IMG/VR virus record: IMGVR_UViG_3300019360_000005
Location: 1 to 43,895 of that record
Reading direction: 5' to 3' (one strand)
Length of the DNA: 43,895 bases
Source: a virus
The notes beneath the pieces were generated by a model that did no database searches, had not been told where the DNA came from, and was given only the letters and a program-made list of their open reading frames with translations. Positions 1-43,895 of the stretch are shown one piece after another. Within the stretch, counting starts at the first letter, position 1. The number at the start of each line of letters is the position of its first letter. The position numbers and the translations under genes were made by a program.

Positions 1-180
1 GCTCTGCGGACCTACGCTATGCGGACCTAAGCTCTGCGGACCTACGCTATGCGGACCTGAGCTCTGCGGACCTACGCTATGCGGACCTAGGTTCTGCGGA
101 CCTAATCTCTGCAAACCTACGCTCTGCAAACCTACGCTCTGCAAACCTACTCTCTGCGGACCTAAGCTCTGCGGACCTAC
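1..180 (+). repeat. Pentapeptide-coding 15/30-nt tandem repeats (left end)
   Basis: There are twelve 15-nt units built around gcggaccta, mostly alternating TCT and TAT codons before it and AGC and CGC after it, so the effective period is 30 nt. Units near position 100-165 diverge (gcaaaccta), while the outer ones are nearly identical to those at the window end. Positions 1-29 are identical to the last 29 nt of the window. Confidence 0.95.
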
Positions 181-521
181 GCGATGTAAAAGAAGACTAT
201 TTTCGAGTTTTAAAAATAGCTAAAAATGAAATTGTTGAACTATATAAATGTATTATGGATGGAAAAATAGACGGGTCGCAATACTCAGGCGATTGTGCGT
301 GTTTAAAAGGTACAATTGCAAATTTGAGAAATATAAGTGTGGGTGAAATGAAAGATTTGATTTGTGATTCAGGTGAACCTTCTGAAAGGTTCTTTATGGG
401 AATAAATAAAGGGGACACTCCGCAAAGTAATCCTGTTAGCCTTACCGTAAAAGAGTGGACAGAGGAATTTTGTAAAGAAAACTCTATAATGTTGCCAACA
501 AGAAAGGTTGTTTGGGAATGA
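3..521 (+). CDS. Pentapeptide-repeat protein, C-terminal part (gene continues from the window end)
   Basis: This open frame enters from the left edge without a start codon. The first 12 five-residue units follow the A(D/N)LXX pattern, with Leu in the centre and Ala two residues before it, as expected of a right-handed quadrilateral beta-helix. A non-repeat C-terminal domain of about 110 residues follows (from DVKEDYFRVL to the end). It includes CACLKGTIAN and GINKGDTPQSNP motifs, which I associate with phage pentapeptide proteins that carry a conserved tail domain. The 5' part of the same gene is at 43560-43895. Collapsing the shared 29 nt gives one in-frame protein of about 275 residues, but the repeat number is uncertain because assembly broke here. 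Function is unknown; some pentapeptide proteins mimic DNA and bind gyrase, but nothing here shows that. Confidence 0.85.
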   Translation, partial: SADLRYADLSSADLRYADLSSADLRYADLGSADLISANLRSANLRSANLLSADLSSADLRDVKEDYFRVLKIAKNEIVELYKCIMDGKIDGSQYSGDCACLKGTIANLRNISVGEMKDLICDSGEPSERFFMGINKGDTPQSNPVSLTVKEWTEEFCKENSIMLPTRKVVWE

Positions 522-574
522 ATCAGACAAGCATGCTCCAAATGTTTGAGTTAACTTACGAGACTGTAAAATAG
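518..574 (+). CDS. Possible 18-residue coupled peptide
   Basis: A short frame, MNQTSMLQMFELTYETVK, starts with an ATGA overlap on the stop of the pentapeptide gene and ends in TAG one base before the next ATG at 576. The overlap geometry matches other real junctions in this genome. It is too short to judge by composition, so it may be a translational bridge or chance. Confidence 0.3.
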   Translation: MNQTSMLQMFELTYETVK

Positions 575-575
575 T

Positions 576-944
576 ATGCTGAACACAAAGCTAACAGATA
601 GGTATCTCCTTCTACTAGAATTTATACATAACTCGCACAAGAAGCTATCTATTAAAGAGATAGCAGAATCTTTAGGCGAGTTAAGCGCATCAGTGAGACG
701 CGATATCATACTCCTATATCAAAAGGGCTATCTAAAGAGATGGGGCACTAGTAAATATTACCTGTCTGATAGACAGTATCAATCTATCACTGAGTTCTTA
801 ATAGAGATGGGATTACTCGAGTCTGGCGCTAGAGCAAGCTATAGTCTAAGTATCTTAGAAGATAGCTTTACAGAGCTGTATCATAATACACCACTTATAG
901 ATCTATTAGCTCAATACCCTAGACAAGGGGATATAGATGTCTAA
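576..944 (+). CDS. Winged-helix DNA-binding protein
   Basis: This is a 122-residue protein. Residues 10-65 look like a DeoR/MarR-type winged helix: a helix (LLLLEFIHNSHKKLSIKEIA), a recognition-type helix in SLGELSASVRRDIILL, then a short wing (GYLKRWGTSKYYLS). The C-terminal 50 residues are unrecognised and may mediate dimer contacts. It overlaps the next gene by 8 nt, so the two are probably co-translated. It is likely a transcription regulator of the block or of host genes; the target is unknown. Confidence 0.6.
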   Translation: MLNTKLTDRYLLLLEFIHNSHKKLSIKEIAESLGELSASVRRDIILLYQKGYLKRWGTSKYYLSDRQYQSITEFLIEMGLLESGARASYSLSILEDSFTELYHNTPLIDLLAQYPRQGDIDV

Positions 945-1944
945 AATAGTTATAATCGATACTGTATGCAATAAGGCATATGATAATCAGGTCTTCCTAG
1001 CAGAGTCTTTAGGTGGTTCAGAGGCTACTGCCCTAAGAATAGCCATATACCTCTCCGATACGCACGCAATTGCCCTAGAACAGCATAATAGGGCTGTGGT
1101 AAGGGTAGAGGGACCAAGACTACGTTTTACCCCCCTAGAAACCGAAGAGAATGCGGATATAGTGATTCTAATGCGGGTGCAAGACTACTATAAGCGGGCT
1201 AAAGAGAGATTCCCCAGAGCTAAGTTTGTTATCTGGATGCATGATTGGGCTACTGAGAGAAGCTTTAATGACTATGATACTCTTAAAGGTATCACTAAGT
1301 TATGTGTATCTGAGAGCTTGTCTACACAATGTAGAGATTTCTTAAAAATTAAATATTATTACCCAGAAGCCTTGTTTAATTATAAAGTTAAGACTATACA
1401 TAATGTATTAGATATAGGTATAAGCTCACCTATATCATCTTATGATAAGAATAAGCTATGCTTTATATCCTCTCCGCATAAAGGCCTTAAGAAGACCTTA
1501 GAGGTCTTCATGCATGTCAATAGGATGTTGCCAGAGACTAAACTCTATATAGCCAATCCTGGCTATTTACCTAGTATTGAGACTGATATCCCTAATATAG
1601 TAAACTTAAGAGAGAGGCCTTTCTATAGCCTAATGGAGAATATTAAAGACTCTATGTGTCTTTTATACCCCAATGATGTATTCCCCGAGACCTTTGGTCT
1701 TGTGGTAGCAGAATGTAACGCATTGGGCATACCAGTACTAACCTATAGATTGGGCGCATTACCCGAACTAATTAATAATCCTGCTCAATATCTAAAGCGA
1801 GATATGAGTATTAAAGATATTGCAGATAAAGTAATCTCCTGGTATAATGGGAACAGGCCTTTTGTTAGAAAGAATTTAGATTTTACGCCACAACGTATTA
1901 TACCTAAATGGGAGAGGCTTATTGTGGAATTAATGAATGAGTAA
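937..1944 (+). CDS. GT-B fold glycosyltransferase (family 4-like)
   Basis: This is a 335-residue protein. The N-terminal half has the GGSEATALRIA glycine-rich turn seen near the start of GT-B enzymes. The C-terminal half carries the nucleotide-sugar signature ETFGLVVAE (the E-x7-E motif), followed by LGIPVLTYRLGALPELI. The family transfers a sugar from a nucleotide donor. Possible targets in a phage are host surface glycan, phage DNA bases or a virion protein; the sequence does not say which. It sits between a winged-helix gene and a dNMP kinase with short overlaps. That neighbourhood weakly favours nucleotide or DNA modification, but no base-hydroxylating enzyme is visible. Confidence 0.8.
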   Translation: MSKIVIIDTVCNKAYDNQVFLAESLGGSEATALRIAIYLSDTHAIALEQHNRAVVRVEGPRLRFTPLETEENADIVILMRVQDYYKRAKERFPRAKFVIWMHDWATERSFNDYDTLKGITKLCVSESLSTQCRDFLKIKYYYPEALFNYKVKTIHNVLDIGISSPISSYDKNKLCFISSPHKGLKKTLEVFMHVNRMLPETKLYIANPGYLPSIETDIPNIVNLRERPFYSLMENIKDSMCLLYPNDVFPETFGLVVAECNALGIPVLTYRLGALPELINNPAQYLKRDMSIKDIADKVISWYNGNRPFVRKNLDFTPQRIIPKWERLIVELMNE

Positions 1945-2143
1945 TCAAGAAGACGAATTAAGACGTATATTAGATCAAATAATATACTATTTAACAGTTT
2001 TGCGTAATGGGCAGCATACAGAGAATACTAACTATGATCAATGGATGGTGTATTTAAATGGTATTCATGAAGCCATACCAAAGCTTAAAAGACTTCTTAT
2101 CTATTTTAAGAATAAACAACTTAACGTAAAGAGGGATATATGA
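1937..2143 (+). CDS. Small hypothetical protein
   Basis: A 68-residue, mostly helical protein with Leu/Ile heptad-like spacing (LRRILDQIIYYLTVL and AIPKLKRLLIYF). It overlaps the upstream gene by 8 nt and the downstream gene by 4 nt (ATGA). No motif is recognised. Its position suggests co-expression with the glycosyltransferase and dNMP kinase. Confidence 0.65.
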   Translation: MSNQEDELRRILDQIIYYLTVLRNGQHTENTNYDQWMVYLNGIHEAIPKLKRLLIYFKNKQLNVKRDI

Positions 2144-2676
2144 CTAGAGTATTTGCATTTTGTGGTAAAATGGGTTCTGGTAAATCAACCGCTTGTCAGT
2201 TTATTAAAGAAGGTATTGAAAGAGAAGTCGGTATTATTAAATTCGCAGAGCCTCTATATGATATTCAAAATAGTGTATATGACATCTGTGGCTTAAAGCA
2301 ACCAGAGACTAAGGACAGAAAGTTATTACAATGGATAGGGACAGAGTGGGGAAGAGAGAAGGATATTAATCTATGGACTAATATCTGGAAAAGGGGGGTT
2401 AAGTATTATCTAGAGCAGTCCCCTACAGCTATTGTACTATGTGATGACCTTAGGTTTCCTAACGAGCTAGAAGCTCTCAGAGAATTCGGCGGTAAAGTAA
2501 TTAAAATTGAATCTAGTATAGACGAAAGGTCTAAGCGTATTAACTTAGAAGGTAGTAGTCATAGTACTGAAGCATTTACTGAAGGAGCTAACGCAGACTT
2601 TACAATAATAAATAATGGTCATATAGTAGAATTTAAGACTAAGCTACAAGAACTAATCTGGGAGTTAGATCTTTAA
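2140..2676 (+). CDS. Deoxynucleoside monophosphate kinase (T4 gp1-like)
   Basis: A 178-residue P-loop kinase. Walker A is GKMGSGKST at residues 9-17. WIGTEWGREKD and a CDDLRFPNELE stretch fit the lid and substrate-binding segments of phage dNMP kinases, followed by a KIESSIDERS segment. These enzymes phosphorylate dNMPs to dNDPs and raise dNTP supply for phage replication. The length is usual for the family. It is the last gene of the plus block, and its TAA stop overlaps the stop of the converging minus-strand gene in the shared TTAA at 2673-2676. Confidence 0.85.
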   Translation: MTRVFAFCGKMGSGKSTACQFIKEGIEREVGIIKFAEPLYDIQNSVYDICGLKQPETKDRKLLQWIGTEWGREKDINLWTNIWKRGVKYYLEQSPTAIVLCDDLRFPNELEALREFGGKVIKIESSIDERSKRINLEGSSHSTEAFTEGANADFTIINNGHIVEFKTKLQELIWELDL

Positions 2677-2855
2677 GAATCTAAACGTTCATCTTCTGCT
2701 AAAAAGTAATCTCCTGTAGAGATTAGAATCATTTCCGAGATTGCATCTATAATTTCTTGTGCTGTTAAAGGATCTTTAGTATCAGCTTTAACTTCAAAAG
2801 CAATCTCATTATCTTTTTTCTTCTTAATAATTTTTACATAAATATTTCTGGGCAT
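2673..2855 (-). CDS. Small hypothetical protein
   Basis: A 60-residue product and last gene of the minus block. It is charged (KIIKKKKDNE) with an acidic C terminus. It starts directly at the stop of the upstream gene with a 1-nt overlap (TAATG type). No family is recognised. Confidence 0.6.
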   Translation of the reverse strand: MPRNIYVKIIKKKKDNEIAFEVKADTKDPLTAQEIIDAISEMILISTGDYFLAEDERLDS

Positions 2856-3112
2856 TAGTAGACATCCCCATTTTGTTTCTTCTTCTTATTCTCATAAGCT
2901 GCTACTACTCTACGATACATCTCTAGCTTAGCACACTCAAGTACTCCGATAACACCATTTACATTCTTATAATTAAGGCCTATAGTGCTTACATAGTCTA
3001 GTATGATCTTAGTAAGAGTGTAGTTAAGTTGCCCCACGTCTTTAATTTCCGGCATTAGATCTGCTATTACAGAATCTATCCCCATGCGTTCTTTTTTAGG
3101 AATATAAGGCAT
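2855..3112 (-). CDS. Hypothetical helical protein
   Basis: An 85-residue, predominantly helical protein ending in a KKKKQNGD tail. It lies 2 nt downstream of the M15 peptidase gene in the same orientation. It has no transmembrane segment, so it is not an obvious holin. No family is recognised. Confidence 0.6.
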   Translation of the reverse strand: MPYIPKKERMGIDSVIADLMPEIKDVGQLNYTLTKIILDYVSTIGLNYKNVNGVIGVLECAKLEMYRRVVAAYENKKKKQNGDVY

Positions 3113-3114
3113 AA

Positions 3115-3498
3115 CTATTCATATTGGATATGTAAGTGGTTTACATTGCCCGCTATAGTATGATACAATGCGGTTACTCTAGTACCGTTTTGATACTTAA
3201 ATTGATTACAGAATGCTACAATACGCTTAATTTCATTATTTGTAAAATCGGAGGATCTTAAGTCTACAGCTTTCCAGTCTTGGTGTGGGGATCTAGCGGG
3301 CCTTTTATCTATTGGTACTTCTTTATATAGTTCATCTTGCTCTTCTTGAGTGCGGTAAATAGAAGTTATAGTAATTCTTTTACCCATTTCAAGAAAAACA
3401 AAATTATTTAAACCATCTAATAAAATCACTAATCTGGGATTATTCTCATATAATCCACTATAGTAATCTTTCTTAAGTTTATCTGTTTTAAAGTTCAT
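3115..3498 (-). CDS. M15-family peptidase (endolysin candidate)
   Basis: A 127-residue zinc peptidase of the D-Ala-D-Ala carboxypeptidase / L-Ala-D-Glu endopeptidase type. It shows SPHQDWKAVDLR (ligands His72 and Asp79) and a C-terminal HLH motif (His123), preceded by TSIYRTQEEQ, matching the S-x-H-x2-G-x-A-x-D and H-x-H signatures. Trp replaces the usual Gly in the first motif. Such enzymes cut peptidoglycan peptides and are common phage endolysins. There is no signal peptide, so a holin would normally be needed; none is certain nearby. The stop is TAG. It overlaps the upstream terminase-like gene by 4 nt. Confidence 0.8.
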   Translation of the reverse strand: MNFKTDKLKKDYYSGLYENNPRLVILLDGLNNFVFLEMGKRITITSIYRTQEEQDELYKEVPIDKRPARSPHQDWKAVDLRSSDFTNNEIKRIVAFCNQFKYQNGTRVTALYHTIAGNVNHLHIQYE

Positions 3499-3911
3499 AA
3501 GTCTCCTTTAAATGTATCTGGTTCTTTAGCTCCAGGCATAATAATATTTAATTCAGTACTTCCCTGCTTCTCTTCTTGAGAAGCAAGACCTACAGACTTA
3601 AGTACTATTTTAGCTGCTTCTAAATCATCTTTATCAAGACAATTCTCTACTACTTTAATAGACTTTGATACTAGTCTTGCCATCTCGGCCTTAGCCTTGG
3701 TTAGCAGTGGTGCTAACTCCTTCTCAGAAGTCTCCTCGATAAGCTCTAAGAACTTAGGGTCTTTAGTAATCTTTCTTACCAAGCCTAAAGAGAGACTTAA
3801 CTCTTTAGCTATTTGAGAGGTCTTATAGCCAGAGATAGCTAAAGTGGCTACTTTCTGCATTAAGACTGTTTGTGATATAGATTCTGGCGTATTTACTAAG
3901 TTATGTGACAT
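3495..3911 (-). CDS. Terminase small subunit candidate
   Basis: A 138-residue protein. Residues 20-50 form a helix-turn-helix (ISGYKTSQIAKELSLSLGLV). A long charged helix follows, then SIKVVENCLDKDDLEAAKIVLKS, then a LNIIMPGAKEPDT tail. This order of N-terminal HTH, helical oligomerisation core and 'IIPG'-type tail is what I expect of small terminases, which recognise the packaging site and load the large subunit. The large terminase is distant on the linear map (37517-38971) but in the same orientation. An ordinary HTH regulator remains possible. Confidence 0.6.
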   Translation of the reverse strand: MSHNLVNTPESISQTVLMQKVATLAISGYKTSQIAKELSLSLGLVRKITKDPKFLELIEETSEKELAPLLTKAKAEMARLVSKSIKVVENCLDKDDLEAAKIVLKSVGLASQEEKQGSTELNIIMPGAKEPDTFKGDL

Positions 3912-4125
3912 TAGCGGTATTTCTTAATTTTTCTATTTCCTCAGTTGATAGATCTCTTTCAGTCTCAAGTCTATACTTTAGACTATCTATAAGTTCATAT
4001 GTAGAAGTTATGAAATCTCCAGACCTTAAAAAGGTAATATTTTTATCACCTCTAATACATATTAACTTTTTAGTGTTGATATACAGCGTATCCCCTTCTC
4101 TACTTATAAAATTAATTAGCTTCAT
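3901..4125 (-). CDS. Small hypothetical protein
   Basis: A 74-residue product. The N-terminal half looks beta-rich (LINFISREGDTLYINTKKLI) and the C-terminal half is helical with an RLETERDLSTEEIEKLRN stretch. It overlaps both neighbours (11 nt downstream, 4 nt upstream), which supports translation. No family is recognised. Confidence 0.6.
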   Translation of the reverse strand: MKLINFISREGDTLYINTKKLICIRGDKNITFLRSGDFITSTYELIDSLKYRLETERDLSTEEIEKLRNTANVT

Positions 4126-4895
4126 ACTTCTTTCTTACATCGATTACAAAAATAATATTGGAATGTATCAAATACCTTTAGTTCTGGTTCTTGGTTACAG
4201 GAATTACATACTTTAGACCCTATATTCGGGAATTGTTCTATTTCTTTTAATCTTTTAGGGGACTCAACTCCTATCTCGGCCTGAACACTGCCTGTAAGGT
4301 ACTTTTCTGGTTTAGAGTCTAGCATAGAAAATAATTTAGCATTTGAATCTGGCCCTTTACTTATAAGCCTATCCATAATAGACTTTAACTCTTCTGCACA
4401 TGGACTGGGTAACTGAGATTTTCCCTTAATATTGGCACTCATTTCATTTGTTTGAGTGCCAAATATAGGTTTGGGGTATATTTTATTAAGCTCCTCTGGA
4501 GTGGCCTTAAAAATTAATTGGTCTTCAGCTGTTTGACCTAGTAAATCCGCTACTCTTGCGTAATCTACTTTCCATTTAAGATGGGCCGAATTAATTGCTT
4601 TTTCCCATTCACCCGTTAGTGAAGATTCTGCTGTCTTAACCATATCCGCTTCTAAAACTTTTATGTTATCTAGCTTATCATTTCTATATCCATATATTGA
4701 ATATCTAAATGTAACTTTACTTCTACCGAGAATTTCTTTTATAGAATCATAAATAACAGCCCATCCTTTAGAAATATATTCTTTTTCTGCTCGTTTTTTA
4801 GTCTCAGCAAGCTGAAAATAGAATTTTTCTAAAGTAAAATCTTCTATTTCTAAATAGAATTGCATTAAAATATTCGGCGTCTTATTGTTTCCCAT
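4122..4895 (-). CDS. Hypothetical protein with C-terminal zinc ribbon
   Basis: A 257-residue protein. Most of it is helical and unrecognised. The last 30 residues contain CNSCNQ followed by FCNRCKKEV, a CxxC...CxxC zinc ribbon. The end (FDTFQYYFCNRCKKEV) closely resembles the end of the unrelated small protein at 16189-16377 (FTTLEYWYCNTCKAEV), so the same zinc-ribbon module is attached to two proteins. Zinc ribbons usually contact nucleic acid or protein. It lies between the small terminase region and the protease genes. Confidence 0.65.
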   Translation of the reverse strand: MGNNKTPNILMQFYLEIEDFTLEKFYFQLAETKKRAEKEYISKGWAVIYDSIKEILGRSKVTFRYSIYGYRNDKLDNIKVLEADMVKTAESSLTGEWEKAINSAHLKWKVDYARVADLLGQTAEDQLIFKATPEELNKIYPKPIFGTQTNEMSANIKGKSQLPSPCAEELKSIMDRLISKGPDSNAKLFSMLDSKPEKYLTGSVQAEIGVESPKRLKEIEQFPNIGSKVCNSCNQEPELKVFDTFQYYFCNRCKKEV

Positions 4896-5070
4896 AACAC
4901 CCCTTACAAGTATTAACTTCTTTCTCTATTTCCCAACCTTTAGACTCTTTAGTATATACCTTCCTACCACGCTTTAGAATATTAGTATATTTCTTCTCTC
5001 TAGTCTTTAGTATCTTAAGACTGGGGGAGCCTAGAGTAATCTTATTACATAATGTACATTTATAGCTCAT
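4882..5070 (-). CDS. Small zinc-finger protein
   Basis: A 62-residue basic protein with paired cysteines near both ends (CTLCNK at residues 5-10 and CKGCYGKQ at the C terminus) flanking a Lys-rich middle. This suggests one zinc site of the CxxC/CxxC kind. It overlaps both neighbours by short stretches. Function unknown; nucleic-acid binding is plausible. Confidence 0.6.
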   Translation of the reverse strand: MSYKCTLCNKITLGSPSLKILKTREKKYTNILKRGRKVYTKESKGWEIEKEVNTCKGCYGKQ

Positions 5071-5255
5071 TTCTTTTTCTTCTTTACAAGGTTTCTAAGT
5101 TGTTTCTCGTGCACTATTCCACCTCTATGCCAAGGTTTCAAATTATCATCATCTAAATATACTTCATATCTATCATCTTTTAATACCTTTGATATACTCG
5201 CAACCCACCTACTAACATCATATACAGCTACCCTATCCCCTACTTTAAACTTCAT
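5067..5255 (-). CDS. Small SH3-like protein
   Basis: The 62-residue product begins MKFKVGDRVAVYDVSRW, a KOW/SH3-like beta start, and ends in a Lys-rich tail. The frame is open further upstream into the protease gene, but that longer start is rejected: the ATG at 5255 lies just before the protease TAG stop, and the upstream extension is antisense-like sequence in another frame. A second protein with the same VGDRV-WYDV start lies at 8957-9283, so the genome holds two related SH3-like proteins. Function unknown. Confidence 0.6.
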   Translation of the reverse strand: MKFKVGDRVAVYDVSRWVASISKVLKDDRYEVYLDDDNLKPWHRGGIVHEKQLRNLVKKKKK

Positions 5256-5256
5256 A

Positions 5257-5967
5257 CTACTCCCCCTTGAGAAACTGCTTAACTGCGGATAGCGGTAAAA
5301 AGCCCCCGCCTTCAGTTCTATGCTTGGTCTGCATAACTCCCACAAGCTCCCCATCTTCATTAACAATAGGAGAGCCACTAGAGCCCCCTTGAGAATAAAG
5401 ACTAGTAACCTGATTAATATATTCAAAAAAGCAGCCTATATGTGTCCCATTATCTAAGTCAATAGCGGGTCGCTTACAAGGATAGCCATAAGGCACTTGA
5501 AAGGAGAATACTAATTTTTGAATATCTAGTACCATGCCCTCAGACTCGGACAGGATACCCAAAGGGTATCCCCTATTAAATACGTGAGACATTCTTCCAG
5601 TTTCTCTATCTGAGAGCTTAAGCGGTACCGTATGTGCTGGGGGTTCTAAAAGACAAAGGTCTAAATTAGGGGCTAACTTTACAATAGGAGATACATGCGT
5701 AGTACCATCCTGTAAAGTTACAGTTACATTACCCAAGTCTGCCGATGGCAGACATACATGATAATTAGTAATCACCCTTGCTTTCTTAGATGGGGTAAGA
5801 ACTACTCCGCCACTACCATAAGGCAGTCTAACTACCGCCTGTCTTAACTTACCAAATGCCTTTTCACTATCCGCACTAGCTGAGTAAGCGGCAATAAAGA
5901 AGCCGATCATAATAGCAGTATAGATAAACATAAATCTAATAAAGAAGAGCATTAGTTCTTTTTTCAT
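5257..5967 (-). CDS. Exported trypsin-like serine protease
   Basis: A 236-residue chymotrypsin-fold protease. The N-terminal segment, about residues 8-28, is a hydrophobic signal or anchor ending near SASA. The catalytic triad can be read as His70 (TNYHV), Asp103 (NLDLCLL) and Ser197 (GGSSGSP). LPYGSGGVVLTP is the usual start of the first barrel. Four cysteines (72, 105, 164, 179) could form disulfides in the periplasm. There is no PDZ domain, so it is shorter than HtrA/DegP. The GxSGxP form resembles V8/exfoliatin-type enzymes. It is the second gene behind a consensus promoter. Candidate substrates are envelope or virion proteins; none is indicated. The TAG stop is followed three codons later by TAA. 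Confidence 0.85.
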   Translation of the reverse strand: MKKELMLFFIRFMFIYTAIMIGFFIAAYSASADSEKAFGKLRQAVVRLPYGSGGVVLTPSKKARVITNYHVCLPSADLGNVTVTLQDGTTHVSPIVKLAPNLDLCLLEPPAHTVPLKLSDRETGRMSHVFNRGYPLGILSESEGMVLDIQKLVFSFQVPYGYPCKRPAIDLDNGTHIGCFFEYINQVTSLYSQGGSSGSPIVNEDGELVGVMQTKHRTEGGGFLPLSAVKQFLKGE

Positions 5968-5970
5968 ATC

Positions 5971-6246
5971 TTACTTTCCTTCTGTAGCACTATCGTCTGT
6001 AATAAATAATATACAAGACTGTTTAGGTACCAAAGCCTCTACATTTTTCTTTACAGATACTCTATACATACCCCCCTCTTCTCTCACTTCATAGCGTGGG
6101 GAGATTAATGGGCCTACTAATGTCATACAAAGTAGTGTTTTATCTTCTTTAGAAGAAGAATGAAATATACCATATAAACTTAGGGCTATAATAATAGATA
6201 AGCCGACTAATCGAATTTTAGCAGGCCTACTTTTAGATTTCTTCAT
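5971..6246 (-). CDS. Single-pass membrane protein
   Basis: A 91-residue protein with a basic N terminus (MKKSKSRPAKIR), one hydrophobic segment at about residues 13-27 (LVGLSIIIALSLYGI), and a soluble C-terminal part of about 60 residues that should face the periplasm, with two cysteines. It is the first gene behind the minus-strand consensus promoter and sits 3 nt before the protease gene. It may be a partner, inhibitor or anchor of the protease, or a lysis protein; no family is recognised. Confidence 0.65.
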   Translation of the reverse strand: MKKSKSRPAKIRLVGLSIIIALSLYGIFHSSSKEDKTLLCMTLVGPLISPRYEVREEGGMYRVSVKKNVEALVPKQSCILFITDDSATEGK

Positions 6247-6269
6247 ACAAGTCTCCTTATAATCCCCCT

Positions 6270-6298
6270 ATTATATCAAGTACTGCGTTATAAGTCAA
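6270..6298 (-). promoter_or_regulatory. Sigma70-type promoter, minus strand
   Basis: On the minus strand, TTGACT (6298-6293) is followed by a 17-nt spacer and a perfect TATAAT (6275-6270). The expected start is about 6263, close to the first gene start at 6246. This is the best consensus promoter I found in the window. Confidence 0.85.
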
Positions 6299-6321
6299 AC
6301 AAATAATAATAAATTATTTAC

Positions 6322-6350
6322 TTGCTTTATTCTCTTAGATATGGGATAAT
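6322..6350 (+). promoter_or_regulatory. Sigma70-type promoter, plus strand
   Basis: TTGCTT (6322-6327), a 17-nt spacer, and GATAAT (6345-6350). The predicted start is near 6356-6358. It diverges from the minus-strand promoter with about 24 bp between the two -35 boxes, so one regulator could govern both. The transcript would carry a leader of about 320 nt before the HNH gene. Confidence 0.75.
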
Positions 6351-6356
6351 AGTGGT

Positions 6357-6672
6357 TAGGTCGATGCTACGCCTGTAAAAGACCTTAAACCAGGCCTGTC
6401 TTAAAGTAAATATAAGACCAAGGACAAAGGGAAGGCATGAGGGAACCTGGATGCTGGAGTTACCTAACTCTCCAAGGCACATGCTAGTTAATAAAATTGT
6501 GGTAGTAGGAATTCCCTTAATGATTTGATGGACAAAGTTACTTCTAACTCAAAAGTGCATACACGCCGGTAGCTAGCACCGATAAGTCTCTAGTAAACAG
6601 AGGTATATAGTCCTGACAACAGAGAAAAAAGGCCGACCGAAGCGAGGAATCGCTATGCAGTTGAGATAGGAA
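6357..6672 (+). ncRNA. Structured leader RNA, possibly group I intron-like
   Basis: No convincing gene lies between the promoter and the HNH start. By eye the transcript can form these stems: 6371-6375/6391-6395, 6398-6403/6413-6418, 6427-6433/6512-6518 (AAGGGAA/TTCCCTT), 6435-6439/6480-6484 (GCATG/CATGC), 6457-6461/6466-6470, 6536-6540/6545-6549, 6567-6570/6578-6581 and 6588-6591/6599-6602. TAGGA at 6506-6510 can pair with TCCTG at 6611-6615, making a pseudoknot with the AAGGGAA stem in the same order as P3/P7 of group I introns. GGGAACCT (6441-6448) and TATATAGTCC (6604-6613) resemble conserved group I core segments. No 5' exon is visible, so splicing is doubtful; another structured RNA class or a regulatory leader is possible. 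Confidence 0.45.
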
Positions 6673-6675
6673 TTT

Positions 6676-7152
6676 ATGAGGAAGAGCACAAGAAGCTTAT
6701 GTAATAAGTGTTCAGTAGGATTTGAAGTAAACAAGATGTTCTATTACACGGTGAGGGGGTTCTGTTCTCCCTTATGCGCAGCATCAGAGTTTAAGGAGAG
6801 GCCTAAAGAAGAGCCTGTAGTAACGAGAAGGAAGAATAAGTGGGTTAAAGGCCCACCAAAGAAGAGAGATAAGAAGAAAAGACCAGATAGAGATTTGTAT
6901 GACACTCAGAAATGGAGAGAACTTAGATATCAGGTATTCCTAAGATATGGTAGAGAATGTATGCTATGCGGTACGACTAAAGGGGATATGCACGTAGACC
7001 ATATTAAACCCAAGTCTAGGTACCCTAATCTATCTCTTGCCTTTAGTAACCTACAAGTACTCTGTAGAGAGTGTAATCTAGGTAAGTCTAATCTAAATGA
7101 CACAGACTTTAGACCAGTTAAAGAAAGTATTGACAAGATAGATAAGATATGA
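6676..7152 (+). CDS. HNH endonuclease
   Basis: A 158-residue protein. The N terminus has a zinc-binding-like CNKC...FCSPLC set (Cys9, 12, 30, 34), followed by a basic linker rich in Lys/Arg/Pro. The HNH domain follows at about residues 90-140: CMLC, VDHIKP, then NLQVLCRECN, so the DH and N residues and two CxxC zinc pairs are all present. Free-standing phage HNH proteins are usually homing endonucleases or terminase-associated nickases. The structured RNA directly upstream favours the homing type. It is far too short for IscB or Cas9-like proteins and has no RuvC motif. Confidence 0.85.
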   Translation: MRKSTRSLCNKCSVGFEVNKMFYYTVRGFCSPLCAASEFKERPKEEPVVTRRKNKWVKGPPKKRDKKKRPDRDLYDTQKWRELRYQVFLRYGRECMLCGTTKGDMHVDHIKPKSRYPNLSLAFSNLQVLCRECNLGKSNLNDTDFRPVKESIDKIDKI

Positions 7153-7165
7153 GACAATAGGTTTT

Positions 7166-7891
7166 ATGAAGTATAACTACTCCGCATTAACTACTGCTCA
7201 AGACTGTCTACAGAAGTATAAGTTTAGATATATTGACGGTATTAAAGAGCCAGGATCAGAGAGTATTGACCTGCACTTTGGTACTGCTATGCATATGGGA
7301 CTAGAGTCTATACTAAGTCAGAATAAGGACTATCAGGATTTATTCAATATGTACTGGGATTCGATTAAAGAAAAAGAATTATCGGTAGGCGCTTTAGACT
7401 GGCCTACTCTTAAATCACACTCAGAAGTATTCTTATCCCGCTTTGATAGACTACACGCTAAGAAGTTTGATAAAGGGGATTTAGAGGTTCAACTAGAGCA
7501 TGAGGATATCTATGGCACCCCCGACTTTATAGGCGAGTATGAAGGCGTACTATCTGTAGTAGATTTTAAAACATCCAGTAGGCCATATATTAAAGAAAGA
7601 TTAGAGTCAGAACAGATGAAGATCTATGCTTATCTTTACCATAAGAAGACAGGCGTACTGCCTAAGCAAGTAGTCTACAATGTCTTAGTAAAGATGCCAG
7701 AGCCTAGGATACAAGTGTTAAAGGCAGATATTACAGATAAGGGTATTGAGTCTGCTATGCAGAATGTCAGAAAGCAGATAGAATTACTTGAAATAGTAAA
7801 AGAAAAAGATCTTTATACTAAGAATATTAATTCTTGTATGAAAGGAAGTTATAGGTGTGCTTATTATGAACTTTGTCATGGGACAAAATAA
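7166..7891 (+). CDS. PD-(D/E)XK nuclease, Cas4/RecB-like
   Basis: A 241-residue nuclease. It starts with the typical YSALTTAQDCLQKYKFRY segment. Active-site motifs are GTPDF (Asp120), VVDFKTSS (Asp133, Lys135) and QMKIY (Gln150, Tyr154). Cys14 plus three C-terminal cysteines (224, 231, 237) match the four-Cys arrangement that holds an iron-sulfur cluster in Cas4 and AddB. Family members are 5'-3' exonucleases acting in recombination or DNA-end processing. With the Rad52-like annealase downstream, it could form an exonuclease-annealase recombination pair; this pairing is inference. Confidence 0.85.
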   Translation: MKYNYSALTTAQDCLQKYKFRYIDGIKEPGSESIDLHFGTAMHMGLESILSQNKDYQDLFNMYWDSIKEKELSVGALDWPTLKSHSEVFLSRFDRLHAKKFDKGDLEVQLEHEDIYGTPDFIGEYEGVLSVVDFKTSSRPYIKERLESEQMKIYAYLYHKKTGVLPKQVVYNVLVKMPEPRIQVLKADITDKGIESAMQNVRKQIELLEIVKEKDLYTKNINSCMKGSYRCAYYELCHGTK

Positions 7892-8110
7892 ATGCGGAAG
7901 GTGAGATGGAGAGTGTATTGTAAAGAAGTAGAAAACCATGTTTGTTGCGTCTCTTGCTTAGAAGAGTGGGACAACGGTTATGGGAATTATTTTGAGAAAA
8001 GTATGTCTAAAAACATAGACTACTTACACTGCTATTATAGCGGGGAGAATATAACAAGAGCTGAGGCTATAAAGATTATTAGAGAAAGGAAAAATAGATG
8101 GGGGATTTAA
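7892..8110 (+). CDS. Small cysteine-containing hypothetical protein
   Basis: A 72-residue product starting at the base after the nuclease stop. It has Cys at 10, 18, 19, 22 and 47 and several aromatic residues. The C terminus is a basic helix (ITRAEAIKIIRERKNR). No family is recognised. It overlaps the next gene by 13 nt. Confidence 0.6.
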   Translation: MRKVRWRVYCKEVENHVCCVSCLEEWDNGYGNYFEKSMSKNIDYLHCYYSGENITRAEAIKIIRERKNRWGI

Positions 8111-8484
8111 GTATAAAAGATTTAGTTGGAAGAAAAGTAATCTCTGCCACGATTAATAATGAAAAAGACTACCTCTGCTTGGATACAGATAAAGGAATGC
8201 TATATCTATCTTGGCATGGGGATTGCTGCTCTAGTTCTTTTATAGCACACTTTTCTGGGGCTAAGAACTTAATAGATGCTACTGTTCTTAGTGCGGAGAA
8301 TACAGAATGGGATGATGGGGTAGAAATTAAAACTATGGGAACTAAGATTAAAACAGATAAGGGGTATATAGATATAGAGACTCGTAATGAGAGTAATGGG
8401 TATTATGGTGGTTGGATTTATATCTCTGAAGAAGAGGCGGGCTATGTTCCACAAATAAAGATGAAACCATTAAAGGATTTTTAA
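8098..8484 (+). CDS. DUF7448-like hypothetical protein
   Basis: A 128-residue protein with LSWHGDCCSSSFIAHFSG, TDKGYIDIETRNESNGYYGG and a WIYI segment. I associate this pattern with a conserved phage/bacterial domain of unknown function (DUF7448), from memory only. It is probably a compact beta fold. No catalytic function can be assigned. Confidence 0.65.
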   Translation: MGDLSIKDLVGRKVISATINNEKDYLCLDTDKGMLYLSWHGDCCSSSFIAHFSGAKNLIDATVLSAENTEWDDGVEIKTMGTKIKTDKGYIDIETRNESNGYYGGWIYISEEEAGYVPQIKMKPLKDF

Positions 8485-8486
8485 AT

Positions 8487-8699
8487 ATGAGAATGGTAAA
8501 TAATATAGTATTCGCTATGTTGTATATAGGCGTATTTATAATCTCTGTAAGTTTATTAGTGCACATTGGATTAGCAATACGTAGTTCAGAAAATCTAGAT
8601 AAAAAGACTTTAGAATGCCGTAAAAGTTGTGAGCCTAATGCTAGTCGGATTATAGATAATAAATGCTTCTGTTCTACAGAATGGAGAATTAAGCAATGA
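8487..8699 (+). CDS. Small membrane protein
   Basis: A 70-residue protein with one N-terminal transmembrane segment (about residues 4-28, FAMLYIGVFIISVSLLVHIG). The short C-terminal domain has four cysteines (LECRKSCEP and KCFCSTEW) that could form disulfides outside the membrane. It overlaps the lipoprotein gene by 4 nt. The two may act together at the envelope, for example in exclusion or lysis; no motif shows which. Confidence 0.6.
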   Translation: MRMVNNIVFAMLYIGVFIISVSLLVHIGLAIRSSENLDKKTLECRKSCEPNASRIIDNKCFCSTEWRIKQ

Positions 8700-8956
8700 A
8701 AAGAATTATACTATTATTTACCCTATTATTAATGGGATGTGATAATCTATCTGGGGCCTCCTATCAAGTAGGGGAATGTTATAGAGACCGCGATGGGATA
8801 TACATAATTACAAAAGTAGGAGAATACTCCCTTATAATGAGAAATATAGAAGATAAAACATATATTATAGCTAAAGAATATAATAATCTTAGGCGGGTTG
8901 ACTGCTTTAATTTTTTCGATAATAAAATAAAAGATTGTAAAAAGAAGAGGAAATAA
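8696..8956 (+). CDS. Lipoprotein
   Basis: An 86-residue protein with a classical lipoprotein signal: basic MKR, hydrophobic IILLFTLLL, lipobox LMGC with Cys15 as the lipidated residue. The mature part is about 70 residues with two further Cys and a Lys-rich tail. Lipidation implies export to the envelope of the infected cell. Small phage lipoproteins are often superinfection-exclusion or outer-membrane spanin proteins. The mature part is not proline-rich like Rz1. Confidence 0.7.
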   Translation: MKRIILLFTLLLMGCDNLSGASYQVGECYRDRDGIYIITKVGEYSLIMRNIEDKTYIIAKEYNNLRRVDCFNFFDNKIKDCKKKRK

Positions 8957-9283
8957 ATGTTAGGAAAAATGCTAGATACTATTAAGGGCCTATTTGTACC
9001 AAAACTAGACCCAAATACACTAAAAGTAGGCGATAGGGTTGTGTGGTATGACGTACAAGCAGATAAGATACCTGATCACTTAATTGGTAAGGTCTTTATG
9101 CGACTTAACCAAGATGAAGTCTTGGTAGAAGTCTTTAATGGGGATTATAAGAAGGTTAAGGATAATGATTGTGCTAAGCTGCAAGAGATAGAAGTGGATG
9201 TAGTTTTAAGAGCGGCTACTAAGGATGCTCTTCCCTCTGATGCTGCGGCTACAGCAGATTCTGTAGAAGGGGATAAGCCTTAA
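8957..9283 (+). CDS. SH3-like small protein
   Basis: A 108-residue protein. Residues 20-75 (LKVGDRVVWYDVQADKIPDH onward) look like a small SH3/KOW-type barrel and resemble the start of the protein at 5067-5255. The C terminus is Ala/Asp-rich and probably disordered. Function unknown. It lies directly before rtcB. Confidence 0.6.
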   Translation: MLGKMLDTIKGLFVPKLDPNTLKVGDRVVWYDVQADKIPDHLIGKVFMRLNQDEVLVEVFNGDYKKVKDNDCAKLQEIEVDVVLRAATKDALPSDAAATADSVEGDKP

Positions 9284-9302
9284 AGGCTATAGAGAAGAAT
9301 AA

Positions 9303-10484
9303 ATGCAAAGATTAATTACTGATACAAAAGTACCAGTTAAAATATGGGCCTCTGATCTGGAGAAGGGGGCAGAGAAACAACTTAGAAATTTAGCTGACTT
9401 ACCTTTTATCCACAAACACGTGGCAGTTATGCCAGACGCACATGCTGGTAAAGGGTCTACGATAGGTACTGTGATTGCCACAAAAGGGGCAATCATACCA
9501 TCTGCAGTTGGAGTAGATATTGGGTGTGGTATGTGCGCAGTTAAGCTCCCATTTACAGTCGATAAGTTTGGGGACACACTTGCAACATTAAGGCATTCAA
9601 TAGAGAGATCAATTCCAACAGGTTTTAATGCCCACAAAGAATCAACCTCTAGAATTAACGAATCACTTTCTAAGATTCCTGGTGGACTCACCACTATGAA
9701 GGGGATTAATTTAGATAAGGTTGAGAAACAACTAGGCACACTTGGTGGGGGGAATCATTTTATAGAGATCTGCCAAGATCAGAATAAAACAGCTTGGGTA
9801 TTACTACATTCGGGGTCAAGGAATCTAGGCAAACAATTAGCAGAAGTGCATATTGATAAGGCTAAGGGCTTAATGAAAAAGTATTTCATAGATATACCCG
9901 ACCCAGATTTAGCGTACTTTGCTCAAGATACGGTAGAATTTAAAGACTATATAAATGATCTTCATTGGGCACAAGCGTATGCAAAGGCTAACCGAAATGA
10001 GATGATGCTTAGAATTTTAAAAGATATTTCATTCCATGTCTATGGAGAGGAAAAAGACCCCAGTGAGATAACTACTCTGCGAGTAGACTGCCACCATAAC
10101 TATTGTACAATGGAAAATCATTTTGGATCTAACGTCTGGGTAACTAGAAAGGGTGCTGTATCTGCAAGAGAAGGAGAACTAGGGATTATACCTGGGTCTA
10201 TGGGAGCTAAGTCTTATATCGTTAAAGGAAAAGGCAATGATCAGTCTTTTAACTCATGCTCTCACGGTGCTGGGAGAAGGATGAGTAGAACTAAAGCCCG
10301 ATCAACCTTTACAGTACAAGATTTAGAGAATCAGACAAAAGGAATAGAGTGCTCAAAGTCTGTTAAGATTCTAGACGAGATTCCAGCCGCCTATAAGGAT
10401 ATAGATCAAGTCATGGCAAATCAAGCGGATTTAGTTGAGTCTGTTTTTGAGCTTAAACAGATACTCTGTATAAAGGGGGGATAA
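9303..10484 (+). CDS. rtcB: RNA-splicing ligase RtcB
   Basis: A 393-residue full-length RtcB (the bacterial enzyme is about 400). RtcB joins RNA ends bearing 2',3'-cyclic phosphate or 3'-phosphate to 5'-OH using GTP and manganese. Visible signatures are VMPDAHAGKGSTIGTV, GVDIGCGM (Asp72, Cys75 metal ligands), LGGGNHFIE (His152), LLHSGSRNLG (His169), DCHHNY, and HGAGRRMSR with the guanylylated His321. The core looks intact. In a phage the natural role would be resealing tRNAs cut by host anticodon nucleases, analogous to T4 Pnkp/Rnl1; this is inference. The CYTH gene follows immediately. Confidence 0.95.
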   Translation: MQRLITDTKVPVKIWASDLEKGAEKQLRNLADLPFIHKHVAVMPDAHAGKGSTIGTVIATKGAIIPSAVGVDIGCGMCAVKLPFTVDKFGDTLATLRHSIERSIPTGFNAHKESTSRINESLSKIPGGLTTMKGINLDKVEKQLGTLGGGNHFIEICQDQNKTAWVLLHSGSRNLGKQLAEVHIDKAKGLMKKYFIDIPDPDLAYFAQDTVEFKDYINDLHWAQAYAKANRNEMMLRILKDISFHVYGEEKDPSEITTLRVDCHHNYCTMENHFGSNVWVTRKGAVSAREGELGIIPGSMGAKSYIVKGKGNDQSFNSCSHGAGRRMSRTKARSTFTVQDLENQTKGIECSKSVKILDEIPAAYKDIDQVMANQADLVESVFELKQILCIKGG

Positions 10485-11030
10485 ATGAAGACCCCCTCTC
10501 TACATAAAGAAGTAGAATTCAAATATGACATTAAAGTAACTTTAGCGGACCTTCTTAAAGCTACTCAGAACTATCATGGTCGAACATATGTTCAAGGTAA
10601 CGACTATTACTTTAAAAATAAGAATAAAGACCTTATCCGATTTAGAGATGGGGAAGGGCATAAAGAGCTTACTGTTAAAAGAAAGATAAATAAGAGTATT
10701 TCAGTTAGAGATGAGGTAAATATTACGTTAGACCCAGATACAGACTTAGATTCTGTATCTAAGTTTCTTAAATTATCAGGATTCGAATTAGACCGAACTA
10801 TATATAAATCAGCCCATATTTTTTACTTAAGAGATCATATAGTATCTTATTATTTTGCTAAGTCAAACAATAAGTTTAAGGAACTACTTGAGATCGAGAT
10901 TCAAGAGGGCACTTATTCAAATACAAAACAAGCTAAAAAAAGACTCTTGCAATTAGAAAAACATTATGCTAAATTAGGATGTGAAAAAAGTAAGAGGGTT
11001 AATAAGTCACTATATGAAATATACTCTTAA
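10485..11030 (+). CDS. CYTH-domain (triphosphate tunnel) protein
   Basis: A 181-residue protein of CYTH type. The ExExK signature is Glu9, Glu11, Lys13 (EVEFKY). Further tunnel residues are visible in LIRFRD, ELTVKRK, DRTIYK and LLEIEI. Family members bind triphosphates in a tunnel with divalent metals: class IV adenylate cyclases, thiamine triphosphatases, RNA triphosphatases and polyphosphatases. The substrate cannot be chosen from sequence. The start abuts the rtcB stop with no gap, so an RNA-end role or a nucleotide-signal role are both worth testing. Confidence 0.8.
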   Translation: MKTPSLHKEVEFKYDIKVTLADLLKATQNYHGRTYVQGNDYYFKNKNKDLIRFRDGEGHKELTVKRKINKSISVRDEVNITLDPDTDLDSVSKFLKLSGFELDRTIYKSAHIFYLRDHIVSYYFAKSNNKFKELLEIEIQEGTYSNTKQAKKRLLQLEKHYAKLGCEKSKRVNKSLYEIYS

Positions 11031-11235
11031 GAAATTAGCAGCAATAGGCAGACTATACAATTATAGCCGTACTAAGGATAAAGATAGGACAGATACTAGA
11101 TTTCTACTTAGCTTAGTAGAAGAGTTATTGTACGCTGTAAGCTATCACAGAGTACGAGTAAGTTTTGAGAAGGTAGAGAATTTAGATAAGACTCTTAAAA
11201 GAGATAGATTAATTAAAAGGAGAAAAAAGACATGA
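11014..11235 (+). CDS. Small basic hypothetical protein
   Basis: A basic protein of 73 residues using the ATG at 11014; a GTG at 10981 would add 11 residues but lies deeper inside the CYTH gene. The product is helical and ends KRDRLIKRRKKT. It overlaps CYTH at its start and the annealase at its end (ATGA). Probably nucleic-acid binding by charge alone; no family recognised. Confidence 0.5.
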   Translation: MKYTLKKLAAIGRLYNYSRTKDKDRTDTRFLLSLVEELLYAVSYHRVRVSFEKVENLDKTLKRDRLIKRRKKT

Positions 11236-11972
11236 ATGCAGAAAGAAAGGAAATTGTAATGCTAACTACTTATGAGAATGTTGTAGAAAGACTTAATGAG
11301 AGTATTCCACGAGACGTGATTAAAGAGAGAGATGGCGGAGGTAATAGAAAACTTAGTTACTTAGAAGGTCATTATGTTATTAATCGCCTTAACAAAGTAT
11401 TAGGTGTCGGTAATTGGGCTACTCAGATTATTGAGACAAAATGTGTATATTCAGGCATGGTATTAGACAGTTATGGTAAAGAAAAGCAGTCAGCCAGTTA
11501 TACAGCTAGAGTTAGACTTGTAGTCGAGTTTCCTAATGGAAAGAGGACTGAGTTTGAAGATGTGGGCTTTGGTAATGGCTTTGATAAAGCTGACCCGGGT
11601 AAGCCGCATGAACTAGCTACTAAAGAAGCTATCACAGACGCTATTAAACGTTGTGCTAAGAATCTAGGCTCTAGTATGGGACTTGCCCTTTATGATAAGG
11701 AACAGACTAAGATTACAGATACGCCTGTCGTTGAAGCTAAAGTAACTCCTATTACAACTAAAACTGTAGTAACTCCAGTAGCTAATAAAGATACTTTAGT
11801 AAAGCTTGCTACTAACTTAGGTAAAGTAGCTATTTCTAAAAAAGTATCTACCAAAGAAGACTTGGTAACTTCTATTAAGACTTTGGGGGGAGAAGTGCTA
11901 AATGATCTTAGCACAGAAAACTTAAATACATTTATTAACACACTAAAGGAGAAAACAGGGTATGCCGGCTAA
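11232..11972 (+). CDS. Rad52/Rad22-family single-strand annealing protein
   Basis: A 246-residue protein. Residues 20-150 match the Rad52/22 fold: LNESIPRDVIKERDGGGNRKLSYLEGH, VLGVGNWATQI, a ARVRLVVEF strand, then ATKEAITDAIKRCAKNLGSS, which is the most conserved segment. The C-terminal 90 residues are Thr/Val/Lys-rich, probably disordered or for partner binding. These proteins anneal complementary single strands in phage recombination. The start at 11232 has AGGAG nearby; a second plausible start is 11262. It likely works with the nuclease at 7166-7891. Confidence 0.85.
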   Translation: MNAERKEIVMLTTYENVVERLNESIPRDVIKERDGGGNRKLSYLEGHYVINRLNKVLGVGNWATQIIETKCVYSGMVLDSYGKEKQSASYTARVRLVVEFPNGKRTEFEDVGFGNGFDKADPGKPHELATKEAITDAIKRCAKNLGSSMGLALYDKEQTKITDTPVVEAKVTPITTKTVVTPVANKDTLVKLATNLGKVAISKKVSTKEDLVTSIKTLGGEVLNDLSTENLNTFINTLKEKTGYAG

Positions 11973-12231
11973 AAAAGAGAAGACTAAAGAATACAATGTA
12001 ACTATTGCGGGCTTATATAAGCTTAGTAATGGTGGTGAGTGGTCAATGCCAATTGATGCTAAATCATTTGATGCCCTACAAAAGGCTAAGATTGGTGATA
12101 GACTACTTTATAAGCCAGTACCAGACAATATTAAAGATAAGGTTAAATGCAGCGCCTTCTTAGAAATTATTACGGCAGAGAAGTTAGCTGGACATAAACC
12201 TAAGACCGAATCTAATTCGGACTTTGAATAG
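11962..12231 (+). CDS. Small hypothetical protein of the replication block
   Basis: An 89-residue protein with a charged start (MPAKKEKTKEYNVTIAGLY) and acidic tail (TESNSDFE). Its size, beta-like middle and acidic tail are loosely reminiscent of small phage single-strand-binding or beta-barrel proteins, but I do not recognise it. It overlaps the annealase by 11 nt. The TAG stop is backed by TGA three codons later. Confidence 0.6.
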   Translation: MPAKKEKTKEYNVTIAGLYKLSNGGEWSMPIDAKSFDALQKAKIGDRLLYKPVPDNIKDKVKCSAFLEIITAEKLAGHKPKTESNSDFE

Positions 12232-12232
12232 T

Positions 12233-12508
12233 ATGTCTGAGCAAAAGGAAATTAAAGCCAAGATAAAGGAAGATAGATGGAAACTTCTTGAGGGGGACAT
12301 GGTGGCTAAATATTGCGATCAATATAATATTAAACCAGAAGATGTTACCCCCTCAATTAGACGTGCTCTTATCTTCGGACACTATTATACTGTAAATGTT
12401 GTCGCTGGTTCTTTATTTAGCATGCCCATAGAAGCATATCAATATGCTCTTATCTCCGCTAATGTTTGGATAAAAGAACATATCCTGGGTCGTTCTATCG
12501 ACAACTAA
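12233..12508 (+). CDS. Hypothetical protein
   Basis: A 91-residue protein; ATG at 12233 is preferred over the upstream TTG at 12224, which lies inside the previous gene. It is helical with KIKEDRWKLLEGDMVAKYC near the start. It ends 1 nt before the polymerase gene. No motif recognised. Confidence 0.6.
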   Translation: MSEQKEIKAKIKEDRWKLLEGDMVAKYCDQYNIKPEDVTPSIRRALIFGHYYTVNVVAGSLFSMPIEAYQYALISANVWIKEHILGRSIDN

Positions 12509-12509
12509 T

Positions 12510-14267
12510 ATGGAAATAGTAAGGCTAGGCACTAGAGAAGAAGTTTCTAGCCTTATAAAAGAATTAAAGGGGATTTCCTTAATTGTTCTTGATATAGAAA
12601 CTGACTCCCTTAATACTCGCCAAGCTAAAATACTAACAATACAACTTTATGAACATACTAGAAATACTGCTTATATATTTTCTGGTATTCATGCTATTTG
12701 TCTTATTGACCTTGAAGTAGATTACTTAATCCTTCAGAACTTTAAATACGACTATGCCGTATTATACCACAATGGTATAAATATCCTAGATAAGCCCTTT
12801 ATAGATATTATGCTACTTCATCACCTAGAAGATGAGAATGCAGAGCATTCTCTAGATTCTAGAGTACAAGAGATATTTGAAGATAACTATAAAGAAGAGT
12901 TCTGGGCTAAGCATGTTAACTTCTCAGATGCTCCTCAGAACGAGCAAGATGAATACGCCTGTAAAGATGCATACTACACATATAAATTATTTATAGAATC
13001 TGGAATGTCCGCTTATTTAACCCCCGTATCGCAGTTAGTACATTTATTAGCTAAAGGGCTTTTGTTAACCGAACTAGAGGGCATTAATGTAGATAAAGAA
13101 TATCTACTAAAACAGGCTAAAGAGCTATCAGGGCAGATTAATGCTGCTATGCCTAAGATGCGAAGTCTTTGCCTACCTGAGATAGAATGTATAGAAACAG
13201 ATCTATGGGAAAAAGAAATCTCTTCTTATAAGACAGATAAGAGAAGAGCTTTAGTAACAAAGCCAAAGTTTAATTTTAATTCTTCCTCTCAACTACAAAC
13301 CCTAGTCTATAATTATCTAAACCTACCAATACAGAAGAATCCAAAGACTAAGAATCCTTCCTTAGATGAGGAAGCTCTGGAGAATCTGCAGGATAAACAT
13401 CCTCTTGTTAAGTTACTATTAGACTATAGGAAGGTAACTAAGGTTTATGGATCTTTTATTGAGGGTACATTAGAAAGACTAGAGAATGGGAAAATATACC
13501 CCGAATTCCATGTAAATGGTACTGTTACCGGTAGGCTAAGCTCCTCTAACCCCAATATGCAGCAGTTGCCTACAGAGGGGGGTATTAGGGGTATCTATAT
13601 ACCTAGCCCAGGTAATTGTTTTATATCGGCAGATTACTCCCAATTAGAGGTTACCATAGCTGCAGCCTTTACCCAGGATAAGAACCTTCTTAGGGTTGTT
13701 AATGAGGGGGCTAGCCTACACGATATTACAGCTAATGCCCTAGGCATTAGTAGATCTCAGGCTAAAACAGTCAATTTTGCTATGCAGTACGGGGCATCCG
13801 CTTTTAAAATAGCCCGTATACTGTCTATATCGGTCCAGGAAGCGACTTTAGTGCACTCTAAGTACTGGGATACGTACCGAGGGCTGAAAGTGGCTACAGA
13901 GGCCTGTAATAAGCTAATAGACGAAGGTAAACCTATCGTCAATCCCTTTGGTAGAGCTAGGCATTTCCCTATAATGAAAAGACTCCCTTGGGATAAGGCA
14001 TATAGGCAGGGGTTTAACTTTCTTATCCAGTCTACAGGGGCAGACTTGACTAACTCTTCCTTTGGTGTTATAATGGGGAGACTTAAGCATATTGGAAGGC
14101 CCCTCTTTCCGATACATGATGAGATACTTAGTGAAATACGCCAGGATCGATATGAGGAAGCTAAGGAAATTATAGTCTCTAGTATGGAGAGGATATCTGA
14201 GAGAGTTGATCTTTCTCTAGATCTTAAGGTAACATGCTCAGGAGCATTAAAACGATGGAAAAAGTAA
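12510..14267 (+). CDS. Family A DNA polymerase with 3'-5' exonuclease
   Basis: A 585-residue replicative polymerase, short for the family because it lacks a 5'-3' exonuclease. Exonuclease motifs are DIETD (Asp28, Glu30), NFKYDYAVL (Asp81) and YACKDAYYTYK. Polymerase motif A is ADYSQLE (Asp375). Motif B is RSQAKTVNFAMQYG (Arg415, Lys419, Phe423, Tyr427). Motif C is HDE (536-538). All catalytic residues are present. Phe at the 762-equivalent position is the usual choice for strong ddNTP discrimination and is known to vary among phages. It is the centre of the replication block. Confidence 0.95.
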   Translation: MEIVRLGTREEVSSLIKELKGISLIVLDIETDSLNTRQAKILTIQLYEHTRNTAYIFSGIHAICLIDLEVDYLILQNFKYDYAVLYHNGINILDKPFIDIMLLHHLEDENAEHSLDSRVQEIFEDNYKEEFWAKHVNFSDAPQNEQDEYACKDAYYTYKLFIESGMSAYLTPVSQLVHLLAKGLLLTELEGINVDKEYLLKQAKELSGQINAAMPKMRSLCLPEIECIETDLWEKEISSYKTDKRRALVTKPKFNFNSSSQLQTLVYNYLNLPIQKNPKTKNPSLDEEALENLQDKHPLVKLLLDYRKVTKVYGSFIEGTLERLENGKIYPEFHVNGTVTGRLSSSNPNMQQLPTEGGIRGIYIPSPGNCFISADYSQLEVTIAAAFTQDKNLLRVVNEGASLHDITANALGISRSQAKTVNFAMQYGASAFKIARILSISVQEATLVHSKYWDTYRGLKVATEACNKLIDEGKPIVNPFGRARHFPIMKRLPWDKAYRQGFNFLIQSTGADLTNSSFGVIMGRLKHIGRPLFPIHDEILSEIRQDRYEEAKEIIVSSMERISERVDLSLDLKVTCSGALKRWKK

Positions 14268-14710
14268 TTGCAATCTTAACTCTACTTATAGTGAGTTTAA
14301 ACAGTTATGCCTTTGAAGTGCTATCTCTTGATAAAGTTGATATAACCTATAGAAGCTACTTTCCCGGAGGAAGGGTACTTCTTATTAACAATAATACCCT
14401 GCCTAATAAGTCCCCAGCTAGTTACCTGGGCTTGGGGGTTAATATGAACGTATTTGAGGTATTTAGGTGGGATAATACTATACATTCCTATGTAGATAAA
14501 GACTCTGTTAATGGCTCTAGTCAGTTTAGAACCATATCTTGGGAATTTAGTATTTATATCTCGCCTATGGACTTTATTGACTTAGGCCTATACCACCATT
14601 CGCAGCACGTACTAGATATGAATAATAAGTTTGCTTTTCCTGTAGAAGATGCTTTTTTCTTACATATTAATGTGTATAAGAGCAAGACTAAAAGAGAAAG
14701 TATGTTATAA
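14255..14710 (+). CDS. Exported hypothetical protein
   Basis: A 151-residue protein starting at ATG 14255 inside the polymerase end. The signal peptide is MEKVIAILTLLIVSLNSYA with an AxA-like cleavage site. The mature part is beta-rich with aromatic residues (GLGVNMNVFEVFRW, SWEFSIYISPMDFIDLGL), suggestive of a small barrel or lipocalin-like protein in the envelope. No family recognised. It is odd to find it between polymerase and helicase genes; it overlaps the next gene by 1 nt. Confidence 0.6.
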   Translation: MEKVIAILTLLIVSLNSYAFEVLSLDKVDITYRSYFPGGRVLLINNNTLPNKSPASYLGLGVNMNVFEVFRWDNTIHSYVDKDSVNGSSQFRTISWEFSIYISPMDFIDLGLYHHSQHVLDMNNKFAFPVEDAFFLHINVYKSKTKRESML

Positions 14711-14919
14711 TGCCTATATTTGATTATACCTGTACTCAGTGCGCTAATAAATTTGAGGCTATTAATCCTAGGTCTAAGAAGTCTACTACCTGCCCTATCT
14801 GTAATGGTAGGTCAGTAAGATCTGGGGTATACGCTATAGCAGGCTATACTATGGCGGGAGATAATAGCGCGAGTACCAGACCAAAACAAGCGGGTAGCTT
14901 TAAAAAGAGAGTTAAATGA
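14710..14919 (+). CDS. FmdB-type zinc-ribbon protein
   Basis: A 69-residue protein starting MPIFDYTCTQCANKFE and followed by CPICNG: the CxxC...CPxC zinc ribbon of FmdB-like regulatory proteins. The C-terminal half is basic and probably disordered (SFKKRVK end). Phages often carry such small ribbons; the role is unknown, possibly RNA polymerase or DNA binding. It overlaps neighbours by 1 and 4 nt. Confidence 0.75.
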   Translation: MPIFDYTCTQCANKFEAINPRSKKSTTCPICNGRSVRSGVYAIAGYTMAGDNSASTRPKQAGSFKKRVK

Positions 14920-15302
14920 GTTCTTATATAGCTTCTCTATTTATAGCCCTATCCTCTCAGTTTGGGATACCGGAAGGCATCTTAGAATCCATGTGCTATA
15001 AAGAGTCTAATCATAGAGTAGATATGATACACTATAATGACGGCACTACCCATTCTTATGGTATCTGTCAAGTTAAATACGAGACTGCTAGATTTATGGG
15101 ATTTAGAGGTACTAAGAAAGAGCTTATGCAGCCCATACATAATATAACCTATGCAGCTAAATATCTAAGCTATCAGCACAAGAGATACGGTAACTGGGCT
15201 AAGGCCATTATAGCTTATAACCAAGGCTCTACAAAAAAAGATAAAACTCAATATTATTACGATGTAATAAATATATGGACAACGAAAACATACTTAAAAT
15301 AA
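14916..15302 (+). CDS. Lytic transglycosylase (SLT family)
   Basis: A 128-residue lysozyme-like enzyme. SMCYKESNHR contains the catalytic Glu; THSYGICQVKYETARFMG is the GLMQ-type motif with Ile-Cys; NITYAAKYL and AIIAYNQGS are the third and fourth SLT motifs. It would cleave glycan strands of peptidoglycan. No signal peptide is clear. It may be a virion entry enzyme or a second lysis enzyme in addition to the M15 peptidase. It overlaps the helicase gene by 28 nt. Confidence 0.85.
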   Translation: MSSYIASLFIALSSQFGIPEGILESMCYKESNHRVDMIHYNDGTTHSYGICQVKYETARFMGFRGTKKELMQPIHNITYAAKYLSYQHKRYGNWAKAIIAYNQGSTKKDKTQYYYDVINIWTTKTYLK

Positions 15303-16192
15303 TTAAGCAAGTGAGTAATGAAGAGATTACACCTAAAGAAGCTGTAAAACAGTCAGAAAATGTGTCTCAACACATTTCTGACCTTAAGTCAGAGCTTAGG
15401 GTGTATGTACGTAATACTGGATTAAAGACCTTAGATAAATATAAAGTCTTTAAAAAGAATATTCCTGAATTAGTTGTTATCGGAGCAAGACCAGGTACTG
15501 GTAAAAGTGCTATGATGCTGCAAATAGCAGAATATATATCTCGTACTGAGAATGTACTATTCTTTAATATTGAAATGCGGCCCATCACTCTTTGGCAGCG
15601 TATCGCTAGAATGTTAGCTAAAAAGGATATTGAAAGGATTGATGCTGATCAAGAGTTACAGAGACAGATAAAGACTGAAATGGATAAACTAAAGTTTAGG
15701 GTAATTAATGGGGCTACTAGTATCTCAGACATCTATACTAAGGCAAGACAAGTTAATAAACACTACTCCTTAGGTCTTATCGTTGTAGATTATATCCAGA
15801 TCATACCCACTCAGTCGGGTAGAACTAGAACAGAAGAGATTAAACATATTGTATCAGAGCTTAGGAAACTCTCTGAAGAGTTAAATTGCACTATTCTTAC
15901 TGCTTCGCAATTGAATAGAAATACTGCTTCAAGGGGAAGGTCTAATGGAAGAGGATATGGAGACTTTACTCCTGGATTAGAAGATTTGGCAGAGAGTGAT
16001 TCTATAGGTAAAGATGCTGATGTGGTATTCTTTTTAAATAGGGAGAATATAGATACACATATTCTTAGGAATGAGACTGATATTGTAATTTCTAAGAATA
16101 GGGCGGGTAAGATAGGTAAAGATCAACTTCTATTCTCTGAGATACAGACTAGGTTTTATGATGTAGAGAATAAGCCTGGGGACTGGGCATGA
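15275..16192 (+). CDS. DnaB-like replicative helicase (SF4 domain)
   Basis: A 305-residue RecA-like ATPase. Walker A is GARPGTGKS (residues 70-78). Walker B is LGLIVVDYIQII, followed by the SF4 segments TILTASQLNR and DADVVFFLNRE, and a KNRAGKIG basic finger. The N-terminal DnaB primase-binding domain is absent; only about 60 residues precede the ATPase core. The hexameric helicase would work with the primase at 17423-18109 and the polymerase. The start at 15275 lies inside the transglycosylase gene with no strong ribosome site, so a later start cannot be excluded. Confidence 0.9.
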   Translation: MDNENILKIIKQVSNEEITPKEAVKQSENVSQHISDLKSELRVYVRNTGLKTLDKYKVFKKNIPELVVIGARPGTGKSAMMLQIAEYISRTENVLFFNIEMRPITLWQRIARMLAKKDIERIDADQELQRQIKTEMDKLKFRVINGATSISDIYTKARQVNKHYSLGLIVVDYIQIIPTQSGRTRTEEIKHIVSELRKLSEELNCTILTASQLNRNTASRGRSNGRGYGDFTPGLEDLAESDSIGKDADVVFFLNRENIDTHILRNETDIVISKNRAGKIGKDQLLFSEIQTRFYDVENKPGDWA

Positions 16193-16377
16193 GCGATGAG
16201 TGGCAAGACGAGCTTATGGATTGGGTTGACATGGTTAATAAGACTAATGATAAGACACGTAAATGGATTAATGGCAAACTAGAGGTAATATGCCCCGCTT
16301 GTAAGAATATAGCAGAGCATAAGACTTTTACTACACTTGAATATTGGTATTGTAATACCTGTAAGGCGGAAGTATGA
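16189..16377 (+). CDS. Small zinc-ribbon protein
   Basis: A 62-residue protein with CPAC and CNTC pairs (residues 35-38 and 55-58). The C terminus FTTLEYWYCNTCKAEV closely resembles the end of the 257-residue protein at 4122-4895. ATGA overlaps occur on both sides. Probably binds zinc and nucleic acid or the replisome; unproven. Confidence 0.65.
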   Translation: MSDEWQDELMDWVDMVNKTNDKTRKWINGKLEVICPACKNIAEHKTFTTLEYWYCNTCKAEV

Positions 16378-16754
16378 GAGTAATTAATAAGTTACTAGAA
16401 ATAGCTGAGAAACATCCTGAGATCTTAGTAAAGAAAGAAGATCTATCTAAAGCAGAAGGCTTCTCATTACCCTATTATAAGTCTATTGGATTAGGCAAGA
16501 ATGATCTAAGAAGATTAGAAAGACTGGGGGTGGCTATTAGGGGCTATTCTCAGAATATCTGGGTGTCTGGAGATACCTTACCTAATGGTAAGGTTGTACC
16601 AGGAGAGATGGCTATAGTAGAAGTGGAAAAGACTAAGCAGTATTTAGATACTAGAAAGTATGTAAGAACTATGAAGTATACGGAAGAAGTTAAAGTACCG
16701 CAGATGAGTGTGCGTGGTAATGGGCATAAACCTCTTTGGATTATAGTTATATGA
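16374..16754 (+). CDS. Hypothetical protein of the replication block
   Basis: A 126-residue protein. Residues 1-60 are helical with a winged-helix feel (LSLPYYKSIGLGKNDLRRLE-like segment around 31-50, then GVAIRGYSQNIWVSG). The second half is beta-rich and ends GHKPLWIIVI. No family is recognised; ATGA overlaps on both sides support translation. Confidence 0.55.
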   Translation: MRVINKLLEIAEKHPEILVKKEDLSKAEGFSLPYYKSIGLGKNDLRRLERLGVAIRGYSQNIWVSGDTLPNGKVVPGEMAIVEVEKTKQYLDTRKYVRTMKYTEEVKVPQMSVRGNGHKPLWIIVI

Positions 16755-16951
16755 TGACTGCACAAGTATCTAAATCTACCCTTAGTGTTATATTACTGTA
16801 TAAATGCCGCTGTTGGTTTAAACACTTCATAGTAAGCCGTCCTATCCTAGTAGAGATAATTACAAATAATACTGAAGATGGGCTATGTGTATTGCACATA
16901 TGTAATCGATGCCGTTTTGTTAGAAAGAAAGTTGATTATTTACATGGGTAA
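16751..16951 (+). CDS. Small cysteine-containing protein
   Basis: A 66-residue protein from ATG 16751, which overlaps the previous stop as ATGA. It has KCRCWFKHF and HICNRCRFVRK, two close Cys pairs that could bind one zinc. It overlaps the resolvase gene by 8 nt. No family recognised. Confidence 0.5.
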   Translation: MMTAQVSKSTLSVILLYKCRCWFKHFIVSRPILVEIITNNTEDGLCVLHICNRCRFVRKKVDYLHG

Positions 16952-17426
16952 ATATAGTAGAGATAAGGGCAGTAGGGTAGAAAGAGAATTGGTAAGGAGG
17001 CTTATAGAAGAGGGATATGACGCTTATAGAGTTCCCTTTAGCGGAGCTATGTCAAATCATACTGCTTCTGATAAAGAAAGATACTCTCATGATGTAATAG
17101 CTAAGAAAGATGGTAGGACTTATAAGTTTGAAGTTAAGGCTAGGGGAGGTACTCAGTTTGATATCCTGCATAAAGCTTTAATAGACCAAGTCGCCCCCTC
17201 TTTTTCTAGATTCGGGGACCCTTTAATTAGTGGGGTATGTTTTGGCTACTCTTTACAGCAAGTATTAAATATAGTGTATTTTTATTCCATAAAAGAGGAG
17301 CAAAAAAAATTATATAAGAGATTATTAAGTTTTAGGCCTTGGCTAGGACCAGAAGAATTTGGCAGTACTCAAATACTCGCTGTTAAGTCCGATAGAGAGC
17401 CTTTTATATTTATTAGGTATATATGA
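16944..17426 (+). CDS. Hjc-type Holliday junction resolvase
   Basis: A 160-residue PD-(D/E)XK protein. The start MGKYSRDKGSRVERELVRRL followed by RVPFSGA, HDVIA and YKFEVKAR reproduces the archaeal Hjc order: a basic RxKG, a catalytic Glu in RVERELV, then Asp in HDVIA and E-x-K in FEVKAR. These enzymes resolve four-way junctions, here probably recombination or replication branches before packaging. ATG 16944 is chosen because it puts the conserved RDKGSRVER at the N terminus; longer starts run into the previous gene. Confidence 0.85.
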   Translation: MGKYSRDKGSRVERELVRRLIEEGYDAYRVPFSGAMSNHTASDKERYSHDVIAKKDGRTYKFEVKARGGTQFDILHKALIDQVAPSFSRFGDPLISGVCFGYSLQQVLNIVYFYSIKEEQKKLYKRLLSFRPWLGPEEFGSTQILAVKSDREPFIFIRYI

Positions 17427-18109
17427 GAAGAATTATATGCCCCTTTCATAAAGAAGATACCCCCAGTATGGTTATATACCCAGAAGCAGCTTACTGCTTT
17501 GGCTGTGGTAAAAAGGCTAAGCTAGAAGAAGTAGGTATTGAGGTTAGTCCTGACTTTAAGATAGAAAAGGAGGATATCCAAAAGACACTGAACTATATTT
17601 GTACTCTACCAGCTAAAGAATATAGAGGGTTAAAGTTTCCTACAGACGAACTATTTTATTATATAGTATTTCCTTTTGAGAATTATTACATTAAAAGATT
17701 TATACTTAAAGATGTCCCGTTTAAACAGAAGTATATCTGCCCAAAGGGAAATGAAAGGCCTTTATTTATAGCCTCTTTATCAAAATCTTCAACTCTACTT
17801 ATAGTAGAAGGAGAAATTAATGCTATGAGTATAGCTGCGATTACCGAACTAATGGAGTACAACATAGTATCTCCAGGAGGTTCTGGAAGTATGGCGTCAA
17901 AGTATTTGACAGAATATATCCCATATGATACAATTAAGATAATAGCTGATCTTGACAAAGCGGGGGTAGCGGCGGGATTAAAACTAGGCAGTTATTTACA
18001 GTCAAAAGGAAAGAAAGTCGAATACTTCTTTGAAGAAGAAGATGCTAACGATATACTAGTGAAATATGGCAGAGAAGAAGTCAGAAGACGTTACAACTTG
18101 GGCATGTAG
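17423..18109 (+). CDS. DNA primase, CHC2 zinc finger plus Toprim
   Basis: A 228-residue minimal primase. CPFHKEDTPSMVIYP with YCFGCGK forms a CHC2-type zinc site (Cys6, His9, Cys27, Cys30). The Toprim core shows LLIVEGEINAMS (catalytic Glu) and IIADLDKAG (DxD). It is much shorter than DnaG and lacks the helicase-interaction domain; no helicase is fused either, so the DnaB-like protein at 15275 probably acts in trans. The TAG stop is immediately followed by TAA. Confidence 0.88.
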   Translation: MRRIICPFHKEDTPSMVIYPEAAYCFGCGKKAKLEEVGIEVSPDFKIEKEDIQKTLNYICTLPAKEYRGLKFPTDELFYYIVFPFENYYIKRFILKDVPFKQKYICPKGNERPLFIASLSKSSTLLIVEGEINAMSIAAITELMEYNIVSPGGSGSMASKYLTEYIPYDTIKIIADLDKAGVAAGLKLGSYLQSKGKKVEYFFEEEDANDILVKYGREEVRRRYNLGM

Positions 18110-18455
18110 TAAGGGATGTAATGTGTCTAAAACTATTTGCCCTCATCTTGAGAAGTTATTACCTAATATAGATAGGTCTCAAGTAAAACTATCTTACAGG
18201 GCTGATATTGATAAATTTTCTATTGAGACTGAGAAATTTGACCCTAGAAAAGATGACTTATATTATAATAGACGCCTTAAGGCTCTTGGGCTTAGTAAGA
18301 GAGAAATTAATCTATTCTCAGATAAGTATATAGATAAGTTTACACTAGATGAGTTAACTGATAAGTATCCTGAGTATGGTAGTAGGTCTAATGTGGATTA
18401 TGCGTTAAGAAAGATTAAGAAGAAGCTTAAAGAAGGACTAAAGAATGAAGAATAG
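18066..18455 (+). CDS. Sigma-region-4-like HTH protein with Cys/His N terminus
   Basis: A 129-residue protein. The C-terminal 60 residues (LKALGLSKREINLFSDKYID, then FTLDELTDKYPEYGSRSNVD, then ALRKIKKKL) match the helix pattern of sigma70 region 4 and sigma-like HTH proteins. The N terminus has CSKGCNVSKTICPH, a possible zinc knuckle. It overlaps the primase gene by 44 nt in another frame. A role in middle or late transcription would fit, since no phage RNA polymerase is present; this is inference. Confidence 0.6.
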   Translation: MAEKKSEDVTTWACSKGCNVSKTICPHLEKLLPNIDRSQVKLSYRADIDKFSIETEKFDPRKDDLYYNRRLKALGLSKREINLFSDKYIDKFTLDELTDKYPEYGSRSNVDYALRKIKKKLKEGLKNEE

Positions 18456-18612
18456 AGAAGGCGGTTGGTTAGGAAGAAACTTAGAAAACTATAAGAAGAT
18501 ACAAACCCCTATAGCAAGGGATAAAGGAGTTCTTAAGGAACTCCAGTCTTGTACTACATTAACAGAAGCTCGTAAGGTTGTATACGGGTATAAAAAGAGG
18601 AATGCTAAATGA
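18445..18612 (+). CDS. Small basic hypothetical protein
   Basis: A 55-residue product starting MKNREGGWLGRNLENYKKIQ and ending YKKRNAK. It overlaps the previous gene by 11 nt and the next by 4 nt (ATGA). Spacing and overlap pattern support it; no family recognised. Confidence 0.5.
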   Translation: MKNREGGWLGRNLENYKKIQTPIARDKGVLKELQSCTTLTEARKVVYGYKKRNAK

Positions 18613-18695
18613 AATGGATATGTTCTCAATGTAAGGCCATTAATCCAGAGTTTTCGTATAGGTGCCATTGTTGCGGAATGAGGATTAAAGGATGA
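18609..18695 (+). CDS. 28-residue RanBP2-like zinc finger microprotein
   Basis: The frame MKWICSQCKAINPEFSYRCH continues with a CCGM segment. W-x-CxxC-x3-N-x6-CxxC is the spacing of RanBP2-type zinc fingers, complete within 28 residues. Both ends use ATGA overlaps with neighbours, so translation is likely. Such fingers bind single-stranded RNA or proteins in other organisms. Confidence 0.55.
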   Translation: MKWICSQCKAINPEFSYRCHCCGMRIKG

Positions 18696-18880
18696 TGAAG
18701 GAAGGCCCCGTATTACCCCCACTACCCCAACCAGGAAAAGTTATTATGCGTTTTGAATGGTTTACAGTCTATGAATATGACGGATGGAATCTGTGGTTAG
18801 AGATGGATGGGGGAGAAGGAATGACATTTCAAAGAGCCGAATTACTCGGGCTCTTATCTAATATATGGAAGAGGTACTAA
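18692..18880 (+). CDS. Small hypothetical protein
   Basis: A 62-residue, aromatic-rich protein (FEWFTVYEYDGWNLWLEMDG) with a proline-rich start. ATGATG start overlaps the previous stop. No family recognised. Confidence 0.5.
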   Translation: MMKEGPVLPPLPQPGKVIMRFEWFTVYEYDGWNLWLEMDGGEGMTFQRAELLGLLSNIWKRY

Positions 18881-19587
18881 TGAAAGACCCAAAGATACTT
18901 TTATGGGATATTGAAGCGAGTAATTTAGCAGCTAACTTCGGATTTATCTTTTGTATTGGGTATAAGTGGTTTGGAGAAAAGAAGACCCACTTAATCTCAA
19001 TTAGAGATTTTAAGAAGCAGTTTAATAAAGATACTACAGATGACAGTAAGGTAATTGAAGCCTTCTCTAAAGTAATGGAAGAGGCGGATATGCAGGTTAC
19101 TTGGTATGGGCAGAAGTTTGATGAGCCGTTTGTACAGACTAGACTCATGTTACATGATATGAAGCCCCTACCTAATATTGCGCATCTTGATGCTTGGAGA
19201 ATAGCTAGATATAAACTTAAGTTTAACTCTAATAGACTAGATACCGTCTCTAAGTCTATTCTCCATTTACAGAAGAAGAAAGAGACTAAGACCTCTATTG
19301 AGTCTACACACTGGATTAGAGGAGCAGCGGGATATGCGGATAGTCTTAAGTATATTGAAGATCATTGCATAGCAGATGTTAACGTATTAGAGAATGTATA
19401 CAAGAGAATTAGGGTATATGGTACTAGTATGCCTAATCTAGCTAAGATTAAATCTAAACATCCCGAAGGATGCGCTTCTTGTGGTTCTTTTAACATTCAA
19501 AAGAATGGTATTAGACCTACAGCTAGGGGCATACAACAGAGATACAGGTGTATGAATTGCGGACACCCCTTTCAATTAAGTAAATAA
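18880..19587 (+). CDS. DEDD-type 3'-5' exonuclease with zinc ribbon
   Basis: A 235-residue RNase H-like protein. Motif I is LLWDIEAS (D-x-E); motif II is WYGQKFDEPFVQTR; motif III is IEDHCIADVNVLENVY (His and Asp). This set fits the YprB/DnaQ-like ribonuclease H superfamily. The C terminus adds a zinc ribbon (CASCGS ... CMNCGHPF). It may trim DNA or RNA ends; the polymerase already has its own exonuclease domain, so a separate repair or RNA role is likely. ATG 18880 is chosen because GAGG lies 5 nt upstream. Confidence 0.8.
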   Translation: MKDPKILLWDIEASNLAANFGFIFCIGYKWFGEKKTHLISIRDFKKQFNKDTTDDSKVIEAFSKVMEEADMQVTWYGQKFDEPFVQTRLMLHDMKPLPNIAHLDAWRIARYKLKFNSNRLDTVSKSILHLQKKKETKTSIESTHWIRGAAGYADSLKYIEDHCIADVNVLENVYKRIRVYGTSMPNLAKIKSKHPEGCASCGSFNIQKNGIRPTARGIQQRYRCMNCGHPFQLSK

Positions 19588-19600
19588 TATGAGGAGATAT

Positions 19601-19840
19601 ATGGGATATATTATTAGTTTGTTCTTAGGATTAATGGGAATTATTTATTACCTCTTAGGGGTTAATAAACAACTTAAACGTGATGCTGATGTTCAAGATG
19701 CTAACAATCAATTAGCGGAAGTGTTATCTGAAAAGGAGAAACAAGATGCAATTGCTAAAAAAGCACAAGAAGACTATGGGCGTGCTCGTACTGAGCTTCT
19801 TGCTAAACGTAAGTCCAATCCAGGCGACGGAGACGTGTGA
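19601..19840 (+). CDS. i-spanin-like membrane protein
   Basis: A 79-residue protein with an N-terminal transmembrane segment (GYIISLFLGLMGIIYYLLG) and then a charged coiled coil, the layout of Rz-type inner-membrane spanins. ATG 19601 has AGGAG five nt upstream. The next gene overlaps its last 95 nt in another frame, as in embedded Rz/Rz1 pairs. It lies at the end of the plus block where lysis genes are often found. Confidence 0.6.
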   Translation: MGYIISLFLGLMGIIYYLLGVNKQLKRDADVQDANNQLAEVLSEKEKQDAIAKKAQEDYGRARTELLAKRKSNPGDGDV

Positions 19841-20048
19841 TTCAGTCTTAGAAAAGTGTTCTATAGCTCTTAGTGAGACTAAGAAGCAAGTAGAGATCTC
19901 AGATCTTGCTATTAAAACTCTTAAAGAGCAGAATACAGATCTTTACGTACAGGTAAGAGACTTACAAGAGTCTGCTAATGCCTGGTACAAGAATCCTTTT
20001 ATTTTAATTGGTGTGGGGTTGGTATTAGGTGTGGTAATAGCTAAGTAA
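19746..20048 (+). CDS. Exported coiled-coil protein with C-terminal membrane segment
   Basis: A 100-residue protein: N-terminal signal-like segment ending SPIQA, two Cys (TETCDSVLEKC), a heptad-patterned region to about residue 78, then a C-terminal hydrophobic segment (FILIGVGLVLGVVIA). This is the layout of unimolecular spanins except that no clear lipobox is seen. The start is inside the i-spanin-like gene with AAGGAG 7 nt upstream. It may be the partner of that protein in outer-membrane disruption; an alternative is a generic membrane protein. Confidence 0.55.
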   Translation: MQLLKKHKKTMGVLVLSFLLNVSPIQATETCDSVLEKCSIALSETKKQVEISDLAIKTLKEQNTDLYVQVRDLQESANAWYKNPFILIGVGLVLGVVIAK

Positions 20049-20286
20049 GAAGTCTTACTATAGCTTGTACTATAGCGCCTACGGATACAGCGCCTATAAT
20101 TTTGAGCATCTTAGAGACTAAGCTTACATGCTGCTCTACAGGGGTAAGTCTAGTCTCTATTTTCTCAATATTAGACTGAAGTGCAAGACTTCTAGCTTCA
20201 TGTGTTTGAAGCAGAGTATTATGAATAGCACCTTGCTTAACTAGTTCTTTAACATCTTGTCTGATCTCATCTAGCTGCTCTTTCAT
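20041..20286 (-). CDS. Coiled-coil protein with C-terminal membrane anchor
   Basis: An 81-residue protein. Residues 1-55 form a coiled coil (LDEIRQDVKELVKQG, IEKIETRLTPVEQHV) and the end is hydrophobic (IIGAVSVGAIVQAIVRLL). This resembles XhlA/holin-accessory proteins in layout. It is the last gene of the late block and its end overlaps the converging spanin-like gene by 8 nt. A role in lysis is plausible. Confidence 0.6.
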   Translation of the reverse strand: MKEQLDEIRQDVKELVKQGAIHNTLLQTHEARSLALQSNIEKIETRLTPVEQHVSLVSKMLKIIGAVSVGAIVQAIVRLLT

Positions 20287-20287
20287 A

Positions 20288-21361
20288 CTATTCTTTCTTT
20301 TTGTTTGCTGCGCTTAAAATTGCCGCTAATTCTAGCTCTGGGGTTATTTTAGATATTGCGTTTGAAGACTTCTGCGCTACTTGGCCTAATAAAGAAGCTC
20401 CTAAAGATCCTAATGGAAGGGCTTTTACTGGGGTAGACAAGGCGCCCATTACAGAAGTGGGAAGAGATACTGGAGACTCAAGGCCTGCTTGGCCTTTCTT
20501 AAGAGCCGCATAGATAGGATCTATCTTAGATATCTCTGGACTAGCTTGCTTAAGTTGTTCACTTACTTGCTGCTGCTCTGCTTTAGCGAGCTTACCTTCT
20601 AAGCTCTTTAAGGGATTGCCTTGAGCGTTATAACCTCTTTGTCCTGCTGTACTACGTCTCCTTAATGCCTGAGAAGCAGTCTCTTGTCCTCTAGAAGAGA
20701 TATCCTTTAAGTATCTACTAATCTCTCTCATATCTGGTTTATCAGATGCTGAGGGTTTAGCTCCTGGAACTTGTCCAGTCTTACCTAAAGGAGATTCTGC
20801 TATTCTTTCTGCCATAACTGCATTATCAATGGGGGCTCCTGGTACTTTAGAAGCCGCTTCTTCTAATTGAGCGCCTCTTTGCGCTAGCTTATTCTCTACT
20901 TGGTTCTTCATCATACTGGTAGTACCTACTATACCCTCATCAGCTAAGATATTTCCTGCTTCAGGAGTAAACTTCTTACGTCCAGTAGCTATTTGCATAG
21001 CTACATCAGCTATCTTCTTACCTATGCCAGATATACCGTGGCCTGTAGCTGATATAGCAGCGGGTACTGCTGAACCAGAGAAGAATCCTCCTGCTGTTCT
21101 TATTGCCGCTGGGGCAGCTTTAAAATAAGCAGGTAGCCCCCCAATACCACCAACCTGTACTTTATCCGCCATATCATATTTATTGGCTAAGGCAGTTATT
21201 CTTTCTGCTTGTTCGGGAGAGTTTCCTACATAAGTCAATAGATTCTTTTGATCTATCTTAGGATCATTAACATCTATTGTAGGCATCGGAGAGGGCTGTT
21301 CTAAAGGTCTAAAACCTCTAGGGGCAGAATTGGGATTATTATCTACTGGTCTAAATGGCAT
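20288..21361 (-). CDS. Internal virion / ejection protein candidate
   Basis: A 357-residue protein, Ala/Gly/Pro-rich, with weakly hydrophobic central stretches (GGLPAYFKAAPAAIRTAGG, SAVPAAISATGHGISGIGKK) and a helical Gln/Lys-rich C-terminal half. It is the third of three consecutive large low-complexity proteins at the end of the late block, where podoviruses encode proteins ejected into the host. No homology is recognised. The TAG stop is backed by TGA seven codons later. Confidence 0.55.
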   Translation of the reverse strand: MPFRPVDNNPNSAPRGFRPLEQPSPMPTIDVNDPKIDQKNLLTYVGNSPEQAERITALANKYDMADKVQVGGIGGLPAYFKAAPAAIRTAGGFFSGSAVPAAISATGHGISGIGKKIADVAMQIATGRKKFTPEAGNILADEGIVGTTSMMKNQVENKLAQRGAQLEEAASKVPGAPIDNAVMAERIAESPLGKTGQVPGAKPSASDKPDMREISRYLKDISSRGQETASQALRRRSTAGQRGYNAQGNPLKSLEGKLAKAEQQQVSEQLKQASPEISKIDPIYAALKKGQAGLESPVSLPTSVMGALSTPVKALPLGSLGASLLGQVAQKSSNAISKITPELELAAILSAANKKKE

Positions 21362-22464
21362 TATTGTACCTGATCATATAGATTAGAATCAAACTCATTT
21401 TTCATTATAGCGCCCAGCCTGCCCGTTCTTTTCTCTTTAACCATTATCTCCCCCGGCTGTAACTTAGGAGCAGGGGATTCCTGAGATTGTGTCTGGGGAA
21501 CTGGGGGGGATTGAGAAGGTTGGGGAATTTGTGGTTTAGGGGCTTGATTCTGCATAGGCGATTGCTGGGGAGCTTGCGCTGGCGGAGAGTTACCAGTTAA
21601 ACCACCAAAGAAACCGGATAGGGCAGAAGGAACTTGTGCTATTTTATCATGTATAGCTTGGCCTACATTGGCAACAGAAGGTCTTGGTACATCCTCATCC
21701 CCCTGTATCCAGTTATTCCTATTCTTTTTATAATCTGCTATTTTTTCTGCATTCGGGTCTACAAAACCCGACATATGCTGCTTAAGCAGACCGCTTGTAT
21801 TTAAAGTGGGGGCTATCGTAGGGCCTTGGGCTTGTATTCTTTCCATGCCCTTTTGTACCATGTTTTGAGATACATCAACGTCTTGTCCAATAACTTGCGC
21901 TAAGGCTTGTCTTTGGGATGGCGTAAGAGTAGGCTTAACATCTCCACTTAAGGTATTAACCCATTCTTGTAACTTCCCAGGTCCCCCATGGGTACCTTCG
22001 AATACTTTAATAAGACCTTGCGGTACTTGTCCGCCGTTATGTACTACAGCCGCCTTAAACGCAGATGCGACTTGGTCTGCGGTAGCAGTACCATTCTTAA
22101 GATTTTCTAATGCCTCAAGACCTTTACTAGCCTTATCTACATAAGGCTGTACAATTTGTTTATATAGCCTTGCTAAGGAGTCGGTCTCGTGTCTCTGCTG
22201 GGAATTATTTTTATTTGCTTGTCTAGCAGCGGGATCAGAGCCCAATGTAATTCCCTTATCCCCCACATTAATAGAAGCCGCATCATTGATTAAATCAGGA
22301 TTCTCGTTCTTAATTTGCTTAATCATACCAAGATAATTTGCGAGTTTATCTTTATCTTCTTCTACTTTCAGTCTAGAATCAATAGCAGATTTAGCTCCAG
22401 TAGCCCCCATCTTTTCGCCCCTACCTAAGCCACTTAAAAAATAATCTCCAAATGTTTTACCCAT
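21361..22464 (-). CDS. Internal virion / ejection protein candidate
   Basis: A 367-residue protein. The N-terminal 240 residues are helical and charged; about residues 285-340 form a Pro/Gln-rich disordered linker (QAPQQSPMQNQAPKPQIPQP region) and the last 35 are charged. It abuts both flanking genes. The pattern fits ejected internal proteins, but the call rests on position and composition. Confidence 0.55.
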   Translation of the reverse strand: MGKTFGDYFLSGLGRGEKMGATGAKSAIDSRLKVEEDKDKLANYLGMIKQIKNENPDLINDAASINVGDKGITLGSDPAARQANKNNSQQRHETDSLARLYKQIVQPYVDKASKGLEALENLKNGTATADQVASAFKAAVVHNGGQVPQGLIKVFEGTHGGPGKLQEWVNTLSGDVKPTLTPSQRQALAQVIGQDVDVSQNMVQKGMERIQAQGPTIAPTLNTSGLLKQHMSGFVDPNAEKIADYKKNRNNWIQGDEDVPRPSVANVGQAIHDKIAQVPSALSGFFGGLTGNSPPAQAPQQSPMQNQAPKPQIPQPSQSPPVPQTQSQESPAPKLQPGEIMVKEKRTGRLGAIMKNEFDSNLYDQVQ

Positions 22465-23594
22465 TATGGTTTCTTCTTTCCAGTTGAAGCGATTTTATCA
22501 CCTTTATCATTAACATCAAACATAGAATTTCCTAAGCCCTTACCAACAGCAGTGCCTAATCCACCAGTAAATGCTCCAGTGAGCCCCCCAGCTATACCCC
22601 CAAGTACTCCCCCAAGCCCAGGACCGCGAGTATCTTCCTGTTGCTGAAACTGCTTATTAACCTGATCTTGCTCCATTTGTTGTCTGCGTTGCTCTAAATC
22701 TACAGCGCCGGTTCTTTCAGCCATAGTCTCTTTACGTGAGCTAAGAGCATTGTCATATTGATTCTGGAGAGCATTCTGACCTTGTTGTCCTAATTGAGAC
22801 ATGAAATTACGCGTCTGATTAAGTCTTTCCATCGTATTCTGCATTCTCTTATTAGCTATATCAGTCTGTGCTTTAGCTAACATCTCATTCTTATTGCCTT
22901 GAAGTCCTGAGTACTCTCTACCTGCTACAGAGCTTCCTCCAGAAGCTAATCCTCTAGATGCTAAGCTCTCTGCTAGTCCAGACTCCTGCTGTCCAAACTG
23001 TCTAGCTATATCTCCAGACGCTTGTCCATACGCTTCATAATCTTCAGGCTGTAGTTTATAGCCCTGTGATGCTAATCTTTGCTCTTCTGTATTAGTTCTA
23101 TCTAATGCTCCGCCCTTACCGAAGTATTGGCCTAGGATTGGATTATTCTGTACTTTGTCTGTGGCAAATTGTAGGGCTGTATTAGGGTCTAAAGCAAGCT
23201 GACTTGCAAAGTCAGAACCTTGAACATTACCCTTAGTTCTAGCAGCATCCATACCTTGCTCTAGGCCAGAGAGTTCTGTCCAATCTACCCATTTCTGTCC
23301 AGTCATCTTCTCATATTGTTCAGGTTTAAGGCCGGGATATTCTTTCATAGCCTGGGCTTGCTTTTGAGATTGAGCTTGCTTATCTCCATAGGTCTTCTGT
23401 AGTCCAGCTAGTTCTGCACTAGGCATTGACTGTGCTTGAGATAGAGCATCTTGAAGATTAACTCCGCCCGAAGCATACTTTGACATAATATCTCTTAAAG
23501 CGGGATTAGATTGTCCTGCTAAAGAGCCAGAGATCATGTCTTGTTCTGGAGTGCGTCTAATTACATTATCCGCTTTTCTTCCATCATCACCCAT
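22464..23594 (-). CDS. Internal virion / ejection protein candidate
   Basis: A 376-residue protein rich in Gln, Ala and Ser with long helices (SEGLAESLASRG-type and ERLNQTRNFMSQLGQQGQN). Residues near the C terminus form a glycine-rich hydrophobic stretch (GLGGVLGGIAGGLTGAFTGG) that could insert in a membrane, followed by a Lys-rich tail. This glycine-rich hydrophobic segment suits a channel-forming ejection protein. Inference only. Confidence 0.6.
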   Translation of the reverse strand: MGDDGRKADNVIRRTPEQDMISGSLAGQSNPALRDIMSKYASGGVNLQDALSQAQSMPSAELAGLQKTYGDKQAQSQKQAQAMKEYPGLKPEQYEKMTGQKWVDWTELSGLEQGMDAARTKGNVQGSDFASQLALDPNTALQFATDKVQNNPILGQYFGKGGALDRTNTEEQRLASQGYKLQPEDYEAYGQASGDIARQFGQQESGLAESLASRGLASGGSSVAGREYSGLQGNKNEMLAKAQTDIANKRMQNTMERLNQTRNFMSQLGQQGQNALQNQYDNALSSRKETMAERTGAVDLEQRRQQMEQDQVNKQFQQQEDTRGPGLGGVLGGIAGGLTGAFTGGLGTAVGKGLGNSMFDVNDKGDKIASTGKKKP

Positions 23595-24027
23595 TGTCTA
23601 GTCCCCTAAGTTCATTAATTGTATTATTGATATTTGCGTAAACATACGTATATGGGTCTTCTTTAGCCCCCATAGCAAATTTTAAAGCATTAAATGCTGA
23701 CTTATCATGATGCCTATCTTGTCTTATAATACCGAAGATGTCTTTTACTTTAGATTTATATAAATGCTCTAGCATAGCTATTCCTATAGCCTTAGCAACC
23801 CCTTTACCAGAGTATTCTGGTAGAATAGCGAACTTACTTATATATCCAAATCTACCTTGAGACATTAATCCACACCAGATAAAGCCCACTACCTTCTGAT
23901 CTTCTAAGGCGATAAGACCTATATCACGACTATTAAGATCGCAAGACTCTATATCCCCCTTGCCGCATTGGGAGAGAAGCTCTCTGATCTTACTGAGGTG
24001 TTTCTTTTTAGCGCGTATTATTTGCAT
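23587..24027 (-). CDS. GNAT-family acetyltransferase
   Basis: A 146-residue protein starting MQIIRAKKKHLSKIRELL, with the GNAT strand VVGFIWCGLM, then ISKFAILPEYSGKGVAKAIG, which is the acetyl-CoA pyrophosphate-binding loop (Q/RxxGxG/A type, here GKGVAK). GNATs move acetyl groups to amines of proteins or small molecules. Its place between adhesion-type and internal virion genes is unusual; it may modify virion proteins or host targets. It overlaps the next gene by 8 nt. Confidence 0.8.
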   Translation of the reverse strand: MQIIRAKKKHLSKIRELLSQCGKGDIESCDLNSRDIGLIALEDQKVVGFIWCGLMSQGRFGYISKFAILPEYSGKGVAKAIGIAMLEHLYKSKVKDIFGIIRQDRHHDKSAFNALKFAMGAKEDPYTYVYANINNTINELRGLDNG

Positions 24028-24497
24028 TATTTTAATTCTGATACTATAAAGTAATTACCGGTAGTACCAGTTAATCCCAAACTACCGCCGGAGTCCTGGT
24101 GAGCAGATACAAGGAGATAATCCCCCTGCTGAAGAGTAACCACTGCTGAAGCATTTAAAGCAATAGCAGAACTAGCCTCTCCTTCTTTAGACTGCTGGCT
24201 AAGAATGGTAAATACGTTATTTCTGTATAAATAGATATAAACAATTCTGTTATTACCTGCTGCCGCATTATATTCTATAGCACAATCTACTCTGTATAGT
24301 CCGGGCTTAGTTATCTTTACGTAAGTATTTGCCTGGCCAAACACGAAAGTAGACATATTAAAGGGGTCTTCTGGCCTATTAACAAAAACTACTCCAGTAC
24401 CAGTAGCATTTGGAATGCTTTGACTGGAAGTATGCATATAGCATCGGTATATCTGCTTTTGATCTATAGGAAAACTTAGTAAATCGTTAATAGGCAT
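24027..24497 (-). CDS. C1q/TNF-like jelly-roll adsorption protein
   Basis: A 156-residue protein. The pattern FNMSTFVFGQANTYVKITKP, LYRVDCAIEYNAA, YIYLYRNN, SAVVTLQQGDYLLVSAHQDS is that of the C1q-like beta-jelly-roll, in which GxY and F-x-G strands alternate. Such trimeric heads occur at tips of phage fibres and bind receptors or glycans. It belongs to a run of small beta proteins downstream of the tail genes. Confidence 0.65.
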   Translation of the reverse strand: MPINDLLSFPIDQKQIYRCYMHTSSQSIPNATGTGVVFVNRPEDPFNMSTFVFGQANTYVKITKPGLYRVDCAIEYNAAAGNNRIVYIYLYRNNVFTILSQQSKEGEASSAIALNASAVVTLQQGDYLLVSAHQDSGGSLGLTGTTGNYFIVSELK

Positions 24498-24507
24498 ATA
24501 TTACCTC

Positions 24508-24930
24508 TTAGTAATCGCCACCGATAGCTGTAACTGCTAAAGCAGTAGTAATATTAACACCAGCTACGCAATATAGCCTATATCCAGCAGGAAGTGCTAG
24601 ATTAGCGGACCAGATATACTCTCCATTATCAGCTGCTGCTGATAAAGAGGCTAAATTTGGTATGGTAAGTTCTTGAACAAGATCATTATTAGCTGCAGTA
24701 CCCGGAGTAGAGCCATTATTAACCCAGAATCTAAGTACAGTAGCAGCACCAGTAGCTCCAAGGTATCTTACTTTAATATAATCAACCTTAGAACCATTAG
24801 TAGCGTCAGCGGTAAAAAGAAGTTTAACGTTAGCATCTGTACCATCGGTACCAGTAACGCCAGTAGTATTTGTGTTTACCCAGCTTATTCTCCCTACTCT
24901 TAGAAAAATCGGGTTTGTATTTGCGGCCAT
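24508..24930 (-). CDS. Beta-rich virion/adsorption protein
   Basis: A 140-residue protein rich in Thr, Gly, Ala and Asn, with GVTGTDGTDANVKLLFTADA and a beta C-terminal half ending VTAIGGDY. It resembles structural or decoration proteins of phages in composition and size. It shares the 'VTGTDGT' and 'NNGSTPGTAANN' style with its neighbours. No fold assigned with confidence. Confidence 0.55.
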   Translation of the reverse strand: MAANTNPIFLRVGRISWVNTNTTGVTGTDGTDANVKLLFTADATNGSKVDYIKVRYLGATGAATVLRFWVNNGSTPGTAANNDLVQELTIPNLASLSAAADNGEYIWSANLALPAGYRLYCVAGVNITTALAVTAIGGDY

Positions 24931-24941
24931 TTATTTACTCC

Positions 24942-25379
24942 TTAAGTAAAATTATTATAACTAAAGATTTTAATGGGGGGAGGCGTAGGCGATACTTTAA
25001 AAACTATTGCTCCGCCTGTAACCCCTAAAACCTCATCTTCATTACCTACTACTAAACTTGCCCCAGTTCCGCCAGATAACAGAGGAAGAGCAGCTGCCGT
25101 TGGATTGCCAGAAGCATTAAAGTATACGGCCCCGTTAGTAACGGATGTTAATTCACTCATTACTCCAGTAGTATTATGATTAACTACTAATGCTTTAGCA
25201 GTACCCGCTTTAAGCTTGGTAGCTCTTGTAATTCCCGCATCTTGAAGATTGGTATCATCTAGCTTAGTAGTATTAAGCAGTGTTCTAATATCTATAAAAC
25301 AAGTATTAACACTATTACTAAGCATCTTAGTAAAAGGTGTAAAAGGAAAGTCTGAGGCGGTATATGATAAATTTGGCAT
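24942..25379 (-). CDS. Tail-fibre-like protein
   Basis: A 145-residue protein. LPLLSGGTGASLVVGNEDEV is the GGTGA-type motif common in phage tail fibres. The N terminus (FTPFTKMLSNSVNTCFIDIR) may attach to the tail or neighbour protein, and the C terminus has a PTPPP stretch. Probably part of a multi-protein adsorption device. Confidence 0.6.
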   Translation of the reverse strand: MPNLSYTASDFPFTPFTKMLSNSVNTCFIDIRTLLNTTKLDDTNLQDAGITRATKLKAGTAKALVVNHNTTGVMSELTSVTNGAVYFNASGNPTAAALPLLSGGTGASLVVGNEDEVLGVTGGAIVFKVSPTPPPIKIFSYNNFT

Positions 25380-25684
25380 TATAACTCCGTAGCTAAAGTA
25401 CTAAAATTAGCTGTACCAGAAGCAGGTACAATGATAGTATAGCTATATCTTCTATTTGAATCTATCCCATTAGGCGGGTACTCTATTTGTACTATAGCCT
25501 TTGCTCCTTGATTAAGAGCAAGACTCCAAGCACCAAATGAATCTGAGGTAGTAGATACTTCTACTGGAAGTACGAGTATCGTAGTAGTAAAATATGGGGT
25601 AACAATCCTAGCTCTTATAGTAACGCCTTGTATACCAGTCTCTGAAGCATCTTTAATAACACCGGATACTGTACAAGTAGCCAT
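25379..25684 (-). CDS. Ig/transthyretin-like beta-sandwich protein
   Basis: A 101-residue protein with CTVSGVIKDASETGIQGVTI, the start of a carboxypeptidase-regulatory-like/CNA-B domain, and SFGAWSLALNQGAKAIVQIE as the paired strand motif. Phages use such domains for weak carbohydrate binding or as fibre spacers. It overlaps both neighbours by 1 nt. Confidence 0.65.
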   Translation of the reverse strand: MATCTVSGVIKDASETGIQGVTIRARIVTPYFTTTILVLPVEVSTTSDSFGAWSLALNQGAKAIVQIEYPPNGIDSNRRYSYTIIVPASGTANFSTLATEL

Positions 25685-27696
25685 TATTTAACTCCTGCGA
25701 AGGCTTTTTCTGTATAAAGAACACTATAGCCTAAGATAGTAACTGGCTCATTCATAGTTTCTTGTCTAAACTGTAGTTTAATACATTTACCCTCACTGTT
25801 ATTATTTGTATCTGAGCTAAGTACAAATACGATAGGTACTAAAGAGGTATTAAAATCATCCCAAGAGCCTACATCCCAGAAGGCCACATCCCAAAGAGCA
25901 GCAGAAGTACTCTGGTTACTAGATAGGGGCTGAGATCTGGTAGATTTAATAGCATCTCCAGTTCTAAAGTCGGTCCAGTAATCAAGAATAATATCCCAAT
26001 CTCCAAGTTTCTCTGCCCAAGCTATTACATAGTGATATCTTTTTTCTTGGTTGGGGTTCCCTTGATCTAAATAAGGAGTGGTATACAAGAATTGATAATC
26101 TGCCCCAGCATCCGCATCTACAAAAAAGGCTTTATATGTCTTACCAGCATTATCCCCTATTACTAGAGTCTCATCACTATTAGATGGGAGATACGCCTTA
26201 GAGGCATAGAGGGGAAATGCAGAAGTATCGAATAGAAATACCCCATCTAGGATTCTACCAGTAAGGGTAGAATCTACTCCAGGCAGAGTTAGTCTTAAAT
26301 CAAGTTTAAGCTGAAATTTCTGAGTGCCGTAAACAGCATGGGATAGATACCATACAACAGTATTATCTTTCTCATATAACTGCCCATGGCCTAAGTAAAG
26401 CTGTGTCTTTACAAGATCGCCATTTCTAGCAAATAGGGGTTCTATAAGTCTAGAGCAATAGATTGGCTTACCGGTACCGTCCCAAAGATATACTCCTCGG
26501 TAGTTAATCCAGGCTAGATATCCGTTAGCATTAACAGGTAATGCTGAACCAGGACAGCCTGACTTATCTATAAACTTTAATACCCAATCAGAGGTATTAT
26601 TTCCAGTTACTACCCAAAGCTCTGATTCTTTCCAGATACAAAGGATTTCATCTAGTGTATTAGAACCTACTGAAGTAAAGCTAAGAACAGCTAATGCTGT
26701 AATCTCTCCCCCACTAGGTATAGAGATCTCATTAGGCCAACTCTCTGGCTTATTAACATCAGAAAGGTATATAGTACTTCCCGAAGATGTAATTAATCTT
26801 CTCTTAAAGAGGGTAATAACTTTATAGGTACCAGAAGGTAGAACACTGTTATCTACAGTAGCGCCACTACGTGGTATATTCTGTGCACTTAAGGTTACAG
26901 TACCAGTATCGACATAGTTAGTCACAGTACTATTTATAATAGAGACTAAAGAACCTGTAGTAAAGGCGGTTACTCCGCCTACAGCTGATCTATAGAGATA
27001 GATTTTATCATACTTAGTGGTATCTAATCCAGTCAAACTTGTAAAATCTATTGTAACTTTATCTGTGGTATTCGCAATAACAGCTACTACATCAAGAGTA
27101 GCGTTGCTTAATGCTTGCGTAGAGGTCTTACGTAGTGCTATAGAATAATAATAAGTTCCTACAGTAAAAGATCCCCCAGTAGCACTTACAACAGCACTGA
27201 TAGTACCGGTAGGTAAGTCAGATCCATTCTTAGTTACTTTAGAAGTGGAGTATGCCCCATACACGGCAGACATACCGCCGCCAGTACTCCATAAAGTCTG
27301 AGCATTAGAATTATTAAACTCTTGGAATACTACTGGTTGAGTAGTAGATGTATTTAAGAAGTCTGAGCCTGCTGCTAGAGTATCTTCTGTTAGATTAGTA
27401 AAAGAGGGTACAGAGGGGTCAAATAGCTGTATCTTAGTACCTGCTGCTCTGATTAAGGACTTTGAGGAAGAAGAGGTATCTCTAAGTCCAATACCAAAAG
27501 AGGTAAGTTCTGCATTAGCAGAGGAGTTAATAAGAGCGTGTCCATTTCTCTTCTTAACACCGCCAGTACGTATGTAGGTAGCATTTAAACAAAGAAGTGC
27601 CTGCTCCTTTTTCATCTTAAAGGGGGAGTCAGCTATATTAATACCGCCGATATTATCGTAATAGTCTTCTTGTTTGAAATTGCCGTTTGGTATCAT
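25684..27696 (-). CDS. Large tail protein (podovirus tail-tube/nozzle-like)
   Basis: A 670-residue protein. The start has GGINIADSPFKMKKEQALLC and ATYIRTGGVKKRNGH, the pattern ('GG.N...SPF.....A......V...G....R.G') seen in podovirus tail nozzle or stabilisation proteins such as P22 gp10-like and T7 gp12-like. Repeated beta segments with IYLSD, LWVVTGNN and YLYRSAVGG fit a beta-propeller or multi-barrel. It would close the tail tube and hold fibres. The order adaptor then nozzle on the map agrees, with adsorption genes between. Confidence 0.7.
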   Translation of the reverse strand: MIPNGNFKQEDYYDNIGGINIADSPFKMKKEQALLCLNATYIRTGGVKKRNGHALINSSANAELTSFGIGLRDTSSSSKSLIRAAGTKIQLFDPSVPSFTNLTEDTLAAGSDFLNTSTTQPVVFQEFNNSNAQTLWSTGGGMSAVYGAYSTSKVTKNGSDLPTGTISAVVSATGGSFTVGTYYYSIALRKTSTQALSNATLDVVAVIANTTDKVTIDFTSLTGLDTTKYDKIYLYRSAVGGVTAFTTGSLVSIINSTVTNYVDTGTVTLSAQNIPRSGATVDNSVLPSGTYKVITLFKRRLITSSGSTIYLSDVNKPESWPNEISIPSGGEITALAVLSFTSVGSNTLDEILCIWKESELWVVTGNNTSDWVLKFIDKSGCPGSALPVNANGYLAWINYRGVYLWDGTGKPIYCSRLIEPLFARNGDLVKTQLYLGHGQLYEKDNTVVWYLSHAVYGTQKFQLKLDLRLTLPGVDSTLTGRILDGVFLFDTSAFPLYASKAYLPSNSDETLVIGDNAGKTYKAFFVDADAGADYQFLYTTPYLDQGNPNQEKRYHYVIAWAEKLGDWDIILDYWTDFRTGDAIKSTRSQPLSSNQSTSAALWDVAFWDVGSWDDFNTSLVPIVFVLSSDTNNNSEGKCIKLQFRQETMNEPVTILGYSVLYTEKAFAGVK

Positions 27697-27700
27697 TTAA

Positions 27701-27997
27701 TTAAAGTAATGCGTAATGTATGATATAAGCCGCGCCTGTTCCAGATACATCAGCATAAATGCCGTTAGAGCATTCTACGCCGGGATTTGGTAGGCTGGGG
27801 GATAAAAACAATCCTGCACCTGCTACTGATAGCTTTGCTACCACTTTACCGCTTGCTGCTGAATTGTTATCATAAAGTATTAGGGTAGCAGCGTTTGTAC
27901 CATCGGTCAAAAGCTGAATACCTAGTAATCTGCAATTTCTTGAAACAATTGCAGCATCAGCGCTTTTTAAATCGCTTGAGGTTGCTGTAAAATTCAT
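27701..27997 (-). CDS. Small virion protein
   Basis: A 98-residue beta-rich protein (NCRLLGIQLLTDGTNAATLI, YDNNSAASGKVVAKLSVAG). Similar small proteins occur near tail genes of several phages, often with a single beta-sandwich. There is no charge or membrane signal. Likely a decoration or fibre-associated protein. Confidence 0.5.
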   Translation of the reverse strand: MNFTATSSDLKSADAAIVSRNCRLLGIQLLTDGTNAATLILYDNNSAASGKVVAKLSVAGAGLFLSPSLPNPGVECSNGIYADVSGTGAAYIIHYALL

Positions 27998-28010
27998 TCT
28001 TTTCTCTCCT

Positions 28011-28706
28011 TTAGGGGGTTGCCCATTTAAGTCTTAAATAATTCTGTGCTCTAACTCTATCACTTTCGGTTATAGTACCATCTACTACGATTATCTCTCC
28101 AACTTTCATATTACTAAAATTAACTGCGGCATTTTTATAGTACCCAATAGATATTGTATCATTCAATGCCGAACCTGATACGTTACTCCCATTAGCTGCT
28201 GTTATAGTCCCATCAACGTATGCTTTAACATCACTTGCCCCAAATACTACTGTAAGTACATGTACACTAGTATCTAGGTCAGTAGAGTGATTATTATTCG
28301 CTCCTGAATAGGTATTAATCCCCGCCCCACTAAGATATAACTCATTAAAAGGGGCATTCTGATGTACTATTATGTCGTGTGCTCCTACTGGAGTAGCTTC
28401 GTACTTTAAAGCTATTAAATAACTTCCTTTTGTCATCGTCACATTTGAAGTAGTAACAAATCCCTGAGTAATACCGTTTAAAAGAGCACACTGTCTTCCA
28501 CTTAAACTCGATACTGTAGGATTTCTTAGAACTTCGCATATTAAAGCATTTCCTGTAGTAGATTTATCTGATACAGAGGTAATGTTGCTTCCTGATGTCC
28601 CAACTGTACCGATATCGCTGATATCGTACCAAAGTTTGAGGTTTGTGATATTGAGCGGATTAAATCCGGTACCCGCTGCTGCCCTCCGCATTCGGTGATG
28701 TAACAC
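28011..28706 (-). CDS. LamG/concanavalin-like lectin-fold virion protein
   Basis: A 231-residue protein. LKLWYDISDIGTVGTSGSNI starts the common 'LxLWxDxSD' pattern of phage lectin-type proteins; KAYVDGTITAANGSNVSGS and SIGYYKNAAVNFSNMKVGEI are typical concanavalin-fold strands (DG...G, G...F.G.I). It likely binds host surface glycan. It ends ESDRVRAQNYLRLKW. Confidence 0.7.
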   Translation of the reverse strand: MLHHRMRRAAAGTGFNPLNITNLKLWYDISDIGTVGTSGSNITSVSDKSTTGNALICEVLRNPTVSSLSGRQCALLNGITQGFVTTSNVTMTKGSYLIALKYEATPVGAHDIIVHQNAPFNELYLSGAGINTYSGANNNHSTDLDTSVHVLTVVFGASDVKAYVDGTITAANGSNVSGSALNDTISIGYYKNAAVNFSNMKVGEIIVVDGTITESDRVRAQNYLRLKWATP

Positions 28707-28707
28707 A

Positions 28708-29637
28708 TTAAGCCTTTATATCTTGTCCGCATGTAAAACCATACCACACTGCATCCCCTGATGCTGTAACAATAGGACTAACAAATTCAAACCAATCTAC
28801 TCCAGAAGATGTTGGAGTAGGCTCAATCCCACCTGGGAAATAGATACGTCTATCTGATGGTGTGGTCCCATCAGCCCAAGTAACTGTTAAGGTAGCTGGG
28901 GAAGAAAGAGCTAAAGACATACTCTCTGATACTGTAGCAGACTCCCCATAGCAGGCTATAAGAATAGTCTCACTATTGGCGGGGTTTAATTTATAGATTC
29001 TTTCTTTATCTGCTTTTAAAGCAATAAGAGAAGCAGCAAAGCCCGCTTCTACGTTAGTACCTACTGAACCATTAACTGCTACAGATGTCACTGTCTTAAA
29101 GTAGTTAGAGCCTGTAACAGTAGTGTTATTGGGGCCCGTAATATTCTCTGTCTGTGCTGTACCAGCCTGGTCTGTACCTGTTATAGTAAAAGTACGTCCT
29201 GATAGATTACCTGTTGAATAAAGAGTTATCTTCCTACCGCCATAGAAACCACAATCATAAGCCCCACTTGATATTCCTGCTCCGTTTAAGATAAGATTAC
29301 CCGAAGCACCTAAAGTCTGTGCCTGGGCAAGACCATCTCTGTCTGTAGTAGCGGGTATATTAGTTCCAAAGTCCTTAACTGGCTCTGAATATATAGAGCC
29401 ACTTACTCTGGGGAGGGTTAAAGTTACATCCCCAGTAGTATCAGATGGGGTAGCTATGGTATATTTTGTATTAGTTAGTTGAGCCGTGGGATCGAAATTA
29501 ATCTGTTTAAGTTTATCAGAGTCGGCAGAGATAGCAAACTGAGTACTATTAATAACCCCGGTATTTAAGAATCTTCTAAAGTCTGTTGGAGCAGTATACT
29601 CAATTATCCCGGTAATGCCGTTTTTAGTTATTGGCAT
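28708..29637 (-). CDS. Tail fibre / virion structural protein
   Basis: A 309-residue beta-rich protein with many Thr/Gly/Asn. It begins MPITKNGITGIIEYTAPTDF, has repeated VTLTLP/FTITGT strands, and a C-terminal domain with VTWADGTTPSDRRIYFPGG. Composition fits an adsorption or baseplate-hub protein. It lies between the tail adaptor and the lectin-like gene. Confidence 0.55.
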   Translation of the reverse strand: MPITKNGITGIIEYTAPTDFRRFLNTGVINSTQFAISADSDKLKQINFDPTAQLTNTKYTIATPSDTTGDVTLTLPRVSGSIYSEPVKDFGTNIPATTDRDGLAQAQTLGASGNLILNGAGISSGAYDCGFYGGRKITLYSTGNLSGRTFTITGTDQAGTAQTENITGPNNTTVTGSNYFKTVTSVAVNGSVGTNVEAGFAASLIALKADKERIYKLNPANSETILIACYGESATVSESMSLALSSPATLTVTWADGTTPSDRRIYFPGGIEPTPTSSGVDWFEFVSPIVTASGDAVWYGFTCGQDIKA

Positions 29638-29638
29638 A

Positions 29639-30328
29639 CTAGCCCAACTCCGGGTTAAAAGGTCTTATGAAAGTAGGATTCTTAGATCTATTGGCGATAG
29701 TATCTTTAAAAAGGCCGTATAGGTCTCCTACTTGAGCTTTAGGTATTGCAGTTAAATCTACGTTGTTAACAAGAGACTCTTTCATCTTAGCTTTAAAGAC
29801 AGCATAAGCTTCAATAAGCTGTTTAAAAATGGGAGAGATCTGATTAGTAAGAGTATCTGCAGCATCTACCATTACATCAGGAAATTGTAGATACTCTAAC
29901 TTAAGCCCGCTAGTTTCAGCGAAGTTTGGGGTGGGAAGTAGTACAAGATTGTTACCTCTGAAAGAATAACTAGGGAAGTAAGCAGTAGAACTGGTCCCTC
30001 CTTGGGTAGTATAACTCTCTGTAAGATTATTTCTATAATCTAGAATTTCATACCCATTTGGAACCTTTTTCCAAATAGCTTTTACAACAAAAGCATCAGA
30101 GGGTAAGGCTACTGTTTGAGTATTTAATGCTATATCTAGGTCAGTAGTAGTAGTAAAAAGACCTTCGTCATTCTTAGTGACTTCTGCGAAATAAATCCTA
30201 CAGCCTTCGTTAAGATACTCTGTTAATTCAGCATCACTCCAAAATGAATTAGAGGGATTAGGCTGATTCAGCATATTCCTAACGTTAGTTATAAGTTTTC
30301 CCAAAGAGGGGCTAGTTAGAGTTGCCAT
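29639..30328 (-). CDS. Head-to-tail adaptor / tail-tube A-like protein
   Basis: A 229-residue protein. LGKLITNVRNMLNQPNPSNS then FWSDAELTEYLNEGCRIYF is the typical start of phage adaptor proteins ('W.D.EL..YLNEA...'). The middle carries LPSDAFVVKAIWKKVPNGYE and YLQFPDVMVDAADTL; the end is helical. It should bind beneath the portal. The TAG stop is followed by TAA five codons later. Confidence 0.75.
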   Translation of the reverse strand: MATLTSPSLGKLITNVRNMLNQPNPSNSFWSDAELTEYLNEGCRIYFAEVTKNDEGLFTTTTDLDIALNTQTVALPSDAFVVKAIWKKVPNGYEILDYRNNLTESYTTQGGTSSTAYFPSYSFRGNNLVLLPTPNFAETSGLKLEYLQFPDVMVDAADTLTNQISPIFKQLIEAYAVFKAKMKESLVNNVDLTAIPKAQVGDLYGLFKDTIANRSKNPTFIRPFNPELG

Positions 30329-30333
30329 TAATC

Positions 30334-30795
30334 CTACTTAGACAGATCTACTTCTTTCATAAGATCTTTAATCTCATCAACACTTGCTTGCTGAGAGTCT
30401 TTATTTGCTCGCTGATACTTGGCTAAAAGACGCATAGCCTCTTTCTCACCTTCAGTAGCATAGACTGCCGGGTCAACTTTAATATTGGCCCTTTCAAGAT
30501 CTTGTCTCAAAGAGACTTGGTTATTAAAAATAACACGTCTTAATTTCTTAACAAAATTATCAATGCCTTTTACTTCAGCAGTCTTGATAATGTCTTTACC
30601 TGCTTGCGAAGTTCTAAAATCAAGATCTTCTAGTTCTTCTGGTAAAGAGACTAAACCTTCTTCTGATAACTCGTCAGTCATAAACTGCGCGATATTTGGT
30701 TCAAAGTGTTTAATCTGTTTCGATTTAAAGGTAAACCAATTACCTCTTACTTTTACCGAAACTTCTTCCGTTCTTGCATTCATTACTAAGGCCAT
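30334..30795 (-). CDS. Hypothetical structural-block protein
   Basis: A 153-residue protein: beta-like N terminus (EEVSVKVRGNWFTFKSKQIK) and a charged helical remainder (LMKEVDLSK end). It is co-oriented with head and tail genes. The stop is TAG, then one codon, then TAA. No fold recognised; a head-completion or assembly role is possible. Confidence 0.55.
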   Translation of the reverse strand: MALVMNARTEEVSVKVRGNWFTFKSKQIKHFEPNIAQFMTDELSEEGLVSLPEELEDLDFRTSQAGKDIIKTAEVKGIDNFVKKLRRVIFNNQVSLRQDLERANIKVDPAVYATEGEKEAMRLLAKYQRANKDSQQASVDEIKDLMKEVDLSK

Positions 30796-30829
30796 ATGTA
30801 TCTCCTTTGGCTAAGGTTATGAACCCTGC

Positions 30830-31345
30830 TTATTTGTCCCAATGATTAGCAATCAGTGCAGGATTAATTCCTGATGCTACCATTTCCTTAAAATCTTTTC
30901 CTACGCTCTTAAGCTGCTTACTTGCGTACTTCAGGTCTTCTTTCTTATCTTCTTTCATCTTAGCTTGGGCTGCTTTCTCCCTAGCTTCCATATTACGAGT
31001 AAGATCTTTACCTTTATACCCGTCTGTAGCCCACCTATCAATACTCTTAACTTTTCTTACTTGGTCGTAATTCAAGAATGCACAATCGAGTACATGATTA
31101 ACTAGATCTATCTCTTTAAGTCCTATTAGAGTATAGGTATTGCCATCAAAGGCAATACTTTCTAACGTAACATAGTTTTCTGGTTGTCTGCGGATTTCCC
31201 AGCAACCCCAGCCCCTAAGTTTCTTGGGGTTCCACTCTACATAAAGTAGAGAATCATAATCACGGAGTGCTCTTTGAAAGGCTACTCTGCTTACATCTAG
31301 AACGTGACCTTGTGTGATTCGGCCTGTAGGCCCAACCAGAATCAT
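30830..31345 (-). CDS. Hypothetical structural-block protein
   Basis: A 171-residue protein. The N-terminal 100 residues carry YVEWNPKKLRGWGCWEIRRQ and YTLIGLKEIDLVNHVLDCAF, and the C-terminal third is a Lys/Glu-rich helix (REKAAQAKMKEDKKEDLKYA). Similar 'WxP.....GxW.Ix..' proteins occur near head genes of podoviruses, from memory. Role unknown. Confidence 0.55.
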   Translation of the reverse strand: MILVGPTGRITQGHVLDVSRVAFQRALRDYDSLLYVEWNPKKLRGWGCWEIRRQPENYVTLESIAFDGNTYTLIGLKEIDLVNHVLDCAFLNYDQVRKVKSIDRWATDGYKGKDLTRNMEAREKAAQAKMKEDKKEDLKYASKQLKSVGKDFKEMVASGINPALIANHWDK

Positions 31346-31588
31346 TTATCCTTCTTCTTTACTCGTGGGAGTAGGGGCTGGAGAATCTGTTCTCCTAGCC
31401 CAGTATAGAGCGCCTAAAGCGCCAACTACGGCGCCGAAATCAACGCCAGAGAATTCTGATAACTTAATAGATTTAACTTCGATGCCGGAGAGAAGAAGCT
31501 TTAGTATAGCTACTGCCATACCAACTACAAACGCAGTCAATGTTACTGACGGCTCTCCTGTTTTTGGGTCTTTTAAATACATATTCAT
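31346..31588 (-). CDS. Small two-segment membrane protein
   Basis: An 80-residue protein. It has YLKDPKTGEPSVTLTAFVVG, a hydrophobic segment to about residue 35, and a second one near GAVVGALGALYWARR. Both membrane passes and the 'KDPKTG.PS.TLT' start are seen in small conserved phage membrane proteins next to capsid genes. A holin is possible on size and topology; it directly follows the capsid gene and its hairpin. Confidence 0.65.
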   Translation of the reverse strand: MNMYLKDPKTGEPSVTLTAFVVGMAVAILKLLLSGIEVKSIKLSEFSGVDFGAVVGALGALYWARRTDSPAPTPTSKEEG

Positions 31589-31597
31589 ATAAAGTTT

Positions 31598-31620
31598 GGG
31601 GAGTTTTAAGGAAACTCCCC
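31598..31620 (-). terminator. Strong hairpin downstream of the capsid gene
   Basis: A 9-bp perfect stem (GGGGAGTTT paired with AAACTCCCC) with a 5-nt loop lies between the capsid stop and the next start. On the minus strand it is not followed by a proper T-run (AAACTTTAT), so it may be a weak terminator or an RNA-stabilising 3' hairpin that raises capsid mRNA level. Confidence 0.6.
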
Positions 31621-31638
31621 TCCGTAACCTTGATTAGC

Positions 31639-32850
31639 TTAAGCTAATCCGGTTGGAACTGCGAGTGACACGATTTTACCGTGTGCTGAACGTTTGCTTG
31701 TACCGAAGTTACAATAATGTCTCCAGTAAGCTTGGAACACGTCGGTTCCGACTTTTCGTAAGAAAGAATCAGAGTCTTCGTGTTTACCCATGCCCATAGC
31801 TTGAAGTTCGAACTTTCGAACCTTTTTCTTGCTAATAGCATAAACAACCGAATCTTGACAATCGAAGTCAAGAATCAAGTCTTTTCCATTGAAGGATAGT
31901 TTCTCGAAACCAGCATCCATCTTACCATCCATATAGCGTTTTTGAGGCACTAAGATATCAAGATACTTTCTTCTTTGTTTCTTATGCATCAAGATTGTAT
32001 CGGGTTCTTCTCCGCCCAAGACTGATACATCGTCGATAATGCGTTGTAGCAAGTCAGAGGTCAAGTTACCGCTTGCTGCATCGAGTCGGCGTGAACGCCA
32101 TTCTCTATTAGCTGAAGCGTCGATATTTTGGAACGTGGTCAAATCCGTTGAATCATCAACGATACCGCGTAAGCCCATCATCTCTTTACCGTCAGCAGCA
32201 GCGGAATCACGAATATTCTCTTTTACGATAGCATCGGTCGTGATAACAGCAGCGCCTAATGAAGCTGCGAGATAAATGATCTTATTCACTTTATCAATTG
32301 AGTTGATTCGAATAGAGTCAACAGTTTTTGTTGCGCCATTAAAGATATCAACCACCATGTTAGCGCGCAAATACTGAACGCTATCAACAGTGAATGATGT
32401 AATATTGGAAGCAACGTTTTGAGCTGGACTAGCTAAAAGACCATTGCCAAGTCCGAAGAACTGTCTGTTCTCGTCTTTAAGCAAGCGTTCTTTAGCCATA
32501 TCAAGAGCGTCTATAACAACGCCAACGAAAGCTTGTTCATCAGTATCAGCAGAAGCCGCAGAGAGTCCTGAGAACTCAATTGGTCCTGTTAATACTTTAG
32601 GAATTACTTTCCATTGAACATAGTTTTCATTATCAATAGTACGGAAAGTCTCTGTTTCGTTAATAGCGCCAACAGATTCGTTACCATAGTCATTGATAGC
32701 TCCGAAGTAACCTTCCCCACCTGGGCTATATTTGGTAAGAGATTTAGCAATCTCATCCATAGCCTGGTGTTTAAGGTTTTGATGTTTTTCTACATGATCG
32801 TCGTAAACTCTTTTAAGAGCACCGGCGATTGTACTTAAACTAGTAGCCAT
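31639..32850 (-). CDS. Major capsid protein (HK97-like)
   Basis: A 403-residue protein with the features of large HK97-fold capsid proteins: a helical N-terminal arm (ALKRVYDDHVEKHQNLKHQA), E-loop-like GGEGYFGAINDYGNESVGAI, a long helix around DALDMAKERLLKDENRQFFG, and a C-terminal A-domain with DTILMHKKQRRKYLDILVPQ and WRHYCNFGTSKRSAHGKIVS. It follows scaffold and portal, the canonical order. Its codons include more CGT/GCG/TCG than neighbours, as expected for the most highly made protein. Confidence 0.85.
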   Translation of the reverse strand: MATSLSTIAGALKRVYDDHVEKHQNLKHQAMDEIAKSLTKYSPGGEGYFGAINDYGNESVGAINETETFRTIDNENYVQWKVIPKVLTGPIEFSGLSAASADTDEQAFVGVVIDALDMAKERLLKDENRQFFGLGNGLLASPAQNVASNITSFTVDSVQYLRANMVVDIFNGATKTVDSIRINSIDKVNKIIYLAASLGAAVITTDAIVKENIRDSAAADGKEMMGLRGIVDDSTDLTTFQNIDASANREWRSRRLDAASGNLTSDLLQRIIDDVSVLGGEEPDTILMHKKQRRKYLDILVPQKRYMDGKMDAGFEKLSFNGKDLILDFDCQDSVVYAISKKKVRKFELQAMGMGKHEDSDSFLRKVGTDVFQAYWRHYCNFGTSKRSAHGKIVSLAVPTGLA

Positions 32851-32864
32851 CTTATTTTATCCCC

Positions 32865-33644
32865 TTAAACAGAATTAGATGCCTTAGAAAGGCTTAAGAT
32901 GCGTTGAATCATCTGATCACGCCTCTCAACCTCATCTGTAGAGTATTTAAAGTCCCCTTTTGTAGGCGTAGCACCTTTAACCATAGGTTTAGGTGCAGAA
33001 GCATCCTTCTTCTTGCCTTGTGAGTATTCTGCTGTGGTAGAACGTTTAATACCGTCTACAAGTTTTGACATATCGGCATGTACCTTATTAAAAATAGAGG
33101 GTACTTGGTCCAATCTGGCATTACTTTGCATAACAGAAGCCCTGATCAATGAATCGTATAAAGGTTGCATTTCTGAACTTACTTTATTAGTACTATACAA
33201 CTCTTTTACAGCGTTGGTATAGCGATCTACTAAAGTCTGATTACGAGATTCTGCAAGTTGAGCTTCTAATTGCTCAATCTTTGAAGTGCTCTCACCAATC
33301 TTTTCAATATACGAAGCTAGTTCAGGCTTAATACTCCTGAGTTCTTCTAAGTCAGCATTCTTGGGCTTAGCCTGAGGAGCTTGGGAAGCTTGTAAGCCTC
33401 TTACCATCCTCTGTAAGTCTTCATACTGTCTTTTAGACTCTGCTAGAGCCTCTTTCATTGAGTTCCGGTCTTCGATTAACTCTTTAAACCGGGGATGCTC
33501 ATGAAATTCAGGCGTCTTTTCTGTATTTGCTTCTGGGGTCTGGGTAGACTCAGAAGCGTTTAATGTTTCTTGAGAATTATTTTGAGGTTCAGACGATACC
33601 TCAGTCTCATTAGCGTCTGTTTGATTCTCAAATAAATTATCCAT
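32865..33644 (-). CDS. Scaffolding protein candidate
   Basis: A 259-residue acidic, Gln/Glu/Ser/Thr-rich protein. It has a disordered N terminus (about residues 1-45), a coiled coil at about 55-125 (LIEDRNSMKEALAESKRQYE, EQLEAQLAESRN), and a basic C terminus with KGATPTKGDF. This composition, length and location directly upstream of the capsid gene fit phage scaffold proteins, which line the procapsid and leave before DNA packaging. Confidence 0.7.
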   Translation of the reverse strand: MDNLFENQTDANETEVSSEPQNNSQETLNASESTQTPEANTEKTPEFHEHPRFKELIEDRNSMKEALAESKRQYEDLQRMVRGLQASQAPQAKPKNADLEELRSIKPELASYIEKIGESTSKIEQLEAQLAESRNQTLVDRYTNAVKELYSTNKVSSEMQPLYDSLIRASVMQSNARLDQVPSIFNKVHADMSKLVDGIKRSTTAEYSQGKKKDASAPKPMVKGATPTKGDFKYSTDEVERRDQMIQRILSLSKASNSV

Positions 33645-33688
33645 TGTTGGCTCTCCTTATTAGCGTCTTATATACCTAGACGAGAGGT

Positions 33689-34510
33689 CTACCTTAAGCC
33701 GGGCGGTAGGATGAGCTTAGATTTTGGGTGCTCTTGGTCGAAGGTAGGCGTCATCTTTGCCTTATAGCGAGATAGCAAGTCGTTATAACGTGCTTGCAAG
33801 GCCGCTACTTGACCTCTAACCATTTGATCATAAGCGTTCACAGCTTTATTTGCATAGTCGATAGCATAATTGTTCATCTCAAGTAGATCTAGTTCTTTTC
33901 TATGTTTGCAGACCATGCTGTAATCAGTAAAAAATTGGATACCGAGCTTATTAAGCTTAAGACAGAAGCCTAAGTCTTCGCCTTCAGTTAAAACTCTTGT
34001 TTCAGGATTAAATTTAAATTCAAAGTAGGGCTTTTGTAGGAGAGAAAATATCTCTCTTTTAATAAACATACAGCCAGTAGCTAACCCATCTACAAATTCA
34101 ATGCCTTCATAAGGTATCTTAGCAGGCGCTATACCTACGCCATTAGTACCTTTATAAGCGGTAAATACAATCTGCCTATGTTCTTCATTTAACTGCCCCA
34201 TAAATACAGGATATGGTGCTCCTGCTACCTTCCATTTATCCCAATGCACTGCGATAAGGTCAAGTACATGTCTAGGGGGAGTAATGTCAGAATCTAAGAA
34301 CCAAAGCACATCACAATCTGTTGCTAAAAACTCCTCTACAATACCATTTCTTGCTGCATCATGAAATATTCTTTGAGTAAGCTTTTGTGGATATACAAAT
34401 TCGATTGTATCTCCGTAGTCTTTCTCTAGATCTCTAAGCAAATAAGTTTGAGAATCTACTATAAATCCAGTAGAGGGGATACCAACATACATTTTAATCT
34501 TCTTAGACAT
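33689..34510 (-). CDS. GT-A fold glycosyltransferase-like protein
   Basis: A 273-residue protein. WFLDSDITPP contains the DxD metal/nucleotide-sugar motif (Asp73, Asp75). VDGLATGCMFIKREI and TEGEDLGFCLKLNKLGI are the acceptor and ED-type catalytic segments of GT2-like enzymes. The last 50 residues form a basic helix and tail (AALQARYNDLLSRYKAK). It lies between portal and scaffold genes, overlapping the portal start by 1 nt. Its position suggests it acts on, or is packaged with, head proteins; that is inference. Confidence 0.8.
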   Translation of the reverse strand: MSKKIKMYVGIPSTGFIVDSQTYLLRDLEKDYGDTIEFVYPQKLTQRIFHDAARNGIVEEFLATDCDVLWFLDSDITPPRHVLDLIAVHWDKWKVAGAPYPVFMGQLNEEHRQIVFTAYKGTNGVGIAPAKIPYEGIEFVDGLATGCMFIKREIFSLLQKPYFEFKFNPETRVLTEGEDLGFCLKLNKLGIQFFTDYSMVCKHRKELDLLEMNNYAIDYANKAVNAYDQMVRGQVAALQARYNDLLSRYKAKMTPTFDQEHPKSKLILPPGLR

Positions 34511-36657
34511 TATTTGCCACCTGGTACATTAATATCTGTAGAGAGAGCAGCCTTACCTTCTTTAGAAGCGCCCTTACCTGTAGGGGATAAGGTCTGATCT
34601 GGATTCTGTTCTGGTTGTGGGGGTTGGCCAGAAGCTAAAGCTTGCATCTGTTCAGCTTGCTGCTTTTGAGCCTGCATACTCATATGTTCTTCATAGTGTT
34701 TCATGTAAGCTTGTTGCACACTGGGGGATTGAGACATGAATCTTGGATCTTTCATGCCACGAGAAAGGATTTCAATGTGTACATCATGATTATCTACATC
34801 TAGTACTATAGGGGCATTATCTGGGGAGTATTCGATATTATCAAGTAAATCATTCTCCCATTCAGCGCGTTTAACATCTGCGCCAACATCCCCATCAAAG
34901 CCAGAGATACCCATCTGATCAAGATACTCTAGTTTATTGCCTGATTGTTCAAGACCTAAGATACCAGTAGCAGCAGCTTCTTGTAAAGCTGCCTGCTTAG
35001 CAGCCTGGAGCTTAGGCACATTAGAGCCGGCCTCTACCCTCACATTAGTGTTGTCATTTAAGTCAGAGCCTATAAATTTATTAATGGCATCTTCTGGAAG
35101 ATCTGAATTAAGGGACATAAGCATCTTAATAAAGTCTTCTCTAGGCTCTGCATACTTCTTAGCGATAATCTTAAGCTGTCTTTTTTGAGAATTCTCTACA
35201 AATCTCTTCCATCTATCTAATATGGGATAGAGCTTACCAGTACCTACCTCATACAACAGATTTAAGGCAGAGGCGGCATTAACACCAGGAGGTCTATCTC
35301 CTTTTAAGATGTCAATAGCGCCTGTTAAAGTCTTAATATCTTCTACTCGCATTTCTCTTTCAGAAAATACAGATTGATCTACACCTGCTGCTGGAATTGT
35401 ACTGGGGGAATTATCGCCCCTATAAAATATTTCTTGTCCGGGTCTTCCTGTCCAGAATCCTGGAGAAATACCAGCAGAGATTGGTATAGACTTTTGAGGT
35501 ACGGCCATTGTCTTACGAGTAAGGATTAATACAGAGTCAATACTATTGATAGTCTTTTGTACATCAACAGCATTATCCATAGGGCCTTTGCCCCAGAATC
35601 TTCCTGGAACTAATTCCCACCTACACTCTGAGTAAGGGTGCCAATCGCCTTGATCTGGACCCTCATACGGAGAATCTCCAGCATAAAGAGTCTTACCGTT
35701 AGCTACAACAATAAGTCTGCCCTTTGGGTGCATAGAGGAAGGACCTTCATAGTATTCTTTTAAAATAGCTGAATTGGCGGGCACATAATCCCCAGTAGAG
35801 GTGGTATTGCCTTCTGAGATATTGGTGTTGTTCTTTACACCAGAAGAAGACTTTAAATTGAAGAATCTTCGCATAGAGCCCGATAAAGATCCTTCGGGTT
35901 TTACCTCAGTAGCAAGTCCGGTGTAACCGGGCTTTTGCTTATCATAGTTTTCTATAATATACGGAATGGATTGGATTGAGTATTCCATAATCCATTTCAT
36001 CTTATGCATACCAATAGTAAGTGGGTCCATTGCCATACGAAATGGTTCTACGATATCGGTATTAATCTCACCTAATAATATGTCTTCCATGACGGGAAGA
36101 CCTGTAGTAGGATCTATTTGATCCGTCGGAATCTTAACAGTGTTGCCAGCAGTAGTATCCCAGTAGTCTTTCTTAAAGACAGTACCATATGTAAGAAGAC
36201 ATGTTGCAGCATACTCATAATTATCTTCTTCGTGTAGTCTTTCCCAGTTAGCCTCTAAGATAAGATTACCAATCTTAGCAGACATTTTATCTTTATATTT
36301 TTGTGTATTTGGTCTAATAGAAGATCTGGGCTTATTTTTAAGCAGGTAGGACTTTAATGTTTGATAAGCATCAAACATATAGTTTGTTACTGGACGTGGG
36401 ATATAATCATTGGCTTTAGAAACTTGAATCTTCTTCCAAAGACCTCCAGTTTCTCTATCCCCATCAAAGACTATCCATTGATCCCCATCTAAGAACCTAT
36501 GGTTTCTATCCCAGTTATAAGAGAGTCTGGTTTTAACACTACCATCTAATTTATAGAAAGTCTCAATAGATTGAGCTAGTTTCTCAACATCTTCATTAGG
36601 AACTTGAGAAATATCTAGATTACTGCCTTGTATAGTAATGCTAGGATCATTTGCCAT
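34510..36657 (-). CDS. Portal protein
   Basis: A 715-residue portal of the large (P22-like) class. YNWDRNHRFLDGDQWIVFDG, PRPVTNYMFDAYQTLKSYLL, a wing with WHPYSECRWELVPGRFWGKG, and SIDSVLILTRKTMAVPQKSI are typical stem/wing segments, followed by a long helical crown with MQAQKQQAEQMQALASGQPP. The portal forms the DNA entry ring and binds terminase and the adaptor. Confidence 0.88.
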   Translation of the reverse strand: MANDPSITIQGSNLDISQVPNEDVEKLAQSIETFYKLDGSVKTRLSYNWDRNHRFLDGDQWIVFDGDRETGGLWKKIQVSKANDYIPRPVTNYMFDAYQTLKSYLLKNKPRSSIRPNTQKYKDKMSAKIGNLILEANWERLHEEDNYEYAATCLLTYGTVFKKDYWDTTAGNTVKIPTDQIDPTTGLPVMEDILLGEINTDIVEPFRMAMDPLTIGMHKMKWIMEYSIQSIPYIIENYDKQKPGYTGLATEVKPEGSLSGSMRRFFNLKSSSGVKNNTNISEGNTTSTGDYVPANSAILKEYYEGPSSMHPKGRLIVVANGKTLYAGDSPYEGPDQGDWHPYSECRWELVPGRFWGKGPMDNAVDVQKTINSIDSVLILTRKTMAVPQKSIPISAGISPGFWTGRPGQEIFYRGDNSPSTIPAAGVDQSVFSEREMRVEDIKTLTGAIDILKGDRPPGVNAASALNLLYEVGTGKLYPILDRWKRFVENSQKRQLKIIAKKYAEPREDFIKMLMSLNSDLPEDAINKFIGSDLNDNTNVRVEAGSNVPKLQAAKQAALQEAAATGILGLEQSGNKLEYLDQMGISGFDGDVGADVKRAEWENDLLDNIEYSPDNAPIVLDVDNHDVHIEILSRGMKDPRFMSQSPSVQQAYMKHYEEHMSMQAQKQQAEQMQALASGQPPQPEQNPDQTLSPTGKGASKEGKAALSTDINVPGGK

Positions 36658-36660
36658 TGA

Positions 36661-36894
36661 TTAATACATTCCAGAAAGAAGGCGATTACGCTCTGCTAAA
36701 ATCTCTTCTTCTTCAGCTGAGAACTTCTGCGGAATAATGCCTTCCCCTGAAAGAAGAGCATTCTGTTCTTCAGCTACTGAGGCGGAATTAGCAGATACAT
36801 TATTTACAAATACAAGTTTCTTCAGATCTTCTATCTGAAGCTTTAGGTCAGAAATACGCGCTTCATATTGTGCTATGAGTTTACTATTAAACAT
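36661..36894 (-). CDS. Small coiled-coil protein
   Basis: A 77-residue protein with coiled-coil heptads (LIAQYEARISDLKLQIEDLK) and a charged C terminus. It sits 3 nt before the portal gene and overlaps the preceding gene by 1 nt. It could be a small head or packaging factor; not recognised. Confidence 0.55.
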   Translation of the reverse strand: MFNSKLIAQYEARISDLKLQIEDLKKLVFVNNVSANSASVAEEQNALLSGEGIIPQKFSAEEEEILAERNRLLSGMY

Positions 36895-37076
36895 TATTTA
36901 CCTAGAGATTTATTAAAACTATCTTGGATAAGAGTTCTCTTATCCTTATCTGTCTTATCTTTAATAGATTTCTCTAAGCCGGGTAAAGCACTAGGCGAAG
37001 GTTTAGGAGATTCTTCTGAATCTTTCTTTCCCATAAGCTTCGCTATACCATTCATTATGTCTAGTCCCCTTGACAC
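36894..37076 (-). CDS. Small charged hypothetical protein
   Basis: A 60-residue Lys/Ser/Asp-rich protein starting MSRGLDIMNGIAKLMGKKDS and ending in a basic helix. Likely disordered. It starts 2 nt after the stop of the upstream gene. Not recognised. Confidence 0.5.
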   Translation of the reverse strand: MSRGLDIMNGIAKLMGKKDSEESPKPSPSALPGLEKSIKDKTDKDKRTLIQDSFNKSLGK

Positions 37077-37078
37077 AA

Positions 37079-37342
37079 TTAAATACCAAAGCCTATAATC
37101 TGTCCATATCGGGTAGCGGTAGGATCTGCAAATGCTAGAGTAGCTACGTTAGTAGCCATAGTAGGAGCAGCAGTTTGCACAAGACCGGAAACAATAACGT
37201 ATCTTAAATTAGATAACTTATCAAAAGTTACTGTACCGGAGGTATCTCCATTAGCTATGGATAGGTCCATAATCTGCATCTTAAGGGGGCCTACTGAGAA
37301 TGCTCTTGGTTCATTGGTAGCGTTGGTTGCTGAAAGCGCCAT
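37079..37342 (-). CDS. Small virion/decoration protein candidate
   Basis: An 87-residue beta-rich protein (AFSVGPLKMQIMDLSIANGD, GTVTFDKLSNLRYVIVSGL). Small beta proteins with 'A..NGDTSGTVT' patterns are common among phage structural proteins. It begins with AAGGA about 10 nt upstream. A capsid decoration role is a guess. Confidence 0.5.
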   Translation of the reverse strand: MALSATNATNEPRAFSVGPLKMQIMDLSIANGDTSGTVTFDKLSNLRYVIVSGLVQTAAPTMATNVATLAFADPTATRYGQIIGFGI

Positions 37343-37388
37343 AAATATTTTTCCTTTTCTTGATATTTAACGCCTATCTTGAGGCGGG

Positions 37389-37436
37389 AAGGGGAACTAG
37401 AAAGGCTCAACGAGCCTAATTGACTAATATCCCCTT
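37389..37436. promoter_or_regulatory. Nested hairpins between terminase and head genes
   Basis: AAGGGGA (37389-37395) pairs with TCCCCTT (37430-37436), enclosing a 6-bp hairpin AGGCTC/GAGCCT (37403-37408/37412-37417, loop AAC). It lies in the 174-nt gap after the terminase stop. No long T-run follows on either strand; a processing site or weak terminator is possible. Confidence 0.45.
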
Positions 37437-37484
37437 ACCTTGTTAGTTTATTCGTCATCGGGTGAATTACTCCCTACTATATAG

Positions 37485-37506
37485 TAACAATATATTTATA
37501 TTGTTA
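37485..37506. promoter_or_regulatory. 22-bp palindrome
   Basis: TAACAATATA, TT, TATATTGTTA form a perfect 10-bp inverted repeat with a 2-bp centre. It is directly next to another palindrome, TACTATATAGTA, at 37475-37486. This symmetry fits a dimeric repressor operator better than a terminator. Confidence 0.5.
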
Positions 37507-37516
37507 AGATAACTTA

Positions 37517-38971
37517 TTAATCCCCAAAAGGGTCTTTAGGAATGGGGTTACGCTTTTCGAATAATTCGCGTCTTAGGGCACCTTCTATACTAAAGTCCCT
37601 TTCTAACTTATTGCGTATAGTCTCGTTTTTAGGGGTTTCTGGCTGAGACATCACAAGATAGCGTAGGGCATCTGGTAAGTGGTCATCTACCTTCTTAGGT
37701 TCTTCCTTCTCGTTCTTAACCCCCTTCTGATTATCGGGGAGTTCAGCCCATCTGTAGGTTACAAGAGTATCTATGAGATTGGGGCAGGTATCGAATATAT
37801 AGATTCTGGGCTTACCAGTGCGCTCATTGATCTTAAGATAGGTCTTAACTCTATCTATACCAGTCTGAACTGAGTTAGCAGCGGGAATAAGGGGTATCTT
37901 ACGTGGTAGATTCTGCTCATACACATCCCAATCAGACTCTCCCTTTTGGCCTACAGAGCGTTTTGTAGAGGGGTCTAGGTACATACCACTAATCTTCTCT
38001 CGAAAGCTTAACCCAACCAATCCTTGTTGGTTGGTCTTCCTATTACCCTTACAGATCTCCTCAATAAGCCAGCCTGATTCGTAGAACTCTCTATAGATAT
38101 AGATATTGCCATCATAGTCTACAGCTCCCCAGATCATAGCTGCTTGATTAACAAAACCGTGATCAGCGCCTATAATCTTAGTCCACTCTTCGGGTATACG
38201 AAAAGGCTTAATGACATGTACATCACGCCTAAATTCGGTATATATCTGACCAGAGAAGCTATCAAAGCTACCATAGACTTCCCTATCTACTCTCTCTTTA
38301 GACCAGGTATCCATAAGAGATTGCACATACCCTTCGGGTAGGTGCGTATTCTCGGTAGAAGGAGCTAAGATAAGCTTATATTGCTTTTTAGCCTCTAAAG
38401 TCTTAAACATGTCTTGCTTAATAAAGTACTGATATATCCAGTTATGTCCTGCGGGATTGCCTACGATAATACCTTTACGTAATCCGTTTAAGTTACGTAA
38501 TCTACCTTGTAGTAGGAGAAAGGATTCTTCAGAGACTTGGGAAGCCTCATCTATACCAAAGCCAGAAAGGTTAAGAGATCTTAACTTACCTGGTTCGTCT
38601 AAGCCTACGAAGTAGAAAGTGGCTTTCTTACCTGCTGAGGCTCTAATAGTGATCTCAGCATCAGCTATCCTATGCTCTATTATAAGCTCTTTAGGTACAA
38701 TATCCAAGAACTGCTTCATGGTAGTTCTTCGCAGTTCAGGCATGAACTGCCTAGCTATCACATACTCCCCACCATGGAGTACACCTTGCATAAGCATGGT
38801 GATACACAATATAAGGCTTTTTCCTGAGCCTACCTAGACGCCCCCCATATAAGCTACGTATTTCTGACCATCTGGGTCTAATACGGAGTTCATAAAAGCT
38901 TTCTGCTTCGGTAGGGGGGCATGTTTACCATCCTTTCCACGGGGAAAGGATAGATTAAGATCTACTATCAT
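37517..38971 (-). CDS. Terminase large subunit, interrupted by an in-frame TAG
   Basis: Reading from ATG 38971, codons 1-45 (ending KYVAYMGGV) fit the start of a large terminase. Codon 46 is TAG (38836-38834), and the frame then continues VGSGKSLILC, the Walker A motif, to TAA at 37517. Total 484 residues if TAG is read as an amino acid. Later motifs: Walker B SGFGIDEASQV, coupling motif IVGNPAG, and nuclease acidic residues in IIGADHGF and DHLPDALRYLV. Taken alone, the part after TAG has only a TTG start at 38809 and would lose Walker A. Either the amber is suppressed, or this copy is mutated, or the base is wrong. Confidence 0.85.
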
Positions 38972-39034
38972 ACGTTACATCCCCGAAGGAGGTTAGTATG
39001 GTCTACAATTGGGTGGGAGAGTACAAAAGAAATA

Positions 39035-39193
39035 TTACTCAAAGATATTCTTTATCTTAACTTTTTTAAGAGTACCGTTCCTATTAGAGTCCTTTAGGAC
39101 TCCCTTCTTCTTACGGTACTTACGCCATCTAGATATCTGAATATCAAACTCTAGCTCTTTATGATTACGTCTTTTAATAAAGATTTTAGACAT
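39035..39193 (-). CDS. Small basic protein upstream of the terminase
   Basis: A 52-residue frame (MSKIFIKRRNHKELEFDIQI start, KNIFE end), very rich in Lys and Arg, on the same strand as the terminase. The first residues and charge pattern look like a real gene, and it is the first gene of the late block. Function unknown, perhaps nucleic-acid binding. Confidence 0.55.
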   Translation of the reverse strand: MSKIFIKRRNHKELEFDIQISRWRKYRKKKGVLKDSNRNGTLKKVKIKNIFE

Positions 39194-39246
39194 TGTTAAG
39201 ATTACTTAAGTATTAGGTACAAGATACACGGTGGTACAAATCGGTA

Positions 39247-39285
39247 GGTAATGCTTTAGCCTATTAAACTTAATCACGCATTACC
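39247..39285. promoter_or_regulatory. 8-bp stem, 23-nt loop
   Basis: GGTAATGC (39247-39254) and GCATTACC (39278-39285) are perfect inverted repeats. Confidence 0.5.
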
Positions 39286-39289
39286 TGAC

Positions 39290-39333
39290 TAGCAACCTAA
39301 CCGAAGGTTAAAGGGTTGCGTAGTCTATCGAGT
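39290..39333. promoter_or_regulatory. Long nested hairpin
   Basis: Outer arms CTAGCAACC and GGGTTGCGTAG pair around an inner perfect stem TAACC/GGTTA with a GAA loop. It is the most stable-looking hairpin of the intergenic region. Confidence 0.55.
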
Positions 39334-39416
39334 ACTAATCGAACGACTAGTCCGAGTCTTGTATACTATATACATATATATAACAGCGCATTTGAAAAGC
39401 TACGATAACAGTATAT

Positions 39417-39443
39417 ATAGATTTAGGAATGTGCTAAATCTAT
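39417..39443. promoter_or_regulatory. 10-bp inverted repeat, 7-nt spacer
   Basis: ATAGATTTAG and CTAAATCTAT are perfect complements around gaatgtg. It may be an operator or part of an origin. Confidence 0.55.
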
Positions 39444-39451
39444 TAAATGCT

Positions 39452-39482
39452 ATATATTCGATCCTATTAGGATCTAATATAT
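39452..39482. promoter_or_regulatory. 12-bp imperfect inverted repeat
   Basis: ATATATT-C-GATCC, TATTA, GGATC-T-AATATAT: 12 of 13 arm positions pair around a 5-nt centre. It lies 8 nt after the previous inverted repeat. Confidence 0.55.
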
Positions 39483-39512
39483 CGGAGTAGATAAGTCTAA
39501 AAATTGGAAAAA

Positions 39513-39541
39513 TTTATGCGGTCAAATGCATTACACTCTTT
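39513..39541 (+). repeat. Direct repeat copy A
   Basis: TTTATGCGGT followed by an AAT..CAT.ACAC..TCTTT pattern. Copy B at 39691-39721 shares the 10-nt core exactly and most of the rest. Confidence 0.6.
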
Positions 39542-39690
39542 TACACACTCAATTTTCCCTCCCCCCATAGCCCTACCCCCGCCATGCTAGTACCAAGTAT
39601 ATAACTTGCATATATAGCAAGAAGCATACCAGATTAGTTAATGAGTCTTAACAATGTATTTATGTACTGTGTCTGTTATGACATGGGGTG

Positions 39691-39721
39691 TTTATGCGGT
39701 GGAATACCATCACACATCTTT
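39691..39721 (+). repeat. Direct repeat copy B
   Basis: TTTATGCGGT identical to copy A, then GGAATACCATCACACATCTTT. The copies start 178 bp apart. Confidence 0.6.
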
Positions 39722-39756
39722 AACTCTAAGCCCATAACTAGGATTATATTCTATCT

Positions 39757-39767
39757 TATTGTATAAT
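39757..39767 (+). promoter_or_regulatory. TATTGTATAAT box 1
   Basis: One of three near-identical 11-nt boxes in the region (others at 39871-39881 and 39924-39934, the last TATTGTATTAT). Each contains a -10-like TATAAT or TATTAT; no good -35 is spaced 17 nt upstream. Candidate phage-specific promoter element. Confidence 0.4.
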
Positions 39768-39792
39768 TATAAAGACAAGTATAAGCATATAA

Positions 39793-39812
39793 GGATAAGC
39801 TTACGCTTATCC
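39793..39812. promoter_or_regulatory. 8-bp hairpin with TTAC loop
   Basis: GGATAAGC, TTAC, GCTTATCC: perfect inverted repeat. Confidence 0.55.
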
Positions 39813-39870
39813 AATCTAGTGTCTAAGTATAGTACATTGTACATAAGATCTACAGATTGATATCATTAGC

Positions 39871-39881
39871 TATTGTATAAT
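39871..39881 (+). promoter_or_regulatory. TATTGTATAAT box 2
   Basis: Identical to the box at 39757-39767. A TTGATA lies upstream at 39857-39862, but the spacer is only 13 nt. Confidence 0.4.
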
Positions 39882-39923
39882 TCAGTGCCAATAAGAGTCA
39901 CTCGAGTACTCTCATCTCATCTG

Positions 39924-39934
39924 TATTGTATTAT
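39924..39934 (+). promoter_or_regulatory. TATTGTATTAT box 3
   Basis: Differs from the other two boxes at one position. It is 45 nt upstream of the first gene start of the plus block, a sensible promoter distance. Confidence 0.4.
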
Positions 39935-39978
39935 AACCTCGGCATATGCGTTGCATAGTATATGCTTGTGAGGTAACT

Positions 39979-40227
39979 ATGGATAAAGATATTAAAGTCA
40001 GAGTATATCATTGGAATACTAACGGCACTAACGATATAGAAATTGTAGAGATCAGTAAGTCTAAGGGTACTAGTAAAGTCTTAATGACTTTACCAGAGGC
40101 TTTGTTCGGAGTTAACATATCCTCTGATTGGGTGCTTATGCCTGTAAAGGTAGCTATTAAGCATATAGCAGTGTCTCCAATGGAAGATGGTACTACAGTT
40201 GAGAATGAGTTAAAGAAGTATTTATGA
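39979..40227 (+). CDS. Small hypothetical protein, first gene of the plus block
   Basis: An 82-residue protein starting MDKDIKVRVYHWNTNGTNDI. The ATG at 39979 is chosen because GAGG lies five nt upstream; the upstream ATG at 39946 has no site. The C-terminal half has VLMPVKVAIKHIAVSP. Overlaps the next gene by 4 nt. Not recognised. As first gene after the divergent region it is probably early. Confidence 0.55.
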   Translation: MDKDIKVRVYHWNTNGTNDIEIVEISKSKGTSKVLMTLPEALFGVNISSDWVLMPVKVAIKHIAVSPMEDGTTVENELKKYL

Positions 40228-40463
40228 TATACTTTGGTAAGACATTAGAACAGATGATAGGTAAAGAGTATGAAGTACTCATATCTAAAGATGATAAGAT
40301 TATAGCAGAGTTTATAGATGGAATGCTAGTGCATTCCTATAAGAACACTCAAGGAATGGGTATTGAAGTCGAGACTAAAACCCCTGAACCCTCATCTCGA
40401 CTTCATTCTGGTGAGGGGACTAAGACGGTCCCCTCTTCCAGGTCTAAGGAGACTAAGTCATGA
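40224..40463 (+). CDS. Small hypothetical protein with disordered tail
   Basis: A 79-residue protein with an ordered start (MIYFGKTLEQMIGKEYEVLI) and a Ser/Thr/Pro-rich tail. The DNA encoding the tail forms alternative hairpins (40389-40435). ATGA overlaps on both sides support translation. Not recognised. Confidence 0.5.
   Translation: MIYFGKTLEQMIGKEYEVLISKDDKIIAEFIDGMLVHSYKNTQGMGIEVETKTPEPSSRLHSGEGTKTVPSSRSKETKS
40389..40435 (+). promoter_or_regulatory. Mutually exclusive hairpins inside a coding region
   Basis: GAGGGGAC (40413-40420) pairs perfectly with GTCCCCTC (40428-40435) around TAAGACG. The same bases can instead pair as TGAGGG (40412-40417) with CCCTCA (40389-40394). This is an attenuator-like arrangement but has no T-run. 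Confidence 0.4.
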
Positions 40464-40711
40464 CAAGAGAAGAATTCGAAAAGAAACAAGCACATTTAGA
40501 TAAGATATTTACAATACAAGACTCCTTATCTAATAAGTGTAAAGAATACCCTAATTTTATTAGTCAGCATAGAAATAAGTCTATAGGTCTTATCCCAATG
40601 CTAGAGGATAACCTTAATCAAGCCTATCGAGATGCGGGATTCAATAACATAGTGAGCATTATATCACGTATTAACTTTAATAAGAAAGATTCTAATGAGG
40701 AGACTGCTTAA
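40460..40711 (+). CDS. Small hypothetical protein
   Basis: An 83-residue helical protein (MTREEFEKKQAHLDKIFTIQ start). Overlaps the upstream gene by 4 nt and the next by 1 nt (TAATG). Not recognised. Confidence 0.55.
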   Translation: MTREEFEKKQAHLDKIFTIQDSLSNKCKEYPNFISQHRNKSIGLIPMLEDNLNQAYRDAGFNNIVSIISRINFNKKDSNEETA

Positions 40712-40875
40712 TGAATACCTTGGATATTAAGACTATGCAAGCATTTGAAGACTTCTTAAGTAAAGAAGAAGCTAAGGAGACTAAAGAAGATAAGCGAGTT
40801 ATCTATACTAATAAGATATCACTTAGTGATTTACGTAAAGCCTTAGCTGATAATAAAGTTGTAGTAATTCGCTAA
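40711..40875 (+). CDS. Small hypothetical protein
   Basis: A 54-residue acidic-to-basic helical protein (MNTLDIKTMQAFEDFLSKEE start, DNKVVVIR end). TAATG overlap with the upstream gene and GAGG upstream. Not recognised. Confidence 0.5.
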   Translation: MNTLDIKTMQAFEDFLSKEEAKETKEDKRVIYTNKISLSDLRKALADNKVVVIR

Positions 40876-40890
40876 CAATAAGAGGACTAT

Positions 40891-40971
40891 ATGTATTTAC
40901 ACGACTTATATTTTATTCTGTATTCGGGTTTCATATTGACAATGGTTTACATTGGAGTAGCGTTTGAGTAA
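40891..40971 (+). CDS. 26-residue membrane peptide
   Basis: MYLHDLYFILYSGFILTMVY then IGVAFE. One hydrophobic segment covers most of it. AGAGGA lies 4 nt upstream of the ATG. Candidate membrane microprotein. Confidence 0.45.
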   Translation: MYLHDLYFILYSGFILTMVYIGVAFE

Positions 40972-41026
40972 TGGTGCTATATACTACACCATAAAACTAA
41001 TATATGGTGCTATATAGCGCACCATA
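40971..41026 (+). repeat. Tandem related hairpins
   Basis: Two copies of an ATGGTGCTATATA...CACCATAA unit: copy 1 stem ATGGTG/CACCAT (40971-40976/40987-40992), copy 2 stem TATGGTGC/GCACCATA (41003-41010/41019-41026). The second ends at the ribosome site AAGGAG of the next gene, so it could control its translation. Confidence 0.6.
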
Positions 41027-41037
41027 AGGAGTATCTT

Positions 41038-41142
41038 ATGAAGCGATTAATGGTATTAATAGGCTTTAAGGGTAGAAGACACAAGATAAGAGATATGCTC
41101 ATTATGTGGGAATTGCGTTATACTATGGGAATAGGGGATTAA
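41038..41142 (+). CDS. 34-residue basic peptide
   Basis: MKRLMVLIGFKGRRHKIRDM start, basic then hydrophobic. A clear AAGGAG lies 6 nt before the ATG, which supports translation. Not recognised. Confidence 0.45.
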   Translation: MKRLMVLIGFKGRRHKIRDMLIMWELRYTMGIGD

Positions 41143-41143
41143 T

Positions 41144-41863
41144 ATGAAGAATTTGATGACAGAAAAGCAATTAGATAGAAAAATTAATAAACTTAAAGCT
41201 AAGGAAATAAATAGAATTAAAAAAGAAATTAAAAAAATTATGTTGGGTCCTTTAAGATGTGACTTCGATAAGTTAGAGATTTTTAGAAAACAACTTAACA
41301 ACCTAAACTGGTCCGCTATTCCCTATAAAAAGACAAAGCGTATATTTAAAACATCTAAATGTGATTTTAACCCCTTAACAGGGCTTGGACACTCGTATGA
41401 TTGGTATGAGCTGACTAAAGTGATTAAGGGTAAATTAGTAGTTAATACCTATCGCTATTCAAGGACAACAAATAAACACATAGATCGTGTTAAATCTTTA
41501 ATTACAGATTTAGGTCTTAAATTTATTGAGGTACAAGCACCAAGAGGTCTCCAAGACTTAGACAATGCTTTAGCTTATACTATTAGAGAATATCAAGAAG
41601 AGTTACTTAAAGTTAAGCATTCTAGAGATAAAAAAGCTACTTGGAAACTAAAAAATCTTAAGAAGAATCTTAAGAATCTCGCATTACTTGGGGTTAAGCC
41701 GACTAAAAAGCTTATGCTACTATCTGCTCAAAGCGCTCTAAAAGATAGGAATGCCAAGCTATTAAGAAAACGTGAGGTAACTAGAATTGAACGTACTCGT
41801 GTTAAAGAAATACTAGACGAGTATACACCCGCTTTAGTTTCATTAGAAGCTTTAGATATTTAA
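41144..41863 (+). CDS. Lys-rich protein of unknown function
   Basis: A 239-residue protein. Residues 1-50 are a highly basic helix (DRKINKLKAKEINRIKKEIK). The middle is mixed (HSYDWYELTKVIKGKLVVNT, VKSLITDLGLKFIEVQAP), and the C-terminal third is again basic and helical (KNLKKNLKNLALLGVKPTKK). The charge suggests DNA or RNA binding. It starts 2 nt after the previous stop and ends 9 nt before the next gene; the pair is probably one functional unit. Confidence 0.6.
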   Translation: MKNLMTEKQLDRKINKLKAKEINRIKKEIKKIMLGPLRCDFDKLEIFRKQLNNLNWSAIPYKKTKRIFKTSKCDFNPLTGLGHSYDWYELTKVIKGKLVVNTYRYSRTTNKHIDRVKSLITDLGLKFIEVQAPRGLQDLDNALAYTIREYQEELLKVKHSRDKKATWKLKNLKKNLKNLALLGVKPTKKLMLLSAQSALKDRNAKLLRKREVTRIERTRVKEILDEYTPALVSLEALDI

Positions 41864-41872
41864 AGGATAATT

Positions 41873-42808
41873 ATGTATATACCAAAAGACACAAATAAGG
41901 ACTTAGCATTGGCAACAAAAGCCTTTATGAAGAAGAGAACAGGCAAATTTAATAATTATATAGCTTTACCTAATGCTCTGGTTTATAGGCGTATCGCTAC
42001 TGAAATAAGTATTGAGGGTTATAATAGATTAAAACAAGATGTTATTTGTATTAGAATTAATAAGAATAATAAAGAGATACTTTTAGCTAATAGCTCTCTT
42101 CATAGAGCCTCTTTCGCATTCTGGCGAGAATCCCCCGGTCAAATACTAATGCGTCAGTTAAAGATTCCTATGCTGCCTTTTGCTTCATTCACTGAAGCTG
42201 GTCTTAAGATTAAAGAGATTGAAATCATTGATCAGAGCGGAAGTGAAACAGTTAATAGGCATATGCCCGATAAAGATAAAAAGAATAAAAAAGGCGAAGT
42301 TATTAAGAAAATATATGAGGACACTCACTTTACTGGCGCTTCTCTATTTAAAACTGGTGGTAAATACTTCCTATTCGATATAGATAGGGAAGAGATTAAG
42401 CATAGTATATTTAATGCTTTCATTGTTGAGATTCCCTATAAAGTCGAATCAATCGCAGATGCTTATGATGCCCTAATTCCAGATGAAGTTGGCTTAGCCA
42501 TGGAACAGGGCACTAAAGTCTTACGCCAAGGCGAATACTTTTTTATAAGAATGCATAACTTTGATCTGGTTAAAGCGGATAAAGGGCCTTTGTTTGGAGT
42601 TCTTCCTAGAAATAATAAAGAGGCAATACTTAGAACTCAAGGAAATAGAGACCATATCTGCTCTATGTATAACGAACAGCATGATCTTGTTTCAGGCACT
42701 GTAAGACACGCTGGACGTGAACATGCTAACCTAGTATTAGACGGCTGGTATAAAGCAGTGCCCAATACGGCTGTTAAATCATTCACTTTAACTGGCGATG
42801 TAGATTAA
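41873..42808 (+). CDS. Conserved-looking protein of unknown function
   Basis: A 311-residue protein with AAAGGA five nt upstream. Segments VDVICIRINKNNKEI-like (residues 55-70), YEDTHFTGASLFKTGGKYFL, FDIDREEIKHSIFNAFIVEI, DAYDALIPDEVGLAMEQG and VLRQGEYFFIRM look like a folded multi-strand domain. The C terminus has GTVRHAGREHANLVLDGWYK, whose HxGREH/LxLDGW pattern I have seen in phage proteins of unknown function. No known catalytic motif is certain. Confidence 0.6.
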   Translation: MYIPKDTNKDLALATKAFMKKRTGKFNNYIALPNALVYRRIATEISIEGYNRLKQDVICIRINKNNKEILLANSSLHRASFAFWRESPGQILMRQLKIPMLPFASFTEAGLKIKEIEIIDQSGSETVNRHMPDKDKKNKKGEVIKKIYEDTHFTGASLFKTGGKYFLFDIDREEIKHSIFNAFIVEIPYKVESIADAYDALIPDEVGLAMEQGTKVLRQGEYFFIRMHNFDLVKADKGPLFGVLPRNNKEAILRTQGNRDHICSMYNEQHDLVSGTVRHAGREHANLVLDGWYKAVPNTAVKSFTLTGDVD

Positions 42809-42819
42809 AGGAGACTAAT

Positions 42820-43026
42820 GTGTCTAACTGTAGAGATTGTTCTAAGTATTCTGAATGTAACATCATAACTGACGATGGGGAGACATTATGCGACAACTGC
42901 TCTTTATATGTATGCTTTGGATGTAACAAAGGAGAGATAGAAATAGAAGCCTCTAATGGGGAGTACTATTGTAGGGATTGTGCTGAGTCTTGGATAGCAA
43001 GCCATTATTATAGGAGTAAAATATGA
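42820..43026 (+). CDS. Multi-cysteine zinc-binding protein
   Basis: A 68-residue protein with CRDC, C (SEC), CDNC, CFGC and CRDC: at least ten cysteines with CxxC spacing, probably two zinc sites of RING/ribbon type. The start is GTG at 42820 after AAAGGAG; the overlapping ATG at 42818 opens only 16 codons. Overlaps the next gene by 4 nt. Confidence 0.65.
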   Translation: MSNCRDCSKYSECNIITDDGETLCDNCSLYVCFGCNKGEIEIEASNGEYYCRDCAESWIASHYYRSKI

Positions 43027-43154
43027 AAAACCTAATAAATCTGTGTATAAGTCTAGGTATGATACTAAGTATATTTGCATTCTACTTAGTGGCCTATTTA
43101 ATTGGATATTCTATAGGTTCTTTAATATTATTTATTTTAAGGGGCAGATTATGA
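43023..43154 (+). CDS. 43-residue membrane protein
   Basis: Nearly all hydrophobic after MKNL: ISLGMILSIFAFYLVAYLIG then YSIGSLILFILRGRL. One or two membrane passes. ATGA overlaps on both sides support translation. A holin-size protein, but no other evidence. Confidence 0.5.
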   Translation: MKNLINLCISLGMILSIFAFYLVAYLIGYSIGSLILFILRGRL

Positions 43155-43420
43155 ACAAAACTATAAGTAGAAATAAGATTATAAAAGCTATTAAAACAGA
43201 ACCTTTGATGTCAGGGGATATTGTAGAGATGACTTTCGGATATCATGTTAGTACAAAGCGTAACTCTGAAGTATGCGCATTGGGAGCGGTATTAAGAAAA
43301 GCCGGGTATTCGAATAGGGATATACATACTTATGGAAATAGGTTGAGTAGACGTTTAGAAATTCTGCCTATATTGACAGAGAAAAATTTAAGAATAGTTC
43401 TTAAAAAAAACACTACTTAG
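43151..43420 (+). CDS. Hypothetical protein
   Basis: An 89-residue basic protein (MNKTISRNKIIKAIKTEPLM start). The segment EVCALGAVLRKAGYSNRDIH occurs in small phage proteins of unknown function, from memory. ATG 43151 is chosen by its ATGA overlap; an upstream in-frame ATG at 43043 would run through the membrane-protein gene. Confidence 0.6.
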   Translation: MNKTISRNKIIKAIKTEPLMSGDIVEMTFGYHVSTKRNSEVCALGAVLRKAGYSNRDIHTYGNRLSRRLEILPILTEKNLRIVLKKNTT

Positions 43421-43559
43421 TAGCCTTAAGTATTAAGTTTGAACATCTAATGTCTATTTATAAATTAGAAACTGCTAGAAAAAAACTTATTGGTTTTGTT
43501 AAATATAACTTTCCCATAAGAATTAAATTATGAACGTTGATATATAGGAGAAAACAGAA

Positions 43560-43895
43560 ATGAAACTATTTGAAATTAAATCAGGGATAAGTGGAACAGT
43601 CCTTTTCTCGGTAAAAACCGAGAGTTTTAAAATGGCCTTAGAATTGGCGATTAAGGCCAATGCGGACCTAAACTATGCGGACCTAAGCTCTGCGGACCTA
43701 AGCTATGCGGACCTACGCTATGCGGACCTAAGCTCTGCGGACCTACGCTATGCGGACCTGAGCTCTGCGGACCTACGCTCTGCGAACCTAAGCTATGCGG
43801 ACCTAAGCTCTGCGGACCTACGCTATGCGGACCTAAGCTCTGCGGACCTACGCTATGCGGACCTAAGCTCTGCGGACCTACGCTATGCGGACCTA
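43560..43895 (+). CDS. Pentapeptide-repeat protein, N-terminal part (continues at window start)
   Basis: ATG 43560 has TAGGAG upstream. A 33-residue non-repeat start (MKLFEIKSGISGTVLFSVKT, then LELAIKAN) is followed by pentapeptides ADLXX to the window edge, in frame. The frame is continuous with 30-521 if the last 29 nt are the same bases as 1-29. The N- and C-terminal domains around a variable repeat number match phage pentapeptide proteins. Codons in the repeats (GCG, GAC, CGC) differ from the AGA/GCT-rich rest of the genome. Confidence 0.85.
   Translation, partial: MKLFEIKSGISGTVLFSVKTESFKMALELAIKANADLNYADLSSADLSYADLRYADLSSADLRYADLSSADLRSANLSYADLSSADLRYADLSSADLRYADLSSADLRYADL
43661..43895 (+). 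repeat. Pentapeptide-coding 15/30-nt tandem repeats (right end)
   Basis: Fifteen complete 15-nt units plus a partial one, mostly alternating TAT- and TCT-containing units. The last 29 nt equal positions 1-29. Exact repeats of this kind collapse in short-read assembly, which explains the end of the window. Confidence 0.95.

Follow-up and report, generated by a model that had tools for sequence, protein, structure and literature searches.

An in-frame stop within the P-loop of a phage terminase gene

The window analyzed here is the whole of one viral record, 43,895 nucleotides long (IMG/VR IMGVR_UViG_3300019360_000005), and its minus strand carries a large terminase gene, terL, whose reading frame is interrupted by a single TAG (Table 1). 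From ATG 38971 the frame gives MIVDLNLSFPRGKDGKHAPLPKQKAFMNSVLDPDGQKYVAYMGGV, then TAG (38836–38834), then VGSGKSLILC... through to TAA at 37519–37517, and joining the two halves requires no frameshift. The part 3′ of the TAG matches Pfam Terminase_3 (PF04466, 7.1e-16), Terminase_6N (PF03237, 1.9e-7), and PHROG 2 (terminase large subunit, 4.6e-31), and by these family matches the interrupted gene is a TerL of the Terminase_3/6 type. A first-pass annotation, made from the letters of the window, had placed an in-frame amber codon at this position inside the Walker A region of a terminase, with conserved sequence on both sides and no frameshift. All of this agrees with our reading of the frame and the Pfam and PHROG matches, and the 5′ and 3′ parts are 60% and 77% identical, respectively, to the nearest related TerL.

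Table 1. Features of the terL locus, in window coordinates
Feature	Position	Strand	Basis or comparison
terL, large terminase subunit, with one in-frame TAG	37517..38971	-	76% identical to L015 TerL
5′ part of terL, from ATG through the GTC Val codon, 45 codons with YMGGV last	38837..38971	-	60% identity with L015, 42 residues aligned
Run of six G immediately 5′ of the site	38841..38846	-	one of 14 runs of at least six in the window
Walker A/P-loop region, M-G-G-V-*-V-G-S-G-K-S	38816..38848	-	sequence and alignment
GTC-TAG-GTA, net 6-nt in-frame insertion, edges ambiguous	38831..38839	-	single Val, Ile, or Tyr codon in relatives
In-frame TAG	38834..38836	-	sequence
3′ part of terL, GTA to TAA, rest of ATPase and nuclease domains	37517..38833	-	77% identity with L015, 438 residues aligned

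The gene shows no sign of long-standing decay. Between the window and its nearest relative (L015, contig IMGVR_UViG_3300029179_000230), terL has a dN of 0.19 and a dS of about 2.3 (saturated), and since the window protein is about as similar to each outgroup as the L015 protein is, terL is not decaying. As judged from these comparisons it is under strong purifying selection and is evolving no faster than in L015, so that any break would be recent. Among window genes with homologues in relatives, terL is the sole interrupted one; its break is either recent, unreal, or handled in translation. Restart after the stop was considered and rejected, since the nearest start in the downstream open reading frame (ORF) is TTG 38809 and its use would lose the P-loop.

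Two other features of the contig were recorded. A 15-bp tandem repeat unit, GCTCTGCGGACCTAC, lies with near variants at both contig ends (1–182, 12 copies; 43660–43895, 16 copies), as would be seen had a genome of about 44 kb, circular or circularly permuted, been opened within a single repeat array. Three adjacent late ORFs at 20288–23594 (minus strand) are of similar size (357, 367, and 376 aa) and have no PHROG match.

Comparison with related terminases

A viral scan with a single TerL sequence as query had returned zero matches. Relatives were found by using the major head protein as query, which yielded eight related IMG/VR contigs, four of them with a TerL covering the site, and a profile scan enlarged the set to 15 IMG/VR terminases covering the site (49–76% identical). 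From the cellular genomes scanned, a single distant TerL was recovered (25%), and it lies in a MAG of Planctomycetota. The P-loop of the relatives reads GG-[V/I/Y]-G-S-[G/A]-K-[S/T], with one exception among the 15 (AAGVGSGKT), and similarly compact P-loops occur in more distant phage terminases.

None of the 15 relatives has a stop, and in the alignment every one shows a two-residue gap opposite two residues of the window. GTC-TAG-GTA thus corresponds to one codon in 15/15 relatives, and the window carries a net 6-nt in-frame insertion containing the stop. Within this alignment the insertion is private to the window among the terminases compared. Mutation of a sense codon to TAG is rejected, because no residue of any relative aligns with the TAG. 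The first-pass annotation had proposed a homologue alignment while assuming that the TAG replaced one residue; in the alignment relatives lack a residue there, and the assumption itself was mistaken, since the gene carries two extra codons and the stop sits inside a 6-nt insertion that the annotation had missed.

The arrangement is also absent from the viral collection at large. No other terminase there fits the P-loop pattern Val-TAG-Val or its wider Val-stop-Val form; the two viral contigs that matched the first pattern as V-TAG-V-GxGK at the DNA level (L016 and L017) were set aside as chance matches, their frames being full of stops. No near-identical contig, carrying the six bases or lacking them, turned up among the records open to the scan. 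Conservation of the interruption in related genomes is accordingly nil, across the 15 relatives and the pattern scans alike.

TAG usage and suppression

TAG behaves as an ordinary terminator in this genome. The 56 likely-gene ORFs of the window end in TAA (37), TGA (10), or TAG (9). For the TAG-ended late gene at 33689–34510 the L015 homologue aligns to the last residue, and for those at 29639–30328 and 30334–30795 the homologues stop no more than a few residues away from the TAG of the window; with the ends of homologues coinciding or nearly so, TAG acts as a terminator here. It is neither a sense codon in many genes nor avoided as a terminator, and genome-wide reassignment is rejected on the same grounds. 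No tRNA genes, and hence no suppressor tRNA, were found in the window by ARAGORN or Rfam. The earlier likening of this TAG to the stop-codon recoding of gut phages therefore finds no support: those phages, in which TAG is read as Gln, likewise have in-frame TAG in late genes, whereas here a single TAG lies in a 6-nt insertion, and the window encodes no tRNA and uses TAG as a normal terminator.

Suppression confined to the host, or readthrough, is a separate proposal. UAG would be decoded by the host, and a low dose of TerL with two extra P-loop residues (X and Val) would result. The frame is open on both sides of UAG, and in a suppressor host readthrough would lengthen the TAG-ended late genes by a few residues only, so such a host is conceivable. 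However, the product, GGV-X-V-GSGKS, is two residues longer than any of the 15 relatives, in a loop where no relative has such residues, and the window lacks a suppressor tRNA. When TAG was modeled as Gln, AlphaFold2 gave a mean confidence of 67 for residues 41–50, against 93 and 92 for the neighboring blocks and 85 for the matching block of L015 (the blocks being offset by a few residues), a drop that weakly favors disruption of the predicted loop by the two extra residues. We consider suppression or readthrough quite improbable. Both had been offered as options in the first-pass annotation, which did not weigh the two added residues and did not consider a hop.

A probable error or broken copy

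The account that we judge probable, from sequence comparison, is either a mistake in assembly or consensus or else a nonfunctional variant, the two being taken together here. Either the assembled consensus would be wrong at a site adjoining the six-G run, or the assembly would have captured a variant whose terminase had broken recently; no full-length TerL would then come from this copy, and no recoding would be involved. We infer this status of the insertion, as error or null allele, from several observations. The two codons are missing from all 15 IMG/VR relatives covering the site, and the Val-TAG-Val and Val-stop-Val scans find no other viral terminase of this form. TAG is a normal terminator, no tRNA lies in the window, there is no evident bypass signal, and the flanking Val codons differ (both below). 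Purifying selection on terL means that any break must be recent. Furthermore, the case is one assembled contig, chosen in a large scan because of its stop.

Several points count against error or breakage. The contig is otherwise clean, with no other gene that has homologues broken. Short-read errors do not typically take the form of a 6-nt insertion, which makes this one atypical as such an error, and a null allele of an essential gene would not be expected to prevail in a population of lytic phage. In addition, when random 6-nt insertions were simulated at the site, only about 3% of those that created a stop yielded Val-stop-Val. Assembly or base error, which had been listed in the first-pass annotation, stays among the leading options. 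A small remainder of probability, slightly above that given to suppression, is left for causes not listed here.

Possible translation across the stop

Another reading, unlikely in our estimation, is a natural in-frame stop hop, in which GUC-UAG-GUA is read as one valine and a normal TerL is made in limited dose. Under this still doubtful scheme, peptidyl-tRNA-Val would leave GUC as UAG enters the A site, skip six nucleotides, and re-pair with GUA. The stop might, with equally low probability, serve to keep TerL output low, few TerL copies being needed. The encoded frame has no uninterrupted Walker A loop, as the TAG and one extra Val codon lie within it, and an intact loop from this terL copy would need such a hop. 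Skipping the gap gives YMGGVGSGKS, the exact P-loop of the family. Conservation of both terL halves, in a contig where no other gene with homologues is broken, also fits.

The rarity of Val-stop-Val in the simulation, about 3%, is a further point for the hop and favors it over random insertion some tenfold or more, with a pattern chosen after it had been seen. Short insertions frequently duplicate adjoining sequence. The weight of the tenfold figure is reduced because the feature was picked post hoc and because short insertions often copy their neighbors, and the post hoc recognition of the layout itself counts against the hop.

The codons and their context also tell against it. Take-off and landing codons, GTC and GTA, both encode Val and differ in the third base, and re-pairing would thus require a host tRNA-Val able to decode the two. 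Among the 728 Val codons in the window GTA is the commonest (363) and GTC the rarest (54), which weakly suggests that GTA is the older of the two. RNA folding around the site is unremarkable (z of -0.9 and +0.1) and a KKYK motif like that of gene 60 is absent upstream of the stop, so that neither a stimulatory mRNA structure nor a nascent-peptide signal of the gene 60 type was found; short engineered stop hops may need no such signals. The arrangement is absent from every one of the 15 relatives and from the viral pattern scans.

Known systems resemble the site in part. In synthetic stop hops in E. coli, nine nucleotides with a stop between two codons for one amino acid, a layout shared by terL, yield a single amino acid, and the product is two residues shorter than that of readthrough (PMC5009743); these were engineered with matched codons, whereas the terL codons are synonymous and nonidentical, and a hop there is putative. 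Gene 60 of phage T4 shares with terL a phage setting, a noncoding insert, and a UAG right after the would-be take-off codon, but it differs: its gap spans 50 nt, the frame changes across it, the two codons are both GGA, and stem-loops and a nascent-peptide signal are present. A bypass has also been proposed in another phage terminase gene, where it involves a UUA codon and unusual Streptomyces decoding, with no stop codon.

Two further candidates were dropped. The window encodes an RtcB-type RNA ligase in its early region (9303–10484, plus strand; Pfam 1e-124, PHROG 1075), a gene not found in the eight related contigs, several of them fragmentary. RtcB-mediated excision of the six bases from the mRNA was considered since the phage encodes this ligase, and no evidence for it was seen. 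The 9-mer GTCTAGGTA has five copies in the window against about 0.3 expected under a Markov model, and is not special, given that 596 distinct 9-mers occur at least five times.

A possible homing-related origin

One possibility that we regard as very improbable, more so than any other discussed here, is that the insertion is real and arose when the P-loop codons were cleaved by a homing endonuclease and the break underwent error-prone repair. It would have been kept, on the same remote supposition, as it blocks recutting, and tolerated via hopping or readthrough. The TerL P-loop is a frequent intein site, with active endonucleases, in mycobacteriophages (PMC5050341), and the bypassed insert of T4 gene 60 may protect against a homing-type nuclease (PMC5009743); such P-loop inteins could offer a route by which an insertion there is selected. 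The window itself encodes an HNH endonuclease (6676–7152, plus strand; PHROG 144, 5e-18) that may be a homing endonuclease of the free-standing kind. On the other side, its gene lies about 32 kb from the site, the TerL genes of the 15 relatives show no intein or intron, and a route to TerL expression would still be required.

Implications

If the insertion is an error or marks a dead copy, the case is a warning only: a lone in-frame stop, met in an assembled phage contig, is no evidence of recoding. For such sites, codon-level alignment of relatives tells a replaced residue from added codons. Of the readings that remain, the stop hop, unlikely as it is, is the most interesting, ahead of suppression and of a homing-related insertion. 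Should the insertion be real and TerL be produced, terL would provide an in-frame stop hop of natural origin, a class with no known case as of a 2016 review (PMC5009743), and some apparent readthrough sites would then be hops.
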